A DNA stretch of 64,000 nt, from contig CALMUT010000080.1 in the NCBI GenBank assembly GCA_937872925.1, forward strand, positions 1 through 64,000. The letters run 5' to 3'. Below are positions 1 through 64,000 of this stretch, piece by piece. Below the pieces are notes generated by a model. That model had not been told where the DNA came from. It ran no database searches and worked only from the letters and a program-made list of their open reading frames with translations. This DNA comes from an uncultured Myxococcales bacterium (GTDB lineage Bacteria; Myxococcota_A; Polyangia; Polyangiales; Polyangiaceae). A program made the translations under genes and the position numbers. Numbering within the stretch: the first letter of the stretch is position 1; each line of letters opens with the position of its first letter.

Positions 1-224
1 CCCGCCCCAGGGTAACCATTTCCCGGCCCATTGGCCGGCAAGGTGGGGTTGACGTGGTACCGGGCGCAACGTAGCGGGGCGATCCACCCTGACCTGGGTA
101 GTCATTGGCGGCCCGGGTGGCTGTACCGCGGTGGACGGGCCGTTCCGTTCCCGCAAGGGCGCGCAGACGAAAGCAGAGCTATTTCGTTAGCAACGCGCCG
201 TTCCTGGGGCCGACTGGTGGCTCG
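1..224. other. Leading non-coding or edge region
   Basis: This stretch precedes the transposase start. It is GC-rich, and I see no convincing gene, RNA or promoter in it. Short open frames are present on both strands, but they look like chance frames. It may carry the left flank of the REP-associated element, but no clear terminal repeat was recognised. Confidence 0.4.
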
Positions 225-1133
225 ATGACACCTCCTCGACAGGTGCTGGCTGGGCGCACATATATGCTGACGCGGCGGGTGGCACACCGGCAGTTCCTCA
301 TGCGCCCGAGCACCGAAACGGACGCAGCGTTCGTCTATTGCCTCGCGGTCGCCGCTGAACGCTACGACATGCGAGTGTGCTGGGTCATGGTGATGAGCAA
401 TCACTACCACGCCGGAATTCACGACACGCACGGCTGCTTCCCGGAGTTCTGCCGCTATTTCCACAGCCTGCTAGCCCGATGCATCAACTGCTTCTATGGC
501 CGCTGGGAGAACCTTTGGGCATCTGAACCAACCGGCGCGCTGCACCTCGGCGACCCGAACGCTGTCTTCGACAAGATGATCTATTCGCTATGCAATCCTG
601 TAAACGACGACTTGGTTGATCGAGTGCGCAACTGGCCAGGATTCTCCTCCTACGGACATCAGCTCGCTGATCGACCCGTGAAGGCCATCCGGCCACATTG
701 GTTCTTCGACGAGAAAGGGAGCATGCCCAAACAAGTGGCCTTGCGCTTCGCTCGGCCCCCGGAGTTCGCGCATCTTAGCATCACGCAGTGGGCTGAAAAA
801 ATCGAAACAGCGGTCGCCTACAAAGAGGCTGAAGCCAAAGCAATGCGCAAGATCGCCGGTCGCGGAGTGCTTGGGAGCAAGGCCGTCCGCCGTCAGTCGC
901 CGTTTTCCTACCCCAGGTCGAGCTCCGAGAGGCGGCGACTGAGACCGCGAGTCGCCACCAAGAACAAGTGGCGCCGCATCGAGCTGCTCCAGCTCAACAG
1001 GTACTTTCAGCGCCGCTACCGAGAAGCATACGCTCGGAGGAGTTCTGGCGATACCGAAGTCGTGTTCCCGCACGGTAGCTACAAGCTTCGCGTGCAGGGC
1101 CTCGTGCGTTGCGAACCCCCTCCGCCGCGCTGA
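225..1133 (+). CDS. REP-associated tyrosine (Y1/HUH) transposase-like protein
   Basis: This 302-residue protein resembles the IS200/TnpA-REP (RAYT) family of single-strand DNA transposases. The motif MSNHYHAGI supplies the HUH metal-binding pair (His60 and His62), and the stretch KMIYSLCNPV carries the likely nucleophile Tyr120 in the usual setting before an Asn-Pro. The frame is open back to 105, but the ATG at 225 gives the family-typical beginning, with TYMLTRRV close to the N-terminus. The C-terminal third, from about residue 215, is Arg-rich and does not match the core domain. The gene stands alone next to tRNA-Arg, and its last codons run into a short repeated sequence. Such genes are usually domesticated or tied to REP repeats, so mobility is unproven. 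Confidence 0.75.
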   Translation: MTPPRQVLAGRTYMLTRRVAHRQFLMRPSTETDAAFVYCLAVAAERYDMRVCWVMVMSNHYHAGIHDTHGCFPEFCRYFHSLLARCINCFYGRWENLWASEPTGALHLGDPNAVFDKMIYSLCNPVNDDLVDRVRNWPGFSSYGHQLADRPVKAIRPHWFFDEKGSMPKQVALRFARPPEFAHLSITQWAEKIETAVAYKEAEAKAMRKIAGRGVLGSKAVRRQSPFSYPRSSSERRRLRPRVATKNKWRRIELLQLNRYFQRRYREAYARRSSGDTEVVFPHGSYKLRVQGLVRCEPPPPR

Positions 1134-1167
1134 CTCAGACCGCGTTGCGAACCCCTCCGCTGCGCTC
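1107..1167. repeat. Short direct repeat at the end of the transposase gene
   Basis: Two near-identical copies of a roughly 22-base GC-rich unit starting GTTGCGAACCCC lie about 36 bases apart, one inside the last codons of the transposase and one just beyond it. A partial inverted copy (GTCAGCGCGGAG) occurs near 1208-1219. This may be a remnant REP-type element mobilised by the adjacent RAYT protein. That link is inference. Confidence 0.4.
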
Positions 1168-1378
1168 CCTCAAGCCGCACTCCCTCGGATGCACAGAACA
1201 ACATTGCGTCAGCGCGGAGCTGCGTTCGGCGCTCCGAGCAGCTTGGATCTCAGGCCCCTCAAGGTCGAACCTGGCGCGCGCTGTGGGGGCACCGGGCGGT
1301 TCTGCGTCGAGTCTTTTTCCTGCCGCTACCACGAATCCTGATCGCGCCAGACTTACCTTCGGGCGGGGCGGGGGCGTC

Positions 1379-1455
1379 TGGCACGCCCGGCAGGATTCGA
1401 ACCTGCGACCAATGGATTAGAAATCCATCGCTCTATCCGGCTGAGCTACGGGCGC
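1379..1455 (-). tRNA. tRNA-Arg (anticodon UCU)
   Basis: The minus strand folds as a full cloverleaf. The acceptor arm is GCGCCCG paired with CGGGCGT (first pair G-U), the D-stem is GCTC/GAGC, the anticodon stem is ATGGA/TCCAT with loop TTTCTAA, and the T-arm is GCAGG-TTCGAAT-CCTGC. The anticodon at positions 34-36 is TCT, which reads the rare arginine codon AGA. The discriminator base is G, and the CCA end appears to be encoded (1379-1381). No intron or odd loop is visible. It lies between the transposase and a methyltransferase gene. Confidence 0.95.
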
Positions 1456-1572
1456 GTAGTTCGGTTGGGTCAATTTCGTCGGTGGCGCTAAGGTGTCAAG
1501 AGACATTTGACGCCGACGGGGCCAGCCGGCCTCTCGGAGCACGAGCGCCAACCGCGTGCTAGCTTCCGCGCC

Positions 1573-2409
1573 GTGGCTAACGCACTGAACCAAGCGCAGT
1601 CCGACTTCTGGAACCACCTCGCCGGCCCGGTATGGGTTTCGGAGAAGGAGCGACTCGATCGCTTCTCCGCCCACTTCCTGGAGCGCGGCATGGCACGGCT
1701 GGCTCCCAAAGCCGGACAGCGCGTCCTCGACGTGGGCTGCGGCACCGGCGCCTCTACCCTGGCGCTGGCCGAAGCCGTCGGGAGCGCAGGCAAGGTCATC
1801 GGCGTGGACATTTGCCGCGTCATGCTAGACGCGGCACGTGGCGCGCTGTCCGCCCACAAGCACGCGGAGCTGCTCGAGGCCGACGCGCAAACCTACCAAC
1901 CGGCGTCGCCGGTCCACCTCGTGTTCTCGCGTTTTGGCGTGATGTTCTTCGAAGATCCACCCGCTGCTTTCGACAATCTGCGGCAAACGCTCAGCGTCGG
2001 CGGCAAGCTCGGCTTCTTGTGTTGGCGCGCGCGTGAAGAGAACGAGTGGGCCACGCTACCGATGGCTGCCGCCGCAGAGGTGATCGACCCACCAACGACG
2101 GATCCAGAAGCCCCGGGGCCCTTCCGCATGCAAAACGGCACGCGCGTCGTGGAGCTGCTGATGAACGCGGGCTTCGATGACGCCGAAGTCGAGGCCCTTG
2201 ACCACAGCGCCGTCTTCGAAGTCGCGGAGGCCTGCGAGTTCTTCAGTCGCGTTGGCCCCATGGCGGCGTTTCTGCGCGAGGCGGACGACGCCACGGCAGA
2301 GCAACTACAGTCGGCGCTGCGAGCGGCACTCGAAGCACGAGCGCAGGGCGGCGACCGCGTCGAGCTCCAAGCCGCAGCGTGGTGGGTCAGCGCCACGCGC
2401 GCCGAATAG
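1573..2409 (+). CDS. Class I SAM-dependent methyltransferase (UbiE/COQ5-like)
   Basis: This 278-residue cytosolic protein has the SAM-binding motif VLDVGCGTGASTLALAEAVG followed by the acidic ribose-binding strand VIGVDIC, then FSRFGVMFFEDP. These are typical of the UbiE/Methyltransf_25 type. The substrate cannot be told from sequence. The open frame extends upstream to a TTG at 1507, but that section is uninformative. The GTG at 1573 begins at the family-like ANALNQAQSDFWN segment and is preferred. No operon partner is apparent: the next gene is on the opposite strand and the tRNA lies upstream. Confidence 0.8.
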   Translation: MANALNQAQSDFWNHLAGPVWVSEKERLDRFSAHFLERGMARLAPKAGQRVLDVGCGTGASTLALAEAVGSAGKVIGVDICRVMLDAARGALSAHKHAELLEADAQTYQPASPVHLVFSRFGVMFFEDPPAAFDNLRQTLSVGGKLGFLCWRAREENEWATLPMAAAAEVIDPPTTDPEAPGPFRMQNGTRVVELLMNAGFDDAEVEALDHSAVFEVAEACEFFSRVGPMAAFLREADDATAEQLQSALRAALEARAQGGDRVELQAAAWWVSATRAE

Positions 2410-2445
2410 CCCAGCGCCACCCGCCCGAACCTCGGCGCCGAAGCG

Positions 2446-2871
2446 TCACCACTCTCCTTGGCTCGGCATGCTGGCCCACGGCTCTTTGCTCGGCAGTGCC
2501 GCGCCCTTCTGCAAAAGCTCCACGGAGATCTCGTCGGGCGAGCGAACGAATGCCATGCGTCCGTCCCGGGGCGGTCGCAAGATCGTGACGCCAGCGGCGG
2601 CCAGGGTGTCACACAGCGCGTAAATATCGTCGACCTCGAAAGCGAGGTGTCCGAAGTTGCGGCCACCGGTGTAGGCGTCTTTCTGGTCCCAGTTGTAGGT
2701 TAGCTCGATCTGCGCGCTGTCACCGGCAGTGCCAGTACTGAGAAAGACCAAGGTGAACCGACCGCTTTCGCTCTCGCTGCGACGGATCTCCTTCAAGCCC
2801 AATAGACCGCAGAAGAACCCGAGCGTCGCATCCAGATCCCGCACGCGGATCATCGAGTGCAAAAAGCGCAT
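2446..2871 (-). CDS. gloA: Glyoxalase I family protein (VOC superfamily; lactoylglutathione lyase-like)
   Basis: This 141-residue protein begins [20 protein letters not shown], the characteristic first beta-alpha-beta module of bacterial glyoxalase I, which has a metal-ligand His near residue 5. The second module is visible as [20 protein letters not shown], with the GHLAFEV His and a late Glu in EISVELLQ. These four ligands match those of lactoylglutathione lyase, which isomerises the methylglyoxal-glutathione adduct. The frame is open far upstream, to 3537, but that extension overlaps the next gene and is not family-like, so the ATG at 2871 is used. The gene symbol rests on motif similarity only; other VOC enzymes share the fold. 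Confidence 0.8.
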
Positions 2872-3076
2872 GCCCCGAACATAGGCCCAACGCCGAGACT
2901 CTGCAATTTCCCCTTGGCACCTTGTGCCCGAGAGCTCCGCAAACACCCCGAAGCAGCCCAAGCTCTGCGAATCTGGAACGGCGTGGTCCGCCAAAACGCC
3001 TCGATTCGCTGCGCAGCGACTGAAGCCCACCGCCAAATCGTCGCCTCCCTGGGCGGTTTGATTTACCCTGCGCGAC

Positions 3077-4057
3077 GTGATTCGCTTTGCTTCCTGCTGC
3101 CTCGCCGCTGCACTCGTGCTTGCCCCCGCGCCTGGTCTTGCCCAAGACGTCACGAGCCAAGACAAGAAAGCCGCCGAGCACATGGGGCAGGGGCGTTGGC
3201 TCGAAGCATCCCAAGTACTACGTGAACTGGTCACCACCGCCCCAAGCGCGACGCGGCTGTTCAACCTGGCGCAAGCTGAGCGCAATCTCGGCGCACTGGC
3301 AGACGCGAAGATGCATTTCGCCCAGGCCTTGGAGCACGCGAAGAAAGAGAAGCTTACCCCTGTAGGCCAGGCAGCGCAGGCGTCCCTGGCGGATCTAGAA
3401 GGCAAAGTGCCGTACCTCCACGTCGAGTTGCCATCGAATGTCGAGAACGCCGAAGTCCGGATCGACGGACGCATCGTTTCCTTGGATGCCGATGGCGGGC
3501 TGGAAGTGAACCCGGGCACGCGCCAACTCATGGTCACGGTGGCCGGCTTCGAAAGCTACGAACGCACGCTCGTTCCGCGCATCGGTGACCGCTTGCAGGT
3601 GCAAGTCGAAATGCCCGCGAAGAGTGGCGGCGCTCCGGCGGGCGCTGGCTCCTCGAATCCGCCACCAGGCGGCCCATCCGACACGGGCGGTGTGAGTACG
3701 GACGACCTGCCGTCTTCAGGCCCGCCCCTTGCGTCCATCGTGCTGGGCGGCGTGGGCGTCGTCGCAGCCGCGGCCGGCGGGATATTCTTCCTACAAACCC
3801 AGAGCAAGTTCAGCGAGGCCGAAGACGTCTGCCCGGGAAGCTGCCCACCCGCACAGATAAAGCAGGCGCAAGATCTGGTGGACGAAGGCCAGAGCGCGCA
3901 GCTCCTCGGCGGCGTATTCCTCGGGGTCGGTGTGGCAGCACTGGCCACAGCCACCGTCCTGTGGGTCCTCGACAAACCCGCAAAAGACAGCGCCCGATTA
4001 GGCTTCGCGCCTCTGCCCGGAGGCGGCCAGGCCGTCTTCACCGCGCCGTTGTTTTAG
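3077..4057 (+). CDS. Secreted TPR/PEGA-domain protein with C-terminal membrane segments
   Basis: The 326-residue product starts at a GTG and opens with a signal peptide that ends near APGLAQD. Residues 30-115 look like tetratricopeptide helices ([27 protein letters not shown]), the usual TPR module preceding PEGA in myxobacterial proteins. Residues 120-185 form a PEGA-like beta domain ([28 protein letters not shown]). A Pro/Gly/Ser-rich linker follows, and then two hydrophobic segments around residues 218-236 and 276-295. Such proteins are common in myxobacteria and are thought to be envelope scaffolds. No specific function can be given. Confidence 0.7.
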
Positions 4058-4117
4058 TTCCTCACGCTGCGGGCCAAGCGCGTAGTTTTTGACGGCGCGC
4101 TGTGCAACTCTGCGCGC

Positions 4118-5452
4118 ATGGGATCTCGATTCCTGGTCTTGGCGGCGCTGGCGCTATGCGCGTGTGACAAAGCCCCGAGTGAGCCCGCTGCCGCAAGCAG
4201 CGCGGTCCCCTCCCGGCCGTCCGCCGCCTCACTACCGAGCGCGTCCGCCACACCCGAAGCCGAGCCGCGCCCCAAATCCCCTGCTGAGTTTCAGCGCCAC
4301 GCCGACAAGCTCGCTCACAAGTTCATCATCTTGGACGGCCACATCGACGTGCCGTATCGCCTCGAAGAAAGCAAAGACGCAAAAGGCGCGCTGACCGAAA
4401 ACGTCCTAGAGCGCACCAAGAAGGGGGACTTCGATCTGCCTCGGGCCAAACAAGGCGGTCTCGACGCGCCCTTCTTCAGCATCTACGTGCCCGCGCGCTA
4501 TGAAAAGCGGGGTGCAAAAAAGCTCGCAGACAGCCTGATCGATCTAGTCGGGGGCATTGTAGAAAAGAGCGAGGGGCGCATGACCATCGCCACCAACCCA
4601 GCGCAGATCGCACAAGCGTTCAGCGCCGGCAAGATGGCCGTGCTACTGGGCATGGAGAACGGTTCTCCCGTTGAGGGCAAGCTCGAGAACCTCGCGCATT
4701 TCTTCGAACGTGGCATTCGGTACATCACCCTCGCGCACTCGAAGGACAACCACATCAGTGATTCGTCCTACGACACTAGGAATACCCACAAGGGGCTCAG
4801 CCCCTTTGGCGAAAAAGTCGTTGTCGAGATGGCGCGGCTCGGCATCTTGGTCGATGTTTCTCACATCTCCGACCAAGCCTTCGACGACGTCATGCGGGTG
4901 TCGCCGGTGCCGGTCATTGCATCGCATTCCTCGTGTCGCCACTACACGCCGGGATTCCAGCGCAACATGAGTGACGAGATGATCGTCACGCTCGCGAAGA
5001 AGGGCGGCGTCATTCAAATCAACTTCGGCTCCGACTTCATCGACGGCAGCATCCAAAAGCAGAACAAAGGCCGCTACGCGGAGCTCTCCAAGCTACTTGA
5101 GAAGCGCAAGCTGGACTGGTCCGACAAGCGCGCCAAGGCCGTCAAGGAGGAGTTCTGGCAAAAGTTCGAGAAGAAGTTCGCCAAGATCGAACAAGTCGCC
5201 GACCACATTGACCACGTGAAAAAGCTCGTCGGCATTGACCACGTGGGCTTGGGTTCCGACTTCGACGGCGTGGGTGACTCCTTACCGGACGGACTCAAAG
5301 ACGTGTCTCAGTATCCGAACTTGATCCGAGTGCTACTCGAGCGCGGATATAGCGACGAAGACATCGAGAAGTTGTGCGCCAAGAACGTGCTGCGGGTCTG
5401 GACCGCCGTGGAAAAGCACGCGGCAAACGAAGCGAGCAAGTCGTCTCTGTAG
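4118..5452 (+). CDS. Membrane dipeptidase (peptidase family M19) lipoprotein
   Basis: This 444-residue protein has a lipoprotein signal with the cysteine in LALCACDK, then a low-complexity linker, then a full M19 renal-dipeptidase-type domain. Metal-site motifs are present in order: the His-x-Asp pair in LDGHIDVPYR, the Glu in GMENGSP, a His in VDVSHISD, another in ASHSSCRHYTPG, and the Asp of HVGLGSDFDG. The family hydrolyses dipeptides, including some with D-residues, using two zinc ions. A Lys-rich insertion around residues 315-350 is longer than usual. The protein is probably anchored in the envelope and scavenges dipeptides. It is transcribed alone, convergent with pgi. Confidence 0.88.
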   Translation: MGSRFLVLAALALCACDKAPSEPAAASSAVPSRPSAASLPSASATPEAEPRPKSPAEFQRHADKLAHKFIILDGHIDVPYRLEESKDAKGALTENVLERTKKGDFDLPRAKQGGLDAPFFSIYVPARYEKRGAKKLADSLIDLVGGIVEKSEGRMTIATNPAQIAQAFSAGKMAVLLGMENGSPVEGKLENLAHFFERGIRYITLAHSKDNHISDSSYDTRNTHKGLSPFGEKVVVEMARLGILVDVSHISDQAFDDVMRVSPVPVIASHSSCRHYTPGFQRNMSDEMIVTLAKKGGVIQINFGSDFIDGSIQKQNKGRYAELSKLLEKRKLDWSDKRAKAVKEEFWQKFEKKFAKIEQVADHIDHVKKLVGIDHVGLGSDFDGVGDSLPDGLKDVSQYPNLIRVLLERGYSDEDIEKLCAKNVLRVWTAVEKHAANEASKSSL

Positions 5453-5539
5453 AAGGAGGCGGGCAATGGCCCCAACCACGAAGTGCCGCGCCAGGCGCTG
5501 GTGAGCTTCGGAGACGCCCTCACACCCCGTGGACTTGCG

Positions 5540-7198
5540 TCACGCACGGTCGCGCACCGCCTTGTAGTGATTGATCAGGCCATTGGTGGAGCTGTCGTGG
5601 CTTTGAACCGGCGCATTGCCAGCCAGTTCCGGCAAGATCGCCTTGGCCAACTGCTTTCCAAGCTCCACGCCCCACTGATCGAAGCTGTTCACGTTCCAGA
5701 TCACGCCCTGCACGAAGATCTTGTGCTCGTAAAGCGCGATCAAAGCCCCCAATGTATGCGGCGTGATGCGGTCGACCAAGAGCGTGCTAGTTGGACGCCC
5801 CCCCGGGAACACTTTGTGCGGAAGCAGTTCCGCGGTCCGCGCCGCATCCAGTCCCTGCGCCTGTAGCTCCGCGCGCGCTTCCGATTCGGTCTTTCCGCGC
5901 ATCAGCGCCTCGGTCTGCGCGAAAAAGTTCGCGAGCAAGATCCGGTGGTGGTCACCGAGCGCATTGTGGCTATGCACCGGAGCGATGAAGTCCGCCGGCA
6001 CGAGCCGCGTGCCTTGGTGGATCAGCTGGTAGAATGCGTGTTGCCCGTTGGTGCCGGGCTCTCCAAAGATGATTGGGCCGGTGGTGTAGTCCGTGATGGG
6101 CTGGCCGTCCTTTGTCACGCCTTTGCCGTTGCTCTCCATGTCCCCCTGCTGGAAGTACGCGGCAAAGCGATGCAGGTACTGGTCGTAGGGCAAGATCGCG
6201 TGGCTGTGCGCTCCCCAGAAGTTTGCGTACCAAACGCCTAGAAGCGCCATCAGCACAGGAACGTTCTGTTCGAAGGACGCCGTGCGAAAGTGCTCGTCCA
6301 TCGTGTGCGCCCCGCCCAAGAGCTCTTCGAAGTTGTCCATGCCGATGCCGCACGCGATCGAAAGCCCAATGGCAGACCACAAGGAAAAGCGGCCGCCGAC
6401 CCAATCCCAGAACTCGAACATGTTCTCGGCATCGATACCAAAGGCGCGCACCGCTGCCTCGTTCGTGGAGAGCGCAACGAAGTGCTTGGGCACCGCGCTT
6501 TCACCCAACGCATCCGTCAGCCATTTGCGTGCGGAATGGGCGTTGGTCAGGGTTTCTTGAGTCGTGAAGGTCTTGGACGCCACGCAAAAGAGCGTGCGTG
6601 CTGGGTCGAGACCGCACAGGGTCTCGCTCAAGTGCGTGCCGTCCACGTTCGAGACGAAGTGCAGCTCGATCCCTGCATGCCGATACGGCCGTAGCGCCTC
6701 GGTGACCATCATCGGCCCCAAGTCCGAACCGCCGATGCCGATGTTCACCACGTGGCCGATCTGCTGCCCTGTAGCCCCGCGCCAGGCGCCACCGTGCAAT
6801 GCATCCACGAAGCGGCGCATCTTGCTCAAGACACGCTTCACATCAGGCATGACGTCGATTCCATCCACGTGCATGGACTTGTCCGAGCGATTGCGCAGCG
6901 CCACGTGCAACACCGCGCGCCCCTCGGTCACGTTGATCTTCTCACCAGCGAACATGGCGTTGATCGCCGACTTCAACTCCGCCTGTTCCGCCAAGCCGCA
7001 AAGCAGCCCCATGGTTTCTTCGGTGATGCGGTGCTTCGAGTAGTCAAATAGGATCGCTCCGAGCGAAACCCTAAACCGCTCGAAACGTTTCGGATCGTCG
7101 GCAAACAACTGTCGCAGCGGCACCGACGCGAGGGACTTTTGGTGATCGGAAAGCGCGCGGAACGCGGCAGATTCTGTGAGCGTGGACATGCCACGCAT
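5540..7198 (-). CDS. pgi: Glucose-6-phosphate isomerase
   Basis: This full-length 552-residue phosphoglucose isomerase interconverts glucose-6-phosphate and fructose-6-phosphate in glycolysis and gluconeogenesis. Signature segments are [39 protein letters not shown] and [14 protein letters not shown], which include the family Glu and His catalytic residues. The first ATG at 7198 has an AGGGG sequence a few bases upstream. A second ATG at 7189 (MSTLTES) is a fair alternative. The gene is convergent with the dipeptidase and divergent from the phosphatidyltransferase gene, which starts about 50 bases away. Confidence 0.96.
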
Positions 7199-7248
7199 GG
7201 TACCCCTGCACGGGGCCTGGATTCACCCCCAGCCCGCTGCCGGACGAA

Positions 7249-7794
7249 ATGGGGCACTACCGCACCAAAGACCTGCTGCTGCCGCCAAGCCTGGTCAGTT
7301 TCTTGCGCGCGCCACTGGCCGCGCTCTTTCCGTTCACGGTCGACCGACCCGGGGTCGCCCTCGGTGTCATTGCTGTTGCGGGCGCCAGCGACGTGCTCGA
7401 TGGCTTCTTGGCGCGCCGCTTCAACCTTGCCACGCCCGCAGGAGCCGTGGTGGATGGCGTCACCGACAAGCTTTTCGCGTCTTCCGTCGTCGCGACGTTG
7501 TTCTTTACAGGGCGCCTCGACCTGCTGGGCGTTGCGCTGCTCGGTATGCGCGAGTTGGGCGAAGCCCCCCTTGTGTTGTGGTGGGCGGTCAGTCGCCCGC
7601 GCCGCAAAACAAAGGCCGAAGCGCCCAAAACGAATGCGCTGGACAAGGCCGCCACCGTGCTGCAGTTTGTCGCGGTGGGTGCGGCGCTCCTCGCGCACCC
7701 CGCTGCCTGGCCGCTGCTGTACGCCACCGGCGCCCTGGGTCTGGTCGCTGCGCTCAGCTATTGGCGCCGCGAGCTCGCCAGTCTTGCGCGCTGA
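7249..7794 (+). CDS. CDP-alcohol phosphatidyltransferase family membrane protein
   Basis: The 181-residue integral membrane protein contains a perfect CDP-alcohol phosphotransferase motif, DVLDGFLARR followed after eight residues by G-x3-D-x3-D (residues ~48-74), which holds the metal- and CDP-binding aspartates. Several hydrophobic helices flank it. Family members make phospholipids such as phosphatidylglycerophosphate, phosphatidylserine or phosphatidylinositol from CDP-diacylglycerol. The acceptor alcohol cannot be deduced. It is divergent from pgi. The stop codon is followed at once by a run of nine T residues, but no clear hairpin precedes it. Confidence 0.85.
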   Translation: MGHYRTKDLLLPPSLVSFLRAPLAALFPFTVDRPGVALGVIAVAGASDVLDGFLARRFNLATPAGAVVDGVTDKLFASSVVATLFFTGRLDLLGVALLGMRELGEAPLVLWWAVSRPRRKTKAEAPKTNALDKAATVLQFVAVGAALLAHPAAWPLLYATGALGLVAALSYWRRELASLAR

Positions 7795-7974
7795 TTTTTT
7801 TTTGGTTTTGTGTGGCGACCAAGCACGTCATCGAAAACGCCCGGTCGGCGGGGTCGCTCGCCCCCCCCGTCGTCCGCAGCGACGGTCGCTCCACGTCGCT
7901 TCACTGACGTGCCAGCGGTGCGCGCCATGAGGGCGGCGTGCCCCTAACCGCGCACCGCAAACGTCCCCGCGCAG

Positions 7975-8613
7975 CTAGCGCGGCTTGCGACGCGGCGGAG
8001 GTGGCGGACCCTTGCGCGGGCTCGCCGCTGGCGGCTCCGGTTCAGCGCGGCGATCTGCGCTGTATTCCCCGGGCATCTCCAATACGGCTAGGGGCCGGTC
8101 GTAGGAGCCAAACGCCGGTGGCTCGGACGCAAGCGCGGGCGGTGGCTCTGACTCCGGCTCGCTTGCGGGGTGACCGGACATGCCCTTGAGCAACGCGGTG
8201 TCGAAGGCCGACAGCGAAGCAGCCCGGTGCTCGCGTGCGTACGCGGGCCTGCCGCGCAGGACGACGCGTCGATCGCTGAGCGGTTCCGCTAGTGCCAGCG
8301 GCGCGAGTTGTCGCCCGCGCGCCTGAACCTCTGCCGCAAACTCGCCAAGCGGCGCGTTGAAGCACACTGGACCCAAGATGCGCTCTGCGCTGAAGCCATC
8401 GTCGACAAGTAGTTCCAGGACGGCGAGCTCTGAGTCGCCGATGAGTTTGACCACCAGGTCCCCATCTACCCACGAGTGGTTCGCCATGGCCGCGAGCAGC
8501 GCCAACACGCGGTGCGCTTCATCATTGGGTTTTGAAACCTCCGCCATAGCGCGCACCAGCGCGAGGCACTTTTGCCGCGGCGAAGCGTCGTTCATCGAAG
8601 CCGCCGGAGCCAC
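7975..8613 (-). CDS. Hypothetical protein with Pro/Glu-rich tail
   Basis: I do not recognise this 212-residue protein. Residues 1-115 look like a helical globular region (ALVRAMAEVSKPNDEAHRVLALL). The C-terminal third is rich in Pro, Glu and Ala and ends in a basic stretch (PPPPPRRKPR). The listed start is a GTG at 8613. The same frame stays open and protein-like upstream for at least 35 codons (reading LPLDKLYGRAQGE, SDALQSCREVTKER) with no ATG, GTG or TTG. The true start may therefore be a rare codon, or an upstream part may have been lost. Confidence 0.55.
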   Translation of the reverse strand: MAPAASMNDASPRQKCLALVRAMAEVSKPNDEAHRVLALLAAMANHSWVDGDLVVKLIGDSELAVLELLVDDGFSAERILGPVCFNAPLGEFAAEVQARGRQLAPLALAEPLSDRRVVLRGRPAYAREHRAASLSAFDTALLKGMSGHPASEPESEPPPALASEPPAFGSYDRPLAVLEMPGEYSADRRAEPEPPAASPRKGPPPPPRRKPR

Positions 8614-8843
8614 CGCCGCGGCGATGCGCTCTTTGGTGACTTCGCGGCAAGACTGGAGAGCGTCAGATTGGGTCAGAGATTCACCTTGCGCTCTGCCGTA
8701 GAGCTTGTCGAGAGGCAGGGTCCACGTGGTGTTTTCCTGGGCGTTGGCGCCAGCCGATGCATCCGCCGCCGCCGGCCGCTGCCTCGTGACGCTACTGTCG
8801 AGGACGCCACCCAGCGAGCTACAAACTCCTGTACCCTCTGTAC

Positions 8844-9875
8844 GTGGAACGCCGACCAGTTCGTCATCGCCTCGGAACAGGACTACTCACCGCGGCAGCG
8901 CTATCGCTCGCGCCACCGCTGCACGCCGCTCCAGTGTGGACGGGCGATTTCGAAACCGGGGACATGAGTCAGTGGCAGGGCACGCTGAACCCCGAAGGGA
9001 TCCAAATCGTGCAATCACCGGCGCTGGGCAGCTACGCCGGACACATCACGCTGACAAACGCAAACACCTGGTCCAACGGATTGCACCGCGTGGAGTTCCG
9101 CCACGTACCCAGCGCGGCGCGCACCAAAGAGGGAGCCGCAACGTACTTCGCTTGGAGTTTCTATCTGCCCGCAGCGCTCCCGCAAACACCGTCGCAGCAG
9201 ATCGGCTACTGGGAATCGCAGCAGAGTTTCCAGCAGATGATGGCCTTCGCCGCAGCTGGCACGGAGCTTTCCTTTTCCACACGCAAGCCGAGCAACAAGG
9301 TGCAATGGAAAGCGGACGTGCTGAAAACCATGACGTGGCACCGTATCGCGATGCGCTTGCTTTGGTCTAAGGACGAGGCGAAGGGCTCAGTCGACGTGTG
9401 GTTCGACGGACAGCAGGTCGTCAGCGGCGCCAAGGCGCAGACTTTGGCCGACGACAATCCGCACTTTACCCAAGTCGGGCTGCTGCGCGGCACGGACCCG
9501 TTTTCAGATGCGCCGGAAATCATGATCGACAGCGGCGTAGAAGGCGACACGCTGGCGGATGTGCAGCCGGATCCGATCGGCACCGCAGGTGCGGGCGGCG
9601 CTGCGGGAGGCACCGGAGGGGCAGGCGGCGCCGCAGGCACAAAAGGCAGCGGCGGAAGCGCGGGCACTGCAGGCGCCGGAGGTACAGGCGCGGCAAGCGG
9701 CGGCACGACGTCGGGCAGCGGAGGCGCTACCGGCAAACCGCCATCCGAGGACGACGCAGGTTGCGGCTGTCGCGTGCCGAGGGGTAGTTCAGCTCCCGTC
9801 GGCTCGAACGCTGCACTGCTCCTGCTGCTCTGTGCGGCGCGCCGCCGTCGGCCCGATGGGAAACTTCGGCACTGA
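8844..9875 (+). CDS. Secreted polysaccharide-lyase-like protein with MYXO-CTERM-type tail
   Basis: This 343-residue protein starts at a GTG and has a signal peptide ending near PPLHAAPVW. Residues ~30-235 resemble the jelly-roll fold of heparin-lyase-like proteins (DFETGDMSQWQG at the start, TYFAWSFYLPAAL, TWHRIAMRLLWS, GSVDVWFDGQQV). A Gly/Ala/Ser-rich linker of about 65 residues follows. The end has the tripartite surface-sorting signal seen in myxobacteria: Cys-rich GCGCR, a hydrophobic helix and a terminal Arg cluster. Lyase activity is inferred only from fold-like similarity, and no catalytic residue was verified. Confidence 0.7.
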   Translation: MERRPVRHRLGTGLLTAAALSLAPPLHAAPVWTGDFETGDMSQWQGTLNPEGIQIVQSPALGSYAGHITLTNANTWSNGLHRVEFRHVPSAARTKEGAATYFAWSFYLPAALPQTPSQQIGYWESQQSFQQMMAFAAAGTELSFSTRKPSNKVQWKADVLKTMTWHRIAMRLLWSKDEAKGSVDVWFDGQQVVSGAKAQTLADDNPHFTQVGLLRGTDPFSDAPEIMIDSGVEGDTLADVQPDPIGTAGAGGAAGGTGGAGGAAGTKGSGGSAGTAGAGGTGAASGGTTSGSGGATGKPPSEDDAGCGCRVPRGSSAPVGSNAALLLLLCAARRRRPDGKLRH

Positions 9876-9903
9876 CGCCGGTACGGACGCTTTCTGCTAA
9901 GTT

Positions 9904-10215
9904 GTGGCAGTCGTGACAGCGCCACCAGCATCCGTACACTGGCTATTTTGGGAGACGGACGCGTCTGGATTGGACACGACCGAACACCGCAACGAGATCC
10001 TCGCGCGCATTCTTGAGCGCGGACGGTTGGAAGACGTTGCGTGGGCGCTTGCGGAATACGGCGAGCAAGGTTTTCTGGAGTTCTTTCGTAGGGGCCACCC
10101 CGCGCTGAGCGACAAGACAAGAAGATTCTGGCAGCTCTTTCTGGATGCACGAGAAGAAACATGGCCCCTGCAAGCACGCTCAGCCGCGAACAACAGCGCG
10201 CCCTGGATCGACTAG
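9904..10215 (+). CDS. Antitoxin-like small protein, partner of AbiEii-type nucleotidyltransferase
   Basis: The 103-residue protein has the helical pattern of the small proteins usually encoded just before AbiEii/AbiGii-type toxins: LFWETDASGLD, NEILARILERGRLED, and then LSDKTRRFWQLFL near the end. The residues after about 80 run into the next reading frame and look unlike the family, so the 3' end may itself have shifted frame. It overlaps the truncated toxin frame by 55 bases. It starts at a GTG; GTG at 9913 is an alternative. The antitoxin role is inferred from gene order. Confidence 0.55.
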   Translation: MAVVTAPPASVHWLFWETDASGLDTTEHRNEILARILERGRLEDVAWALAEYGEQGFLEFFRRGHPALSDKTRRFWQLFLDAREETWPLQARSAANNSAPWID

Positions 10216-10368
10216 GCAGCGCCAGATCGTTGCGGGAGTTCTACCTAGCGAGCGGAACTGCTATCGGTTTGCACCTTGGTCATCGCCGGTCGCTGGATTT
10301 GGAGCTGTTCAGCATTCGAAGACGCAGCCCCGCGTGAACTACGCCGTCGTCTCAAAGAAAAGCCCTAG
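10161..10368 (+). pseudogene. Truncated, frameshifted AbiEii/AbiGii-type nucleotidyltransferase toxin
   Basis: From the ATG at 10161 the translation holds the family's opening helix and active-site beginning: SLREFYLASGTAIGLHLGHR then SLDLELFS, the GTA-x-H-R-S-x-D-L pattern of the DNA-polymerase-beta-like nucleotidyltransferase fold. This frame stops at 10337. Similarity continues in another frame from 10315 (FEDAAPRELRRRLKEKP), which then stops at 10368. The intact family is roughly 200-300 residues, so most of the gene is missing. It is a relic of an abortive-infection or toxin-antitoxin locus. Confidence 0.7.
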
Positions 10369-10437
10369 CAGGCACGTCGTGCGGTTCGACCGCCCAGTGG
10401 GCTCACTGCGGCGATCGGCTGCGTCCGCGCTAGCGCG

Positions 10438-11442
10438 CTAGCGCGGATCCAAGTTCTCCATACCGCGCAGCGTGGCCGTGCCCTTCAGCTGGACCTGGCT
10501 CCAAGCGTCACCGACGATATCACCGGAAAACAGCGTGCTTTGATCGCCAGACACGTACTTGCGCAGTCCATCGTGTGAAATCAGCGCCGCAAACAGATCG
10601 CGGTTCGTTGGCGCCGGTGCGGTCTGCCAATTCCCCTCGGCGTGTTGTTCCGCGATCAGCCCCGCGTTGCCGGCGACGAGGGCGTGTTTGCCGTCGTGGG
10701 ATACGGCGACCGCACGCAAACCACGGGACAGACTCGCGCTCTTGTCGAAGCTGACGCCCAGATCGTTGCTTTCCCAAATCACGCCCTCAGAATCGACAAC
10801 CAAGATCCGGCCGCCGCTGGCGTCCATGGCAACACCGTACAGATCCCCGGCGCCTGGGATCGTCACTGGCGCGAAGCTGGCCCCGCGATCCATCGAGCGT
10901 GCAACCGCAGCGCCATCCCCCACGGCCAGCATGAGCTGTCCGCCATGGGAGACCGCAACCGAGCGCAGCGTCGACCCAAACAGCGGGGGCACCAGCGCCC
11001 AAGTATCGCCTCCGCTGTCTGTCACCGCGATCGTGCCCGCGTCACCCGCCACGATCCCGATGAACTTGCCCTGAGCACCGGAGAACTGGCTGGTGAGGCG
11101 CACCGCCCGCAGGGTCTGATCCGTCGCGACGTGTTGTTCGGTCCACGTTTCGCCGCTGTCCGTCGAGCGCGCGACGTAGCCAGATTCACCAACGGCCCAG
11201 CCGTCGTTGTTGCCGACGCACGCTACGGCGTGCAGATCGCGATCCGTGAGTGTGCGCTCGTGCCACTGCACGTCGTCGAACGTCTGCGCGAACGTCCCGT
11301 TGTCGCCCACGGCAGCAACCCAGCCCTGGTTGCCACCAGTCCCGCCGTCCTTGGGAGCCGGTTTCTTGTCGTCGTCGCTGCCGCAGGCAGCCATGAGGCC
11401 GAGTCCCAGAACCAGCGTCCCCGTCACAATCGCGGTCTTCAT
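10438..11442 (-). CDS. Lipoprotein with BNR/YCF48-like beta-propeller repeats
   Basis: The 334-residue protein begins with a lipoprotein signal (LGLGLMAACGSDDD). It then has recurring blades of the type DNGTFAQTFDDVQW, ESGYVARSTDSGETW, GAAVARSMDRGASF and GVIWESNDLGVSF. These match the Ser/Asp-x-D-x-G-x-x-W pattern of BNR and YCF48-like photosystem-assembly propellers. Six or so blades would close a propeller. The frame is open upstream to 11781, but the ATG at 11442 starts exactly at the signal peptide. The function is unknown; it is likely displayed in the periplasm or on the outer membrane. Confidence 0.75.
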   Translation of the reverse strand: MKTAIVTGTLVLGLGLMAACGSDDDKKPAPKDGGTGGNQGWVAAVGDNGTFAQTFDDVQWHERTLTDRDLHAVACVGNNDGWAVGESGYVARSTDSGETWTEQHVATDQTLRAVRLTSQFSGAQGKFIGIVAGDAGTIAVTDSGGDTWALVPPLFGSTLRSVAVSHGGQLMLAVGDGAAVARSMDRGASFAPVTIPGAGDLYGVAMDASGGRILVVDSEGVIWESNDLGVSFDKSASLSRGLRAVAVSHDGKHALVAGNAGLIAEQHAEGNWQTAPAPTNRDLFAALISHDGLRKYVSGDQSTLFSGDIVGDAWSQVQLKGTATLRGMENLDPR

Positions 11443-11623
11443 GGGCACTAGGGTACATGACATTGAGCAAGTCACCCGAGACTCTAGGCTCATACTACTG
11501 GAATCATTGGACTTTCTTGGCGCCCCGGACGAACCACGCAGCGCTGTAGCCCACGCGGGCCAGCGCTGTAAGCTCCGCCAAGGCCGCTCCGTTGACTGAT
11601 ACGCCTCACTGCCCCCGACCCCC

Positions 11624-13093
11624 ATGCCGGAACACAAACCTAGACTCATCAGTGCGCTCTGCGCCGCCTCCCTGCTCGCCGCGATCGGCTGTGGCTCCAA
11701 CAAACCCGCCAAACCGCCGGATGCAGGCCCCGCGACCGAGCGGGATTCCAGCGCCAAGCAGCGCGAGAAGGTGGCGATCACCGTCTACAACCAGAACTTC
11801 GGTTTGGTGCGGGAGATCCGCAAAGTCGAGCTGGGCAAGGGACGCGTGGCTTTGGAGTACCAAGACGTATCCGCCCATATCCAGCCCGAGACGGTGCACA
11901 TACGGAGCCTAGACCGAGGCGACGCGCTGTCCGTGCTCGAGCAGAACTACCGCTATGACCTGCTCAGTCCCCAGAAGCTGCTTGAGAAGTATGTGGGGAA
12001 GACGATCAAGGTCTACCGCTACAACGAAAAGACCGGCACCGAAGACGCCTTCGATGCGGAAGTCCTCGCAGTCGAAAAAGGCACGGTGCTCAAGATCAAC
12101 GGTGAAGTGACCTACAACTTCCCGGGGCGCTTCGCTTTCCCGGAGGTGCCAAAGAACTTGATGGCCAAACCAACACTGGTGTGGCTGCTGACTAGCGGCA
12201 TGCCCCAGCAACGCGTAGAGGTGAGCTACATCTCGCAGAACCTGAACTGGAACGCCGACTACGTCCTGACCGTGAACGACAAGGACGACGCAGGCGATCT
12301 AACCGGCTGGGTCACGCTGACGAATAACAGCGGAACCAGCTACGAAAGCGCGGAACTCAAGCTGGTCGCTGGCGATGTGCAGCGGGTACGTCAAGAAATG
12401 AACCGTGACCGCTACGACGATCTCGACGAAGCGGAGAGCGCCCCCGGCGGCGACAAACAATTCAGCGAAGAGGGCTTCTTCGAGTACCACCTGTATACCC
12501 TGGGTCGCGCGACGGACCTGCTCGACAAGGAACAGAAACAGGTGACGCTGCTGTCAGCCAACGGCATCGGCATCCAGAAGAAGATGATCTACTTCGGTCA
12601 GCAGCACTACTACCGCGGCAGCTATGGCCAGGTGATGAAGAACCAGAAAGTCGGCGTCTACCTGGACATCGAGAACAGTGAAAAGAACAAGATGGGCATG
12701 CCGCTGCCGCAAGGCATCGTGCGTGTGTACAAGGCCGACAAGGCTGGCGCCAAGCAGTTCATCGGCGAGGACCGCATTGACCACACCCCGCGGGACGAAG
12801 AGATCCGCATCAAGATGGGGGAAGCCTTCGACGTGGTTGGTGACCGCAAGCAGACGGAATGGCGAACCCTGGGCCATTGCGCATCCGAAAGCAGCTGGGA
12901 AATTGAGCTACGCAATCACAAAGACGAGGCGGTCCGCGTCGAAGTGATGGAACCGATCGCCGGCGACTGGGAGATCCTCACGGAAAGCCACCGTCACATC
13001 AAAGAGGACTCCAAGACTTTCAAGTTCGACGTGAGCGTGCCCGCTCGCGGCAAGACCCAAGTGACCTATCGCGTGCGCGTGCGCTGGTGCTGA
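11624..13093 (+). CDS. DUF4139 domain-containing lipoprotein (copy 1 of a tandem pair)
   Basis: The 489-residue protein has a lipoprotein signal with Cys in LAAIGCGSN, then the full DUF4139 region. Shared segments are ITVYNQNFGLVREIRKVELG near residue 50, ALSVLEQNYRYDLLSPQKLL, KPTLVWLLTS, and the beta-rich C-terminal half from NADYVLTVNDKD onward. The family's biochemical role is unknown. The gene is followed two bases later by a close paralogue in the same direction, so the pair forms one operon. Copy 1 has a lipobox, whereas copy 2 does not, which suggests one membrane-anchored and one soluble secreted version. Confidence 0.82.
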   Translation: MPEHKPRLISALCAASLLAAIGCGSNKPAKPPDAGPATERDSSAKQREKVAITVYNQNFGLVREIRKVELGKGRVALEYQDVSAHIQPETVHIRSLDRGDALSVLEQNYRYDLLSPQKLLEKYVGKTIKVYRYNEKTGTEDAFDAEVLAVEKGTVLKINGEVTYNFPGRFAFPEVPKNLMAKPTLVWLLTSGMPQQRVEVSYISQNLNWNADYVLTVNDKDDAGDLTGWVTLTNNSGTSYESAELKLVAGDVQRVRQEMNRDRYDDLDEAESAPGGDKQFSEEGFFEYHLYTLGRATDLLDKEQKQVTLLSANGIGIQKKMIYFGQQHYYRGSYGQVMKNQKVGVYLDIENSEKNKMGMPLPQGIVRVYKADKAGAKQFIGEDRIDHTPRDEEIRIKMGEAFDVVGDRKQTEWRTLGHCASESSWEIELRNHKDEAVRVEVMEPIAGDWEILTESHRHIKEDSKTFKFDVSVPARGKTQVTYRVRVRWC

Positions 13094-13095
13094 TC

Positions 13096-14529
13096 ATGAA
13101 GACACGAAGACTCAAGAACGTCTGCCTTGGCCTCGGCGCGCTTTCCCTGGGCGCACTGGCAAACTCTGCCGCAGCTGCCCCGACCAAAAAGTCCTCGGGC
13201 GCCGGCGACCGCAAGGAAGTCAGTATTACCGTCTACAACCAGAACTTCGGCCTGGTGCGAGAAGTCCGCGAGCTGAACTTGGGCACAGGTCAGGTCGCCC
13301 TGGCTTTCAAGGACGTCGCGGCGCAGATCCAACCGGAGACGGTTTCGATCAAGGCGGCTGGCGGCGGGCTCTCGGTGCTGGAGCAGAACTACCGCTTCGA
13401 CCTGCTGACCCCACAAAAGCTGTTGGAAAAGCACGTCGGCCGTAAAGTGCGACTGCACCGCTACAACGAACGCCTGGGCAAGGAAGACAGCTTCGACGCC
13501 GAGCTGCTTTCCGTGGCCGACGGCGCCCCCGTCTACAAGATTGGAGGCGAAATAACCTATGCCTTCCCGGGGCGAGTGAGCTTTCCGGGTGTGCCAGACA
13601 ACCTGATGAGCAAGCCCACCCTGGTGTGGTTGCTAGACAGCAAGGCGCCAAAGCAACGCGTTGAAGTCACCTACCTGACGCAGAACATGACCTGGAAGGC
13701 CGACTACGTCTTCGTGATCAACGACAAGGACACGCTGGGGGACTTGACGGGTTGGGTCACGTTGAACAACCGCTCCGGCGCGAGCTACGAAAGTGCACGG
13801 CTCAAGCTGGTGGCAGGGGACGTACAGCGGGTCTCGGGCAATATGCAACGCGCGGCGCGCAGCGCGCCCATGACCGCGTCCAAGTCAGAGGACCGTTTTC
13901 AGGAAGAGAGCTTCTTCGAGTACCACCTGTATACCTTGCAGCAGCCTACGGACGTGCTGGAGAACGAGCAGAAGCAAGTCACGCTGCTCGAAGCTCAAAA
14001 CGCGAAGGTGCGCAAGAAGCTGATCTACTACGGTCAGCAGTACTGGTACCGCAGCAGGTACGGCGAAGTGCAGAAGAACCAGAAAGTCGGCGTGTACCTG
14101 GACCTAGAGAATACCAAGCAAAACGGCCTGGGCATCCCCCTGCCCAAGGGCATCGTACGCGTATACAAGGCCGACAAGAGCGGCGCCAAGCAGTTCATTG
14201 GCGAGGACAGCATCGACCACACCCCGCGCGACGAGCGAGTGCGGATCAAGATGGGCGAGGCCTTCGACGTCGTTGGCGACCGCAAGCAGATGTCCTGGCG
14301 CGCTTTCGGTTCCTGCACATCTGAAAGCGAGTGGGAGATCGAGCTACGCAATCACAAAGACAGCGCCGAGCAAGTGGAAGTCTTCGAGCCTATCGGTGGC
14401 GACTGGACGGTGCTGGAGTCGACACATCCCCACAAGAAGAAGGACGCATTTACCTTCACCTTTGACGTGAAAGTCCCTTCACGAGGCAAGACCAAGATCA
14501 AGTACCGCGTCCGCGTGCGCTGGTGTTGA
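13096..14529 (+). CDS. DUF4139 domain-containing secreted protein (copy 2 of a tandem pair)
   Basis: This 477-residue paralogue of the preceding gene shares long near-identical blocks such as VYNQNFGLVRE, SVLEQNYRFDLLTPQKLLEK, GAKQFIGED and IELRNHKD. Its N-terminus is an ordinary Sec signal ending near NSAAAAP, with no lipobox. The ATG at 13096 lies just after the upstream stop and is preferred to the GTG at 13087. Both proteins end in YRVRVRWC, with a C-terminal Cys kept in each. Tandem duplication followed by a change of anchoring is the simplest history. Confidence 0.82.
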   Translation: MKTRRLKNVCLGLGALSLGALANSAAAAPTKKSSGAGDRKEVSITVYNQNFGLVREVRELNLGTGQVALAFKDVAAQIQPETVSIKAAGGGLSVLEQNYRFDLLTPQKLLEKHVGRKVRLHRYNERLGKEDSFDAELLSVADGAPVYKIGGEITYAFPGRVSFPGVPDNLMSKPTLVWLLDSKAPKQRVEVTYLTQNMTWKADYVFVINDKDTLGDLTGWVTLNNRSGASYESARLKLVAGDVQRVSGNMQRAARSAPMTASKSEDRFQEESFFEYHLYTLQQPTDVLENEQKQVTLLEAQNAKVRKKLIYYGQQYWYRSRYGEVQKNQKVGVYLDLENTKQNGLGIPLPKGIVRVYKADKSGAKQFIGEDSIDHTPRDERVRIKMGEAFDVVGDRKQMSWRAFGSCTSESEWEIELRNHKDSAEQVEVFEPIGGDWTVLESTHPHKKKDAFTFTFDVKVPSRGKTKIKYRVRVRWC

Positions 14530-14560
14530 GATCCCCGGAGGGGCATGCGAAAAAGCGAGG

Positions 14561-15997
14561 GTGGGGACGAGCCGCACAGCGCTGCCAGAGGTAGGCCACA
14601 CTTCACGCCATCCGCGGATCAGCTCCGGCGCCATCTGGGTCACCCGCGTCGAGCAAGCGCTTTTGGCAGTGCATACAGCGGCACTGACCGTGGTCGCGGC
14701 GGTGCATTTGACCTACTCGCCAAAGCTGGTGCTCTCCTTCATCGGTGCGCACAACCGATACATCCGTGACTATTGGTCCATCGTCGACCACACAGGGAAC
14801 AACGCAGAGTACGGGATCTGGCCTGGCCTATTGTCGGCGGTCTTTGGGGACCTGGGCTGGATTGTTCTCGTTCTGACCCCAATCGCGCTGCCGCTACTGC
14901 TCCTCAAGCACAGTCTGGCCCGACAGCCCGGCACGACGTTCTGGACCGTGCTGCGGCGCTTTGTGATCGGCAATTTGGTGGCGGTGCTATTTGCGTTTAC
15001 CGCCGGAGCGCTGCTAGGTGCGCTCTTCATCGGTGTCAGTCTAGTTGTGTTGCCTCTGGCTGGCCGCCCCTTCTCTGCGGAGTTCGGCACCATCATCGAA
15101 CTCGTCGCCAGCGGCGTCATTTTCGCTGATCTGGTGTTTGCGGTAAGCGTGTGGTGGATCGACTTGGACGAGGCTCCGGGTACGGAGTGGGCGCTCGGCC
15201 TTGGCGCGCTGGCTGGCATCGTATTGGCCGTCGCCGGCGGCTACGCAACCAAAGTAGAAACGCGCGTCGCTGCTCCGACGGAAGGTGCGCCGCTGCTGAT
15301 CTACACCTATCACAGCCGAAAAGATGTCGTCCGCGAAGAGGACAGCTCGCTCGGGGCGATTCATCGCTTCAGCAACGTGTTCGCACGCAGCACATTCGTA
15401 GGAGACGAGCTCACAGCGCCCCTTGAGCAGGTGGGTGACCTGACCCTGACCTTTCAGCACATCTTGGGTCATTCCCCAACAACGCCTTTTCTGAAGGAGC
15501 TCCCGGCGTTCTACCACCAACGACCGCGCTGGCTTTCGTGGGATCGCGGCACGGTGAATGTCGGCTATGAGCTGACGCCCTTTGCCACGGGCCTCGCGAT
15601 CGCGAGCCGGCAGCTGAGCTTCACGCAAGAGGAGGCGGAGCTCGTATTTGCGAAAGACGGCGTGGTCGGTTGGGTGCAAGCGTTGCGCGGGGGCGCAACG
15701 GAAGACTTCGGTCTGGTGCTGCGGCGCACGGGAGATTCCGACATCGAGCTTCTATTCGCAGCTTCGCGCGACGGCGTGCGACTCAGCACCCGGACGGACC
15801 CACCCCAGGAGCTGGCGAAAGAAGCGCATTCGGGCCTGGCGCAAAGCCTAGCGCTGAAGAGCGAGCAACTCGGCGTCAGCTTTTGGGTGGATCAGAAGCC
15901 CGTGTGGCTCCTTTCCGATGCACAAATCGAGCGCGTCGGTGGCGTTAGCCTCGGCGCTGCCTTTTCCGCCAAGACACAAGTGCAAAAGGGCAAGTGA
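14561..15997 (+). CDS. Membrane protein of unknown function
   Basis: I do not recognise this 478-residue protein. It has about five hydrophobic helices in the N-terminal half: one around residues 35-55, others around 85-115, 135-165, 185-205 and 215-230. A large soluble C-terminal part of some 240 residues is rich in beta-type sequence (YHSRKDVVREEDSSLGAIHRF, FGLVLRRTGDSDIELLF). The GTG at 14561 is the most upstream start. A shorter start nearer residue 28 would remove an uninformative N-terminus. It follows the DUF4139 pair by 31 bases in the same direction and may be co-transcribed. Confidence 0.6.
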   Translation: MGTSRTALPEVGHTSRHPRISSGAIWVTRVEQALLAVHTAALTVVAAVHLTYSPKLVLSFIGAHNRYIRDYWSIVDHTGNNAEYGIWPGLLSAVFGDLGWIVLVLTPIALPLLLLKHSLARQPGTTFWTVLRRFVIGNLVAVLFAFTAGALLGALFIGVSLVVLPLAGRPFSAEFGTIIELVASGVIFADLVFAVSVWWIDLDEAPGTEWALGLGALAGIVLAVAGGYATKVETRVAAPTEGAPLLIYTYHSRKDVVREEDSSLGAIHRFSNVFARSTFVGDELTAPLEQVGDLTLTFQHILGHSPTTPFLKELPAFYHQRPRWLSWDRGTVNVGYELTPFATGLAIASRQLSFTQEEAELVFAKDGVVGWVQALRGGATEDFGLVLRRTGDSDIELLFAASRDGVRLSTRTDPPQELAKEAHSGLAQSLALKSEQLGVSFWVDQKPVWLLSDAQIERVGGVSLGAAFSAKTQVQKGK

Positions 15998-16093
15998 ACC
16001 GAGAGTTCTGATTCCGTTCACGCTGCGCACAACGCCCACATGGCAAGAATCGCGCATCGACGGATTCGTTCGCATGCTCTAAAGAGGCCGGAT

Positions 16094-17377
16094 CTATTTG
16101 TCCGAGCCCATGGCGGGCAATTCGAAAGTGAACGTCGTCCCGCCGGATCCGGTCTCAAAGCCGATCTGACCGCCGTGCGCTTCGACAATGCCTTTGCAGA
16201 TGGACAGCCCCAGACCACTGCCGCCGTGGGCACGCTCGCTGCCCGCTTCCGCTTGGGCGAAACGCTGGAACACGGAGCGCTGAAACTCCGCCGGGATCCC
16301 CGGACCCTGATCCCGCACGGTGACGCGTATCTTCCCGCGGGTACTTGCCAGCGCCACGACCACGGCGTCACCGGGCTCTGAAAACTTGAGGGCATTGCTG
16401 ACCAGGTTGTCTACGACTTCCGAGATGCGTCCGGCGTCACACACAACCGCACCCACCTCTTGGAGTTCGGACCGAAGTTGCACCCGTTTGGACGTGAACA
16501 AGGGTTGTAGTTGCTCTAGCTGCGACGCAATGGTGGCGCGAAGCTCCGTCGGCTTTCGGTCCAGCGCAAGACGCCCTTGGCTCATGCGCTGCACGTCCAA
16601 CAGGTCATCCACCAGCGCTTCGAGGCGCCTTGCGTTGCGCAACCCGAGCTGCAGCAGTTCCTTGTTCTTTTCCGAAAGCTCCCCACCCACTCCGCCGTCC
16701 ATCAGCCCAAGCGCCCCCCGCATCGCGGCGAGCGGGGTGCGTAGCTCGTGGCTGACGGTCGACACGAATTCGTCCTTGAGTCGTTCGGACTCGGCCTCGG
16801 CGCGCGCGCGTTCGGATTCGAAGAACCACGCGAAGGCCGTGGTCGCGACGACGACGATCGCAAACAGCAAAGCGCGCACGGGGCGCAAGACCTCCGTCGA
16901 CGGCGCCGTCGACGGGAATCGGTGCCCCGTCAGATGAAGCGCGGTCAATACCGCAAGCCCAGCGAGCGCAAGCCCCGCGAGCGCAACTCCCACCCGACGG
17001 CTACAAAAGAAGATCCCACTCAGCGGCGCCAACGTAAGTGCCACTAGCACGGGAATGTCCAAGCCCCCCTGCGGGTACGCAACCGCGAAGGGCAGCACCA
17101 GGAGCACCAACGACGGTGCTAGACCGGCACGTTCCGGAGCCATACCCTTCCGAATCAGTACGGGCGTGACGGCAAACGCCGCCAGCGCGATGAGCAGCAC
17201 ACCCAGCGAAACTGCAGGCAGCGGGTCACGAATCTGGCGTCCAACGATACCGACAATAGTCACGATGGCCAGGGTGATGCTCATGCGCACGAGCAATCGA
17301 GCTCTGCGCTCGCGGCTCACACGCTCTGGGGCGGCCAGCGTCACGACACACCAGCCTAGCTTGGCCCGGCATCTCAA
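16094..17377 (-). CDS. Membrane sensor histidine kinase (orphan)
   Basis: This 427-residue kinase has six or so transmembrane helices in residues ~33-185 and no periplasmic sensing domain, then a short coiled linker. The HisKA motif FVSTVSHELRTPLAAMRGAL carries the phospho-accepting His210. The HATPase_c domain follows, with the N-box NLVSNALKFSEPGD, the G1 box VRDQGPGIP, an F-box region QRFAQAEAGSERAHG, and the G2 box GSGLGLSICKGIVEAHGG. It should sense something in or near the membrane and phosphorylate an unlinked response regulator, because no regulator gene is adjacent. The substrate and signal are unknown. Confidence 0.9.
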   Translation of the reverse strand: MRCRAKLGWCVVTLAAPERVSRERRARLLVRMSITLAIVTIVGIVGRQIRDPLPAVSLGVLLIALAAFAVTPVLIRKGMAPERAGLAPSLVLLVLPFAVAYPQGGLDIPVLVALTLAPLSGIFFCSRRVGVALAGLALAGLAVLTALHLTGHRFPSTAPSTEVLRPVRALLFAIVVVATTAFAWFFESERARAEAESERLKDEFVSTVSHELRTPLAAMRGALGLMDGGVGGELSEKNKELLQLGLRNARRLEALVDDLLDVQRMSQGRLALDRKPTELRATIASQLEQLQPLFTSKRVQLRSELQEVGAVVCDAGRISEVVDNLVSNALKFSEPGDAVVVALASTRGKIRVTVRDQGPGIPAEFQRSVFQRFAQAEAGSERAHGGSGLGLSICKGIVEAHGGQIGFETGSGGTTFTFELPAMGSDK

Positions 17378-17442
17378 GTCACGTCAGCCATTTACCGAGA
17401 TTGCCGCGGGATTTCGAGGGACGGCTGTGGCAATACTCTGGC

Positions 17443-17943
17443 ATGCGTCGCGCTTCTTTTCTTGTGCTGATTCTGACGGCAGTTCTAGCCGCCGCCTGTT
17501 CCAAACCGAAACCACCCAAGATCACGCCACATGCTGCGAAGGTCACTGGCATTACGGCCACGGGGCTCACGCTCAGTTGCGACCTGGACGTCGAGAATCC
17601 GAACGCCTTTCCGATCATCGTTCGCCGCGTGAACGGAAAGTTCCTGATCGGATCCGGCGTCGAAGTCGGTACCGCGGAGGTCAAGAGCAGCACCAGCGTC
17701 GGGGCAGGTAAGACCGAACGCGTGCCCAGCAGCTTGGACATTGCCTGGAGCAATCTCGGCGCGCTCGCTGCGTTGGGCTCGTCACCACAGGTGGACTACA
17801 CCTTCGAAGGTTTGGCCAACGTCGGCACCGACAAGTGGAACGTCGACGTGCCCTTTCGACTCAAGGGACAGCTGACCCGCACGCAGCTTGTGAACGCAGG
17901 CTTGCGCGGGTTTTCCATGCCTGCAGTGCCCACAGCGCCGTAG
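17443..17943 (+). CDS. LEA14-like (WHy domain) lipoprotein
   Basis: The 166-residue protein has a lipoprotein signal with the lipobox cysteine in LAAACSKPK. A single beta-sandwich typical of LEA type 2/WHy proteins follows: TGITATGLTLSCDLDVENPN with the diagnostic DVENPN, then PIIVRRVNGKFLI, and a closing strand VDVPFRLKG. These proteins occur in the envelopes of many bacteria and are linked to stress or desiccation tolerance, but their mechanism is unclear. The frame opens upstream at 17401, but the ATG at 17443 begins exactly at the signal sequence. Confidence 0.8.
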   Translation: MRRASFLVLILTAVLAAACSKPKPPKITPHAAKVTGITATGLTLSCDLDVENPNAFPIIVRRVNGKFLIGSGVEVGTAEVKSSTSVGAGKTERVPSSLDIAWSNLGALAALGSSPQVDYTFEGLANVGTDKWNVDVPFRLKGQLTRTQLVNAGLRGFSMPAVPTAP

Positions 17944-17981
17944 TGGGACGCTTTCTCGACACCCTCGATAATCCGCGCTAA

Positions 17982-18863
17982 GTGCGGCGGGTGTCGGATC
18001 GAGCCGCAGACAGCTCCACCGGGGAGCTTCGCTTGCGCCCCATTGGCGTTGCCCGCACGCCCCTGCGCGATCCGGCCGACGCGCCACGCCAGTCGGCTGC
18101 CGCGAGGGACATCGAGGGCGTGATCGAGCTTGAGCCGGGACATGGCTTCGAGTTTGCCCTGGAGGACTTAGAACCCGGGCAAGCGCTTTGGATCGTGTTT
18201 TGGTTTCACCGCAGCGAAAGCTGGCGCGCAAAAGTGCGCCCGCCGCGGGGGCTCAAGCGGCGCGGTGTATTCGCCACACGCTCGCCGCATCGACCGAACC
18301 CGATCGGATTGAGCTCGGTAGAGCTATTGCGGGTGGATGGAATGTCCCTACACGTGCGCGGTGTGGACCTCCTGGACGGCACACCTGTGCTGGATATCAA
18401 GCCCTTCGTTCCGTACACCGACGCGCTTTTCACTGGCGGGCCGGGTTGGCTCGGAGCGCCCGAAGACGTTGGACCCAAGCTGCGCATTCAGTTCACGCCT
18501 AAGGCCAAAGAGCAGCTCGAGTACATGGAGCGCGAGCTCGGGATCGCGCTCGAAAAGACGCTAGCCGAAAAACTCGAACTCGGTACGGCACCACACCCGT
18601 ACCGGCGCATTAAGAAGGAGCGCAGCGGGTTCCTGCTGGCCTACAAAGAGTGGCGGGTCCGCTTCGAGACCGAGGGCAATACCGCACACGTGCTCAGTCT
18701 AGCGACGGGCTATCGGGCCAAGCAGCTCTTCGGCTCTGCATCGCCCGTTTTGGAGCCTCATCGGCGCTTTGTCGCTCGATACGGCTACCCAGGCCATGGC
18801 GAACGCTTAGGGGAGGACGGCTCCGCGCCTTCTCAGCCTAACGGGCCGGCGCCTTCCTGCTAA
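17982..18863 (+). CDS. trmO: tRNA (N6-threonylcarbamoyladenosine37-N6)-methyltransferase TrmO
   Basis: This 293-residue TsaA/TrmO-family enzyme methylates t6A37 of threonine tRNA using SAM. Family landmarks are the N-terminal RPIGVARTPL and IEGVIELEPG, the central ATRSPHRPNPIGLSSVEL (the RSPxRPNPIG signature), and GVDLLDGTPVLDIKPFVPY. The C-terminal domain from about residue 165 includes PYRRIKKERSGFLLAYKEW, the second conserved block of long-form TrmO. The start is a GTG at 17982; the GTG at 17991 is also possible. Translation begins 38 bases after the LEA-like gene, so a shared transcript is possible. Confidence 0.93.
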   Translation: MRRVSDRAADSSTGELRLRPIGVARTPLRDPADAPRQSAAARDIEGVIELEPGHGFEFALEDLEPGQALWIVFWFHRSESWRAKVRPPRGLKRRGVFATRSPHRPNPIGLSSVELLRVDGMSLHVRGVDLLDGTPVLDIKPFVPYTDALFTGGPGWLGAPEDVGPKLRIQFTPKAKEQLEYMERELGIALEKTLAEKLELGTAPHPYRRIKKERSGFLLAYKEWRVRFETEGNTAHVLSLATGYRAKQLFGSASPVLEPHRRFVARYGYPGHGERLGEDGSAPSQPNGPAPSC

Positions 18864-18877
18864 GATTGGACTTCCAC

Positions 18878-19657
18878 ATGCGGGGCCACCTCTTTCTTCT
18901 TTGCATCCCTCTGGCCATGGTCGCCTGCGCGCAGTCCGACGATGATCTCTTCGGTCCCGGCGGAGCCGGTACGGGCGGCGTGGGTGCGGGAGCGACGCCG
19001 GCCACTGGTGGCGGCGTGGCCACTGGCGGATTCGGGGGATTTGGAGCGTTCCCAGGCGGGATGGACGCAAGTCCCGACGGGACTGCGGGAACGGCGGACG
19101 GTGGCGTGGCGGCGTCGGGCAGCGGTGGTGCCGCCGCGGCGGGCGGAGTGGGCTCAACCGGTGCCACGGGTGGCCTGGGCTCGACCGGCGGTCTCGGCGC
19201 GACGGGCGGATTTGCCGCAACCGGTGGATTTGCTGCAACGGGTGGCTTGGGCGGGAGCGGTGGAATTGGCGCGACCGGCGGATTCGGGGCCACGGGTGGA
19301 TTCGGGGCCACGGGCGGTTTCGGGGCCACGGGTGGATTCGGGGCCACGGGCGGTTTCGGCGGCTCGACGGGCAGCTGCGTCGGAAACTGTGGCTTCAGTG
19401 ATCCAAGTGGCTTCTGCTATTGCGACAGCCTGTGCACGAGCGCCGGGGATTGTTGTTCGGACTACGGTAGTGTTTGCGGAGGCGGCGGGACCGGCGGCGG
19501 AAGCGGAAGCAGTTGCTGCACCGTGCATTCCACGCCGGGCTGCTCCAATCCGAGCGTCGAGAGCTGCGTCTGCGCCTTCGATTCGTACTGCTGCGCCTTC
19601 GACTGGGACAGTACCTGCGTCTCGAACATCTCGCTCTACGGCTGCGGCCCCTGCTGA
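18878..19657 (+). CDS. Gly-rich lipoprotein with somatomedin-B-like Cys-rich domain
   Basis: The 259-residue protein starts at the ATG at 18878, beginning a lipoprotein signal whose cysteine lies in AMVACAQS (Cys17). Residues ~25-165 are a long Gly/Ala/Thr linker with internal repeats of GGFGATGGFGAT. Then comes an eight-cysteine module resembling the somatomedin-B fold: SCVGNCG, FCYCDSLC, DCCSDYGSVC, in the correct order and spacing. A second Cys-rich segment, SSCCTVHSTPGC to the C-terminal CGPC, adds ten more cysteines. Disulphide-rich domains on a flexible stalk suggest an outer-surface adhesion or binding protein. The SMB assignment rests on the cysteine pattern. Confidence 0.78.
   Translation: MRGHLFLLCIPLAMVACAQSDDDLFGPGGAGTGGVGAGATPATGGGVATGGFGGFGAFPGGMDASPDGTAGTADGGVAASGSGGAAAAGGVGSTGATGGLGSTGGLGATGGFAATGGFAATGGLGGSGGIGATGGFGATGGFGATGGFGATGGFGATGGFGGSTGSCVGNCGFSDPSGFCYCDSLCTSAGDCCSDYGSVCGGGGTGGGSGSSCCTVHSTPGCSNPSVESCVCAFDSYCCAFDWDSTCVSNISLYGCGPC
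19277..19366 (+). repeat. Tandem 18-bp coding repeat (GGFGAT units)
   Basis: About five head-to-tail copies of an 18-base unit, GGCGGATTCGGGGCCACG with small variations, encode GGFGAT hexapeptides inside the stalk of the somatomedin-B-like lipoprotein. The units differ mainly at third positions and by F/L codon choice, so repeat number may vary between strains. Confidence 0.85.
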
Positions 19658-19792
19658 AGTCGATGACAGATTGTCACGGGATGTGGCCCGCACCCCACGA
19701 TTGACGGACAGGCTGACCCTGTCCGAGTCCGTCGATCCACGATTTTCTCGAAGAACCCACGTGGCACGCGGATTGCTGTGTCTTAGCTTGAG

Positions 19793-20182
19793 ATGACTTC
19801 CAAACGACGACAGCGCGGCGTGACCCCAGTTGAATTGGCGATCGGAGTCGCCGCCATAACCCTGGTGGCTGCCGGCGGCGCGTTCTTCTTTTCGTCGACA
19901 CGCGCCCAAGAGGACTCAGACCGCGCGGTGACCAGCGCGCAGCGCGTGCTCTCAGCCGCTGAAGAGTGGCAGGGAACCGAGGGCGCGCGAGGCTGCCCCA
20001 CCCTGTCCCAACTGCAACACGAGCACTTCCTGTCTCAAGAAGCTCCCGTCGAAGACCCCTGGGGCAATCGCTTCAAGATCCAGTGCTCGGCCGAAGACGT
20101 GCAAGTGCGCTCCGCTGGACCAGACAGAAAAACCGGAACGGCAGACGACGTGAGCGTTCCCAATGCTCGCGTGCGCAGCTAA
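19793..20182 (+). CDS. GspG-like type II secretion pseudopilin (orphan)
   Basis: This 129-residue protein begins with a short basic leader and a prepilin cleavage site, RGVTPVELAIGVAAITLVAAG, whose Glu at +5 and hydrophobic helix are the type IV pilin hallmark. The body has the GspG-type markers DPWGNRFKI and, near the end, SAGPDRKTGTADDV, which in GspG forms the calcium-binding loop. The position before the +1 residue is Gly, and the usual Phe or Met at +1 is Val. No other type II secretion genes lie nearby. It may serve a system encoded elsewhere, or be a stand-alone minor pilin. Confidence 0.8.
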   Translation: MTSKRRQRGVTPVELAIGVAAITLVAAGGAFFFSSTRAQEDSDRAVTSAQRVLSAAEEWQGTEGARGCPTLSQLQHEHFLSQEAPVEDPWGNRFKIQCSAEDVQVRSAGPDRKTGTADDVSVPNARVRS

Positions 20183-20188
20183 CGCCAC

Positions 20189-21502
20189 CTACGCGGCGAT
20201 CTGTTGCGTTGGGACTTCGCGGTACGGCGCGCGCCCGGGTGGCGCCGTGAGCATGGCGCTCGCCAGATAGGGCTGTGCGAGTGGGATCAAGTCGATCTCC
20301 GGGTCAAGCTGCTTGCCCAGGCCTTCGGCGACCAAGAGCGCGATGTTGACCACCGTGAACGCAGGATCGATCTGGACCCGATGTCGACGCAGGACGTTCA
20401 TCACACCGCTCACAGCAGCGCTCACTTCGACCTCGCCCAAACGCTTGCCATACAATCCGCCCAGCTTTTCTTTGACGTCCGCGGCGAATGCCGCGTAGTC
20501 GGTATCACCGACGCTGGGCGCGTAAGTGAAAAACAGACGCGCGGCGGCGGCGCTATCTTGTTGGGATAGCGCGATAAAAGTCTCCACCCATGGGCGCAGC
20601 AGTTCCCTCGGAATTTCCGTGACCATCCCCAGGTCGATCAGCACCACTCGATCGTCGGGCGTCAGAATGATGTTTCCGGGATGCAGGTCCGCGTGCACAA
20701 AGCCGTCGACGAAGATCATCTTCAGCACCGCCTCCGCACCGGTACGCGCCAATTTCGCGCGGTTTCCACCGACTTTTTCCGGCTCAGTCGCCTTCACCCC
20801 TTCCACGAAGTCCATCACCAGCACGTGGGCTGTGCAGAGCTCGTCAACGAGTTCGGGCACATCGACATCCGGCACATCGGCAAACGCAGCCGCAAAGCGC
20901 CGGTTGTTCAGCGCCTCTTGGCCGAAGTCCAACTGACCGGTCAGTGCGTGTCCAAAACGTTCCACAGCTCCAGGTAGGCTGAGCATATGCACACTCGGGA
21001 TGCGATCGAAGAGTCGCGCCCAGAACGCCAAGATCAATAGGTCGCGCTCGATTTGAGGCTTAGCGCTGGGCCGCTGCACCTTCACCGCCACGCCGCGCCC
21101 CGCGGGCAGCTTGGCGCGGTGAACCTGCGCCACCGACGCCGCTGCGACGGGATGCTCAGAGAACTCCAACAGCTTGCTGTCCCAGTCCGCACCGAGCTCG
21201 CGGGCCATGACGGCACGCACTTGCTTGGCAGCCAGGGGCGGTACGTCGTCCTGAAGCCGCGCCAGCTCTGCGATCACACCGGGCGGCAAGAGGTCCGGCC
21301 GCGTGCTCAAGATCTGCCCGAATTTGATGAACGTCGCGCCCAAGTGCGAGAGCAGGCGCGCCAGGTGCTCACCAAACAGAGCTTGGCGTCGCGCCAAAGA
21401 TGCTCCGAAGGCCAGCACGCGGCGCACACACCATGAGCTGATCACCCACAAGGCAACGACGACGATGTGCACGAAACGGATACTGAGCGACAGCCAACGC
21501 AC
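20189..21502 (-). CDS. ABC1/UbiB-family atypical kinase
   Basis: This 437-residue protein carries the family's KxGQ signature in FIKFGQILSTRPDLLP, the nucleotide-site lysine in GRGVAVKVQRP, the catalytic-loop HADLHPGNIILT, and VLIDLGMVTEIP. An N-terminal hydrophobic segment (HIVVVALWVISSWCV) and a hydrophobic C-terminus suggest membrane association. Family members support ubiquinone or other isoprenoid lipid biosynthesis in bacteria, through ATPase or kinase activity. The substrate is unknown. The neighbouring zinc-ribbon gene is in the same direction 12 bases upstream, so the two may form an operon. Confidence 0.9.
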   Translation of the reverse strand: MRWLSLSIRFVHIVVVALWVISSWCVRRVLAFGASLARRQALFGEHLARLLSHLGATFIKFGQILSTRPDLLPPGVIAELARLQDDVPPLAAKQVRAVMARELGADWDSKLLEFSEHPVAAASVAQVHRAKLPAGRGVAVKVQRPSAKPQIERDLLILAFWARLFDRIPSVHMLSLPGAVERFGHALTGQLDFGQEALNNRRFAAAFADVPDVDVPELVDELCTAHVLVMDFVEGVKATEPEKVGGNRAKLARTGAEAVLKMIFVDGFVHADLHPGNIILTPDDRVVLIDLGMVTEIPRELLRPWVETFIALSQQDSAAAARLFFTYAPSVGDTDYAAFAADVKEKLGGLYGKRLGEVEVSAAVSGVMNVLRRHRVQIDPAFTVVNIALLVAEGLGKQLDPEIDLIPLAQPYLASAMLTAPPGRAPYREVPTQQIAA

Positions 21503-21514
21503 GGTGCAGGGACT

Positions 21515-22258
21515 CTATATCGGCTCTTCGATCGATGCTCCGCGGGATTTCTTTTTCATTTCGCCGGCGGCGTACCAGGCCAGCCCAGCGCCGGCAGTCA
21601 GCACCACGAGCATCAGCAGCCAGGGTGGCGCGCGTTCTTTGCGTTTGGGCGCGGCTTGCTTGGCGATCTGGTACGACGACATCTGCAGGCTCACGGGGCC
21701 TTCGGGCGAGCGCACCGACAGCGGCGCGGCCCGCTCTTTGATCACCGCCTCCAACGCGGCTCGGCGTTGATCTTGGATAGCTCGCGGCGTGCCCTGAAAA
21801 GTGATCCAAACCCGTGGTCGATTGGCGGGTTCCGGTCGGGTGATCTGCAGCGCGGTTGGCACGCCCTCCCGCAGCATCATCGGCACGGGAATACTTCGAT
21901 AGAAGTGCGCGCCGCCACGGCAAGACACGTCTTCGGAGCTACCGACTTCAGGCAGTATCAGCCCAGCTCCGCAATCACAGACCGGGTCTCCGACGTGAAT
22001 CACGACGCTCGCCGCTCCCGTGGATGCCTGCAGTTCGAAGCTGTCCTCCAGACCTGCCGTCGCCTCGAAACTCGAAATGTCGGCGCGTTCAAGGATCTCG
22101 GTCCAGAGCTCAGGCGGCACTTGGGTGGTGTTGCCGCAACCGCACAGCGCCGGCCGATCGAAGCCAACCGCGGGCGCAGGACGACCGCAGCCACCGCAGC
22201 GAAGGCTGACCGTCAACCCGACGTACCGCGGCTCGATCGCTCGCGGTTGTGACCCCAT
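21515..22258 (-). CDS. Zinc-ribbon membrane protein of unknown function
   Basis: I do not recognise the family. The 247-residue protein starts with a Cys-rich segment (SLRCGGCGRPAP followed by LCGCGN) that could form a zinc ribbon. A second Cys cluster (CDCGAG, then SCRGG) lies near residues 93-115. A helical middle and one transmembrane helix close to the C-terminus (PPWLLMLVVLTAGAGLAWYAAG) precede a short basic-acidic tail. The layout resembles a cytosolic metal-binding sensor anchored by a C-terminal helix. It lies 12 bases upstream of the ABC1 kinase gene, in the same direction. Confidence 0.6.
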   Translation of the reverse strand: MGSQPRAIEPRYVGLTVSLRCGGCGRPAPAVGFDRPALCGCGNTTQVPPELWTEILERADISSFEATAGLEDSFELQASTGAASVVIHVGDPVCDCGAGLILPEVGSSEDVSCRGGAHFYRSIPVPMMLREGVPTALQITRPEPANRPRVWITFQGTPRAIQDQRRAALEAVIKERAAPLSVRSPEGPVSLQMSSYQIAKQAAPKRKERAPPWLLMLVVLTAGAGLAWYAAGEMKKKSRGASIEEPI

Positions 22259-22350
22259 AGGCCCATGCTATCGCGAACTGTCCATGCGACGCGAGAGGCG
22301 CCGCGAGTTCCAAGCTGAGCGAACTTTTCCCACGCCGCTGCACTTCGCGG

Positions 22351-23412
22351 CTAGGCGCGGGCATGGCGCCGCGTCATCAGGCTGAGTCCAACTAGGCCGG
22401 CCACCGCGCCCATGCCGACCAAGACGCCGCAAGGCAGGAGCAGATCGGAGATGGCAAACCCTCGGAAATAGACGCCCTCGAAGGCGACGATGCCCCACTT
22501 GACGGGACTGAGATGACTCGCGGGGACGAGCCATTGCGGCAGCGCCGAAAGGGGCACCATGGCGCCGCCTAGCATCGCAAGCACGATCAGGGACGCCCAG
22601 CCCGCGCCAGCGACGGCCTGCTCACTTCCGCCCACGGATCCGAACAGAAACACCAAACCCACGAAGGCAACGCAGGCGCTAGGCAGCGCGAGCGCGAGTC
22701 CCCACAGACTCTGCGGGCCAATGTCTAGGGCAACCCATCCCAAGAAGACGAGCAGCCCCGTTCCGGCAAGACACGCCAACAAACAAGCCAGTGCCTTGCC
22801 ACCAAGGAGCGTCGCCCGCGAGACGGGCGCCGCGCGCAGTCGCAGCTCAGTGCCGGCACTGCGTTCAGCGGCCAAGCTCACCGCGAAGGTGGCAGCGCAT
22901 GCCATCAGGCACCACAACAGCGCAGCGGGAAACGCAAGCACGCGCAGATTGCCAGCAGAAGCTCCAACGCGCTCTACGTCAAACATTCCGTCTCTGCTCG
23001 GCGCGACCGCTGCCGGAGCCACTGCGGCGGCAACGCTGCGCGACAGCGCGTCCGCCTCCGACGCACGCGTCCAATCGACTCCCAGTTGCGGCTTGCCGCC
23101 CTCGTCCGGCAGTCGCAAGAACGCGAGACGGTCACCGCGACGGACATGTGCGCGCGCCGTCGCGAGATCCGCGTGGGACACTTCAAGGGCAGTCTGTGCC
23201 TTGAGAGCGGTGACTAGCTGTGCGGACGCAGCACTCCTTTGTTCATCGACGACCACGAGCTGTGACTTCCGATCCGCCGGTGCCGACGCCGACGCGATGA
23301 CTTCTCCGAAAAGCCCCGCGAACAGTAGCGGGAACCCCAAGACCCAAAACAGGGCCACTCGGTCACGAGCCAGCAGCTTCAAGTCCTTGAGTGCAATCCA
23401 AATGGCGTTCAT
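22351..23412 (-). CDS. ABC-2 type transporter permease
   Basis: This 353-residue membrane protein has one N-terminal helix (VALFWVLGFPLLFAGLFG), a large extracytoplasmic domain of about 150 residues, and five C-terminal helices, the usual topology of the ABC2_membrane exporter family. Its start overlaps the stop of the ATP-binding gene by four bases (ATGA), so the pair is translationally coupled. The cargo is unknown. It might export a lipid, a drug or a pigment-related compound, given that the ATPase gene shares its upstream region with the carotenoid operon. That last point is inference. Confidence 0.85.
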   Translation of the reverse strand: MNAIWIALKDLKLLARDRVALFWVLGFPLLFAGLFGEVIASASAPADRKSQLVVVDEQRSAASAQLVTALKAQTALEVSHADLATARAHVRRGDRLAFLRLPDEGGKPQLGVDWTRASEADALSRSVAAAVAPAAVAPSRDGMFDVERVGASAGNLRVLAFPAALLWCLMACAATFAVSLAAERSAGTELRLRAAPVSRATLLGGKALACLLACLAGTGLLVFLGWVALDIGPQSLWGLALALPSACVAFVGLVFLFGSVGGSEQAVAGAGWASLIVLAMLGGAMVPLSALPQWLVPASHLSPVKWGIVAFEGVYFRGFAISDLLLPCGVLVGMGAVAGLVGLSLMTRRHARA

Positions 23413-24386
23413 TCGTCCCTCAAGCTTCGTCCGGTCAAGTTGAAAAACACCTGCGAAAGGCTTGGCGGCGAAACGGCGAGTTGGGTCACATAGGGCGCCA
23501 AGCGGCCCGCCATTGCTGCGGCAGCCGCGGCGTCAAAGACCCAATGCTCTGCCAACCCCGTCGGGCCCAGCTGGAGCAGCAATTCCTCGGGCGGCGCGCT
23601 GTGTAGTCGCGCGCTCAGGCGATAGCCCCCGCCGTGGGACGCAAGCAGTTGCGCCAGGGGCGCGCACGACAACACGCGTCCCGCGTCCATGACTGCGATG
23701 CGATCGCATAGCCGCTCAGCCTCCTCCATGTAGTGGGTCGAGTACACGATGGTGTGACCGTCTGCCTTGAGGCGCTCGAGGCTCGTGAAGATGTGGTCAC
23801 GGGACTGAGGGTCGACTCCAACGGTCGGTTCATCCAGAAGTACGAGGCGCGGGGCGTGTACCACGGCACACGCAAGGTTCAAGCGCCGCTGCATCCCCCC
23901 AGAGAATCCGCGCACGCGGTCGTGCCGGCGGGAGGGAAGCTCCGCCAGGGCAAGCGCCCACTTCACTCGGGCGGGCAGCTCACTGCCGGAGAGCCCAAAC
24001 AGCACGCCGAAAAAGCCCCGGTTCTCTTGGGCTGTCAGTTCCGGGTAAAGCGCCAATGCCTGGGGAGCAAAACCGATCATCCTTCGCGCCTGGGCGTCGC
24101 AGAGACTTCCCGCACCCGCGAGGGTCAACGCGCCGGACTGCGCCGCGAGCACTCCGCTCATGAGACTCATGAGCGTCGACTTGCCCGCTCCGTTGGGACC
24201 GAGCAGGCCCAAAGTCTCGCCGTCACGCACCTCAAGACTCAGTCCATCGAGGGCCAAGCGCTGACCGTAGCGGTGCGCCACCGCGGTGACCCGCAGCAGA
24301 GCGGGGCGCTGCGGGCGCGTTTGCTGAAAGCCTGGCGCCGGCGGCAGCGCTGCGTGGACGGAGTCCTCTATAAAGTTAGACAACAT
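23409..24386 (-). CDS. ABC transporter ATP-binding protein
   Basis: This 325-residue ATPase has Walker A GLLGPNGAGKST, a Q-loop in IGFAPQALALYPELTAQEN, the signature FSGGMQRRLNLA, Walker B RLVLLDEPTVGVDPQSR, and the switch His in IVYSTHYMEEAERL. It is of the DrrA/CcmA type that works with ABC-2 permeases. The upstream ATG at 24386 lies inside a direct-repeat block of the divergent crt control region. A start further inside is plausible, because the family usually begins close to the VTAVAHRYG segment near residue 33. It is divergent from crtY. Confidence 0.88.
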   Translation of the reverse strand: MLSNFIEDSVHAALPPAPGFQQTRPQRPALLRVTAVAHRYGQRLALDGLSLEVRDGETLGLLGPNGAGKSTLMSLMSGVLAAQSGALTLAGAGSLCDAQARRMIGFAPQALALYPELTAQENRGFFGVLFGLSGSELPARVKWALALAELPSRRHDRVRGFSGGMQRRLNLACAVVHAPRLVLLDEPTVGVDPQSRDHIFTSLERLKADGHTIVYSTHYMEEAERLCDRIAVMDAGRVLSCAPLAQLLASHGGGYRLSARLHSAPPEELLLQLGPTGLAEHWVFDAAAAAAMAGRLAPYVTQLAVSPPSLSQVFFNLTGRSLRDE

Positions 24387-24393
24387 CTAGACA
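24377..24393 (+). promoter_or_regulatory. Candidate CarH operator half: 11-bp direct repeats, upstream pair
   Basis: TAGACA hexamers start at 24377 and 24388, exactly 11 bases apart (TAGACAACATC then TAGACAGTATG). They lie just upstream of the -35 box of the crt promoter and overlap the start of the divergent ABC ATPase gene. Known CarH-type regulators bind 11-bp direct repeats, and the CarH-like gene is the last in this operon. The pairing with CarH is inferred. Confidence 0.6.
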
Positions 24394-24400
24394 GTATGCC

Positions 24401-24428
24401 TTGACATCTCGCCTTGTCCACCCATAAT
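24401..24428 (+). promoter_or_regulatory. Candidate sigma-70-type promoter of the carotenoid operon
   Basis: A perfect TTGACA -35 (24401-24406) is followed after 16 bases by CATAAT (24423-24428), five of six matches to the -10 consensus. Transcription would start near 24435, giving a leader of only about 14 bases before the crtY ATG at 24449. Direct repeats flank both elements, which would let a bound repressor block RNA polymerase. Confidence 0.65.
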
Positions 24429-24429
24429 C

Positions 24430-24446
24430 TATACAAGAGCTAGACA
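24430..24446 (+). promoter_or_regulatory. Candidate CarH operator half: 11-bp direct repeats, downstream pair
   Basis: TATACA (24430) and TAGACA (24441) are spaced by exactly 11 bases and cover the likely transcription start and the ribosome-binding zone of crtY. Together with the upstream pair they bracket the promoter. This is the layout expected if a tetrameric dark-state regulator clamps the promoter. Confidence 0.6.
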
Positions 24447-24448
24447 GA

Positions 24449-25597
24449 ATGAACAAAAACTTCGACATTGCCCTGGTGGGCGGCGGACTCCAGAACGCCC
24501 TGATCGCCCTCGCCGTCGTGCGCCATCAGCCCGGGGCCCGCGTGGTGCTCTTCGAGCGCGGGCAGCGACTGGGCGGCAACCACCTGTGGTGCTTCCACGA
24601 CGGCGATCTGTCGCCCGGCATGCAGCAGCTCGTCAGGCCCGTGGTGCGTCGTCGATTCGAACACTACGACGTGCACTTCCCGAAGCTGTCTCGGCGACTG
24701 GACCAGACCTACTCGGCGGTCAGTAGTGAAGATCTGGCCGCCCACCTGAAGCCGCTGTTCGACGTCGCACACCGTACGCTCCACCTCGGCTGCGAAGTCA
24801 CACAGGTCGGGGAAAGCAGCGTCACACTTTCGAACGGCTCTCGAATTGAGGCAGACCTGGTCGTGGACGCCCGGGGGCCGCAGCTCCTGGAAAGCGTCCA
24901 GGCATCGGGCTACCAGAAGTTCGTTGGTCTGGAGCTCCAGCTCGATCGAGACGCGGATGTCGATGCGCCCATCCTCATGGACGCCCGAGTGCCACAGATC
25001 GACGGCTTCCGCTTCATGTACGTGCTGCCCTTCGAGCCGCGGCGCATCTTGATCGAGGACACCTACTTCTCGGATAGCCGGCACCTGGACGTCGACCAAG
25101 TCCGCAACGAAGTCTTGCGCTATGCCGTCCGCCGGGGCCTGTCACCCAAGGCCATCGTCAGAGAAGAGCAGGGCGTATTGCCATTGCCCCTGCGCACCCA
25201 GGCCCCGCAGCCCAGTGTCCGGCCGCTGATCGCCGGATACCAGGGCGGTTGGTTCCACCCGACCACCGGCTACAGCTTCCCTCTGGCGGCACGGCTCGCC
25301 GAGCATGCTGCGACTCGCCCAGCAGCACGGATACTCGACGACGCTTTCCGCGCCTTGGTCCGCGACCAAGGCCGCCAGCTGCGTTTCAGCTGCTTTCTGA
25401 ACCGGCTGCTTTTCCGTGGGTTTCGCCCGGAAGACCGCTGGGGCGTGCTGCAACGGTTTTACGGCCTGAATCCGGAAACCATCCGCCGTTTCTACGCTCA
25501 CCGCACCACTGCGATCGACCGCACCCGCATCCTGTGCGGCCGACCGCCACGAGGAATGTCCGTTTCGTCAGTCATCACCGGAGGACCGCCCCAATGA
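24449..25597 (+). CDS. crtY: Lycopene beta-cyclase
   Basis: This 382-residue flavoprotein-type cyclase converts lycopene to gamma- and then beta-carotene. The N-terminal dinucleotide fold IALVGGGLQNALIALAVV is followed by LGGNHLWCFHDGDLSP, the hallmark of bacterial CrtY. Later motifs are VVDARGPQ, PFEPRRILIEDTYFS and AGYQGGWFHPTTGYSFPLA, the last containing the conserved catalytic-region block of lycopene cyclases. It is the first gene of the operon. Its stop overlaps the crtE start (ATGA), and an RBS-like GGAGG lies 13 bases before that start. Confidence 0.92.
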   Translation: MNKNFDIALVGGGLQNALIALAVVRHQPGARVVLFERGQRLGGNHLWCFHDGDLSPGMQQLVRPVVRRRFEHYDVHFPKLSRRLDQTYSAVSSEDLAAHLKPLFDVAHRTLHLGCEVTQVGESSVTLSNGSRIEADLVVDARGPQLLESVQASGYQKFVGLELQLDRDADVDAPILMDARVPQIDGFRFMYVLPFEPRRILIEDTYFSDSRHLDVDQVRNEVLRYAVRRGLSPKAIVREEQGVLPLPLRTQAPQPSVRPLIAGYQGGWFHPTTGYSFPLAARLAEHAATRPAARILDDAFRALVRDQGRQLRFSCFLNRLLFRGFRPEDRWGVLQRFYGLNPETIRRFYAHRTTAIDRTRILCGRPPRGMSVSSVITGGPPQ

Positions 25598-26628
25598 GCC
25601 AAGCCGCGCTAGATCTCTCAAAACGCCCCTTGCTTTGCGAGCTGCTAGACGAGCACTTCGAAGCAGACAGCCTCCAAAGCACCGTGGGCCCCGAGGCCGA
25701 CGGCGTGCCATGGGCATGCTGGTCGACGGCGCTCTACACGCCTTTGGACGACTTCCTTTCGCGCCCCGGAAAGGGCTTTCGCTCGCGACTCGTCGCCGCC
25801 GGGTACCAACTCGCTGGCGGCAACGCCATGCCGCGAGAGCTTCCCGCGATCGTCGAGTCCTTGCACGCTGGCTCGCTGATCATCGATGACATCGAGGACG
25901 AATCCGCGTACCGCCGCGGCGCGTCGGCCCTGCACATCGGTTACGGCACCGCGACTGCCCTCAACGCTGGGTCGTTCTTGTACTTCTGGCCCCACGAACT
26001 GCTGCAGCGCATGCAGCTGCACCCGACGCAGGAACTCGCAATGCGACGCGCCATCGATCGCACGATGTTTGCGGCGCATCACGGCCAGGCCCTGGACCTA
26101 GCCGTGCGCATCGCCGAGTTGCCGCAGCGCGACGCATACCCGGTAGTACGTGCAACCACGCTGCTGAAAACAGGAGCGCTCGGTCGCTTGGCCATGGAGC
26201 TGGGCGCCATCGCCGCAGACGGCAGCGCCGAAGTGGTGCGGGCGGCCGCTCAGTTTGGCCAAAACCTCGGCCTTGGCTTGCAGATGGCTGACGATTGGGG
26301 CGGGATCGTGAGCGAAGCGCGCTGCCACAAGGGGCACGAAGACCTGATCTTCTCGCGGCCCACTTGGCCCTGGGCGTGGCTGTCTCGCAGCTTGGATGCG
26401 CACTCCTACGCGCGACTGTTGCGGCTTTCGCGTCAGGTGAGCCAACGCGACGCGCACCCCGAAGCCCTGGCCGAAGAACTCCGTGCGCAGCTGGAAGCGG
26501 ACGCGCCGCAGACGATTCACACCACCCTGAGCGAAGCGCTGTCCAACCTCAGACAAGTCACGGGCAAGCACCACGTCATCGAGCACCTCAAAGCACAGCT
26601 GGAAACATTGGAGGCAAGTTATGTCTGA
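25594..26628 (+). CDS. crtE: Polyprenyl diphosphate synthase, probably geranylgeranyl diphosphate synthase
   Basis: This 344-residue trans-prenyltransferase most likely makes C20 GGPP from C5 units for phytoene synthesis. The first Asp-rich motif is canonical (IIDDIEDES, Asp98-Asp102), and the usual GKGFRSRLV start is present near residue 59. The second motif, normally DDxxD, reads ADDWGGIV (Asp233-Asp234, with Gly at the third Asp position), so one metal ligand appears to be missing. The frame is open upstream to 25249, but the ATG at 25594 overlaps the crtY stop, has a GGAGG upstream and begins like the family. It overlaps crtI by eight bases. Confidence 0.88.
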   Translation: MSQAALDLSKRPLLCELLDEHFEADSLQSTVGPEADGVPWACWSTALYTPLDDFLSRPGKGFRSRLVAAGYQLAGGNAMPRELPAIVESLHAGSLIIDDIEDESAYRRGASALHIGYGTATALNAGSFLYFWPHELLQRMQLHPTQELAMRRAIDRTMFAAHHGQALDLAVRIAELPQRDAYPVVRATTLLKTGALGRLAMELGAIAADGSAEVVRAAAQFGQNLGLGLQMADDWGGIVSEARCHKGHEDLIFSRPTWPWAWLSRSLDAHSYARLLRLSRQVSQRDAHPEALAEELRAQLEADAPQTIHTTLSEALSNLRQVTGKHHVIEHLKAQLETLEASYV

Positions 26629-28156
26629 TCGCGCATCTGGTCGTCATGCCCTCGCGCCACGGGTGGCAGTCGTCGGCAGTGGATTTGGTGGACTGGCGGC
26701 AGCAATCCGCTTGCAGGCGGCGGGGGTCCAGACCGTGCTCTTCGAGGCGCGGGACAAGCCGGGCGGACGTGCCTACGTGTACGAGCAAGACGGCTTCACC
26801 TTTGACGCCGGTCCTACGGTAATCACGGCTCCGCATTGCATCGAAGAACTCTACCAAGCCGCGGGACACGACATGAATCGTTACGTCGAGCTACTGCCGG
26901 TACACCCCTTCTATCGCTTGGTCTGGGACGATGGCGACGCCTTCAACTACACCGGCGACGGCGACGACATGTTGAGCCAAATCCGCTCGCGCAGTGCCAG
27001 CGACGCCGACGGCTACCAGCGATTTGTCGCCTACACGAAGGACGTCTTTGCCAAAGGCTACGAAGATCTCGCCGCGACGCCCTTCCTGCGTTTCACGGAC
27101 ATGGTGCGCGTCGCGCCCCAATTGGCCCGTTTGCGCGCAGATCGCTCGGTCTACTCAACGGTGGCGCGCTTCGTCAAAGACGAACACCTGCGTCAGGCGC
27201 TGTCCTTTCACTCCCTCCTAGTCGGCGGCAACCCCTTCGAAACCAGCGCCATCTACACTTTGATCCACTACCTAGAGCGCAAATGGGGCGTGTTCTTTCC
27301 ACGCGGCGGAACGGGCGCCTTGGTGCGAGGATTGGTGAAGCTCTATGAAGAACTCGGCGGCGAGCTGCGGCTGAACGCGCCGGTGCGCAGCATCCGCGTG
27401 CAGACCGAGTCCGCAGGCACCCGGCACCTGCTGACCACTGACGCTCAGGCGGACGAGCCGTTCTCCGCGGTCGTGTCCAATGCGGACTTGCACCACACCT
27501 ACTCCAAGCTGTACGCGCACAACCGCGCAGCGGAGCAGACGACCCGTAAGCTTGAACGCGCCGACTGGTCTATGTCGCTCTTCGTTCTCTACTTCGGCGC
27601 GCGACAAAACTACGACCTGGCACATCACACGGTCGTTTTCGGACCGCGCTACAAAGAACTGCTTGCGGAGATCTTCCACGGCAGCACGCTGCCCGAAGAC
27701 TTCAGCTTGTATCTACACGCGCCAACGGTGACCGATCCGTCGCTGGCTCCCCCAGGCTGCGGCGCGTACTACGTACTGTCGCCGGTGCCACATTTGGGCA
27801 ACGCACCGATCGATTGGGACAAAGTCGCACCTGAGTACGCAAATCGCATTCTGGGGGCCCTCGAGCGCCTGATGCCAAACCTGCGTGAGAATGTGGTGAC
27901 ACAACGCTGGTTCACGCCTCAAGATTTTGTGTCTCAGCTGTCCGCCTACAACGGCTCCGCGTTTTCCGTCGCGCCCAAATTGACGCAAAGTGCCTGGTTT
28001 CGTCCGCACAATCGTGATCCAAAGATCCCTGGGCTCTACATTGTCGGCGCCGGGACCCATCCGGGCGCAGGCATGCCGGGCGTGATCAATTCCGCCAAGG
28101 CAACCACCAAGCTGCTGCTCGAAGACTTGGGCCTGACTTCGGCGGCAGCGGCATGA
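26621..28156 (+). CDS. crtI: Phytoene desaturase
   Basis: This 511-residue FAD-dependent CrtI-type desaturase takes phytoene to lycopene through successive desaturations. The dinucleotide-binding start is VAVVGSGFGGLAAAIRLQAAG with FEARDKPGGRAYVY. The fold continues through TFDAGPTVIT, SLLVGGNPFETSAIYTL and FFPRGGTGALVRGL, and the C-terminal flavin motif is GLYIVGAGTHPGAGMPGV. It starts eight bases inside crtE, and its end overlaps crtB by four bases (ATGA), so all steps are coupled. Only one desaturase is present, unlike clusters that use two. Confidence 0.96.
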   Translation: MSDRASGRHALAPRVAVVGSGFGGLAAAIRLQAAGVQTVLFEARDKPGGRAYVYEQDGFTFDAGPTVITAPHCIEELYQAAGHDMNRYVELLPVHPFYRLVWDDGDAFNYTGDGDDMLSQIRSRSASDADGYQRFVAYTKDVFAKGYEDLAATPFLRFTDMVRVAPQLARLRADRSVYSTVARFVKDEHLRQALSFHSLLVGGNPFETSAIYTLIHYLERKWGVFFPRGGTGALVRGLVKLYEELGGELRLNAPVRSIRVQTESAGTRHLLTTDAQADEPFSAVVSNADLHHTYSKLYAHNRAAEQTTRKLERADWSMSLFVLYFGARQNYDLAHHTVVFGPRYKELLAEIFHGSTLPEDFSLYLHAPTVTDPSLAPPGCGAYYVLSPVPHLGNAPIDWDKVAPEYANRILGALERLMPNLRENVVTQRWFTPQDFVSQLSAYNGSAFSVAPKLTQSAWFRPHNRDPKIPGLYIVGAGTHPGAGMPGVINSAKATTKLLLEDLGLTSAAAA

Positions 28157-29154
28157 ATGCGCAGCTGCTGCTGCCCGCGTCGGAAGCGACCAACGTCGCC
28201 GCGAGCGCCGCCGCGAGCGGGGACCTTGAGCTGTGTCGGCGCTCCCTTGCGACTCACAGCAAGAGCTTCCACTTGGCGTCGCGCCTGCTCGGCGCCAACG
28301 TGCAAGACGACGCCGCAGCGGTCTACGCTTACTGCCGCAGGGTAGACGACGCCATCGACGGCGCGCCCCCTGAAATGGCCGCGTCTGCCCTCGACCGTCT
28401 CGAGCGCGAGCTCGCGGATGTGTATGCGGGCGCTCCGCAGCGCGATCCGGTCTTGCGCGCGTTCCAAAGCGTGGCGATGCGCCGCCAGATCCACGCGCAC
28501 TATCCCCGCGAGCTCTTGGCGGGCATGCGCATGGACGTGGAGGGCACGCACTACCGCAACCTCGACGATCTCTTGCTTTATTGTCACCGCGTGGCCGGCA
28601 CGGTCGGGCTGATGATGTGCCACGTGCTCGGAGTGCGCCGGCAGAGCGCCCTGGCGCGGGCCGCGCATCTCGGTATCGGCATGCAACTGACCAACATCTG
28701 TCGAGACGTCGCCGAAGACTGGGCCCTGGGGCGGCTTTATCTGCCCGCCGCGCTGCTCGCGGCCCACGGCACCCCGGGCCTGCGCGCCCGGCTGGGGGCT
28801 GAGTTTCCCGTGGAATCGCAGCTCAGCTTTCGCGGCGCCCAGCGAGCCCTGCTGCATCATGCCGACGGCTTCTATCGCTCGGGGCACAGCGGTCTTTCGG
28901 ACTTACCCTTCCGCGCGGCCGTGGCCATTCGCACCGCCGCGTACGTGTACGCCGAGATTGGTGCGGAGCTGCGGCGCCGCAAGTGGGACGTGCTGGCGGG
29001 TCGCGCCGTGGTCAAGAAGTCGCGCAAGCTCGCCCTGGCGCTTCGCGCCTGTATCCACGAGTCCCTGAGTTTACCCCGGCGCGCCGCTGAGCCTTTCGTG
29101 CAGGTGCGTCTGATCAACGTCGTGAGGTTTCCAGATGACATCCTTTGCAGCTGA
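28153..29154 (+). CDS. crtB: Phytoene synthase
   Basis: This 333-residue squalene/phytoene synthase condenses two GGPP to phytoene. Substrate-binding Asp motifs are intact: AYCRRVDDAIDG near residue 60 and GMQLTNICRDVAEDWALGRLYLP near residue 180. YRNLDDLLLYCHRVAGTVGLMM is also typical. The start overlaps the crtI stop (ATGA). The last 20 bases overlap the next gene, which suggests tight coupling to that membrane protein. Confidence 0.95.
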   Translation: MNAQLLLPASEATNVAASAAASGDLELCRRSLATHSKSFHLASRLLGANVQDDAAAVYAYCRRVDDAIDGAPPEMAASALDRLERELADVYAGAPQRDPVLRAFQSVAMRRQIHAHYPRELLAGMRMDVEGTHYRNLDDLLLYCHRVAGTVGLMMCHVLGVRRQSALARAAHLGIGMQLTNICRDVAEDWALGRLYLPAALLAAHGTPGLRARLGAEFPVESQLSFRGAQRALLHHADGFYRSGHSGLSDLPFRAAVAIRTAAYVYAEIGAELRRRKWDVLAGRAVVKKSRKLALALRACIHESLSLPRRAAEPFVQVRLINVVRFPDDILCS

Positions 29155-29716
29155 AGTGGTGGTCTACGTCGGGCGTGCTCGCCAGTTCGACCGAACTGAC
29201 TGGCGTATGTACGTGGCCTGGGTCGGACTGATGCTGGGCCTGCTCTTCAGCACCGGCGGTTTCCTCTTATTCGGCCACTCTCGCGGCGTCGTCTTTCCTG
29301 GCGAAGCCTGGATGGTCCCCTTGGGTGCTGCCATCTTCGCCTTCAGCATCGCCGTCGACACCATCGGTCACCGCACCATCTACAAGGAAGCCATCAGCAA
29401 GGGCGAAGGGCTGGTGCATGGCATCACGATCTTCTGTGGCATCGGTAGCTGCGTGCTTTTGTGCGCGGCCTACTCGCACCCGGCGCTGCTGTGGGTCCCC
29501 GCGATGGTGCTGACGGTGCTTTCATTCGTGTACAGCCTGGTCGACGAGGTCTTCCATTGGCGGCGCTACGTGCAGCAGCACGCCGACCGGGTAGAAATGT
29601 GGAGCCACGTTGGCATTTTTGTGGGGCATTTGATCATGATGTTGGGCTGGTGGGCCTGGTTCTTCGCAGGCTACCCTGGCGTCGAAGCCACCCTGGCGGC
29701 TTGGGCAGTCGTATAA
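29135..29716 (+). CDS. Uncharacterised multi-span membrane protein of the carotenoid operon
   Basis: The 193-residue protein has about five hydrophobic helices (VAWVGLMLGLLFSTGGFLLF, MVPLGAAIFAFSIAV, ITIFCGIGSCVLLCAA, WVPAMVLTVLSFVYSL, HVGIFVGHLIMMLGWWAWFF). It carries several His and acidic residues at helix edges, notably VDTIGHRT, DEVFHWRR and MWSHVG. No His-box arrangement of CrtW or CrtZ ketolase/hydroxylase is recognisable. It starts inside crtB and ends two bases before carH, so it belongs to the operon. A role in carotenoid handling, membrane insertion or a further modification is inferred from location only. Confidence 0.7.
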   Translation: MTSFAAEVVVYVGRARQFDRTDWRMYVAWVGLMLGLLFSTGGFLLFGHSRGVVFPGEAWMVPLGAAIFAFSIAVDTIGHRTIYKEAISKGEGLVHGITIFCGIGSCVLLCAAYSHPALLWVPAMVLTVLSFVYSLVDEVFHWRRYVQQHADRVEMWSHVGIFVGHLIMMLGWWAWFFAGYPGVEATLAAWAVV

Positions 29717-29717
29717 G

Positions 29718-30617
29718 ATGGACGAACGCAGCATTGGCGACGGACACTACCGCATCGGGGCGGTGGCACGCATGGTCGGGGTGTCCACCCATGCGCTGCG
29801 GGCTTGGGAGCGGCGCTACGATGCGCTATCGCCCAAACGCACCGAAGCGGGCGGGCGCCTGTACAGCATCGACGACATCGAGCGCCTGCGGTTGATGAAG
29901 TCCTTGCTCGCTTATGGGCACAGCATCTCGAACATTGCCCGACTGGGCGTGCAGGATCTCACGGGGCTGCTCAACGAGCATCGCAGCTCCGGCGCCACAG
30001 ACGATCGCCCTGAAACTCTGGTGCGGCGCTACCTCAAAGCCATTGACGCCCTGGATATGGACGGCGCGGAGCAGATCTTGCTGCGCGCCACGGCACTGCT
30101 GCCGCCCTTCGAGGTCGTGAGGCAAGTGATCGTCCCGGTGCTCGAACGCGTGGGTGCCGCCTGGGAAGTGGGCGACATGTGCATCGCCCAAGAGCATGCG
30201 GCCACGGCGCTCGTGCGCGGACACCTGGGCGGACTGATGCGCACGCTTCAGCCCGCGGACACCCGCACCACGAGCATCGCGACCACGCCCGCCGGCGAGC
30301 TTCACGAACTGGGCGCGTTGATCGCGGCGGTGCTCGCCACCATGCGCGGGCAGCGCGTGGTGTACTTGGGCCCCAACTTGCCGGCGTCGGAAATCGTCGA
30401 CGCCGTACGGCGCACTGGCGCGCAGCGACTGCTCTTGAGCGTCGTGTCCTTGGAACCGAGGGCAGCCGAAAAGGAGCTGTGTGCCATCGCCCAGGGGCTA
30501 ACCACGCGTACGACTGCCCTGGTCGGCGGACGGGGCGTCGACGCCCTGACGTTGCCTGCGGGATTTCTACATTTGGCCGACCTAGACGCCCTCGACGCTC
30601 ACCTGACCGAGAATTGA
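29718..30617 (+). CDS. carH: CarH-like B12-dependent photoreceptor transcriptional regulator (MerR family)
   Basis: This 299-residue regulator has an N-terminal MerR winged helix (YRIGAVARMVGVSTHALRAW, then ERRYDALSPKR) and a C-terminal cobalamin-binding module. In between, W149-x9-E159-H160 matches the Wx9EH motif that caps the adenosyl group in light-sensing CarH proteins. The lower-ligand motif E-x-H-x-x-G is present as ELHELG (His196), followed by the Rossmann B12 domain (VVYLGPNLPASEIV, LLLSVVS). The residue after the Trp is Glu150, whereas the Thermus protein has a His there. It presumably represses crtY onward in the dark with adenosylcobalamin and releases in light. Confidence 0.9.
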   Translation: MDERSIGDGHYRIGAVARMVGVSTHALRAWERRYDALSPKRTEAGGRLYSIDDIERLRLMKSLLAYGHSISNIARLGVQDLTGLLNEHRSSGATDDRPETLVRRYLKAIDALDMDGAEQILLRATALLPPFEVVRQVIVPVLERVGAAWEVGDMCIAQEHAATALVRGHLGGLMRTLQPADTRTTSIATTPAGELHELGALIAAVLATMRGQRVVYLGPNLPASEIVDAVRRTGAQRLLLSVVSLEPRAAEKELCAIAQGLTTRTTALVGGRGVDALTLPAGFLHLADLDALDAHLTEN

Positions 30618-30661
30618 CCCCTACCCGAAGCGCACGGGTACGCCCGCGCAACCGGTGGGGC

Positions 30662-31396
30662 ATGCGCTCAAGTGGGGTTTCGACTATTCTGCAAAGCGTG
30701 CGACGTCGAAGTCGACCCGTGTTTTTGGGAGTGGGCGCGCCCGACGCGTTTCCGGATCCGCGCACCGCAGACGAAGACGGCCTGCTCGCAGTGGGCGGAG
30801 ATCTGAGTATGGGCCGCCTGCTCTGCGCTTATGAGAGCGGGATCTTTCCTTGGTACGACGTGGGGCTGCCGCCACTCTGGTGGTCGCCGGATCCGCGGGC
30901 GATCATGACCCCAGACCGGCTGCACGTCTCTCGCAGCATGCAGCGTTTCTTGCGCAACTCGCCGTTTTCGGTCAGCTGCAACCGCGCCTTCCGCCACGTC
31001 ATGGTCTTGTGCGCCGAACGCGACGGTGGCACCTGGATCCTGCCGGAGATGATCGACGCCTATGTGCAGCTGCACGAAGGCGGGCACGCGCTCAGCTTCG
31101 AAGTCTGGCACCAGACGGCGCTCGTGGGGGGACTCTATGGCGTGCGTGTGGGTGGTCTGTTCGCTGCCGAAAGCATGTTCCATCGCGAGACCAACGCCTC
31201 GAAGCTGGCCCTGATCGCGGCGATCCAGAGTCTCTTCGCCGCCGGCGTGCGCCTCTTTGACGTGCAGTTCTTGACGTCCCATCTGGAGTCCTTGGGTGCG
31301 CACACGATCCCCCGCGACGACTACTTGGCGCGCCTAGAAGACGCCCTGGGCCTCGCGCCACCCGGGTTGGCGGCGCCAAAGGCAATACTCCCGTAA
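30662..31396 (+). CDS. aat: Leucyl/phenylalanyl-tRNA--protein transferase
   Basis: This 244-residue enzyme adds Leu or Phe to the N-terminus of proteins with basic N-terminal residues, marking them for ClpS/ClpAP degradation. Family landmarks are FPDPRTADEDGLLAVGGDLS, YESGIFPWYD, WWSPDPRAIM, SFEVWHQTALVGGLYGVRVG, AESMFHRETNASKLAL, and the terminal DVQFLTSHLESLGAHTIPR. The ATG at 30662 is used; the protein core starts about 20 residues later, so a downstream GTG near 30700 is also possible. It lies 44 bases after carH in the same direction and may be a separate unit. Confidence 0.94.
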   Translation: MRSSGVSTILQSVRRRSRPVFLGVGAPDAFPDPRTADEDGLLAVGGDLSMGRLLCAYESGIFPWYDVGLPPLWWSPDPRAIMTPDRLHVSRSMQRFLRNSPFSVSCNRAFRHVMVLCAERDGGTWILPEMIDAYVQLHEGGHALSFEVWHQTALVGGLYGVRVGGLFAAESMFHRETNASKLALIAAIQSLFAAGVRLFDVQFLTSHLESLGAHTIPRDDYLARLEDALGLAPPGLAAPKAILP

Positions 31397-31483
31397 TAAC
31401 AGACACTTACACTCTGAGGTGTTCCAACCGCGCTTCGACTGTAAGGGCCAGCGCCGCTGGCGGCGCGTATGCTGTGGGTCGCC

Positions 31484-33160
31484 ATGAAACACCGCCACGC
31501 CATCCCCACCCTGGTCGCCGTTTTCTGCTGTTCCCTTTCCGCCCATGCCACGGACTTCCACGTGGACCCGGCGAAAGGCAGCGCGGCGGGCGACGGCAGC
31601 AGTGCCAAACCCTGGAAGACGCTCGAAGAAGTCATTAGCGCCAACCTCGTCGCAACCCAGAACTGGGACTCGCTGCCCTACGCCAGCGGCAAGCAGCTGA
31701 AACCGAAGAACGCGAGCGCACCCATCAAAGCCGGGGATCGCATTGTGCTCTACGACGGCTACCACGGCAGCGTGAGCATTATCGGTCACTACAACAGTGC
31801 AATCATCACCGTCGCGGCCGCTTCAGGCCACAACCCCGGATTGAGCAAGCTCGTGGTGCGTTCGAGTTCCAACTGGGTGCTCGAAGGGCTCAGCGTGAAT
31901 CGCGAGCTCGCGCCCAGCTACGACAAAAGCACTTTGGTCTCCGTAGAGAGCCACAACCACAGTGGCCCGGTCAGCGACATCACCATCTCTGGGTTCTCAA
32001 TCCGCTCCGTCAGCGACACCTCCAAGTGGAGCGCCGCGGATTGGAACGACAAGGCCGCCAACGGCATCTCGCTGGGTGGAAAGAACATCACCATCGCCGG
32101 CAACGTCGTCGAAGACGTCAACTTTGGGATTTCGTCGGGAGCATCGGACTCGCTGATCGAAAGGAACACCGTCAATCGCTTCTCGGGGGACGGTCTGCGA
32201 GGACTCGGCAACTACACGACCTTTCAATACAACCTGGTCAAGAATTGCTACGACGTGAACGACAACCACGACGACGGTTTCCAGTCCTGGAGCGTGGGCA
32301 GTGACGGAAAAGTCGGCACGGGCGAGGTGGTTGGCGTCACCCTGCGCGGCAACATGTTCATCAACTACGAGGATGAAAATCAGCCTTTGCGTGGCCCCCT
32401 GCAGGGCATCGGCATGTTTGATGGCATGTTTCGGGATTGGGTGATCGAGAACAACGTCGTCATCACCGACCATTGGCATGGCATCACGCTGCTTGGCGCC
32501 ATCAACGCGCAGGTCGTCAACAACACCGTGCTCGACGTGAACGCCGTGAAACCGGGGCCGCCCTGGATCAAGCTGGGCAACCACAAGAACGGCACGGCTT
32601 CCAGCGGACTGGTGCGCAACAATTTGACCACAGCTCTCGCCAACGAAGGTAGCGGCGTGACCGAGGACGCCAACATCATCATCGACGATGCGACCAAGTT
32701 CTTTGTCGCACCGCCCTATGACGTGCACTTGCTCGCGACAGCGCCCGCCATCGACAAGGGTGCCACAGACAAAGCGCCCAGCACCGACATTGAAGGGATC
32801 CCACGCCCCCAAGGCAGCGCCCCGGACGTCGGCGCCTACGAGTGGCACGACGGCTCGGCGGTGCCCGTGGACGGTGGCGCGGGCACCGGCGGTGGCGGAC
32901 CGGGCGCCGGCGGCAGTCCGGGGGCGGGGGGCGGCAGCGCAGGCAGCGCCGCTGGCGGTGGCAGCGCCGGCACGGGCGTCGGCGGCGGCAGCGCCGGTAC
33001 CGCGGGCAACGCGGGCTCCGGGGCGAATGCCGCAACCGGCAGCGATTCCGCAGACGACGGCGGTTGCGCTTGTCGCACCACCCCGCGCCCCGGCAGCGGA
33101 CCGTGGCTCTTGGCTCTCGCTGCCCTGGCCCTGGCGCAATTGCGACGCCGACGGCGCTGA
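31484..33160 (+). CDS. Secreted right-handed beta-helix protein with MYXO-CTERM-type tail
   Basis: This 558-residue protein has a signal peptide ending near LSAHATDF, then HVDPAKGSAAGDGSSAKPWKT, the opening of many parallel beta-helix proteins. The body repeats short strands such as NGISLGGKNITIAGNVVEDV, RNTVNRFSGDGLRGL and VQVVNNTVLDV, consistent with pectate-lyase-like or carbohydrate-binding-type coils. A Gly/Ala/Ser linker of about 70 residues and a surface-sorting tail follow: Cys-rich GGCACR, a hydrophobic helix and the terminal RRRRR. It is likely displayed on the outer surface. The ATG at 31484 starts at the signal peptide; the longer frame at 31469 is less likely. Enzymatic activity is unknown. 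Confidence 0.78.
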   Translation: MKHRHAIPTLVAVFCCSLSAHATDFHVDPAKGSAAGDGSSAKPWKTLEEVISANLVATQNWDSLPYASGKQLKPKNASAPIKAGDRIVLYDGYHGSVSIIGHYNSAIITVAAASGHNPGLSKLVVRSSSNWVLEGLSVNRELAPSYDKSTLVSVESHNHSGPVSDITISGFSIRSVSDTSKWSAADWNDKAANGISLGGKNITIAGNVVEDVNFGISSGASDSLIERNTVNRFSGDGLRGLGNYTTFQYNLVKNCYDVNDNHDDGFQSWSVGSDGKVGTGEVVGVTLRGNMFINYEDENQPLRGPLQGIGMFDGMFRDWVIENNVVITDHWHGITLLGAINAQVVNNTVLDVNAVKPGPPWIKLGNHKNGTASSGLVRNNLTTALANEGSGVTEDANIIIDDATKFFVAPPYDVHLLATAPAIDKGATDKAPSTDIEGIPRPQGSAPDVGAYEWHDGSAVPVDGGAGTGGGGPGAGGSPGAGGGSAGSAAGGGSAGTGVGGGSAGTAGNAGSGANAATGSDSADDGGCACRTTPRPGSGPWLLALAALALAQLRRRRR

Positions 33161-33210
33161 ACTCCCAGAGCCCGGCGCCTGTTCGGCAACTCCCACGGCG
33201 TCGTTGGCCG

Positions 33211-34110
33211 CTAGTGATACAGCGCGGAAAAGAGCAACTGAAAGCTCAACGCGTTGTCGTCAAAGGAGCTGCTCAAGGGCCCACTGCCGCTGTCGCGGCT
33301 TGCGTTCACGTACACAATGCGCGCTTCCGGTCCCAAGGACCACTGGTCGCCGACCCAAAAGTCGTATCCACCGAAGAGCGCCGCACCAAAGCCTTGCGCG
33401 CTGTCGCCCTTTTCGTCCTGCACGCCGATCAGGCCGATGCCACCGAGTAGCCCGACGTGCGCGCCGGCTGAGGGATCGATGAACCAGTCGACGAAAGGCC
33501 CGACCACTGCCACTCCGAGGGCCGAGTCTGGCGCGTTGCCGGATGCGCTGCCACCAGAGTCGATCGTCACTTCGATTTCCGGATTGCTGATGTCCTGGCC
33601 AACGAACCCGCCGCCGATCACGAACCCGCCGCCGGGCGTTCCGCCCAGCAACAGTTCGTACACGGGGCCGAAACCCTTGAAGGTGATCTCCACGTCGCTT
33701 CCGCCGGCAGAGCCCTTGCTCGTGACATAGCCGTAACCCGCACCGAGACCCATTCGCAGATAGAAGCTATCGTGTAGACGCACGCCCTTCGGCACCGGTA
33801 GTGCCGCGGGAGGCGGGTGCTGCGGCGGCGGACCGTAGGCCGGAGGCGGCGGGGAACCCGGCTGCCCGTAGGCAGGCGCCACGTAACCAGGCGGCGCGGG
33901 GGGCGGCGCCGCAGGGGGTGGTGGAGCCGCAGGCGGCGCTTCCACCGCCGGCGGCGTTTCAGCCGGAGGCTCCGCCGGCGGCGTTTCTACCGGCGGCGGC
34001 TCTTCCGTAGGCGCCTCGACAGGCGGCGGCGCTTCAGGTGAACCCTGCGCCGCCGCGATCGAGACCTCCAGCAAGCATGCAAAAGCGGTGAGTAGCCCGC
34101 TTCTACGCAT
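33211..34110 (-). CDS. Outer-membrane beta-barrel-like protein with Pro-rich N-terminal region
   Basis: The 299-residue protein has a signal peptide (MRRSGLLTAFACLLEVSIAA), a long Pro/Ala/Glu-rich stretch over residues ~25-105, and a C-terminal region of amphipathic strands with alternating Gly and aromatic residues: DSFYLRMGLGAGYGYV, GFVIGGGFVGQD, VGPFVDWFIDPSAGAH, WSLGPEARIVYV. The end (SFQLLFSALYH) is aromatic-rich but lacks a clean C-terminal Phe. The stop-start region with the cyclopropane synthase gene contains GTGAGACCCATG, so translation may begin at GTG 34119 or ATG 34110. The two genes probably share an operon. Function unknown. Confidence 0.65.
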   Translation of the reverse strand: MRRSGLLTAFACLLEVSIAAAQGSPEAPPPVEAPTEEPPPVETPPAEPPAETPPAVEAPPAAPPPPAAPPPAPPGYVAPAYGQPGSPPPPAYGPPPQHPPPAALPVPKGVRLHDSFYLRMGLGAGYGYVTSKGSAGGSDVEITFKGFGPVYELLLGGTPGGGFVIGGGFVGQDISNPEIEVTIDSGGSASGNAPDSALGVAVVGPFVDWFIDPSAGAHVGLLGGIGLIGVQDEKGDSAQGFGAALFGGYDFWVGDQWSLGPEARIVYVNASRDSGSGPLSSSFDDNALSFQLLFSALYH

Positions 34111-34115
34111 GGGTC

Positions 34116-35300
34116 TCACTCGGCGCTGGCGTAGGCCGCCGCCGGTGCTTCGCGGTTTTCGAAGCGGTTCGAACGATCGCCGAGCACCGTTGCTTTATCG
34201 GTGACCCAACGCGTGCGGTCGTAGTGATCCAGGTTCTTGTTCATAACAACCTGGAAGCAAGCGGCATTGCCCTGCTTGCCGATGATCGAGGACCACGCCA
34301 GGAAGAAGTGCCAAATCCGGAACCAACGCTCGCCATAGGCCGCGATGACCGCGTCCTTGTTCGCCAGCCAATTGCGATGCCAGGCGCGAATGGTCCAGTG
34401 ATAGTGAATGCTGATGTTCTCGACGCTATGCGTCTCCCAATTCGCCTTCTCCATCTCCTTGAGCATCGGCGCGGGGCAGAGGCTCGCGTCAGCACCGGGG
34501 AAGATGTACTTGGCCATGAACATCCCCCAAATCAGGTCCTCACCCTTCAGCCCGCGGCGCAGGCCGGTCCACTGAAGCAGCATCAGGCCCTTGTCGTCGA
34601 GCAGGTCGTTGCACTGCGAATAGAAGCTGAGCAGGTTCTTGACGCCCACGTGCTCGACCATCTCCAAGCTGACGATCTTGTCGAACTTCTGAGCGGGAAT
34701 GTCGCGGTAGTCCGAGCAAAGCACCCGGGCTTTGTCCGAAAGACCCCAGTCGGCGATGCGTTTGTTCGCAAATTCCGTCTGGTTCTTGGAGAGGGTCACG
34801 CCCGTGGCGTCGACGCCGTAGTACTTGGCGGCATGCCGCGCCAGGGTGCCCCAGCCGCAGCCGATGTCCAGCAGGCGCTCGCCGGGCTTGAGCTGTAGCT
34901 TCTGGCAGACCAAGTCCATCTTGTTGTCCTGGGCTTGCTCCAGGGTCTGTTCCTTGTTCTCGTAGAAGCCCGAGGTGTAGACCATGCGCTCGCCAAGGAA
35001 CCAGCCGAAGAAGTCGTTGCCGCGGTCGTAGTGCTCCCGCACGATGCGGGTATCCTGACTCTTGGTATGAATGGTGGTCTCGGGCAGGAAGTTCGTCAGC
35101 GCCCACTTGAAGTGACCCGGCGTCAGCGAGTTCGTTACGAACAGCTGGCGGTTGTCCAAGAACTCGTAAATGTCGCCCGGGATATCGATGTCCCCATCGA
35201 AGTAGGCCTCGTAGAGAACGGCCATGGGGATGCGCTTGTTGGCGTACTTGCGGGCGAGCTTTTGGTCCTTGAAGACCACGTGGTCAGTGAGTGCAGACAT
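34116..35300 (-). CDS. cfa: Cyclopropane-fatty-acyl-phospholipid synthase family methyltransferase
   Basis: This 394-residue protein has the N-terminal module of CFA synthases and then a SAM-dependent methyltransferase. Key segments are HYDRGNDFFGWFLGERMVYTSGFY, the SAM-binding LLDIGCGWGTLARHAA, VTLSKNQTEFA and EMVEHVGVKNL, and the late WHRNWLANKDA. The enzyme adds a methylene bridge to unsaturated acyl chains of membrane phospholipids. Some relatives instead add a methyl group, so the exact product is uncertain. The start at 35300 is preceded by AAAGGAT. The longer frame to 35366 is rejected for lack of similarity. Confidence 0.88.
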   Translation of the reverse strand: MSALTDHVVFKDQKLARKYANKRIPMAVLYEAYFDGDIDIPGDIYEFLDNRQLFVTNSLTPGHFKWALTNFLPETTIHTKSQDTRIVREHYDRGNDFFGWFLGERMVYTSGFYENKEQTLEQAQDNKMDLVCQKLQLKPGERLLDIGCGWGTLARHAAKYYGVDATGVTLSKNQTEFANKRIADWGLSDKARVLCSDYRDIPAQKFDKIVSLEMVEHVGVKNLLSFYSQCNDLLDDKGLMLLQWTGLRRGLKGEDLIWGMFMAKYIFPGADASLCPAPMLKEMEKANWETHSVENISIHYHWTIRAWHRNWLANKDAVIAAYGERWFRIWHFFLAWSSIIGKQGNAACFQVVMNKNLDHYDRTRWVTDKATVLGDRSNRFENREAPAAAYASAE

Positions 35301-35624
35301 GACGATCCTTTCAGAATCCCCCAATCGAGGGCCCGGGACCTGACCATATCCAAGCAGCCCCCGCAATGACGGATCTGGCTGAAATGCCGGGAGGAAGCGC
35401 GCACTTTGTTTCGCAGCGCCATGCGTTCAGGCTCCCAAGCGCGGCGCGCCTAGCACAGAATCCCTTGGCAGATCGAAGAGCCACACGGCGCCCAAGCAGG
35501 GTCCGTTGGGTCTGGGTCGAACCCTGGGTCCCGATTGACCCTAATCCCTTGGATTACACAATCCTTTCAGGCACTTAACTAATTACATGTACTTTATCGG
35601 AAAAGTGCTAAATAGGCTTTGAGC
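35301..35624. other. 324-base intergenic region between divergent cfa and cysD
   Basis: This region holds the control sequences of both neighbours. The right half is AT-richer than its surroundings. It contains a possible promoter and palindrome (listed separately), the palindrome TACATGTA at 35584-35591, and a short hairpin ACTTT-ATCGGA-AAAGT at about 35591-35606. No gene or riboswitch was recognised. Confidence 0.5.
35535..35564 (+). promoter_or_regulatory. Candidate cysD promoter with overlapping GGATT-ACAC-AATCC palindrome
   Basis: TTGACC (35535-35540) and CACAAT (35557-35562), with a 16-base spacer, resemble weak -35 and -10 elements. The perfect 5-bp inverted repeat GGATT/AATCC around ACAC (35551-35564) covers the -10, the kind of placement used by a repressor. 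The link to sulfur regulation is inferred from location. Confidence 0.4.
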
Positions 35625-36566
35625 ATGTGCCCTCGATCTGCCCTCAGCCTCGACGGCCTGACGGACGTCCGACTCTCCCACCTGCAGCAGCTCGAAGCGG
35701 AGAGCATTCATATCATTCGGGAGGCGACGGCGGAGTTCGACACGCCAGTGATGCTGTACAGCATCGGCAAAGACTCCAGCGTGATGGCCCATCTGGCACG
35801 CAAGGCGTTCCACCCGGGCAAGCCCCCCTTCCCGTTCATGCACATCGACACGACCTGGAAGTTCCGGGCCATGATCGAGTTTCGCGATCGCTACTGCACA
35901 GAGCATGGCCTCGAACTGATCGTGCATACGAACCAAGAAGGTCTCGCCGACAACATCAACCCCTTCGATCACGGGAGTCAGAAGTACACCACCGTCATGA
36001 AGACTCAGGCGCTGCTCCAGGCCCTCTCAACGGGCGGCTTTGACGCCGCGTTCGGTGGCGCACGCCGAGACGAGGAGCGCTCCCGCGCCAAGGAGCGCAT
36101 CTATTCGTTCCGCGATCGCTACGGACAGTGGGATCCAAAGAATCAGCGTCCGGAACTGTGGAACCTGTACAACGGCCGCATCACCAAGGGCGAGTCCGTT
36201 CGGGTCTTTCCGCTTTCCAACTGGACCGAGCTCGATGTCTGGCTCTACATCCATCTGGAGCAAATCCCGATCGTGCCCTTGTACTTGGCGGCGGAGCGCC
36301 CCGTAGTCGAGCGCGAAGGCGCGTTGATCATGGTGGACGACGAGCGCATGCGCCTGTTGCCCGGAGAAACTCCGCGCATGGAGATGGTGCGGTTCCGCAC
36401 CTTGGGCTGCTACCCGCTCTCCGGCGCGATCCGCTCCACCGCCACCACCCTCCCGGAAATTATCCAAGAGATGCTGCTCACGCGGTTTTCCGAGCGCCAA
36501 GGTCGCCTGATCGATTTCGACGAAGACGGCTCCATGGAACTCAAAAAGCGCGAGGGCTACTTCTGA
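35625..36566 (+). CDS. cysD: Sulfate adenylyltransferase subunit 2
   Basis: This 313-residue PAPS-reductase-family subunit pairs with the GTPase CysN to form adenosine 5'-phosphosulfate from sulfate and ATP. The ATP-binding P-loop-like motif [14 protein letters not shown] and the conserved [22 protein letters not shown] are present, as is the C-terminal [16 protein letters not shown]. The ATG at 35625 is chosen over a TTG six bases upstream. The stop overlaps the cysNC start (TGATG), so both proteins are made in coupled amounts. Confidence 0.95.
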
Positions 36567-38428
36567 TGAACTCCGAGCAAGAGCGCGCGCTGATCGAACG
36601 CGACATTGCCGAGTTCCTGAAGCGCCATCAGGAGAAGGAACTGCTGCGCTTCGTCACCGTCGGGTCGGTGGACGACGGCAAGAGCACGCTGATTGGACGG
36701 CTGCTGCACGACACCCACGGTATCTACGAGGACCAACTCAACGCGGTGAGGCGCGCCTCCAAACAAGAAGGCGCGGATATCGACTTTTCGTTGGTTACCG
36801 ATGGCCTGAGGGCTGAGCGTGAACAGGGCATCACCATCGACGTGGCCTATCGCTACTTCGCGACGGAAAAGCGCAAGCTGATCATCGCGGACACGCCAGG
36901 GCACGTTCAGTACACCCGCAACATGGCCACGGGCGCTTCGACGGCCCACGTGGCCATCACACTCATCGACGCGCGGCTCGGCGTTCTGCAGCAATCTCGG
37001 CGCCACGCTTTCATCGCATCCCTGCTGGGCATTCCCGAACTGACCGTGTGCGTGAACAAGATGGATTTGGTGGGGTTCGACCGCGCCGTGTTCGTGCAAA
37101 TCCAAAAAGAGTTTGGTGCGTTTTGCGGCAAGCTTGGGTTCACCGGGATCACGTTCATTCCCGTCAGCGCGCTGGGCGGCGACAACGTCGTGGCACGCAG
37201 TACCCGTGCGCCCTGGTACGACGGCCCGACACTGCTGCAGCACCTGGAAACCGTGCCCTTGCCCACAGTGCAGGAAGACGACGCCTTTCGCTATCCGGTC
37301 CAGCTCGTGTTGCGCCCCAATCTGGGCTACCGCGCCTTCGCCGGCCAGCTCGCGTCCGGCCGCGTGCGCAAGGGAGACCGCGTCATGGTGCTGCCGTCGA
37401 AGAAGACGACGACTGTGGCGGGCATCGACAGCTTCGAGGGCGAGCTTGCCGCGGCTTTTGCGCCCATGAGTGTGGCACTAAGACTCGAAGACGAAATCGA
37501 CGTCAGCCGCGGCGATATGCTCGTGCACCCGGAGCGCGCGCCGGAAGTCAAAAAACGCTTCGCAGCCATGTTGGTCTGGATGAGCGAGCGGCCCCTTGAC
37601 CTGGAAAAGAGCTACTTCCTGAAGCACGCCACGCAACTCGTCCGCGCCGAAGTCGAAGGCGTCGAGCACGCCGTGGACATGGAGCATTTGGACCCAGTCG
37701 AAGCAAAGCACCTGGAGCTGAACGACATTGGCAAAGTCGTCGTCAGTTGCCACAAACCACTGTTCTTCGATCCCTATCGCGTCTGCCGCGCGACGGGCGC
37801 GTTTGTGTTGATCGACCCCATTTCCAACAACACCGTCGCAGCGGGCATGATCCAGGCTGAAAGCGCCGGTGCCGCCAAGGACACGGGCGCGGCGCAGCTG
37901 GGTCCCCATAGCCTGGTCAGCCGCGGCGAACGGCGCGAGCGCCTGGAGCAGACCGGCGCGATCGTCTGGCTGACGGGACTGCCCGGCGCCGGCAAGACGG
38001 AGCTAGCCTATGCCATCGAACGCCGGCTCTTCGACCTGAGTCGCGTCGCTGTCGTGGTCGACCCGGACGACGGCGTCACCACGGGCGGCGGCCCCCGCGG
38101 CGGCAGCCCACCCCATGCGCCGGAGCTGGCATCACGATTTGCCGACGCCGGGCTGGTCGCAATCTTTGCCTTCGCGTCTCCCCTCGCCAGCGATCGCGAC
38201 GCGGTGAAAGAGAGCGTCGGCGCAGAACGCTTTTTCGAAGTGCATGTCGCAACGCCCATCGAACGGTGCAAGGAGCGTGATCAGCGGGGAAGCTATGACG
38301 CCCTGCACGGACCGCTGGAATACGAGCCACCGGATGCCTTCGCGGCACGCGCGTCTCTGGCGGAAAACGACGTCGACACCCTCGCGCGCGAGCTCGTCGA
38401 TGTGCTTCTGCCGCGCATTACGCGCTGA
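36566..38428 (+). CDS. cysNC: Sulfate adenylyltransferase subunit 1 fused to a divergent APS-kinase domain
   Basis: The 620-residue protein has a translation-factor-like GTPase domain (GSVDDGKSTLIGRLL, DTPGHVQYTRNM, NKMDL), two beta-barrel domains up to about residue 440, and a C-terminal domain with P-loop GLPGAGKTELAYAIERRL. The C-terminal domain aligns with APS kinase in length, in the later VAIFAFASPLASDR segment and in PIERCKERDQRGSYD. It lacks the DGDxxRxxL and DRxENxRR motifs that bind APS, having VVVDPDDGVTTGGGPRGG there instead. So sulfate adenylylation is well supported, whereas production of PAPS by this domain is doubtful. The upstream frame to 36128 is rejected because it overlaps cysD. 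Confidence 0.92.
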   Translation: MNSEQERALIERDIAEFLKRHQEKELLRFVTVGSVDDGKSTLIGRLLHDTHGIYEDQLNAVRRASKQEGADIDFSLVTDGLRAEREQGITIDVAYRYFATEKRKLIIADTPGHVQYTRNMATGASTAHVAITLIDARLGVLQQSRRHAFIASLLGIPELTVCVNKMDLVGFDRAVFVQIQKEFGAFCGKLGFTGITFIPVSALGGDNVVARSTRAPWYDGPTLLQHLETVPLPTVQEDDAFRYPVQLVLRPNLGYRAFAGQLASGRVRKGDRVMVLPSKKTTTVAGIDSFEGELAAAFAPMSVALRLEDEIDVSRGDMLVHPERAPEVKKRFAAMLVWMSERPLDLEKSYFLKHATQLVRAEVEGVEHAVDMEHLDPVEAKHLELNDIGKVVVSCHKPLFFDPYRVCRATGAFVLIDPISNNTVAAGMIQAESAGAAKDTGAAQLGPHSLVSRGERRERLEQTGAIVWLTGLPGAGKTELAYAIERRLFDLSRVAVVVDPDDGVTTGGGPRGGSPPHAPELASRFADAGLVAIFAFASPLASDRDAVKESVGAERFFEVHVATPIERCKERDQRGSYDALHGPLEYEPPDAFAARASLAENDVDTLARELVDVLLPRITR

Positions 38429-38654
38429 GAGCGGATGCCGCGCCGGCTCGTCGCCCGCCCCATCTATTGCCCCTTGCGGCGTAAGCACGCGAAAAGAAAA
38501 GACGGAATTTTTCGTGCCATATGTGCGAACACATACTGCTGTGCATGCTTGAGATTCGTGTCGACGTTTGTCCTCGGTCCGCTATCCTGAAGCTCGCTTT
38601 CGATTACATCATTGACTTGTCTTGGCGTTCCCAACGGAAGTTGAAGGAGGGGTC

Positions 38655-39038
38655 ATGCAAGCATCCGATCAGAGAGCACACCGTCGAGTCGAGCTACCCG
38701 CCAGCGCTGTCGTGCTGGACAACGGCCAGGAATGTGGACGCTACGTCGTGCAAAACCTCTGCGCGGCCGGCGCACTGCTCACGGGCAACCTGGGGCTTTG
38801 CGAGGGCGACGAAGCCGACTTCCGCATTGAGCTGGCGCCGGATCGTGCCGTCGCCGTGCGAGGCCGCGTACTGCGCCGCGCGCCCATCGATCGTGGTTTG
38901 TGGGCGCTTGCTTTGGAACTGGTCGAGCCATCCGCCGACGTCGAAGACGAGATCCAACAGGCCGTACTCGAAGCCCTGGAAATGGCCGCCCTGCGCGAAC
39001 CCTTCTTCAAGCCCGACGTCGAAGTCGCCTACGCCTAG
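38655..39038 (+). CDS. PilZ domain protein
   Basis: The 127-residue protein is a single PilZ module, a cyclic-di-GMP receptor fold. The RxxxR arginines are present in DQRAHRRVELPAS, and the second motif, normally D/NxSxxG, reads NLCAAG, with Cys in place of Ser. The beta strands AVAVRGRVLRRAP and WALALELVEPS follow. A strong ribosome site, AAGGAGGGG, precedes the ATG at 38655. It stands alone. The Cys substitution may weaken or alter ligand binding. Confidence 0.8.
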   Translation: MQASDQRAHRRVELPASAVVLDNGQECGRYVVQNLCAAGALLTGNLGLCEGDEADFRIELAPDRAVAVRGRVLRRAPIDRGLWALALELVEPSADVEDEIQQAVLEALEMAALREPFFKPDVEVAYA

Positions 39039-39199
39039 CGCCCCCCCCCGCCTCGCGCGCAGGGCTTTCGCGAGCCGTTGGCGCCTTGTGCAAGGCAGCG
39101 CATTCGTTGCGCAGATGACGTCGTGACCCACGGCTCGAACCCGAAATTCGGCGCGCGCCAGGCTTCCTTCGAACGCCTGCATGCCGCACACTTTCCCGC

Positions 39200-41728
39200 A
39201 TGAGTGCGCAGCAACCCCTCGCAGCAGAGCAGCTTTGCTGCGAATGCGATCCCAAGCGCTTGCCCTTCAAGTCCACCCACGAAGTGTCGCCGCTGCGCGG
39301 CCCATTTGGTCAAGGGCGCGCAGCTGAAGCGACGCGTTTTGCGCTTTCCATGCCCCGGGCGGGCTACAACCTGTTCGTCGCGGGTCCCCCGGGCCACGGC
39401 AAACACGCTTTCGTCCAGCACGAGCTGGCGACCCTGGCGCGCACGCGACAAAGCGCTGACGACTGGGTCTACGTTCGGGATTTTTCCAAGGCGACGGGTG
39501 CCAAAGCGCTGCGCCTGCCTGCAGGCATGGCACAACGCTTTGCCGGCAATGTCGACAAGCTCGTCGAAGATCTGCGCATGGCGATCCCAGCTGCGCTGGA
39601 AAGCGAGAGCTATCGCGCGCAGCTGGAACAGATCTCTGAGGAACTGGAAGCGCGACCGAAGGCCGTCTTTCGCCGGGTCGAAGAAGACGCCAAAGCCTTC
39701 GATGTCGCGATGCTGCGCGTCCCATCCGGGGTCGGCTTCGCACCCATGAAAGACGGCGCGGTGATCGAGCCCCAAGCCTTCGAGCGGCTTCCCCAGCAGG
39801 AAAAGCAGCGCATCGAAGCCAACATCCATCGGCTGCAAGAAAAGCTGGCGCGGGAGCTGCGCCCTATGCCCAAGTGGGCCAAGGAAGCCCGGGAGCGCGC
39901 CAAGGCTTTAGCCAGGGAGGTCGTTGCCACCACCGTAGACCTTGCCATCGAGGAGGAGAAGGAGGCGTGGGCATCGTACACGGCGATCGTCGAACACCTG
40001 TCGGCGCTGCGTAACGACATCGTCGAGAACGCGCAGCGGTTTTCGGAAAAGCCCGAGCACGAGTTGCCATTCGGGCTGGAACCGGCACGCATTTTCGATC
40101 GCTACCGAGTGAACGTGTTGGTGGACAACGCAGACACCAACGGCGCTCCCGTTGTTTACGAAAATAGGCCCAATCTCCAGCACCTGCTCGGGCGGGTTGA
40201 GCACCGGGCGCAGCTGGGCACGCTGATCAGTGACTTCACCTTGATTCGCGCGGGAGCCCTACATCGCGCCAACGGCGGCTACCTCGTACTCGACGCCGTC
40301 GAGGTCCTGACCAACCCGCAAACCTGGGCTGCGTTGAAGCGCGCGTTGTATGATCGTCGCGTGCAGATCGAGTCCCTGGCTCAGGCCGTGGGACTCAGTA
40401 GCGGCGAGCTTCTGGAGCCCGAACCGATCGCCCTCGACGTGAAGGTAGTCCTGATCGGCGATCGGCGGCTGTATCACCTGATGGCCGAGCATGACCCAGA
40501 CATGCCCGAGCTGTTCAAGGTGCTGGCCGACTTCGAAGATACTATCGACCGAGATCAAGCAAGCGAGCTGGACTTCTGCCGCCAAGTCGCCGCGGTGGAA
40601 CAGCGGGATGGTCTGCGCTCCTTCCACGCCGGCGCGGTCGCACGTTTGATCGAAGAAAGCTCCCGCGCCGTAGCCGATCGACGCAAGCTCTCGACCGCCA
40701 CCCGTGAGCTGGTGGACCTGTGTCACCAGGCCGACAGCTTCGCGGCCAAGCGCGATGCACCCATGGTGGAGGTCGCCGACGTCATCGAGGCGCTCTCGAC
40801 GCAACTAGAGCGCCACGCGCGCCTGGCCGAACGATTTCGGGAGCAGATCCTGCAGCGGACGGTATTGGTCGACACCGCCGGCGCCGCCGTGGGGCAGATC
40901 AATGGGCTCTCTGTGCTCGAGTTCGGTGGCGCACGCTTCGGCTTGCCGACGCGCATCACCGCCACTGCGCGGGTCGGCGACGGCAAGGTCGTCGACATCG
41001 AACGGGAAGTCGCCTTGGGGGGAGTGCTGCATTCCAAGGGCGTGCTGATCCTGTCGAGCTACTTCGCGTCGCACTACACGAGGCAGGTGCCACTGTCGCT
41101 TTCAGCGAGCTTGGTCTTCGAGCAATCCTATTTCGGCGTCGAGGGCGACAGTGCCTCGATGGCCGAGCTCTTGGCGTTGATTTCGGCCCTGGCTCGCGCG
41201 CCGTTGCGGCAGTCCTTGGCGGTCACTGGCTCCGTGAGCCAGTATGGGCAAGCCCAAGCCATCGGCGGCGTGAACGAAAAGATCGAAGGCTTTTTCGACG
41301 TGTGCTCGGCCCGCGGTCTCACCGGAGATCAAGGCGTCATCGTGCCCGCAGCCAACGTGGAAAACCTGGTGTTGCGCGCTGACGTGGTGGACGCCGTCCG
41401 TGGGAGCAAATTCGCTGTGTATGGCGTACGCACCGTCGACGAGGCGTTGGAACTCTTGACCGGACAGCCCGCCGGCGTCCAGGACGAAGACGGCCAGTTT
41501 CCCGAGGGCAGCGTCAACGCGCGGGTGCTGGATCAACTCGTCGAGTTCGCGATCATCGCCGAAGGGTTCTCAAGGTTCGTGCACTTCGAAGGCGAGGACC
41601 CGGGCGATTCGAAGAAGAATGGCGCCAAGCGCGGCGGGGCCAAGGGCAAGGCGAGTAGCAAGGGCAAAAAGCCCAAGGGCAAAGCTGGCGCTGGGAAGCG
41701 ACGAAAGCGAAGTGATGGCCGAGCGTGA
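39200..41728 (+). CDS. Lon-like ATP-dependent protease (AAA plus S16 domain)
   Basis: The 842-residue protein matches the Lon-related group with an atypical AAA module and a C-terminal S16 peptidase. The catalytic dyad is clear: Ser651 in VEGDSASMAELL and Lys694 in GGVNEKIEGFF, with the same 43-residue spacing as in E. coli Lon. The nucleotide loop reads GPPGHGKHAFV (residues 62-72), where the usual Ser/Thr after Lys is His. A long helical insertion (residues ~210-290) and a Lys/Gly-rich tail (last 35 residues) are unusual. It is likely a cytosolic protein-quality protease; ATP dependence is uncertain. Confidence 0.85.
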   Translation: MSAQQPLAAEQLCCECDPKRLPFKSTHEVSPLRGPFGQGRAAEATRFALSMPRAGYNLFVAGPPGHGKHAFVQHELATLARTRQSADDWVYVRDFSKATGAKALRLPAGMAQRFAGNVDKLVEDLRMAIPAALESESYRAQLEQISEELEARPKAVFRRVEEDAKAFDVAMLRVPSGVGFAPMKDGAVIEPQAFERLPQQEKQRIEANIHRLQEKLARELRPMPKWAKEARERAKALAREVVATTVDLAIEEEKEAWASYTAIVEHLSALRNDIVENAQRFSEKPEHELPFGLEPARIFDRYRVNVLVDNADTNGAPVVYENRPNLQHLLGRVEHRAQLGTLISDFTLIRAGALHRANGGYLVLDAVEVLTNPQTWAALKRALYDRRVQIESLAQAVGLSSGELLEPEPIALDVKVVLIGDRRLYHLMAEHDPDMPELFKVLADFEDTIDRDQASELDFCRQVAAVEQRDGLRSFHAGAVARLIEESSRAVADRRKLSTATRELVDLCHQADSFAAKRDAPMVEVADVIEALSTQLERHARLAERFREQILQRTVLVDTAGAAVGQINGLSVLEFGGARFGLPTRITATARVGDGKVVDIEREVALGGVLHSKGVLILSSYFASHYTRQVPLSLSASLVFEQSYFGVEGDSASMAELLALISALARAPLRQSLAVTGSVSQYGQAQAIGGVNEKIEGFFDVCSARGLTGDQGVIVPAANVENLVLRADVVDAVRGSKFAVYGVRTVDEALELLTGQPAGVQDEDGQFPEGSVNARVLDQLVEFAIIAEGFSRFVHFEGEDPGDSKKNGAKRGGAKGKASSKGKKPKGKAGAGKRRKRSDGRA

Positions 41729-42371
41729 ACGCGTGGTCGTCGTATTCGACGCAGTGAGCGACCCGGCCGCGTTCGCGCAGGTTGCCGCGAGCTTAGCGCA
41801 AGCCATGAACGCCGAACTGTACGGCGTGTTCCTTGAGGAAGCGGACTCCCTAGCGATGGCAGAGTTGCCGTTCACGTCGGTGGTGGACACCCGCGGGCAG
41901 CTGCGCCCCCTTGGCAAGGAAACCCTCGAAGCCGCCTGGCGCGCTGCCGCAAGCAAAGCCCGGGAGCGGCTCAATCGGGCCGCAGAGCAAGCGCACCTGC
42001 CTTGGGCCTTCGTGGTGATGCGTGGCCGCCTCGCCGCGGCCATGCAACAGTCGCCGGGCGCCCGAGCGACGCTGGTGGGCTCGGGCCGACGCACGACCGC
42101 ACGCGCCGCGCCCGTCGTGGTTGCCTCCAGCCAAGAGCGGGCGAGCGCCATCACCAATCGCATTACCGCCTTGTTGCCCGCCGGCCCCATGCCCAGTGTC
42201 TGCTTGCTAGAAGCCACGGCGCGCGATCCGGCGCAGCGCGCGATGGAGCTCTGCGAGCTTCGCCACCCGCCGCTGTTGATCCTGTCGACGGCTGACCCGC
42301 TCTGGGGCGAGAGCGCCCTGGAAGCGCTTCGCAAGCAAGCAACGCTGCCGATCCTGGTCCTGGAAGCGTAG
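41715..42371 (+). CDS. Hypothetical protein with universal-stress-like fold
   Basis: I do not recognise this 218-residue protein firmly. Its start, RVVVVFDAVSDPAAFAQVA, followed by helix and strand alternation and ELYGVFLEEADSLAMAEL, resembles the alpha/beta nucleotide-binding fold of universal stress proteins. It lacks the terminal G-x2-G-x9-G-S motif. It overlaps the end of the Lon-like protease gene by 14 bases, and its stop shares a base with the start of the following RNA methyltransferase, so the three form an operon. Confidence 0.55.
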   Translation: MAERERVVVVFDAVSDPAAFAQVAASLAQAMNAELYGVFLEEADSLAMAELPFTSVVDTRGQLRPLGKETLEAAWRAAASKARERLNRAAEQAHLPWAFVVMRGRLAAAMQQSPGARATLVGSGRRTTARAAPVVVASSQERASAITNRITALLPAGPMPSVCLLEATARDPAQRAMELCELRHPPLLILSTADPLWGESALEALRKQATLPILVLEA

Positions 42372-43441
42372 TGGTCTCCAATCCGCGGGTGCACTGCCCG
42401 GTGCAGGAACGCTGCGGCGGGTGTCCGCTGATGGGGCGCGCACCTGACGCACAGCGGGAGCTCAAGCTCGCGCGGGTGCGCGATGCGTTTCGCGCTATGG
42501 ACGTGCCTGCGCCGGAGCCCGACTGGAACGTGGGCCCGACTCGCGCCTATCGCAACCGCCTGCGGCTGCGCATCGACGCCGGGCAGATCGGCTTCTTCAA
42601 TCCAGAAAAGAGCGTTGACTGCACAGTACTCGAGCCGAGCCTGCATCAGACGATTGGCGAGCTCAGGGCGGTCGCCGCAGAGCACCCGGATCAGCTGCGG
42701 GCATTTGCATGGCTGGAAGTGCGCGGAAAGGACTCCCACGGCGTGGCGTCGGTGTGCCTCGCGCCCCACGCGGCCCTCCGCGCAGAGGCCGAGCTGCCCA
42801 GTCACCTTGAAGCGGCTCGACGCGCGTTGCAGCAGCGACTGGACGCGCGCACTGTGGTGGGAGTGCTTGGGCAAGGGCAACCACCCATGCAGCGCTACGT
42901 GGCTGAGGGGGTCGAAGTCCACGTGGCGCTCGGCGCTTTTCTGCAGGTGAACCATCAGGTGAACGCGCAGCTGGTGCGCCACGTGGTCGGCTGTGCGACC
43001 CAAGAGCGAGCAACGGAGTTTCTCGACCTATATGCAGGCTGCGGCAACTTCGCGCTGCCCTTGGCCGCGCGGGGCCTGAGGGGCACGGCAGTGGAGGTGT
43101 CCGGGCCGTCCATCGCATCCCTGCGCGCAGGCGTCGCCGCGGCGGGGATCACTCGACTGCGTGTGGCTCCGGGCGACGTCGCCGCGGCGTTGCCGCAACT
43201 CGGGTCTGCACCGAGTGCCTTTGTGATCGCCGACCCACCCCGGGCTGGGCTCGGTGGCGCCGCCGAATGGATGCGTCAGGTCTGCACGCGGACGCTGATC
43301 TTGGTCTCCTGCAACCCAAAAAGCCTCGCACGCGACGTGGCTCGTTTGGCACCCGACTTCGACATTGCCAGCCTGCACGCCTTCGACATGTTCCCGCACA
43401 CCGAGCACGTGGAAGTGCTAGCGCAGATGCAACGCAGCTAG
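42371..43441 (+). CDS. Class I SAM-dependent RNA m5U methyltransferase (RlmD/TrmA family)
   Basis: This 356-residue protein is of the RumA/TrmA family that makes 5-methyluridine in rRNA or tRNA. The [4Fe-4S] cysteines appear at the very N-terminus as C9-x5-C15-x2-C18 in HCPVQERCGGC, with a fourth Cys in KSVDCTVLE, so the usual N-terminal TRAM domain is absent. SAM motif I is DLYAGCGNFALPLA, the catalytic-region motif is IADPPRAGLGGA, and the nucleophile Cys is in LVSCNPKSLARDVARL. The start is a GTG overlapping the preceding stop. Target base unknown. Confidence 0.87.
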   Translation: MVSNPRVHCPVQERCGGCPLMGRAPDAQRELKLARVRDAFRAMDVPAPEPDWNVGPTRAYRNRLRLRIDAGQIGFFNPEKSVDCTVLEPSLHQTIGELRAVAAEHPDQLRAFAWLEVRGKDSHGVASVCLAPHAALRAEAELPSHLEAARRALQQRLDARTVVGVLGQGQPPMQRYVAEGVEVHVALGAFLQVNHQVNAQLVRHVVGCATQERATEFLDLYAGCGNFALPLAARGLRGTAVEVSGPSIASLRAGVAAAGITRLRVAPGDVAAALPQLGSAPSAFVIADPPRAGLGGAAEWMRQVCTRTLILVSCNPKSLARDVARLAPDFDIASLHAFDMFPHTEHVEVLAQMQRS

Positions 43442-43615
43442 TGCGGACTAGCGGGCCGATTGTTGGTCCGAGAAGCGGGGCCCATCGCGGGAAGAGTGGC
43501 CCAGCGCCGAGCCGCAACCCGACCCCAAAAAAACCAAGGGATCAGCGGGCCAAGGGGCGTCATCACAGGCCCCGGGTCTAGCGGACGTGGGTAAAGGACG
43601 CTAAACGGCAGTAGC

Positions 43616-45169
43616 GTGAACGCACCACCGAAAAAGCTCCCGGCCTACGTCGTGACGCCCGAAGACTTGGCACACTGCACGCGCGTGCTCGAAGCGTTGG
43701 TGGATCATCGCTCGCATTTGGCGAAGCTGACCATGGACGAGCGCAATGCGCTGCTGACCGCCGCCGGACGCGTGTCGCGGCCAGAACGCACAGAACAGCG
43801 CCTACTCGCGCGGGCCCTACGCAAAAAGAGCCGCAAGGAGCTACGGGAAACCGACGAAGCGCTGCTGGAGCGCGCGTCAATCCGCAAGAAGCGCGCGCAG
43901 CCCGTGTTCATCACGCCCAAGGTAAACGCATTGGCGGCGGAAGCTGTCGGGGAAGCGCCAGATGTCGACCCCTCACTGGACGGTGCCGAGCTCAAGAAGC
44001 CGCGCGTCTGCTACGTGTGCAAGGAACTCTTCTCGAAAGTCCATTTCTTCTACGATCAGATGTGCGAAGCCTGCGGCGACTTCAATCACCTGAAGCGCAC
44101 GCAGACCTCAGATCTGCACGGGCGGGTTGCGTTGATCAGCGGCGCACGGGTGAAGATCGGCTACCAAGCGGCGATCATGCTTTTGCGCGCCGGGGCGCGG
44201 GTGATCGTGACGACGCGGTTCCCGAACGACGCAGCGCTGCGCTACGCACGCGAGGCCGACTACGCCGATTGGAGTGAGCGCCTGCAGATCTACGGCCTTG
44301 ATTTGCGCCACACGCCCAGCGTGGAGGCATTCGCGCGGCACCTGACGGAGAGCGAGCAGCGTCTTGACTTTGTCTTGCACAACGCCTGCCAAACCGTTCG
44401 GCGGCCGCCGGGTTTCTACGGGCACCTGATGGAGGCAGAACAAACCGCGCCGGAGGCTTTGCCGGAACGGGCGCGCGCCTTACTCACAGAGCACGCCGCG
44501 CTACGCGCACACGCCACAGATCCGAGCGCCCTGTCGACGGGCGACAATGCGAAGTTGGTCGGGCTGCACGCAGCGCCAGAGCTTTCTCAGCTGCCCATCA
44601 CCGACGAAGACCTCGACGCAGGTTTTCAGCTGTTCCCCAAGAGCCAACTGGACGCCGACCTGCAGCAAGTCGATCTGCGCTCGGTCAACAGCTGGCGCTT
44701 GGCACTGCATGAAGTGAGCACCGTTGAACTTCTCGAAGTGCAGCTCGTCAATGCCATCGCGCCCTTCGTCTTGAATGCGCGATTGAAGCCGCTGATGCTG
44801 CGACACCCAAGCGACGACAAACACATCGTGAATGTGTCGGCGGTGGAAGGGCAGTTTCATCGTCGTTTCAAGACCGACAAACACCCGCATACCAACATGG
44901 CCAAGGCAGCGCTCAATATGATGACGCGCACCTCTGCCGACGACTACGTCAAGGACGGTATCCACATGAACAGCGTGGATACCGGCTGGGTCACCGACGA
45001 AGACCCGGCGCACATCGCCCGCCGCAAGACCATCGAACATGGCTTCCATCCGCCCCTCGACATCGTGGACGGCGCCGCGCGCATCGTCGATCCTATCTTT
45101 GACGGACTCAACTCTGGCAACCACGTCTGGGGCTTGTTCCTCAAGGATTACAAGCCCGTACCGTGGTGA
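43616..45169 (+). CDS. Zinc-ribbon SDR-fold protein (oxidoreductase-like)
   Basis: This 517-residue protein has a helical N-terminal region of about 125 residues. A four-Cys zinc-binding motif follows, RVCYVCKELFSK then QMCEACGDFNH (residues ~131-157). Then comes a Rossmann domain of the short-chain dehydrogenase type: LISGARVKIGYQAAIMLLRAGARVI, FVLHNACQTVRRPP and IVNVSAVEGQFHR. The catalytic Ser is plausible. At the usual Tyr-x3-Lys position the sequence is PHTNMAKAALNMM, with Thr where Tyr should be. Either chemistry differs or the protein only binds nucleotide. The GTG at 43616 starts it. Function unknown. Confidence 0.72.
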   Translation: MNAPPKKLPAYVVTPEDLAHCTRVLEALVDHRSHLAKLTMDERNALLTAAGRVSRPERTEQRLLARALRKKSRKELRETDEALLERASIRKKRAQPVFITPKVNALAAEAVGEAPDVDPSLDGAELKKPRVCYVCKELFSKVHFFYDQMCEACGDFNHLKRTQTSDLHGRVALISGARVKIGYQAAIMLLRAGARVIVTTRFPNDAALRYAREADYADWSERLQIYGLDLRHTPSVEAFARHLTESEQRLDFVLHNACQTVRRPPGFYGHLMEAEQTAPEALPERARALLTEHAALRAHATDPSALSTGDNAKLVGLHAAPELSQLPITDEDLDAGFQLFPKSQLDADLQQVDLRSVNSWRLALHEVSTVELLEVQLVNAIAPFVLNARLKPLMLRHPSDDKHIVNVSAVEGQFHRRFKTDKHPHTNMAKAALNMMTRTSADDYVKDGIHMNSVDTGWVTDEDPAHIARRKTIEHGFHPPLDIVDGAARIVDPIFDGLNSGNHVWGLFLKDYKPVPW

Positions 45170-45203
45170 GGGCGGGCGGCGCCGCCTGCGGCATGGCTGG
45201 CGC

Positions 45204-46436
45204 CTAGTTCTCCAACGTCGAGTTGTTGATCTCGATCTTCGTATCGTCGTGCATGGAGATGCCGGGCTGCGCGTACCAGGAGCCGCCGGTGTTGTTCTTG
45301 ATCACCGAGTCGTTGATCACGATGTTGCCGGTGTGGTTGTTGGTGACGAAGAAGATCGCGCTGCCGTGGGCGTTGACTTGGTTGTTTTCGATCAATACGC
45401 CGCAGAGCGATAGGGTCATCTTGTTGCCTTCGTTGTAGATGGCGCCGCCGCTACCGCCGCCAGGTGTGCCGGCTTTGGCGGGATTGGCGCCGTTGCCCAC
45501 AGCCTGGTTATGGGAAAATAGGCTGTTCATGATGGTCCAAGAAACGCCGATGCTGCTGATGCCGCCGCCGTTGGAGCAGCTGTTGCCGTAGCCACCGGAT
45601 GCGCCGCCAAAGGTGCTGTTGACGACGTAGACGGGTTTGTCCTGGTGCTGATCGAAGACACGAACCGCCGCGCCGCCCACGTCCGGACCCACATCGTGGC
45701 AAACGTTGTTGAAGAAACGGCTGTTGATGATCTTGATGCGGCCGCCGCGGGAGAAGATGGCGCCACCGCCGTCTTCTTCTGCCTTTGCGTTGCCGTCACT
45801 GAAGGTGATGTTCTGAATGCTCAGCTGCGGGTGGTCCTGATCGTCGCAGGAAGAGGTGGTCCACTTCTGCGCCTTGTCGCAGGTGTTCATGTACAGGATG
45901 CGGCGTTTGCCGTCTCCACTCAGCACCACCTTGCCGCCGCCGTCGATGACGATCTTAGGCCCGGTGTCGTTTACGATCTTGGCGGTCTGCTCCATCTTGA
46001 TCACGATAGGATCGGGCCCGCAGTTGAAGGTGATGATGCCGCCCTTGGCCACTGCGGCGACCACTGCTGCAGAGGTGCAGCTCGTGGGCGTGCCATCTCC
46101 AATCACGTTGTTGGACGCAGAGACGTCTTCGGGAAGCGCCTCGTTCGGGATCGGCAGGCTGCAGTTGCCGTTGGGGTTGCCTGCGGGCGGCCCCGAGTCG
46201 GGGTTCGCCAGGGGGTTGTGAATGCTGCCAGCCCCGCCGCCGGTATTCGTGCCCGCGCCCGAGCCGCCGGCGCCGGATGTGCCCGCGCCGGAACCGCCAC
46301 CCCCAGAAGTTGCGCCGTTGCCGCCGCCGCCAGCCGTCGCGCCGCTGCCACCGCTTGCGGGGTCACCGCCGCCGTCGGATCCGCAACCCAAAGCCAAAAG
46401 CGCCGCGGCGCACCCGAAGAAAACTCTGCTCGCCAT
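45204..46436 (-). CDS. Gly-rich lipoprotein with right-handed beta-helix
   Basis: The 410-residue protein has a signal ending in LLALGCGSD (lipobox Cys) and a Gly/Ser/Ala linker through about residue 75. The rest has beta-helix-type rungs: GGIITFNCGPDP, NITFSDGNAKAEEDGGGAIFSRGG, SRFFNNVCHDVG, SLFSHNQAVG, LIENNQVNAHGSAIFF, SVIKNNTGG. The GGAIF- and AHGSAIF-type turns are typical of polymorphic outer-membrane-like helices. An excellent GGGAGG lies upstream of the ATG at 46436. It is likely exposed on the surface; no catalytic function is evident. Confidence 0.78.
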   Translation of the reverse strand: MASRVFFGCAAALLALGCGSDGGGDPASGGSGATAGGGGNGATSGGGGSGAGTSGAGGSGAGTNTGGGAGSIHNPLANPDSGPPAGNPNGNCSLPIPNEALPEDVSASNNVIGDGTPTSCTSAAVVAAVAKGGIITFNCGPDPIVIKMEQTAKIVNDTGPKIVIDGGGKVVLSGDGKRRILYMNTCDKAQKWTTSSCDDQDHPQLSIQNITFSDGNAKAEEDGGGAIFSRGGRIKIINSRFFNNVCHDVGPDVGGAAVRVFDQHQDKPVYVVNSTFGGASGGYGNSCSNGGGISSIGVSWTIMNSLFSHNQAVGNGANPAKAGTPGGGSGGAIYNEGNKMTLSLCGVLIENNQVNAHGSAIFFVTNNHTGNIVINDSVIKNNTGGSWYAQPGISMHDDTKIEINNSTLEN

Positions 46437-46572
46437 TTTTCGAACCTCCCTAAGCACGATCAGAATCGCACGCCCCATGGGCCGTCACAAGCGCAGCGGC
46501 GTGCCGCCGCAGTTAACGATGTGCGCGCGAGTGCGCGGGTGTGTGCAACGAACCCGCGACGCGCACCGCGGC

Positions 46573-47853
46573 TTAGTCCAGCTCGAGGGCGGCGCGTAGC
46601 TCGCGTTCGAGTTCTTCGAGCGCTTCGGCAGCGAGCCCGGGCGGACCGAATAGTTCGAGCTGAAGCTCACCGCGAAAACCGAAGGCGACGACGGCGGGCA
46701 CGTCGATGCCGCGGATGTTCGGTCCGATGGCGCGGATGCGCTCGATGTCTTCGCCAAACGCGACGAGGCCCTCGTCAAGGCGGCCGACGTTCGTGAACAC
46801 CAGCCCACGACTGAGCGGCAAGTCGATCAGCACCGGGTGCAGCCAGCGCGTGATGCGCCGAGCGAGGGCGTGCGGTGCGCCAAGCCCGAGGGCGAGGGGG
46901 CCGAGGATGAACGCGGGCCCGGCCAATCCACGGCGTTGCGCCGTCGTGATCTTGGAAACCGCGCGGGCGGCAGTCGCCAGATCGCCCACTGCGTTGCGGG
47001 GCACGATCGCGGTCAGAATGCTGGACGTGTTGGCGGCGGTCAGACGCGGCGCCCCGGCATAGCGCCGCAGATCCATGGTGTACAGCACGGCAAGGGGACC
47101 GCGGCCGGAGCGCCCAGCAGCCACCCGCGCCAGCGCCGCGATGAGCGCGTCGTTCACGCTCGCGCCTTGGGGTCGGCAGCGCTGTTTGATGGCAGCAACC
47201 TCCGACGCCGAGATGGCCACATGGCGCCAAGTCGCCTCGCCCGCGGGATCGGCGGCGAACGGACGCCGCCGCTTGGCTGCGCCCAGGGTTTGCAGCGGGA
47301 GCAGTAGAGTTTTCGCCATATCCCGAGCCAGGACCGGCAGGTGGTACCAGCGCAAGCCGGCAAGGGCGCGACCCACGGAGCGCGCAGAGTCCACGGGAAC
47401 GGACGGCGCCACACCGTACAACTGCGCGCCGAGCACGTGGCCCACCGCAGCCACGCCGCCACCGTCGACTGCCAAGTGCGTCAGGCTCAAGATCAAGCGA
47501 CATCCACCGTCGCGCTGCAGGCTCACCAAACGGATCGGTCGCTCGCGACTCGAGTCGATGGGACGCCGCGCCCAGGCTGCGGTCTGAGCTTCGATGTCGC
47601 CCGCGTCCGTCTCGACCACATGGATGGCGTCTGAAATCGGCCCGTTGACAACTCGCCATTGATCCCGCCACAGGCGTTCCTCGTAGCAACAGCCCAGAAC
47701 CGGGAACGCATCGATGGCGGCCTGCACGGCCTGTTCGAGCTGGCTGGGGGAAAAGCTGCGGCGGAGGTCGATGACCGCATGCACCCCCAAATCCCCAAAG
47801 CGCGTCATAGAGCCATACAGGCCAACGTCGGAGAGCTCCGCCGAGAACATCAC
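46573..47853 (-). CDS. Condensation-domain-like acyltransferase
   Basis: This 426-residue protein is of the CoA-dependent acyltransferase/condensation superfamily, which includes non-ribosomal condensation, wax-ester and PapA-type enzymes. The active-site motif HHxxxDG is represented by LTHLAVDGGG (His126, Asp130, Gly131), with Thr replacing the first His. A second structural motif appears as SVNDALIAALARVA and YTMDLRRY in the C-terminal half. There is no carrier-protein domain, so it may acylate a small molecule or lipid. It stands alone, with a strong hairpin just upstream. Confidence 0.72.
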   Translation of the reverse strand: MMFSAELSDVGLYGSMTRFGDLGVHAVIDLRRSFSPSQLEQAVQAAIDAFPVLGCCYEERLWRDQWRVVNGPISDAIHVVETDAGDIEAQTAAWARRPIDSSRERPIRLVSLQRDGGCRLILSLTHLAVDGGGVAAVGHVLGAQLYGVAPSVPVDSARSVGRALAGLRWYHLPVLARDMAKTLLLPLQTLGAAKRRRPFAADPAGEATWRHVAISASEVAAIKQRCRPQGASVNDALIAALARVAAGRSGRGPLAVLYTMDLRRYAGAPRLTAANTSSILTAIVPRNAVGDLATAARAVSKITTAQRRGLAGPAFILGPLALGLGAPHALARRITRWLHPVLIDLPLSRGLVFTNVGRLDEGLVAFGEDIERIRAIGPNIRGIDVPAVVAFGFRGELQLELFGPPGLAAEALEELERELRAALELD

Positions 47854-47865
47854 ATCAGCCCGTTA

Positions 47866-47895
47866 CGCGAGGACGCCCAGGGAAGCGTCCTCGCG
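47866..47895. other. Perfect 11-bp inverted repeat upstream of the acyltransferase gene
   Basis: CGCGAGGACGC (47866-47876) and GCGTCCTCGCG (47885-47895) are exact reverse complements around an 8-base loop, CCAGGGAA. The hairpin starts 13 bases before the acyltransferase ATG on its upstream side. It could be an operator or an RNA structure in the leader. There is no T-run, so a terminator is unlikely. Confidence 0.75.
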
Positions 47896-47992
47896 AAGCC
47901 TAACATCGGTACCGACGGCGGCCCAGCCCAACGCTCGTCGGCCATGGGAATTGATCGATGCTAAGTTCTGCCGGCGTCATGGGTAGTGCACG

Positions 47993-48718
47993 ATGAACAC
48001 GAGAAGCCGCGGACTGGGTCGCTTGATTCGCAACGTCGATCTCAAAGCGGTGCTTGGCCTGTTGGCTGTCTTTGCCTTGGTCGCGGGGCTGTGGGGAACC
48101 TTCGCCGTCACTCCGTTGAAGATCTTCGTCGTGCTGCTGCACGAGATCAGCCACGGCATCGCAGCGGTCCTCACCGGCGGCAGCATCGTGAAGATGGAGA
48201 TCAACGTACGCCAAGGCGGCGTTTGTTACACCACGGGAGGGATCCGCTTCTTCGTGCTCAGCGCCGGCTACCTCGGCAGTATGCTTTGGGGCGGCCTCAT
48301 CGTCGTGGCCGCGTCGCGCAGCAAACGCCAGCGCTGGATCAGCCTGGGGATCGGCGGGTTCGTCCTCGCGGTGACCGTGCTCTACGTGCGCTCCTGGTTC
48401 GGATTTGGATTTGCGCTCTTGGCGTCCGGCTTGCTCATCGTCATGGGTCTCAAGCTGTCCCACGACATCAATCAGTTTGTGCTCCAGGTCATTGGAGTCA
48501 CTAGCTGCCTCTACGCCGTGCTCGACATCGTCGATGACGTTTTGCAGCGCCCAGGGATCGGCTCCGACGCCGACATGCTGGCGGATCTCACCTTCGTGCC
48601 GTCCGTGGTGTGGGGCGTGATTTGGATCGCCATCGCCGTCGTCGTCACCGCCGCGTGCCTGCTGGTTGCTGCTCAAAAACCCGCAGTCGCGTCGACCCCC
48701 AAGCCGCGGTTTCGGTGA
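47993..48718 (+). CDS. M50-family (M50B-like) membrane metallopeptidase
   Basis: The 241-residue multi-span protein has the zinc motif HEISH (His50, Glu51, His54) within helix VVLLHEISHGIAAVLTGG, and six or so hydrophobic helices. A further feature, SHDINQFVLQVIG, may supply an additional polar residue. Site-2-type proteases cleave membrane substrates and often release regulators. This member resembles the small M50B proteins rather than the PDZ-containing RseP type. It lies between Gly-rich lipoprotein genes, but no substrate can be named. Confidence 0.82.
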   Translation: MNTRSRGLGRLIRNVDLKAVLGLLAVFALVAGLWGTFAVTPLKIFVVLLHEISHGIAAVLTGGSIVKMEINVRQGGVCYTTGGIRFFVLSAGYLGSMLWGGLIVVAASRSKRQRWISLGIGGFVLAVTVLYVRSWFGFGFALLASGLLIVMGLKLSHDINQFVLQVIGVTSCLYAVLDIVDDVLQRPGIGSDADMLADLTFVPSVVWGVIWIAIAVVVTAACLLVAAQKPAVASTPKPRFR

Positions 48719-48747
48719 AACGCCGCAGGGCCGCGTTCGCGGCGCTA

Positions 48748-49560
48748 TCACTGCAGAGCGCTGACCACCACGTCGTCGACATGGCAGAATTCAGTCACGG
48801 CCCCGGCGGTGCACTCGAAACGGATCTTGAACGCGGCGTTGTTGTTGGCCGTGGCCGGCAGATTGTAGCTCCGCGCTGCGTACGCGCCGTCATTTGCCGA
48901 AGACGGTCCGGTCTGCTCAAGAGCGATCCAAGTCGCGCCGTCGAACCAGCGCACTTTGAACTCGTCGGCCGAGTCTAGCTGCACCAACCGACGCGAATAC
49001 GCCACCACGATTTGACTGCGGCCGACGGTACTCACCGCGCGTTCCAACAGACTTGCGGGTTCGGAAGTCGAGGACGGCTGCGCACGCGCCGCCCAGGTGC
49101 CACTCCCCGGGCTCAGAGTCGACGCCTGCCACGGGGCTCCAGGACCGCTCAACTGCCAGGCGCCGATCCCGCCGGACTCGAAGTCGTCGCTGAAAAGCAC
49201 GACCGGGGCACCGCCTGTTCCACCCGTACCCCCGCTGCCACTCGCGTTCCCGATCCCACCGGCGCCGCCGCTGCCGCCGAGACCCGCCGTGCCGCCCGCG
49301 CCACCGGTCGCGCCACTTGCCCCCGTACCGCCAACGCCACCCCCACCACTGGCGCTCGTGCCACCGCCGCCCGCCGCGCCCGCGCCGCTCGAACCTCCAC
49401 CGGCCATGGCTGCGTCAGCGCCCGATCCCCCGCCCGTCTGGCCGCCGCCGCCATCGGTCCCACTCGATCCCCCCGCGTCGCCCACCGTGGGCGCTGCATC
49501 AGGGAACACGCTGCACGCCGTCATGGCGACACAGATACCGAGCATGCTGAGCGGGCGCAC
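48748..49560 (-). CDS. Gly-rich lipoprotein with C-terminal beta-sandwich domain
   Basis: The 270-residue protein is read from a GTG at 49560, giving MRPLSMLGICVAMTACSVFP, a short lipoprotein signal with its Cys near residue 16. The ATG at 49545 would remove the basic residue. A Gly/Ala/Ser/Thr linker spans residues ~25-120. The end, LFSDDFESGGIGAWQLSGPGA onward to FCHVDDVVVSA, resembles the FESG-type carbohydrate- or ligand-binding sandwich of secreted proteins. Function unknown. It ends about 30 bases after the M50 peptidase gene, which is convergent. Confidence 0.65.
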   Translation of the reverse strand: MRPLSMLGICVAMTACSVFPDAAPTVGDAGGSSGTDGGGGQTGGGSGADAAMAGGGSSGAGAAGGGGTSASGGGGVGGTGASGATGGAGGTAGLGGSGGAGGIGNASGSGGTGGTGGAPVVLFSDDFESGGIGAWQLSGPGAPWQASTLSPGSGTWAARAQPSSTSEPASLLERAVSTVGRSQIVVAYSRRLVQLDSADEFKVRWFDGATWIALEQTGPSSANDGAYAARSYNLPATANNNAAFKIRFECTAGAVTEFCHVDDVVVSALQ

Positions 49561-49740
49561 CTTGCCAGTATCGCACGGCCGACGACGACCGACCCCCACT
49601 TCCGCCAAGGGCGCTCCACAATTCATCACGACGCTGGGCACGGCTCTTCAAGTTCGGCGCTTTGCGTTAGCCGGCTCACGCGCGTTGGGCAGGGCTGTCT
49701 CATGGGTAACAATCCTTCGGACTGCTACTGACACACCGCC

Positions 49741-50799
49741 CTAGTTGGGCGGCGTCAGCTGCTTGTCGTAGAACTTGATTTCGTCGATGGTTCCGTCGGC
49801 GTAGCTGTTGTAGCCAGACTTAGCTCCGACATAGACGTGGCTGCCACCCGCGGCACCGCCGTTGAGCGGCCCGGGCCCGGCGCCAATGCCGATGCCCACG
49901 GGACCGAGGATGTCGAGCGTGACCACGTTGGCGCCCGTGCCGTTCGCGTTCCAGGTCGCAAAGATGTGGACCCAAATGTTGGGGTTGCACACGAAGGGCA
50001 CCTTGGCCACGAAAGGCGTTCCGGCATTTTGATGCCCGTAGGTGGCCTGCAACTCCGCGGTGCCTGCGTTTGAGACGACCGTGAGTGAGAAGCTGTGCCC
50101 CTCTGGCGGGCGATGCACCAAGTAGCGCACCGTCGTGCCAACTTGGGCGCAGTTGTCGTTGGGCTTGTACCAAAGGTCGACGCTGCCCTCGGTCCACAGC
50201 GAATTGGCGTAGGGAAACTTCAGCCCGTAGCTGCCCGACGCAGGAAACTGCGCAGCGCCGCCGCATTTGCCCGCCGAAATGAAGTTGGCGCCGGATCCGT
50301 TCAGGTAGCCCGAACCGCCTTTTTCGGGCGTGGTGACCTTGGCCGCGGAATCCAAGGAGCTGTACAGCACCATGGACGTGTCCGTCAGGTTCACTGCGCA
50401 GTCTCCGCCGCCAGTGCCGCCGCTTCCCGAAGCGCCACCGCTGCCGCCACTGCCCGACGAACCACCGCTGCCCGACGCGCCGCCGCTGCCCGAAGCGCCG
50501 CCGCTGCCGCCGCTTCCCGACGAACCGCCGCTGCCGCTCGCGTTCCCCGATCCACTGTTGCCTCCAGTGCCACCGCCCACGCCACCGCTATTACCGCCGG
50601 CGCCGCTGTTGCCGGCACCCGCAGTGTTGCCGGCGCCGGCGCTGTTCCCGCTACCGCCGCTTCCCGAGCTATTGCCGACACCTCCCGTCGCGCTGGTGTT
50701 ACCTGCGCCAGCTGCCCCGCCGCTCCCCGCGAAGTCCTCCCCGCCGCAACCGACCACCGCAACGAGAACCCCAAGCCCCAAGGATTTATAAGAACGCAT
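49741..50799 (-). CDS. Gly-rich lipoprotein with LamG-like domain
   Basis: The 352-residue protein has a lipoprotein signal (LVAVVGCGGED), a very long Gly/Ser/Asn/Ala stalk over residues ~20-135, and a C-terminal LamG/concanavalin-like domain. That domain has MVLYSSLDSAAKVT, WTEGSVDLWYKPNDN, SLTVVSNAGTAELQATYGHQ, PNIWVHIFATWN, and the closing YADGTIDEIKFYDKQL. This layout is common in myxobacterial surface-binding proteins. No catalytic residues are expected. Repeats within the stalk are listed separately. Confidence 0.78.
   Translation of the reverse strand: MRSYKSLGLGVLVAVVGCGGEDFAGSGGAAGAGNTSATGGVGNSSGSGGSGNSAGAGNTAGAGNSGAGGNSGGVGGGTGGNSGSGNASGSGGSSGSGGSGGASGSGGASGSGGSSGSGGSGGASGSGGTGGGDCAVNLTDTSMVLYSSLDSAAKVTTPEKGGSGYLNGSGANFISAGKCGGAAQFPASGSYGLKFPYANSLWTEGSVDLWYKPNDNCAQVGTTVRYLVHRPPEGHSFSLTVVSNAGTAELQATYGHQNAGTPFVAKVPFVCNPNIWVHIFATWNANGTGANVVTLDILGPVGIGIGAGPGPLNGGAAGGSHVYVGAKSGYNSYADGTIDEIKFYDKQLTPPN
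50397..50727 (-). repeat. Low-complexity Gly/Ser-rich stalk repeats in the LamG lipoprotein gene
   Basis: This coding stretch encodes residues ~25-135 with repeated GSGGSSGSGG and GSGGASGSGG modules, and includes an approximate doubling of a 20-residue block. The GC content and regularity make slippage likely, so length may vary between strains. Confidence 0.8.
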
Positions 50800-50873
50800 T
50801 CCTACATCATAGCAGCGATCTTGGATCGCGAGACTCGGAGCGAGCGCCTACATGCGCGCACACCCGCGCCAGA

Positions 50874-51569
50874 TCACTGATGAAGCACGCTGGCGAGCGC
50901 AGCGACCAGCCCGCGGACGCGCGCCGGGGTGATCCACGCCTGACCTAGTTCTAGCTCGATGCCCGCGTAGCAACGCGGCGAAAACTCGCGACGCAGCGCC
51001 GTCGTGTGGCCGTCCGCCGTGCCGCGGTAGGGGTAGTTGCGTCGGACTCGGAGCGCCGGCAACGCTGCCGCGAGGGCGCTCTGCATGCGAGCCGCGAACC
51101 CTCGTTCCGCGGCGCGTACCGGGTCGTAGAGCAGTCCCAAGTCGGCCTCACGACGCTTGCCGGCGAGCACTGGCGTGAACGAATGGACTGACACGTGTAG
51201 CGCGAAGCCGCTGGCGCCGATGGCGTCTCTTATGGAAGCCGCGACCGCGTCGCGGAACGGAGCATGGTAGCGGCTGACGAGTTCGTCACGCACGGACGAC
51301 GGCTGCTGCCGCACGGCCGCCGCGTGCAGGCCTCGGTGGTGCAGGCTTCGGTTCAAGTCGATGACCAGTCGGCTGACCTCTCCGACGTGCAGCGGCGCTC
51401 GGGTCTCCCGGGCCAACAGCCGCGCGGCGCCGAGAGCGCCAGCGTCGAACCCGCGGTGGCTGTGCAAGGCGCGCTTCGTCAGCACGCCGCGTAGGGACTT
51501 TGGCACCGCACAACTCGCGTGCTCGCAACTCAAGACAACGCCGAAGCGCTTCGGCACAGTCGGATTCAT
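50874..51569 (-). CDS. N-formylglutamate amidohydrolase family protein
   Basis: This 231-residue FGase-family amidohydrolase begins FGVVLSCEHASCAVPKSL, the family's N-terminal metal-binding signature. It continues with HRGFDAGALGAARLLARE, then SRLVIDLNRSL, ALHVSVHSFTPV and ADLGLLYDP, where the His and Asp positions are typical. Family members cleave N-formyl-glutamate or related N-acyl amino acids. The ATG at 51569 is chosen; a TTG at 51608 would overlap the upstream gene. It is last in a four-gene minus-strand cassette with GCS2, RimK-like and C39-like genes, suggesting it trims a glutamyl product. Confidence 0.85.
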   Translation of the reverse strand: MNPTVPKRFGVVLSCEHASCAVPKSLRGVLTKRALHSHRGFDAGALGAARLLARETRAPLHVGEVSRLVIDLNRSLHHRGLHAAAVRQQPSSVRDELVSRYHAPFRDAVAASIRDAIGASGFALHVSVHSFTPVLAGKRREADLGLLYDPVRAAERGFAARMQSALAAALPALRVRRNYPYRGTADGHTTALRREFSPRCYAGIELELGQAWITPARVRGLVAALASVLHQ

Positions 51570-51597
51570 CCCCACCACCGATGCTTTGACCGCTGCG

Positions 51598-52851
51598 TCA
51601 TGGCTCAAAAGAGCGACCGGCGCGCAGGCACTGCGCCAGCCCTCGATACACGCGTTCCAGGTCCGCGTGGCTCGGCGTCGGGCCTGTAGCGCTCACGATG
51701 CGGTCCGCGAGGCTGCCCTGCTCTAGGATGACCGCTAGCGCCCTGGCCTCATCGCTTCCGATTGCGCCGGCTTGCATCGCACGCTCCAGAATGCGCGCCC
51801 AAGCTTCGCCCGCAGTGAGCACGCGGTCCGGCAATCCCAGCGCAGCACAGTAGTCAGCGGAGCCGAGCTGCGCCGCCCCCGCTTGTCGCGCGCAGCGGGT
51901 GAAGATCGCTTCGAGCTCCTCCACGGAAAACGCGCGTTGCGCCGCATCGTTAATGGTCTTGCCTTCAGTGAGTTCTTGCAGCAGGAACACCGCAAGCTGC
52001 GCGATCCCCAAGTCAGCGGAGGGGTGTTCTTGCACGTCGACGACGCGGATCTCGATGCTGTCACGCACGAATCGCGCAATCGCGCCGCGGGCGTTGACCC
52101 ACTCGGCCTCAAGCTCTTCGTCGCTGTCGAAGGGCGCAACCGCAACCGCGATGGGTTCCAGGATCTGCTGTTTGTAGCTAGACCGATCAAAGACGGCCTC
52201 AGGGATGACCCGCCCGGTCACGATGGGCAAGCGAGCACAGTTCCGCCGGTAGTGCACCAATCGCGCGTCCCGGGCGTCGGCCACTTTGCCCTCGAAGATC
52301 GGCGAGCTCGCCGCAAGCGCAGGCAAGATCGGCAAGAGCAGGCGGATCGCCGCGTGGAGCCGCCCAAACTCGTCGTCGCCGGTGAAGGGCAAGTTCAGGT
52401 GCACGCTCTGCAGATTGGACCAGCCATGCCCGCGGCAGTCGAAGATGCGATTGAAGGTCGCGTAGATCTCTTGACTGTCGTGTGGCCACAGCTTGGTCTC
52501 CGTGAGCGGGTCCATCCACGGGTGCATCGCAGTCGGCAATAAACGCGCGGAATGCTGAGCAAGCAGCGCGTCGATCTGCAGCGCATTGCCATGAAAGAGC
52601 GGAGCAAGTCCCTGCAGGCTTGGAGCCGGCGCGGTTGTCTTCAATTCGACGACGTGCAGCACCAGTTCGTTCGACCAAGAGATGTCACCGTGCTCGACTT
52701 CGTTCTCGATGGCGCCGGCCGGGCCGATCAGCACACGATCGGCAATGGGCAGCACGGCCAGGGACTCCTGGTCGACGATCATGTATTCGATCTCGACGCC
52801 GTAGCCTTCGAACAGGCGCAGCCCCGGAGGCGCTTCAACGCTGTCCGTCAT
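51598..52851 (-). CDS. GCS2-family carboxylate-amine ligase
   Basis: The 417-residue protein belongs to glutamate-cysteine ligase family 2 (COG2170 type). Its opening, RLFEGYGVEIEYMIVD, has the Glu-x-Glu metal site, and EVEHGDISWSNELVLHVVELKT, HPWMDP and HGWSNLQSVHLNLPF follow, as in the glutamine-synthetase-like fold. The fold catalyses ATP-driven joining of a carboxylate and an amine. Whether the substrates are glutamate and cysteine or something else is unknown. It overlaps the RimK-like gene by 17 bases and lies 28 bases from the FGase start, so coordinated expression is nearly certain. Confidence 0.85.
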   Translation of the reverse strand: MTDSVEAPPGLRLFEGYGVEIEYMIVDQESLAVLPIADRVLIGPAGAIENEVEHGDISWSNELVLHVVELKTTAPAPSLQGLAPLFHGNALQIDALLAQHSARLLPTAMHPWMDPLTETKLWPHDSQEIYATFNRIFDCRGHGWSNLQSVHLNLPFTGDDEFGRLHAAIRLLLPILPALAASSPIFEGKVADARDARLVHYRRNCARLPIVTGRVIPEAVFDRSSYKQQILEPIAVAVAPFDSDEELEAEWVNARGAIARFVRDSIEIRVVDVQEHPSADLGIAQLAVFLLQELTEGKTINDAAQRAFSVEELEAIFTRCARQAGAAQLGSADYCAALGLPDRVLTAGEAWARILERAMQAGAIGSDEARALAVILEQGSLADRIVSATGPTPSHADLERVYRGLAQCLRAGRSFEP

Positions 52852-54313
52852 CGCGTCCGTTTCGTTTTAGCTCGATGTGCCGAACGAAGTAGTCGACGAT
52901 GGCGTCGTAGATAGCGTCGCCACCGATGGCGTCTTCATAGCCGGCTTCGAGGGATGGGTTGTCGTTGACCTCGATCACCGTGACGCGGCGCCCACGCTGC
53001 TTCAGGTCGACGCCATAGAGCCCGCGGCCGATCAGATTGGCGGCTTTGACGCCCAAACGCACGACGGCGCGCGGCGCATCTTCCAGCTCGATGGCCTCGA
53101 CGCGTCCGTAGCGGCGGGCTGTGCCCTGCCCTTTTTGGATCTGCCAGTGTTTGGGCGCCATGAAATACTTCGCCGCCCAGATCGGCTTGCCATCCAACAC
53201 GCCGATGCGCCAATCGAATTCCGTCGGGAACCACTCCTGCGCGATGATCAGATCGCTCTTCGCCAACAGCTCCGCCACTTGGTCCTGCAACTCGGCGCGC
53301 GTGCTGACCTTGTGCACACCTTGAGAAAACGCGCTGTCCGGCTTCTTCAGGATACAGGGCAGACCCAGCTCCGCTTCGATGCAATGGATGTTGTCCTTGT
53401 GCACCACTAACGTCTTCGGTGCTGCAATGCCATGACGCGTCAACAGCTCCGACAGATAAACCTTGTTCGTGCAGCGCAGAATCGAGTTTGGGTCGTCGAT
53501 CACCACTAGCCCCTCCGCCTGCGCACGCCGCGCGAAACGATAGCTGTGGTGGTTCACATGCGTGGTCTCCCGAATGAACAGCGCGTCAAAGTTCGAGAGA
53601 CGCGTGTAGTCGTCCTTGTTGACTACAGTCACGCTCATGTCGCGGCGCTGTGCGGCTCGCGTGAGCCGCGTCACTGCTTTTTCATCCGAAGGCGGGTCCG
53701 GATCCTTGGGATCGAAAAGCAACGCTAGGTTGTAGCGGGCGGTCTTGCGCTTGGGTGGGCTGAAGCGCCCTTGCTTGAAGAACTGCGCCGCCTGCTTGCG
53801 CACGAAGGGTCGGTGGCTCTCCGGTATTTCCCCCGCGCCGATGGCGTTGATGCTGGAAAGGTACCAGCGGCCGCCACGAGAACGGTTGAAACTGACCCGG
53901 AGCAGCGGCGCAAAGAACAGCTTGAATAGGTGCGCGCTCAAGCGATCGTAGCGCTTGGCCAGGTTGCGCCCAAAGTACACCGAGAGCTCGAAGGAACTCG
54001 ACTGGATCGGCGCCAGGCTGCGCTGGATGAGCTCGTCGAGTTCGTCAGAGCGGATGCGCACGATCTCGTTGGCTTTGAGCTCCTGAATCGTACTGACACT
54101 TGGCACGGACTTGTGGCCCCGCGCGGCAGCCAGCAGCGACACGTAGTAACCCGTGGCCTGGTAGCGATAGGAGCGACATAGGTTGAACACGGCCACGCCG
54201 CGCAGCTCGCTGAAGCGCGGCTCAGTTAGGTAGGCGCGTGCTGCAACGACCTCGACCTCGGGGATCCGAAAACGCCATTCTGTTGGTTTTACGACGACGA
54301 TGAGTGCCCGCAT
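52835..54313 (-). CDS. RimK-like ATP-grasp ligase with N-terminal RLAN-type domain
   Basis: This 492-residue protein has an N-terminal region (residues 1-220) that matches the RimK-like ATP-grasp N-terminal type: FNLCRSYRYQATGYYVSLLAA, RGHKSVPSVSTIQELK. A C-terminal ATP-grasp domain has DDPNSILRCTNKVYLSELL, then PCILKKPDSAFSQGVHKV, AQEWFPTEFDWRIGVLDGKP, LYGVDLK, and VIEVNDNPSLEAGYE, the metal-binding Glu/Asn pair. RimK-type enzymes add glutamates or other amino acids to a protein or small-molecule amine. The substrate is unknown. It is directly followed by GCS2 (17-base overlap) and preceded by the C39-like gene. Confidence 0.9.
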   Translation of the reverse strand: MRALIVVVKPTEWRFRIPEVEVVAARAYLTEPRFSELRGVAVFNLCRSYRYQATGYYVSLLAAARGHKSVPSVSTIQELKANEIVRIRSDELDELIQRSLAPIQSSSFELSVYFGRNLAKRYDRLSAHLFKLFFAPLLRVSFNRSRGGRWYLSSINAIGAGEIPESHRPFVRKQAAQFFKQGRFSPPKRKTARYNLALLFDPKDPDPPSDEKAVTRLTRAAQRRDMSVTVVNKDDYTRLSNFDALFIRETTHVNHHSYRFARRAQAEGLVVIDDPNSILRCTNKVYLSELLTRHGIAAPKTLVVHKDNIHCIEAELGLPCILKKPDSAFSQGVHKVSTRAELQDQVAELLAKSDLIIAQEWFPTEFDWRIGVLDGKPIWAAKYFMAPKHWQIQKGQGTARRYGRVEAIELEDAPRAVVRLGVKAANLIGRGLYGVDLKQRGRRVTVIEVNDNPSLEAGYEDAIGGDAIYDAIVDYFVRHIELKRNGRDDGQR

Positions 54314-54319
54314 GATGGT

Positions 54320-55075
54320 TTAGCGCGCAGACCCTTTCTCGATGATGAGCAGGTTGGCGTCATAAGTGACTATGCCGAGTAGAATGGCATTGGTTACGCG
54401 ATCGATCCCGATCCAGTATTGGCGAGACCGACTGCGCGATTGCGGTTCCCATGGGTCCGCAACGTGAACAAGTTTCTGGATCTTGTCGTAACCATTGAGA
54501 ACGACGAAGTGCCCCATGGGCTCACCGCGAACATCGTCGAAGTCACAATTCGGACCGTGCTCCCTTGCGCAGCGGTATAGATACGTCGCCGACAGCCCGG
54601 TGAGAATGGGGATATTTTTGGCAAGGTAGCGCCGAATCAAGCCCGGGTTGAGCTCCTCGAAGCGCAACTGGCCGCCCCGCTTCAGGAAATCGACGTAGTA
54701 CTCGGTGGCGCGCCGAAGTTTCTTGCTGCGCTTTTCCTTGGCTTGCGCCTGGAGCCGCTCCACGAGGTCTACCCCCGGGGCGAACCAGGTCGGATCAAAG
54801 ACCATCAGGTTGTAGGTGTATATGGTCACCTGGTAGCCCCGGGCCAGGGCGTCGCAGGCGAGCATCACGCCCAGGGTGCCACCTCCGTCCACGGTTGCGG
54901 TGTCCGCAATGACGCGGTCCAGCGCCACGTCGTCGCCGTAGAAGTTGTAGACCGCATGCAGACAGGTCGGCCCGCACGTGGTGTCGTCGGGCTGGGGCAA
55001 GATCGGTAGCGCAAGCGTCTTCTTAGGCGCCGGGGCGAACCGTTTCTTTTTCTTCGTCGTGGGCGTTTTGGGCAT
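54320..55075 (-). CDS. C39/papain-like cysteine peptidase-fold protein
   Basis: This 251-residue protein has a basic N-terminal stretch, then the C39-type catalytic start QPDDTTCGPTCLHAVYNFYG (Cys34). The His motif is MGHFVVLNGYD, and the Asp motif follows shortly in HVADPWEP. No signal or membrane helix is evident, so it is probably cytosolic. The family cleaves at Gly-Gly leaders in bacteriocin systems or acts on peptide products. As the first gene of the amidoligase cassette, only six bases before the RimK-like start, it likely processes the product or its protein carrier. The longer frame to 55339 is rejected as unlike the family. Confidence 0.82.
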   Translation of the reverse strand: MPKTPTTKKKKRFAPAPKKTLALPILPQPDDTTCGPTCLHAVYNFYGDDVALDRVIADTATVDGGGTLGVMLACDALARGYQVTIYTYNLMVFDPTWFAPGVDLVERLQAQAKEKRSKKLRRATEYYVDFLKRGGQLRFEELNPGLIRRYLAKNIPILTGLSATYLYRCAREHGPNCDFDDVRGEPMGHFVVLNGYDKIQKLVHVADPWEPQSRSRSRQYWIGIDRVTNAILLGIVTYDANLLIIEKGSAR

Positions 55076-55167
55076 CAACTGCAGACGGCTATGCGTCCCG
55101 GCCGCGTCTTGTAGCACGCCGCGCCGCAGTCCAGGAAACCCGCCCCAAGACGGGCGCACTCCACAGG

Positions 55168-55893
55168 TCAGACCAAGCCGCTGCCTGACCGGTCCGTACC
55201 GCGAGACAGGCCCCAGGCGTGGCGGACGTCTTCGCCTTCCACCATGAAGACCACCATCTCCGCCACGTTCGTGGCGTGGTCGGCGATGCGCTCCAGATAC
55301 TTGCCGACAGACTGAAGCCGCGTCGCTCGGTACACGCATTTGGGATCGTCCATCATCACTGCTACCAACTCGGGGAAAAGCTGGGCGTAGGTTGCGTCCA
55401 CCACGCTGTCGCGCTCGATGACGGCACGCGCGGCGTCCGCGTCGCCGCTGACGAATGAATCGAGCGCACCGCGCAACATTTCCGTGGTCACCGCACCCAT
55501 GCGCGTGATCGTCGTCATGGCAGAGAGTGGCGATTCTTCCGTGAGCTCGATCACGCGCTCACATACATTGACGGCCAAGTCTCCGATGCGTTCCAGGTCC
55601 GTCACCAGCTTCATGGTGCTGGTGATGAAGCGCAGGTCCGAGGCCACGGGCTGTCGCTTCGCCAAGATGCGAAGGCATTGCTCGTCAATCTCGAGTTCGA
55701 GCCGGTCGACCTCCGTGTCCCCTTGCAGGGTCTGCCGCGCCAAGTCCGAGTCGCGCTCGACGAACGCACTGAGCGCCTGGGTCAGCAATTCTTCGACCTT
55801 GGCGCCCATGAGCAAGATGTTCTCACGAAGCTTGGCCAGATCCGCTTCGTAGCTGCGGTCCGTGTGGCGTGTTGCCGCTTGTGATCCCGTCAT
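55168..55893 (-). CDS. phoU: Phosphate transport system regulatory protein PhoU
   Basis: The 241-residue all-helical protein has two PhoU repeats, each with the metal-binding pattern: DLERIGDLAVNVCER in the first and YLERIADHATNVAEMVVF in the second. It links the Pst transporter to the PhoR-PhoB two-component system and restrains phosphate-starvation signalling when phosphate is ample. The ATG at 55893 has GGGAGAG just upstream; the longer frame to 55929 is less likely. It is the last gene of the pst operon, 28 bases after pstB. Confidence 0.95.
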   Translation of the reverse strand: MTGSQAATRHTDRSYEADLAKLRENILLMGAKVEELLTQALSAFVERDSDLARQTLQGDTEVDRLELEIDEQCLRILAKRQPVASDLRFITSTMKLVTDLERIGDLAVNVCERVIELTEESPLSAMTTITRMGAVTTEMLRGALDSFVSGDADAARAVIERDSVVDATYAQLFPELVAVMMDDPKCVYRATRLQSVGKYLERIADHATNVAEMVVFMVEGEDVRHAWGLSRGTDRSGSGLV

Positions 55894-55921
55894 CTGCAGT
55901 CTCTCCCCTATCCAGCTAGGC

Positions 55922-56785
55922 TCAACCAAAACGTCCCGTGATGTAGTCTTCTGTGCGCTTTTCCCGGGGCCGGGTGAACAGCACGTCGGTCTGCCCGTAC
56001 TCCACCAACTCGCCGATATAGAAGAACGCCGTATAGTCTGCGACGCGCGCCGCCTGCTGCATGTTGTGGGTCACGATCACGATGGTGTACTGCCCCCTCA
56101 GCTCGTGGATGAGTTCTTCCACACGCGCCGTTGCGATGGGGTCCAGGGCAGAACAGGGCTCGTCCATCAGCACCACTTCGGGCTTGAGCGCCAAGGTGCG
56201 GGCAATGCAAAGTCGCTGCTGCTGTCCTCCGGACAGGCTCATGCCAGAACGGTCCAAGCTGTCTTTGACTTCGTCCCACAGCGCAACCTGTCGCAGGACC
56301 TGTTCAACCACCTGCTCCGGCTTCTGTACGCGGATTCCGTTCAGACGCAACCCGGCGAGCACATTGTCGCGAATGCTCATCGTGGGAAACGGGTTCGGCT
56401 TCTGGAACACCATGCCTACTCGGCGGCGCACCTGCACGGGATCCACTTCCCTTGCGTAAATGTCGTTCTTGTCCAGAAGTACACGCCCGGATACGCGCGC
56501 GCCTTCCACAACTTCGTGCATTCGGTTCAGGCAACGGATGAAAGTCGACTTGCCACAGCCCGACGGGCCGATGATGGCCGTGACTTGCTTGTCCAGCACA
56601 GGCAGGTCGATGCCGCGCAACACTTCTGTCGCGCCGAATGCGGCGCGCAAAGCCTCGGCCCGCATCTTCGTGGGTGCGTTCTGAACGACCTCTGCGGCCG
56701 TCGGTGAGGATGCCACCGGCTTTGACTTCGCTGGGCTCTCTGCGCTTTTGGCAAAAGGGATGGAAAGTTCCATGTTCGCGTTCAT
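55922..56785 (-). CDS. pstB: Phosphate ABC transporter ATP-binding protein
   Basis: This 287-residue protein has Walker [21 protein letters not shown], the PstB-specific [17 protein letters not shown], signature [15 protein letters not shown], Walker [21 protein letters not shown] and [20 protein letters not shown]. It energises phosphate import. Its ATG overlaps the pstA stop (ATGA). An N-terminal extension of about 45 residues before [11 protein letters not shown] is unusual and Ser/Ala/Pro-rich. Confidence 0.97.
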
Positions 56786-57636
56786 CGGGTCCTCACACGG
56801 CTCTTCACCAGCAAACGAGCTGCGACGTTCAGGAAAAGCACAAGCGCCACCAGCACCAAGGCCGAAGCCCACGCTTTCTGCTGCCAGTCTTCATAGGGCG
56901 AAACAGCGTAGGTGTAGATCTGGACCGGGAGTGAGGCCGTGGGTTCGTTGAGCCCTTCGGACCAGAACTGATTGTTGAACGCTGTAAACAGCAGCGGCGC
57001 CGTTTCGCCAGCGACGCGGGCCACCGCCAGCATCACCCCCGTTGCGATGCCCGGAGCTGCCGTTCGCAGCACGACACTCAAAGTCGCGCGCCACTTTGGT
57101 ACCCCAAGCCCGAGCGCCGCTTCTCGAAGCGCCGTGGGTACAAGTTTGAGCAACTCCTCGGTGGTGCGCGTCACGGTCGGCAGCATCAGCACCGCAAGCG
57201 CCACGCCTCCCGCGAGGGCACTGAAGCGTTTCGTGGTGAGCACGATCATGCTGTACACGAAGATGCCCACCACGATGGATGGCACGCCACTGAGCACATC
57301 CGCGGAGAAGCGCACGACCTTGGCCAGCTTGCCCGACCCGAACTCCGCAAGATACACGCCAGCCAAGACGCCGGGCGGGATCCCGAACAGGCACGCCAGG
57401 CCCACGAGCTCCAAGGTGCCAACGATGCCGTTGGCAACGCCGCCGCCGGTCTCTCCCACAGGTTTGGGCAGCTCGGTGAGCAAATCCCAATCCAGCCCAC
57501 CCACGCCACGAACCGCAACGTAGTAGAGGACCAAGCCCAAGGGCACGAGGGCAAGCGCCGTGGCCAGCACGCAGGCTCCACGTACGATGTGGTCCACCAC
57601 CTTGCGGCGAGCGTAAGGTTCGTCGCCAGCAGTCAC
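56782..57636 (-). CDS. pstA: Phosphate ABC transporter permease PstA
   Basis: This 284-residue permease has six hydrophobic helices and the EAA-type loop [23 protein letters not shown] that contacts the ATPase. Typical PstA segments are [29 protein letters not shown] and [14 protein letters not shown]. It forms the membrane channel with PstC. The start overlaps the pstC stop by four bases. Confidence 0.95.
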
Positions 57637-58634
57637 GCGTGCGCCCCTTTCGGCATGCGGCCGACTCGCCAGACCAGCAGCCGCGCGAGGATGTTGAGCG
57701 TCAGGGTGACGACGAAAAGCAGCAGTCCGATCTCAGCGAGTGCCGCAAGGTATACGTCACCGGTCGCTTCCGTGAACTCGTTGGCAATGACACTGGCCAT
57801 GGTGTACGAAGGCGCAAACAACGAGGCGCTGATCTCCGCACGGTTGCCGATCACCATGGTGATGGCCATGGTTTCTCCCAGGGCACGACCCAGCCCAAGC
57901 AACACGGCTCCGAGGAGCCCGCTCTTGGCGTAGGGCAATACGGCGGTACGCACGGTCTCCCAGCGCGTCGCTCCTAGGGCCAGGGCACCTTCGCGCAGTG
58001 TCACGGGCACTGCCTTGAGTACCTCCCGACTGACGCTGGCGATCGTCGGGATGATCATGATGGCGAGCACCACGCCGCCCGCAAGCATGCCAAAACCTTG
58101 ATGCGGCCCGGCAAACAGCGGCAAGAAGCCAAGATACTTGGCAAGGAAGGGCTCCACGACATTGCGGAGGAATGGCGCCAAAGCGAAGATCCCCCACAGG
58201 CCGTATACAACGCTGGGCACCGCGGCGAGTAGCTCAACGAGGAAGCCAACAGGCGCTCGAAGCCAGCTCGGTGCCAGTTCCGACAAGAAGACCGCGACGC
58301 CGAGGGAAATCGGCACCGCGATCAAAAGAGCGAGCAGGGACGACACCACGGTCCCATAGATGAACGGCAAGGCCCCAAAGTCGTCTCGAACCGGATCCCA
58401 GTTCCGACCCGTCAAGAAATCCCAACCGAACTTCTCGATGCTGGCGGCAGACGCTCCGTACATCTCCCACGCCATCAAAAGCAGCGTCGCAAGCACGGAA
58501 AGCGCCATGAGCGCCGTCGCCGCTCGGAATAATCGATCGCCCGGGTTCACGTCACGGCCGCGGCGAGCAAACCACCGCGGCCGGCGCTGCACCGGGCCGC
58601 CGGAGACCGAGCCAGAGTTCAGGGTGTTTTCCAC
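57633..58634 (-). CDS. pstC: Phosphate ABC transporter permease PstC
   Basis: This 333-residue permease has a helix near residues 33-55, then FGWDFLTGRNWDPVRDDFGALPFIYGT, a segment diagnostic of PstC. Further helices follow, and an EAA-type motif REGALALGATRWETVRTAVLPYA. Partner of PstA in the high-affinity phosphate transporter. It starts five bases after the pstS stop. Confidence 0.95.
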   Translation of the reverse strand: MENTLNSGSVSGGPVQRRPRWFARRGRDVNPGDRLFRAATALMALSVLATLLLMAWEMYGASAASIEKFGWDFLTGRNWDPVRDDFGALPFIYGTVVSSLLALLIAVPISLGVAVFLSELAPSWLRAPVGFLVELLAAVPSVVYGLWGIFALAPFLRNVVEPFLAKYLGFLPLFAGPHQGFGMLAGGVVLAIMIIPTIASVSREVLKAVPVTLREGALALGATRWETVRTAVLPYAKSGLLGAVLLGLGRALGETMAITMVIGNRAEISASLFAPSYTMASVIANEFTEATGDVYLAALAEIGLLLFVVTLTLNILARLLVWRVGRMPKGAHA

Positions 58635-58639
58635 GGCGT

Positions 58640-59716
58640 TTAGCTGCCGGCCAGCAGCGTCTTTCCAGCGGACTTCAAGGTCTTGAGTCGCGCTTCCACC
58701 TTCTTCATCACGGGATCAGGAAGCGGCGCATAGTGCAACGCCTCGGCGTGCTTCTGGCCGTCGTGAATCGCCCACCACAAGAACTCGGCCAGGGTCTTGG
58801 CTTTGGTGGCATCCGGGCTGTCTTCGTAAACGAGAATGTAGGTGTAGGAGGCGATCGGGTAGGCGCCTTCGCCGGCGGCATCCGTGATGCTGACGTGCAG
58901 TTCGTCGGGAACCGCAATCCCGGCACCCGCCGCCGTGATCGCCGCGATACTGGGCGCGACGAACTTGCCGGCTTTGTTCTTGACCGACGCGACCGGCATC
59001 TTGTTTTGGGTGGCGTAGGCCAACTCCACATAACCCACAGATCCGGGAGTCGTCTTCACCTGACCGGTCACGCCCTCGTTGCCTTTGGCGCCCAAGCCGC
59101 TGGGCCACTTGACGCTCTTGCCTGCACCGACCTGACTCTTGAACTCCGATGAGACTTTGCCGAGGTACTCCGTGAACACCGCCGTAGTGCCGCTGCCGTC
59201 GGAACGGCTCACGACGCTGATCTTCTGGTCGGGCAAGGAGACTTCCGGGTTGTCAGCAGCAATGCGCGGATCGTTCCACTTGGATATCTCCCCCAGGAAT
59301 ACGTCCGCCAGTACATCTCCAGCGATCTTCAACGGCGCTGAAACGCCGGTGACGTTGTAGGTCACCACGACAGCGCCCATGGTGGTCGGGATGTGAAGCA
59401 GCTTGCCTGCCGCCTTTGTCGTCTCGTCCGCCGTCATTGGCGCGTCCGATGCGCCGAAGTCGACCGTTTTGGCAGTGATCTGGCGAATACCACCGCCAGA
59501 TCCGATCGACTGGTAGTTGATGCGGACGTTCGGGTGCTTGGAATTGTACTCACTCATCCACTTGGAATAGAGCGGGTACGGAAAGGTGGCGCCCGCACCG
59601 TTGAGGGAAATGGTGTCCGTCTTGGACCCGCCCGGGCTAGACGAGGTCTCTTTGCTGCAGGCGGCGAGCAACAGGGTGGACAGTGAGATAGCCGCAAATG
59701 TACGTCGCGTGATCAT
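58640..59716 (-). CDS. pstS: Phosphate-binding lipoprotein PstS
   Basis: The 358-residue solute-binding protein has a lipoprotein signal (STLLLAACSKET) and the PstS phosphate-binding core: NGAGATFPYPLYSKWMSEYN, YQSIGSGGGIRQITAKTVDFGASDAPM, ISVVSRSDGSGTTAVFTEYL and KGNEGVTGQVKTTPGSVGYVELAYA. It captures phosphate in the periplasm for PstCAB. The ATG at 59716 begins the signal; the longer frame to 59827 is rejected. Two PHO-box-like repeats lie upstream, so it should be induced by PhoB on phosphate limitation. Confidence 0.96.
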   Translation of the reverse strand: MITRRTFAAISLSTLLLAACSKETSSSPGGSKTDTISLNGAGATFPYPLYSKWMSEYNSKHPNVRINYQSIGSGGGIRQITAKTVDFGASDAPMTADETTKAAGKLLHIPTTMGAVVVTYNVTGVSAPLKIAGDVLADVFLGEISKWNDPRIAADNPEVSLPDQKISVVSRSDGSGTTAVFTEYLGKVSSEFKSQVGAGKSVKWPSGLGAKGNEGVTGQVKTTPGSVGYVELAYATQNKMPVASVKNKAGKFVAPSIAAITAAGAGIAVPDELHVSITDAAGEGAYPIASYTYILVYEDSPDATKAKTLAEFLWWAIHDGQKHAEALHYAPLPDPVMKKVEARLKTLKSAGKTLLAGS

Positions 59717-59774
59717 GTTGGCGGATGAATAGCAACCGCCCATCAGGCGTGCGCGGCGCCCGGGAAACATCTCT

Positions 59775-59792
59775 GTGACAAGCGTGTGACGA
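59775..59792 (-). promoter_or_regulatory. PHO-box-like direct repeats upstream of pstS
   Basis: On the minus strand, TCGTCAC then TTGTCAC occur as 7-base repeats exactly 11 bases apart with a 4-base spacer. This matches the PhoB-binding pattern of CTGTCAC-type repeats. They lie about 60-75 bases before the pstS ATG. Confidence 0.7.
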
Positions 59793-59844
59793 ACGCTTTC
59801 TGGCGCTCCCTGCGCATTGCAGGACAAGACCGGCGAGGCGGCCG

Positions 59845-60414
59845 CTACAACCGAACGGCGCCGACTTCACCAAGCCAGGCCTCGAGAGTCTCTGATCGCG
59901 GCGCGCCGCTGGAAACGTGACGCACCTGACCGTCGGCGTCGATGACGATGACCGTCGGCAACACTTGGATGCGGTACTTTGCCGCCACGCTGCCATCGTC
60001 GTGCAACACGGCGTAGGGGATGTTCCAAGACTCCTTCAGCCTGGAAGCCACCCGGGGATCCGAGTCCACGCTCACACCCAGGAAATGGACGTCGGACTTC
60101 CGCTTCGAAAGCGCCGCCTCCCGCAGCATTGGAGCAGCCTGCCGACACGCGCCACACCAGCTGGCAAATACCTCCACGACCACCGGCGCGCCGCGCAAAT
60201 CCGACAGCTTCACTCGCGAGGAGCCGTTGGCGTCGGGCAGGTCGAACTCCGCGGCGACGTCGCCGACGGGCGGCCCGGATGGTTTTTTGGCGACCAGAGC
60301 CACCGCGATGCCGAGCGCAGCGATGAACAGCAACGCCCTGAAGACGTTGACTTTCCCGGGTGCGGCCTGTTTGGCCGGGGCGCTCCCGCGAGCTGGGGCG
60401 ACGCGCTTGCTCAT
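59845..60414 (-). CDS. TlpA-family thioredoxin-like protein
   Basis: The 189-residue protein has one N-terminal membrane anchor (VFRALLFIAALGIAVALVA) and a periplasmic thioredoxin fold of the AhpC/TSA-TlpA type. The redox active site is VFASWCGACRQAAPML (Cys87 and Cys90). The cis-Pro motif is VLPTVIVIDADGQV. It probably reduces or oxidises disulphides of secreted proteins. Its start overlaps the stop of the anti-sigma gene (ATGA), so it is the third gene of the sigma operon and may report on, or act in, the same envelope stress. Confidence 0.85.
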   Translation of the reverse strand: MSKRVAPARGSAPAKQAAPGKVNVFRALLFIAALGIAVALVAKKPSGPPVGDVAAEFDLPDANGSSRVKLSDLRGAPVVVEVFASWCGACRQAAPMLREAALSKRKSDVHFLGVSVDSDPRVASRLKESWNIPYAVLHDDGSVAAKYRIQVLPTVIVIDADGQVRHVSSGAPRSETLEAWLGEVGAVRL

Positions 60415-61115
60415 GGAGACAGCACGCGCCTGCCCAAGAGCGCGCCCGCAAGCGCCAGCGCGGCCACTGCGGCTCCGTGACCGAGCCACAGATGCCAGGT
60501 CTCGCCGCTTGGGCAGGTCACGCCAATCGTCACCGCGCCCGCAAGGCCGCCCACGAGACCCGCGAGCGCACCGGAGATCCCCGGGGAAAACGGGTCCGTG
60601 CCACGCCACAAGAACAGGGTGCCACCGCCGGAGATCGCTCCGAATAACAGCGCATGCAGCCCGCAACCCAATGCGCCGCCCCCGTGGCTGGCGCTGAAGA
60701 ACTCGCCGAGGGGCAACTGCTCACTCGCGGCGAAGGCCAGGTACGCCAGGAAGGCCACGGGCACTGCTACCGCGAGGACAAATCGAAGATTTGCGCCACC
60801 GCGTCGTCCGGGCGGTCGGAGGAATCCCGCCGCCAGCACGAGGGCCTGCACCACTGCCCAACCCGCAGCCCCGAACAGCGCCGCGCGCAGCGCACCCTCA
60901 GGGCGCTGCGCGCTGGAGAGCACACCGAATACCAGAACGACGCCGAGCGCCAACGCGAAAGAGAGGGCCGTCCGGGTCAACGCAGTCATGCCGCGTTTCG
61001 GCTGCAAGCCCTCCGTGCACTGCTTGACGATGGACGCACCGAGATCTGCCCGAGGCGTCTCAGGTTCGGGCCAGGGCAGATCCTGGAGCACCTCGTCGTT
61101 GGATACGTCGCTCAT
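60411..61115 (-). CDS. NrsF-like (DUF1109-like) membrane protein, putative anti-sigma factor
   Basis: The 234-residue protein has a soluble N-terminus of about 45 residues and six hydrophobic helices. The topology, and position immediately after an ECF sigma gene, match NrsF/DUF1109-type anti-sigma factors. Two Cys residues, in GALGCGLHALL and VTCPSGETW, are noteworthy because NrsF-type proteins in other bacteria use redox cysteines. It likely holds the sigma factor inactive at the membrane. The family assignment is inferred from topology and gene order, not from a strong motif. Confidence 0.7.
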   Translation of the reverse strand: MSDVSNDEVLQDLPWPEPETPRADLGASIVKQCTEGLQPKRGMTALTRTALSFALALGVVLVFGVLSSAQRPEGALRAALFGAAGWAVVQALVLAAGFLRPPGRRGGANLRFVLAVAVPVAFLAYLAFAASEQLPLGEFFSASHGGGALGCGLHALLFGAISGGGTLFLWRGTDPFSPGISGALAGLVGGLAGAVTIGVTCPSGETWHLWLGHGAAVAALALAGALLGRRVLSP

Positions 61116-61664
61116 TTAGCCGCGCTGGAACCTTTCTAGCTCTTTGCGAAGGAAGTTGTAGCCTCGGTGCACGCGGAGTTTGACGGCGGTCGGGCTCGTT
61201 CCAAGCACTTCGGCGGCCTCGTTCACGGACAGGCCCGTGAGTTTCGTCAGCTGGATCGCCTCACGGTAGTTCTCTGGCATTGAATCCAGGGCGCGCTCCA
61301 GCGCCTCGGAAACGTCGTTGGGCACCCCGCTGGGCTCCGGCTTGGGTTCGGGCATGGTGCCATCGCGGCTCAAGTCCTCGGTGCGGCTCTTGGCCGCCCG
61401 GCGCTCGTCGTAGAAAGAGCGCCGGGCGATCGCGAGCACCCAGGGCAAGAGCGGAGCGCCTCGGAGGTAGCTGGCGCGCGCGCGGTGCACTTTCGAAAAA
61501 GTGATCTGCAGCAGATCTTCTGCGCGCTCTCGGTGCCGCGTCAATCGCAGCAAGTAGCCAAATAAGCGAGGAGACAGCTGCTGGTACAGCGCATCGAAAG
61601 CCGCGGCATCGCCATCCACATAGCGATCCATGAGCCCTTCGATGCTGTCCGGCTTTACGGGCAT
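61116..61664 (-). CDS. ECF-type RNA polymerase sigma factor
   Basis: The 182-residue protein has region 2 (DAAAFDALYQQLSPRLFGYL, then ERAEDLLQITFSKVHRARASY, including the DLLQ-x-TF motif) and region 4 (MPENYREAIQLTKLTGLSVNEAAEVLGTSPTAVKLRVHRG). No region 3 is present, as in ECF factors. Its stop directly abuts the ATG of the anti-sigma-like gene, forming a sigma/anti-sigma/TlpA operon. The ATG at 61664 is used because it begins near the family start; the longer frame to 61736 is mostly uninformative. Confidence 0.92.
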   Translation of the reverse strand: MPVKPDSIEGLMDRYVDGDAAAFDALYQQLSPRLFGYLLRLTRHRERAEDLLQITFSKVHRARASYLRGAPLLPWVLAIARRSFYDERRAAKSRTEDLSRDGTMPEPKPEPSGVPNDVSEALERALDSMPENYREAIQLTKLTGLSVNEAAEVLGTSPTAVKLRVHRGYNFLRKELERFQRG

Positions 61665-61788
61665 GACCCGGGACCACGACCGGCCGAACCAGGCGCGGCC
61701 GGGCAATCGGGCGGTCGGAAAATAGGCGGCAGGCACCGACCCAAACTACGCGGGGCCAGCCGCCCGGGTTTCACAAGGCAAATCCCTA

Positions 61789-62637
61789 TTAGATCAGGGA
61801 CTTAAGATCGAGCATTTCTTCCACGTCTGGAAGCACCACTAGCTCCACCCGACGATTCTGCTGCCGACCTTCATCGGTGTCGTCCTTGTTGACGGGATCG
61901 GTCTCCGCGTAGCCGGCCGGGTGCAGCAAGCTGGCGTTGAGGCCGCCGCCACCCCCCTTGGCGTCCGTGGGGCGAACCAAAAACAGCAGGACTTGGCGGG
62001 CACGCATCGCGCTGAGACCCCAGTTGTCACCGAAACGACCGCCGCGAAGGGGCTTGTTGTCGGTGTGTCCGGCGACTTGATAGTAGCGCTGCGCGAGCTG
62101 CTTGTCGTTGCGGATGACTTCGGCGACGGCCGTGAGGACCTCCTTGCCTTGGTCCTTCAAGTCATCTTTGCCCGACGCAAACAAAACGTCACCGGGCAGT
62201 CGGATGACCATGCGGTTACGTCGGATTTCGACCTTCAGACCGAGGTTCGTCAGCTTCTGCAGCTTGCCGCGCAGCATGTCGAAGCGCGCTTTGATGCGCT
62301 CGAGGGCAGCGGCGCGTTGCTTGTACTCCTCCAGAGCGCGCTTGAGCTGTTCCAGGTTCGCCGCGAGCTGCTCTTTCTCAGTGCCCGTCTGCTGGAGCTG
62401 CTGATTGAGCTCATCCATATTGACGCCCATGGCCTTGAGCTGATCCGTGAGGTCCGTGACCCGCTTCATCGTAGCTGCCAGCTCTTCTCTGGTCTTCTGA
62501 TGGGCCGTCTGCTCGTCCTGGTGTTGACGACTTAGCTGGTCGTACTTGGCCAACTGAGCTTGCCATTCATCCTCGGAGTAGCCGCAGGCAACCAGGACGA
62601 ACACAGACAGAAACGAAACGAGGCGAGCTATAGACAC
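61789..62637 (-). CDS. OmpA-family lipoprotein with coiled coil
   Basis: The 282-residue protein has a lipoprotein signal (SVFVLVACGYSEDEW), a coiled coil over residues ~25-125 (EELAATMKRVTDLTDQLKAM, EKEQLAANLEQLKRALEEY), and a C-terminal OmpA/MotB peptidoglycan-binding domain with VAGHTDNKPLRGG, NWGLSAMRARQV and GYAETDPVN. It should tether the outer membrane or a complex to peptidoglycan. The GTG at 62637 is preferred to the ATG at 62667, because a GGAGGA ribosome site lies six bases before it. Confidence 0.88.
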   Translation of the reverse strand: MSIARLVSFLSVFVLVACGYSEDEWQAQLAKYDQLSRQHQDEQTAHQKTREELAATMKRVTDLTDQLKAMGVNMDELNQQLQQTGTEKEQLAANLEQLKRALEEYKQRAAALERIKARFDMLRGKLQKLTNLGLKVEIRRNRMVIRLPGDVLFASGKDDLKDQGKEVLTAVAEVIRNDKQLAQRYYQVAGHTDNKPLRGGRFGDNWGLSAMRARQVLLFLVRPTDAKGGGGGLNASLLHPAGYAETDPVNKDDTDEGRQQNRRVELVVLPDVEEMLDLKSLI

Positions 62638-62956
62638 GTTGATCCTCCAAATAGACGGCATGGGCATGTTGCCGTGGGTAATTTCGCGAGACTTTTTTTC
62701 GAATCTACCCCGCTGTCAACCACCACGGCCACATCCCCCCGCTGGGCGGCGAAATTCGCTACCGCAGCTCACCGGAGCTGCACGGCTAGGGTGAAAGGCA
62801 GCCAAAATCGAAGCCCTTCATCTTGAAGGGCAGACGCGAAAAATCTTCGCTCGTTGCCCCCAGGGCGACGCTTGCGCCGCATTGGGCGGCGTGTCACCAA
62901 GCTGTCACATTCAGCGGCTACAAAGCAGCACGCGGCGACGGACCACGCGACCAGCC
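62638..62956. other. 319-base divergent intergenic region with a hairpin
   Basis: This region separates the OmpA-like gene and phoB. It carries the PHO-box-like repeats (listed) and a 7-bp stem GCCCTTC-ATCTT-GAAGGGC at 62813-62831, which may be an operator or an RNA structure. No other gene was recognised. Confidence 0.5.
62891..62908 (+). promoter_or_regulatory. PHO-box-like direct repeats upstream of phoB
   Basis: GTGTCAC (62891-62897) and CTGTCAC (62902-62908) are 7-base repeats exactly 11 bases apart, the classic PHO-box layout. They lie about 50-65 bases before the phoB ATG and suggest autoregulation. Confidence 0.75.
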
Positions 62957-63658
62957 ATGGCCACAATACTGGTAATCGAAGACGAACCTGATCTGCGAGA
63001 GGTTCTCGGCTTCAACCTGAAGCAGGCCGGGCATTCCGTCCTGTCCACCGCCCTCGGCGAAGAGGGGCTCGCTCTGGCCAGCTCCGATCGCCCCGACTTG
63101 ATCTTGTTGGACCTCATGCTGCCGGACCTGCAAGGCACTGAGGTATGCAAACGCCTGAAGTCCGACCCCAGCACGAAGCAGATCCCCGTCGTGATGCTGA
63201 CAGCTCGGGGGGAGGAGCTCGATCGCGTTGTGGGCTTCGAGATCGGCGCCGAGGATTACATCGTGAAGCCGTTCTCGGTGCGCGAGTTGCTGCTGCGCCT
63301 GCAGGCTATTCTGCGCCGAAGCCGACCCGCCGAAGCCGAGAGCGAGCGCTACGTTGAATTCGGGCTGCTGCGCATGGATCGCGATGCGCACCGGGTCTGG
63401 GTCGGCGACAGCGAGATCGAGCTGACTGCCCTTGAGTTTCGTCTGCTCTTGACGCTGTACGAACGACGCAGTCGCGTACAGACCCGTGGCGCGTTGTTAG
63501 ACGACGTATGGGGGATCCAGGCCGACATCACGACGCGGACTGTCGACACCCATGTCAAGCGCCTGCGGGAAAAGTTGGCGGAAGCACGCAACTATATCGA
63601 GACTGTGCGCGGGGTGGGCTATCGCTTCTGCGGCAGCCCCGAGGAAGCAACCGCGTGA
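62957..63658 (+). CDS. phoB: Phosphate regulon response regulator PhoB
   Basis: This 233-residue OmpR/PhoB-type regulator has a receiver domain with acidic pocket IEDEPD, phospho-acceptor Asp52 in LLDLMLPD, Thr in MLTARGEE and Lys in IVKPFSVREL. The winged-helix DNA-binding domain ends with TVDTHVKRLREKL and VRGVGYRF. The ATG at 62957 is chosen over a longer frame from 62882. It is followed 8 bases later by the phoR gene, and its own promoter has a PHO box. Confidence 0.93.
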   Translation: MATILVIEDEPDLREVLGFNLKQAGHSVLSTALGEEGLALASSDRPDLILLDLMLPDLQGTEVCKRLKSDPSTKQIPVVMLTARGEELDRVVGFEIGAEDYIVKPFSVRELLLRLQAILRRSRPAEAESERYVEFGLLRMDRDAHRVWVGDSEIELTALEFRLLLTLYERRSRVQTRGALLDDVWGIQADITTRTVDTHVKRLREKLAEARNYIETVRGVGYRFCGSPEEATA

Positions 63659-63665
63659 CGTCGCC

Positions 63666-64000
63666 GTGACCGAGACGGAAGAAGCCCGTTCGGTCTTCCG
63701 GTTGGGTGTTCGTGCCAAGCTGTTCTTGATCTCCCTAGGATTGATCCTGCTGACGGCTGGCATCGGGTGGGCGTACGTGCAGCGTAGCGTCGACACTGCC
63801 CTTACCCGGGAAGTACAACACGAGCTCTTCCATCGCGCCCGCCTTGCCGCCGCTCACATAGAGAGCACGCCGGGCGCCGACAGCGCCAGCACCCAAAGGT
63901 TGGTTGGCCAGCTTGCAGCACTGGCAGCAGGGCGCGTCACGGTGATCGCCAAAGACGGCACCGTGTTGGGGGACTCAGGAGTATCCGACACGCAACTGAG
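63666..64000 (+). CDS. phoR: Phosphate regulon sensor histidine kinase PhoR (partial)
   Basis: This gene runs off the window's right edge, so only about 111 residues are seen from a GTG start at 63666. The product has a basic N-terminus, a transmembrane helix (LFLISLGLILLTAGIGWAYV) and the start of a periplasmic sensing stretch (ALTREVQHELFHRARLAAAH, then VTVIAKDGTVLGDSG). The kinase domain is not visible. The assignment to PhoR rests on this layout and the adjacent phoB. Confidence 0.75.
   Translation, partial: MTETEEARSVFRLGVRAKLFLISLGLILLTAGIGWAYVQRSVDTALTREVQHELFHRARLAAAHIESTPGADSASTQRLVGQLAALAAGRVTVIAKDGTVLGDSGVSDTQL

Follow-up and report, generated by a model that had tools for sequence, protein, structure and literature searches.

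Background

Gene systems built around RLAN-RimK, a ligase in which an RLAN domain (Pfam PF14401) is joined to a RimK-like ATP-grasp domain, are already known. Iyer et al. 2009 reportedly noted the RLAN family, together with its neighbourhoods, in their comparative genomics, and the Pfam text for PF14401 is said to mention GCS2 proteins (carboxylate-amine ligases) in the neighbourhoods of RLAN-RimK. Members that act on glutamate are known among the RimK-type ligases, in GCS2 and in the FGase (N-formylglutamate amidohydrolase) family. Glutamate tails made by RimK are reversed by RimB (PMC12239564), which is an established precedent for the make-and-unmake logic proposed below. The literature accessible to searching, with Iyer et al. 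2009 outside it, yielded no functional study of RLAN, PF14401, DUF3335 or the gene combination considered here; this agrees with the original prediction for the locus, made from its sequence, that the product is not established.

The cassette

The window, that is, the whole 64,000-nucleotide stretch of DNA from an uncultured Myxococcales bacterium that was analysed, contains four closely packed minus-strand genes at 50874-55075. In order of transcription they encode a C39-like papain-fold cysteine peptidase (54320-55075; 251 aa, with its ATG at 55075), an RLAN-RimK ATP-grasp ligase (52835-54313; 492 aa), a GCS2-family carboxylate-amine ligase (51598-52851; 417 aa) and an FGase-family hydrolase (50874-51569 from its ATG, or 50874-51608 from an upstream TTG). 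Six bases (54314-54319) separate the C39 and RLAN-RimK genes, the RLAN-RimK and GCS2 genes overlap by 17 (52835-52851), and 28 (51570-51597) lie between GCS2 and the ATG start of FGase. The original prediction had named these four families at this place and on this strand, as the open reading frames and Pfam also do, and its two gaps and one overlap are exact by the coordinates of the reading frames.

All of the Pfam assignments are above cut-off: 41.5 bits against 24 for the C39-like protein (PF13529, Peptidase_C39_2), 70.1 against 21 for GCS2 (PF04107) and 84.1 against 28.9 for FGase (PF05013). In RLAN-RimK the RLAN part (residues ~25-173) scores 158.6 bits against 25 with PF14401, and the ATP-grasp part 34.1 against 21 with PF08443 (RimK), the pre-ATP-grasp and ATP-grasp regions together occupying residues ~194-484; the protein is a fusion of an RLAN domain to a RimK-like ATP-grasp domain. 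Assignment to particular enzymes is another matter. The NCBIfam score of RLAN-RimK with the model of canonical RimK, the S6-glutamate ligase (NF007764), is 33.9 bits against 331; GCS2 reaches 38.9 of 176.4 with TIGR02050 (YbdK / gshA_cyan_rel) and falls below the equivalog cut-offs of the glutamate-cysteine ligases (GshA, EgtA) with 28 against 249 (TIGR02048) and 37.7 against 371 (NF010039); FGase, although a member of the broad PF05013 family, scores 13.2 bits where 278.75 are needed for the N-formylglutamate deformylase HutG (TIGR02017). All four proteins being far below the cut-offs of their nearest named enzymes, they are to be regarded as members of their families and not as HutG, GshA, YbdK or RimK. 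The names "C39" and "N-formylglutamate amidohydrolase" of the original prediction accordingly hold as family labels, but the second cannot be taken as the name of the enzyme. The nearest solved relative of FGase is Atu2144 (2odf; E 1.8e-45 with the family profile).

The positions expected to be catalytic are retained. The Gln-Cys-His-Asp set of C39 (Q28, C34, H189, D207) is invariant in 42 relatives, and the ATP-grasp residues K284, K323, D436, E448 and N450 of RLAN-RimK in 55; the E20, E22, E69, N153 and R269 region of GCS2 is kept, with the expected catalytic positions invariant in 62 GCS2 proteins, as are those of FGase in 13. All four enzymes are predicted to be catalytically active.

The structural model of GCS2 (pLDDT 95.4) has its nearest match in YbdK (Z 37.6-37.9, rmsd 2.7-2.9 over 348 residues, 13% identity), followed by plant glutamate-cysteine ligase (GCL; Z 34.6), with the GCS part of GshF (Z ~25) and the protein ligase/depupylase PafA/Dop (Z ~15-20) considerably farther away. 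For RLAN-RimK (pLDDT 88.6) the list of structural matches covers residues 191-489 only, that is, the protein without its RLAN domain: residues 194-484 are nearest to ArgX/LysX (Z ~26, rmsd 2.3-2.5 over 263-266 residues), then RimK (Z ~25) and GshB (Z 21.2), and the graspetide ligase PsnB is also among the matches.

Distribution and gene order

RLAN is found in 36 of 379 evenly drawn Myxococcota genomes, and even samples of other groups give 70 of 321 for the class of a Thiobacillus MAG (here Gammaproteobacteria), 35 of 296 for the phylum of Pontibacter (Bacteroidota) and 26 of 118 for the order of a Desulfuromonas MAG (matches of more than 600 bits being counted). A separate scan across phyla collected 80 loci, 70 of them with GCS2, whose placeable hosts represent 17 phyla (two further bacteria are unplaced); since these loci are the best matches to the window's own protein, they are biased toward its type in a way that the evenly drawn samples are not. 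The single further genome examined from the window's genus is without the cassette RLAN and GCS2.

An adjacent GCS2 gene is present at 158 of 243 RLAN loci. Among 138 GCS2 loci analysed for gene order, 79 have C39-RLAN-GCS2-FGase and 37 have C39-RLAN-GCS2; the remainder consist of 20 without an adjacent C39 and just 2 that are rearranged. FGase is the member most often missing: of the 116 GCS2 loci that have room for one, 34 do without. Some RLAN loci lack GCS2 and some lack C39, which in two cases (L125 and L135) is encoded elsewhere in the genome. The median spacings between the profile matches are 18, 20 and 10 bases; the Myxococcota neighbourhoods have the order of the window, commonly with 4-base gene overlaps, and at five Myxococcota loci (L060-L064) RLAN-RimK and GCS2 are a single polypeptide of ~820-960 residues. 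The same families in the same order and at such tight spacing in unrelated phyla are not a chance grouping: the four genes are a real, tightly conserved set that extends across at least 17 bacterial phyla. The kept order and the RLAN-GCS2 fusion strongly support the proposal, made at the outset, of a single amidoligase-plus-hydrolase unit; that proposal would have been undermined by genes frequently lying apart in relatives, and the order is retained in nearly all GCS2-bearing loci.

Does the set have a fifth member? The original prediction had left room for an extra conserved partner, and none recurs in the flanks or among short reading frames. In an all-against-all comparison of 8,752 flanking ORFs (7 kb on each side) no family stands close to the cassette at a large number of loci; the most extensive cluster comprises 14 loci, on either side and strand and at a median distance of 3.4 kb. 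No gene for a target protein, exporter, transporter or regulator recurs beside the cassette in this comparison, no precursor-like or small ORF within 1.5 kb is common beyond close relatives, and no Pup-like small ORF recurs within the same distance. With neither a recurring fifth partner nor a precursor peptide, the cassette looks self-contained. A DUF2817 metallopeptidase-like gene was considered as a conserved partner and rejected, being near only 4 loci, all gammaproteobacterial; at L304, L249 and similar gammaproteobacterial loci it lies between the RLAN gene and a divergently oriented GNAT-type gene.

The surroundings of the cassette in the window itself can be described briefly. On the same strand, 92 bases upstream of the cassette start, is phoU (PF01895), preceded in turn by what appear, as judged by eye, to be phosphate-transport (pst) genes (the whole region being 55168-59827). 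It is possible that the cassette is co-transcribed with phoU in this genome; no phosphate gene recurs beside the other cassettes in the flank comparison. A scan of 50700-55300 for sigma-70-type promoters found none, which is weakly informative in a G+C-rich organism. Downstream, at 48748-50799, are two predicted proteins with long Gly/Ser/Ala-rich low-complexity stretches, one of them carrying a laminin-G-like domain (PF13385), and at 47993-48718 on the plus strand is a gene for an M50B-like membrane peptidase (PF13398, 170 bits).

GCS2 or GNAT, never both

RLAN-RimK has two alternative partners. Of 218 loci, 138 have GCS2 and 63 have a GNAT acetyltransferase (61 detected by sequence search and 2 by Pfam); 17, some of them at contig ends, have neither, and not one has both. 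Twenty-five further loci divide in the same manner (20 GCS2, 5 GNAT, none with both), bringing the totals over 243 RLAN loci to 158, 68, 17 with neither and 0 with both. In the sampled loci, GCS2 and the RimI-like GNAT are solidly mutually exclusive. This is a new observation, in that no description of it was found in the accessible literature (a weak test of novelty). The cassette proteins of the window and their scanned neighbours have no Pfam GNAT match.

The GNAT partner takes several forms. Many gammaproteobacterial RLAN genes adjoin a GNAT-DUF3335 fusion, the form that predominates among the Gammaproteobacteria sampled; in its Azospirillum representative (L146) both GNAT and DUF3335 are detected by Pfam, the GNAT narrowly passing the RimI model, and profile alignment matches the DUF3335 part to the C39 protein of the cassette (hhalign probability 92.7). 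Direct fusions of a GNAT domain to RLAN-RimK occur in Bacteroidota and the Desulfuromonas group, and at one locus (L137) a GNAT gene immediately follows RLAN, in the position that GCS2 usually occupies. The best tree of RLAN has 4 changes of partner, 3 of them forced by strongly supported branches, and single-change trees account for 0 of 200 bootstrap trees; the GNAT-fused clade (Bacteroidota plus the Desulfuromonas group) is nested within the GCS2 clade, and a wider tree agrees. The AU test of a single origin of GNAT-bearing RLAN gives p 0.26 without L137 (not rejected) and p 0.047 with it (borderline). Taken together these results suggest that GCS2 and GNAT have replaced one another repeatedly. 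Our interpretation is that both would place an acyl group (a "cap") on one and the same amine of a shared intermediate. The exclusivity makes function testable: if the same amine is capped, then the RLAN-RimK product should suit both enzymes.

A solo RLAN-RimK on a Pseudomonas aeruginosa plasmid (L145:6908-8497) is near genes for a gamma-glutamyltransferase and a glutamate/aspartate transporter; the P. aeruginosa solo RLAN gene may be PA1345.

Occasional linkage to canonical RimK

At three loci from three Myxococcota families (L040, L053, L057) a canonical RimK is encoded within ~5 kb of the cassette; each of them also has an AstE/AspA-type protein nearby, and L040 a RimB-like protein as well. 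In a Desulfuromonas MAG (L113) the genes after the cassette encode a protein that weakly matches ferredoxin, a RimB-like PF05618 protein and a RimK truncated where the contig stops. A simple rate estimate puts the Myxococcota linkage above chance (3 seen, 0.05-0.12 expected) and the overall linkage modestly so (4 seen, 0.5-0.8 expected), with the reservation that these are 4 of 243 loci, spotted post hoc. The linkage did not recur in the 25 further loci. Its occasional occurrence suggests that the cassette is connected with glutamylation in bacteria; the known case of this modification affects ribosomes and adaptation.

Two intervening genes at these loci may be noted. In L113, the 275-residue protein encoded between FGase and the RimB-like gene (13419-14246) has its weak match to a 4Fe-4S double-cluster domain; in L040, a further papain-like protein, divergent and with a weak match to DUF3335, is encoded on the opposite strand at 10825-11685, between the cassette and the rim genes.

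What might the cassette make?

The reading that we favour, tentatively, is that the cassette is a self-contained module for making and unmaking a capped, small, peptide-like glutamyl conjugate. RLAN-RimK would join an ATP-activated carboxylate to the amine of an amino acid, glutamate being likeliest on the model of RimK and several related ligases, and the RLAN domain may hold the acceptor. GCS2 would then attach another carboxylate (most probably the gamma-carboxylate of glutamate), again at the expense of ATP, to the free amine of the RLAN-RimK product, thereby capping it; in other bacteria, the GNAT acetyltransferase in GCS2's place would presumably supply an acetyl cap. The C39-like enzyme, with its papain fold, may cleave or transfer peptide bonds, and the FGase-family hydrolase may take off an N-acyl or glutamyl group, allowing the components to be reused. 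The substrates, the order of the reactions and the bonds cut by each hydrolase are inferred, not computed. Since three of the four families include enzymes known to act on glutamate, the simplest assumption is a glutamyl product. The full scheme cannot operate at every locus, FGase, GCS2 and C39 each being missing at some, unless the missing genes are elsewhere in the genome.

The principal competitor, unlikely but to be taken seriously, is a protein-tail system resembling that of RimK and RimB, in which RLAN-RimK adds amino acids to a particular protein at its C-terminus or on a side chain. An amine of this protein, or of the residues newly attached to it, would be modified by GCS2 or GNAT, and the mark would be trimmed or reversed by C39 and FGase. 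The substrate of ArgX/LysX is the carrier protein LysW and that of RimK is ribosomal protein S6, and it is to these ligases that the RLAN-RimK fold is nearest. The type I GNATs are similar to RimI, which acetylates the N-termini of proteins; this, together with the canonical RimK and companions that adjoin the cassette in four loci, pulls toward a protein target, and the reversal of RimK tails by RimB (PMC12239564) provides the model. Against it, no target-protein gene recurs beside the cassette, the rim linkage is absent from the 25 further loci, and the relatives of FGase whose function is known act, as a matter of general knowledge, on small molecules. The modelled fold of GCS2, nearer to YbdK and GCL than to the protein ligases PafA/Dop, likewise appears to tilt the balance to a small peptide-like product. 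On these grounds a small free product is favoured over a protein tail, but only mildly.

Other precedents for small products fit less well. A compatible-solute peptide system would follow the logic of the N-acetylglutaminylglutamine amide trio (a ligase, a second amide-forming enzyme and a peptidase); synthetic and degradative enzymes standing alone, without transporter or regulator, and the type I combination of a GNAT with an ATP-grasp enzyme, are in its favour, but Pfam finds no amidotransferase or M42 peptidase among the four proteins, and we consider it improbable. Slightly less credit still is due to a glutathione- or phytochelatin-like thiol pathway, with GCS2 making gamma-glutamyl-cysteine, RLAN-RimK extending it and C39 transpeptidating: the folds of GCS2 (near GCL and GshF) and of the RimK part (near GshB) and the GshF-like logic of the RLAN-GCS2 fusions speak for such a pathway, while GCS2 misses the GCL cut-offs and the host encodes, separately from the cassette, a probable GshA (L309; TIGR01436 403.5 bits, just below the cut-off of 463) and a strong match to the GshB family. 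The narrower notion that the cassette stands in for glutathione synthesis is ruled out by these two host proteins. Least probable of all, and already disfavoured, is a graspetide-like RiPP, its ribosomal precursor cross-linked by the ATP-grasp enzyme and relieved of its leader by C39. ATP-grasp ligases and C39 peptidases are both generally known from RiPP clusters, and PsnB is among the structural matches, but small ORFs within 1.5 kb that resemble a precursor are common to close relatives at most, no exporter recurs, and the abutting or overlapping genes usually leave no intergenic room for a precursor.

The original prediction had offered a glutamylated small peptide, a modified protein or a storage or signalling metabolite as the product; this list has been weighted toward the capped glutamyl conjugate but not narrowed to one entry. 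It is possible, though we would put it less strongly than the favoured reading itself, that the cassettes represent a new capped glutamyl compound or modification in at least 17 phyla, built on an RLAN-RimK core with interchangeable GCS2 (gamma-glutamyl) or RimI-like GNAT (acetyl) caps. An order that is kept across unrelated phyla without any other partner implies a product that should be useful to many bacteria, and the compactness of the cassettes, together with the natural RLAN-GCS2 and GNAT-RLAN fusions, should make for easy expression.

Comparison with known systems

RLAN systems as such are not new; what is undescribed in the searchable literature, which is weak evidence of novelty, is the four-gene form and the RLAN-GCS2 fusion. 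The described RLAN-RimK neighbourhoods (PF14401) share with the cassette the same RLAN-RimK enzyme and an adjoining papain-fold peptidase; the cassette differs in comprising four genes, among which C39, GCS2 and FGase are each separate, and in having no GNAT. The GNAT-DUF3335 plus RLAN-RimK pair, as in Azospirillum (L146), has a homologous RLAN-RimK and a papain-fold domain that aligns with the cassette C39, but a RimI-like acetyltransferase where the cassette has GCS2 and FGase. RimK-RimB-AspA is analogous in combining an ATP-grasp glutamate ligase, a peptidase and a member of an N-acyl-amino-acid hydrolase family, and is at times physically adjacent; it differs in that its RimK is canonical and lacks RLAN, its peptidase is a retropepsin rather than a C39 protein, and it has no GCS2. 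YbdK-type carboxylate-amine ligases provide the closest solved fold for the cassette GCS2, which nevertheless is under the TIGR02050 cut-off. GshA-GshB and GshF, finally, also pair or fuse a GCS-fold ligase with an ATP-grasp ligase, but their families and domain order are different from those of the cassette, whose host has glutathione-type genes as well.
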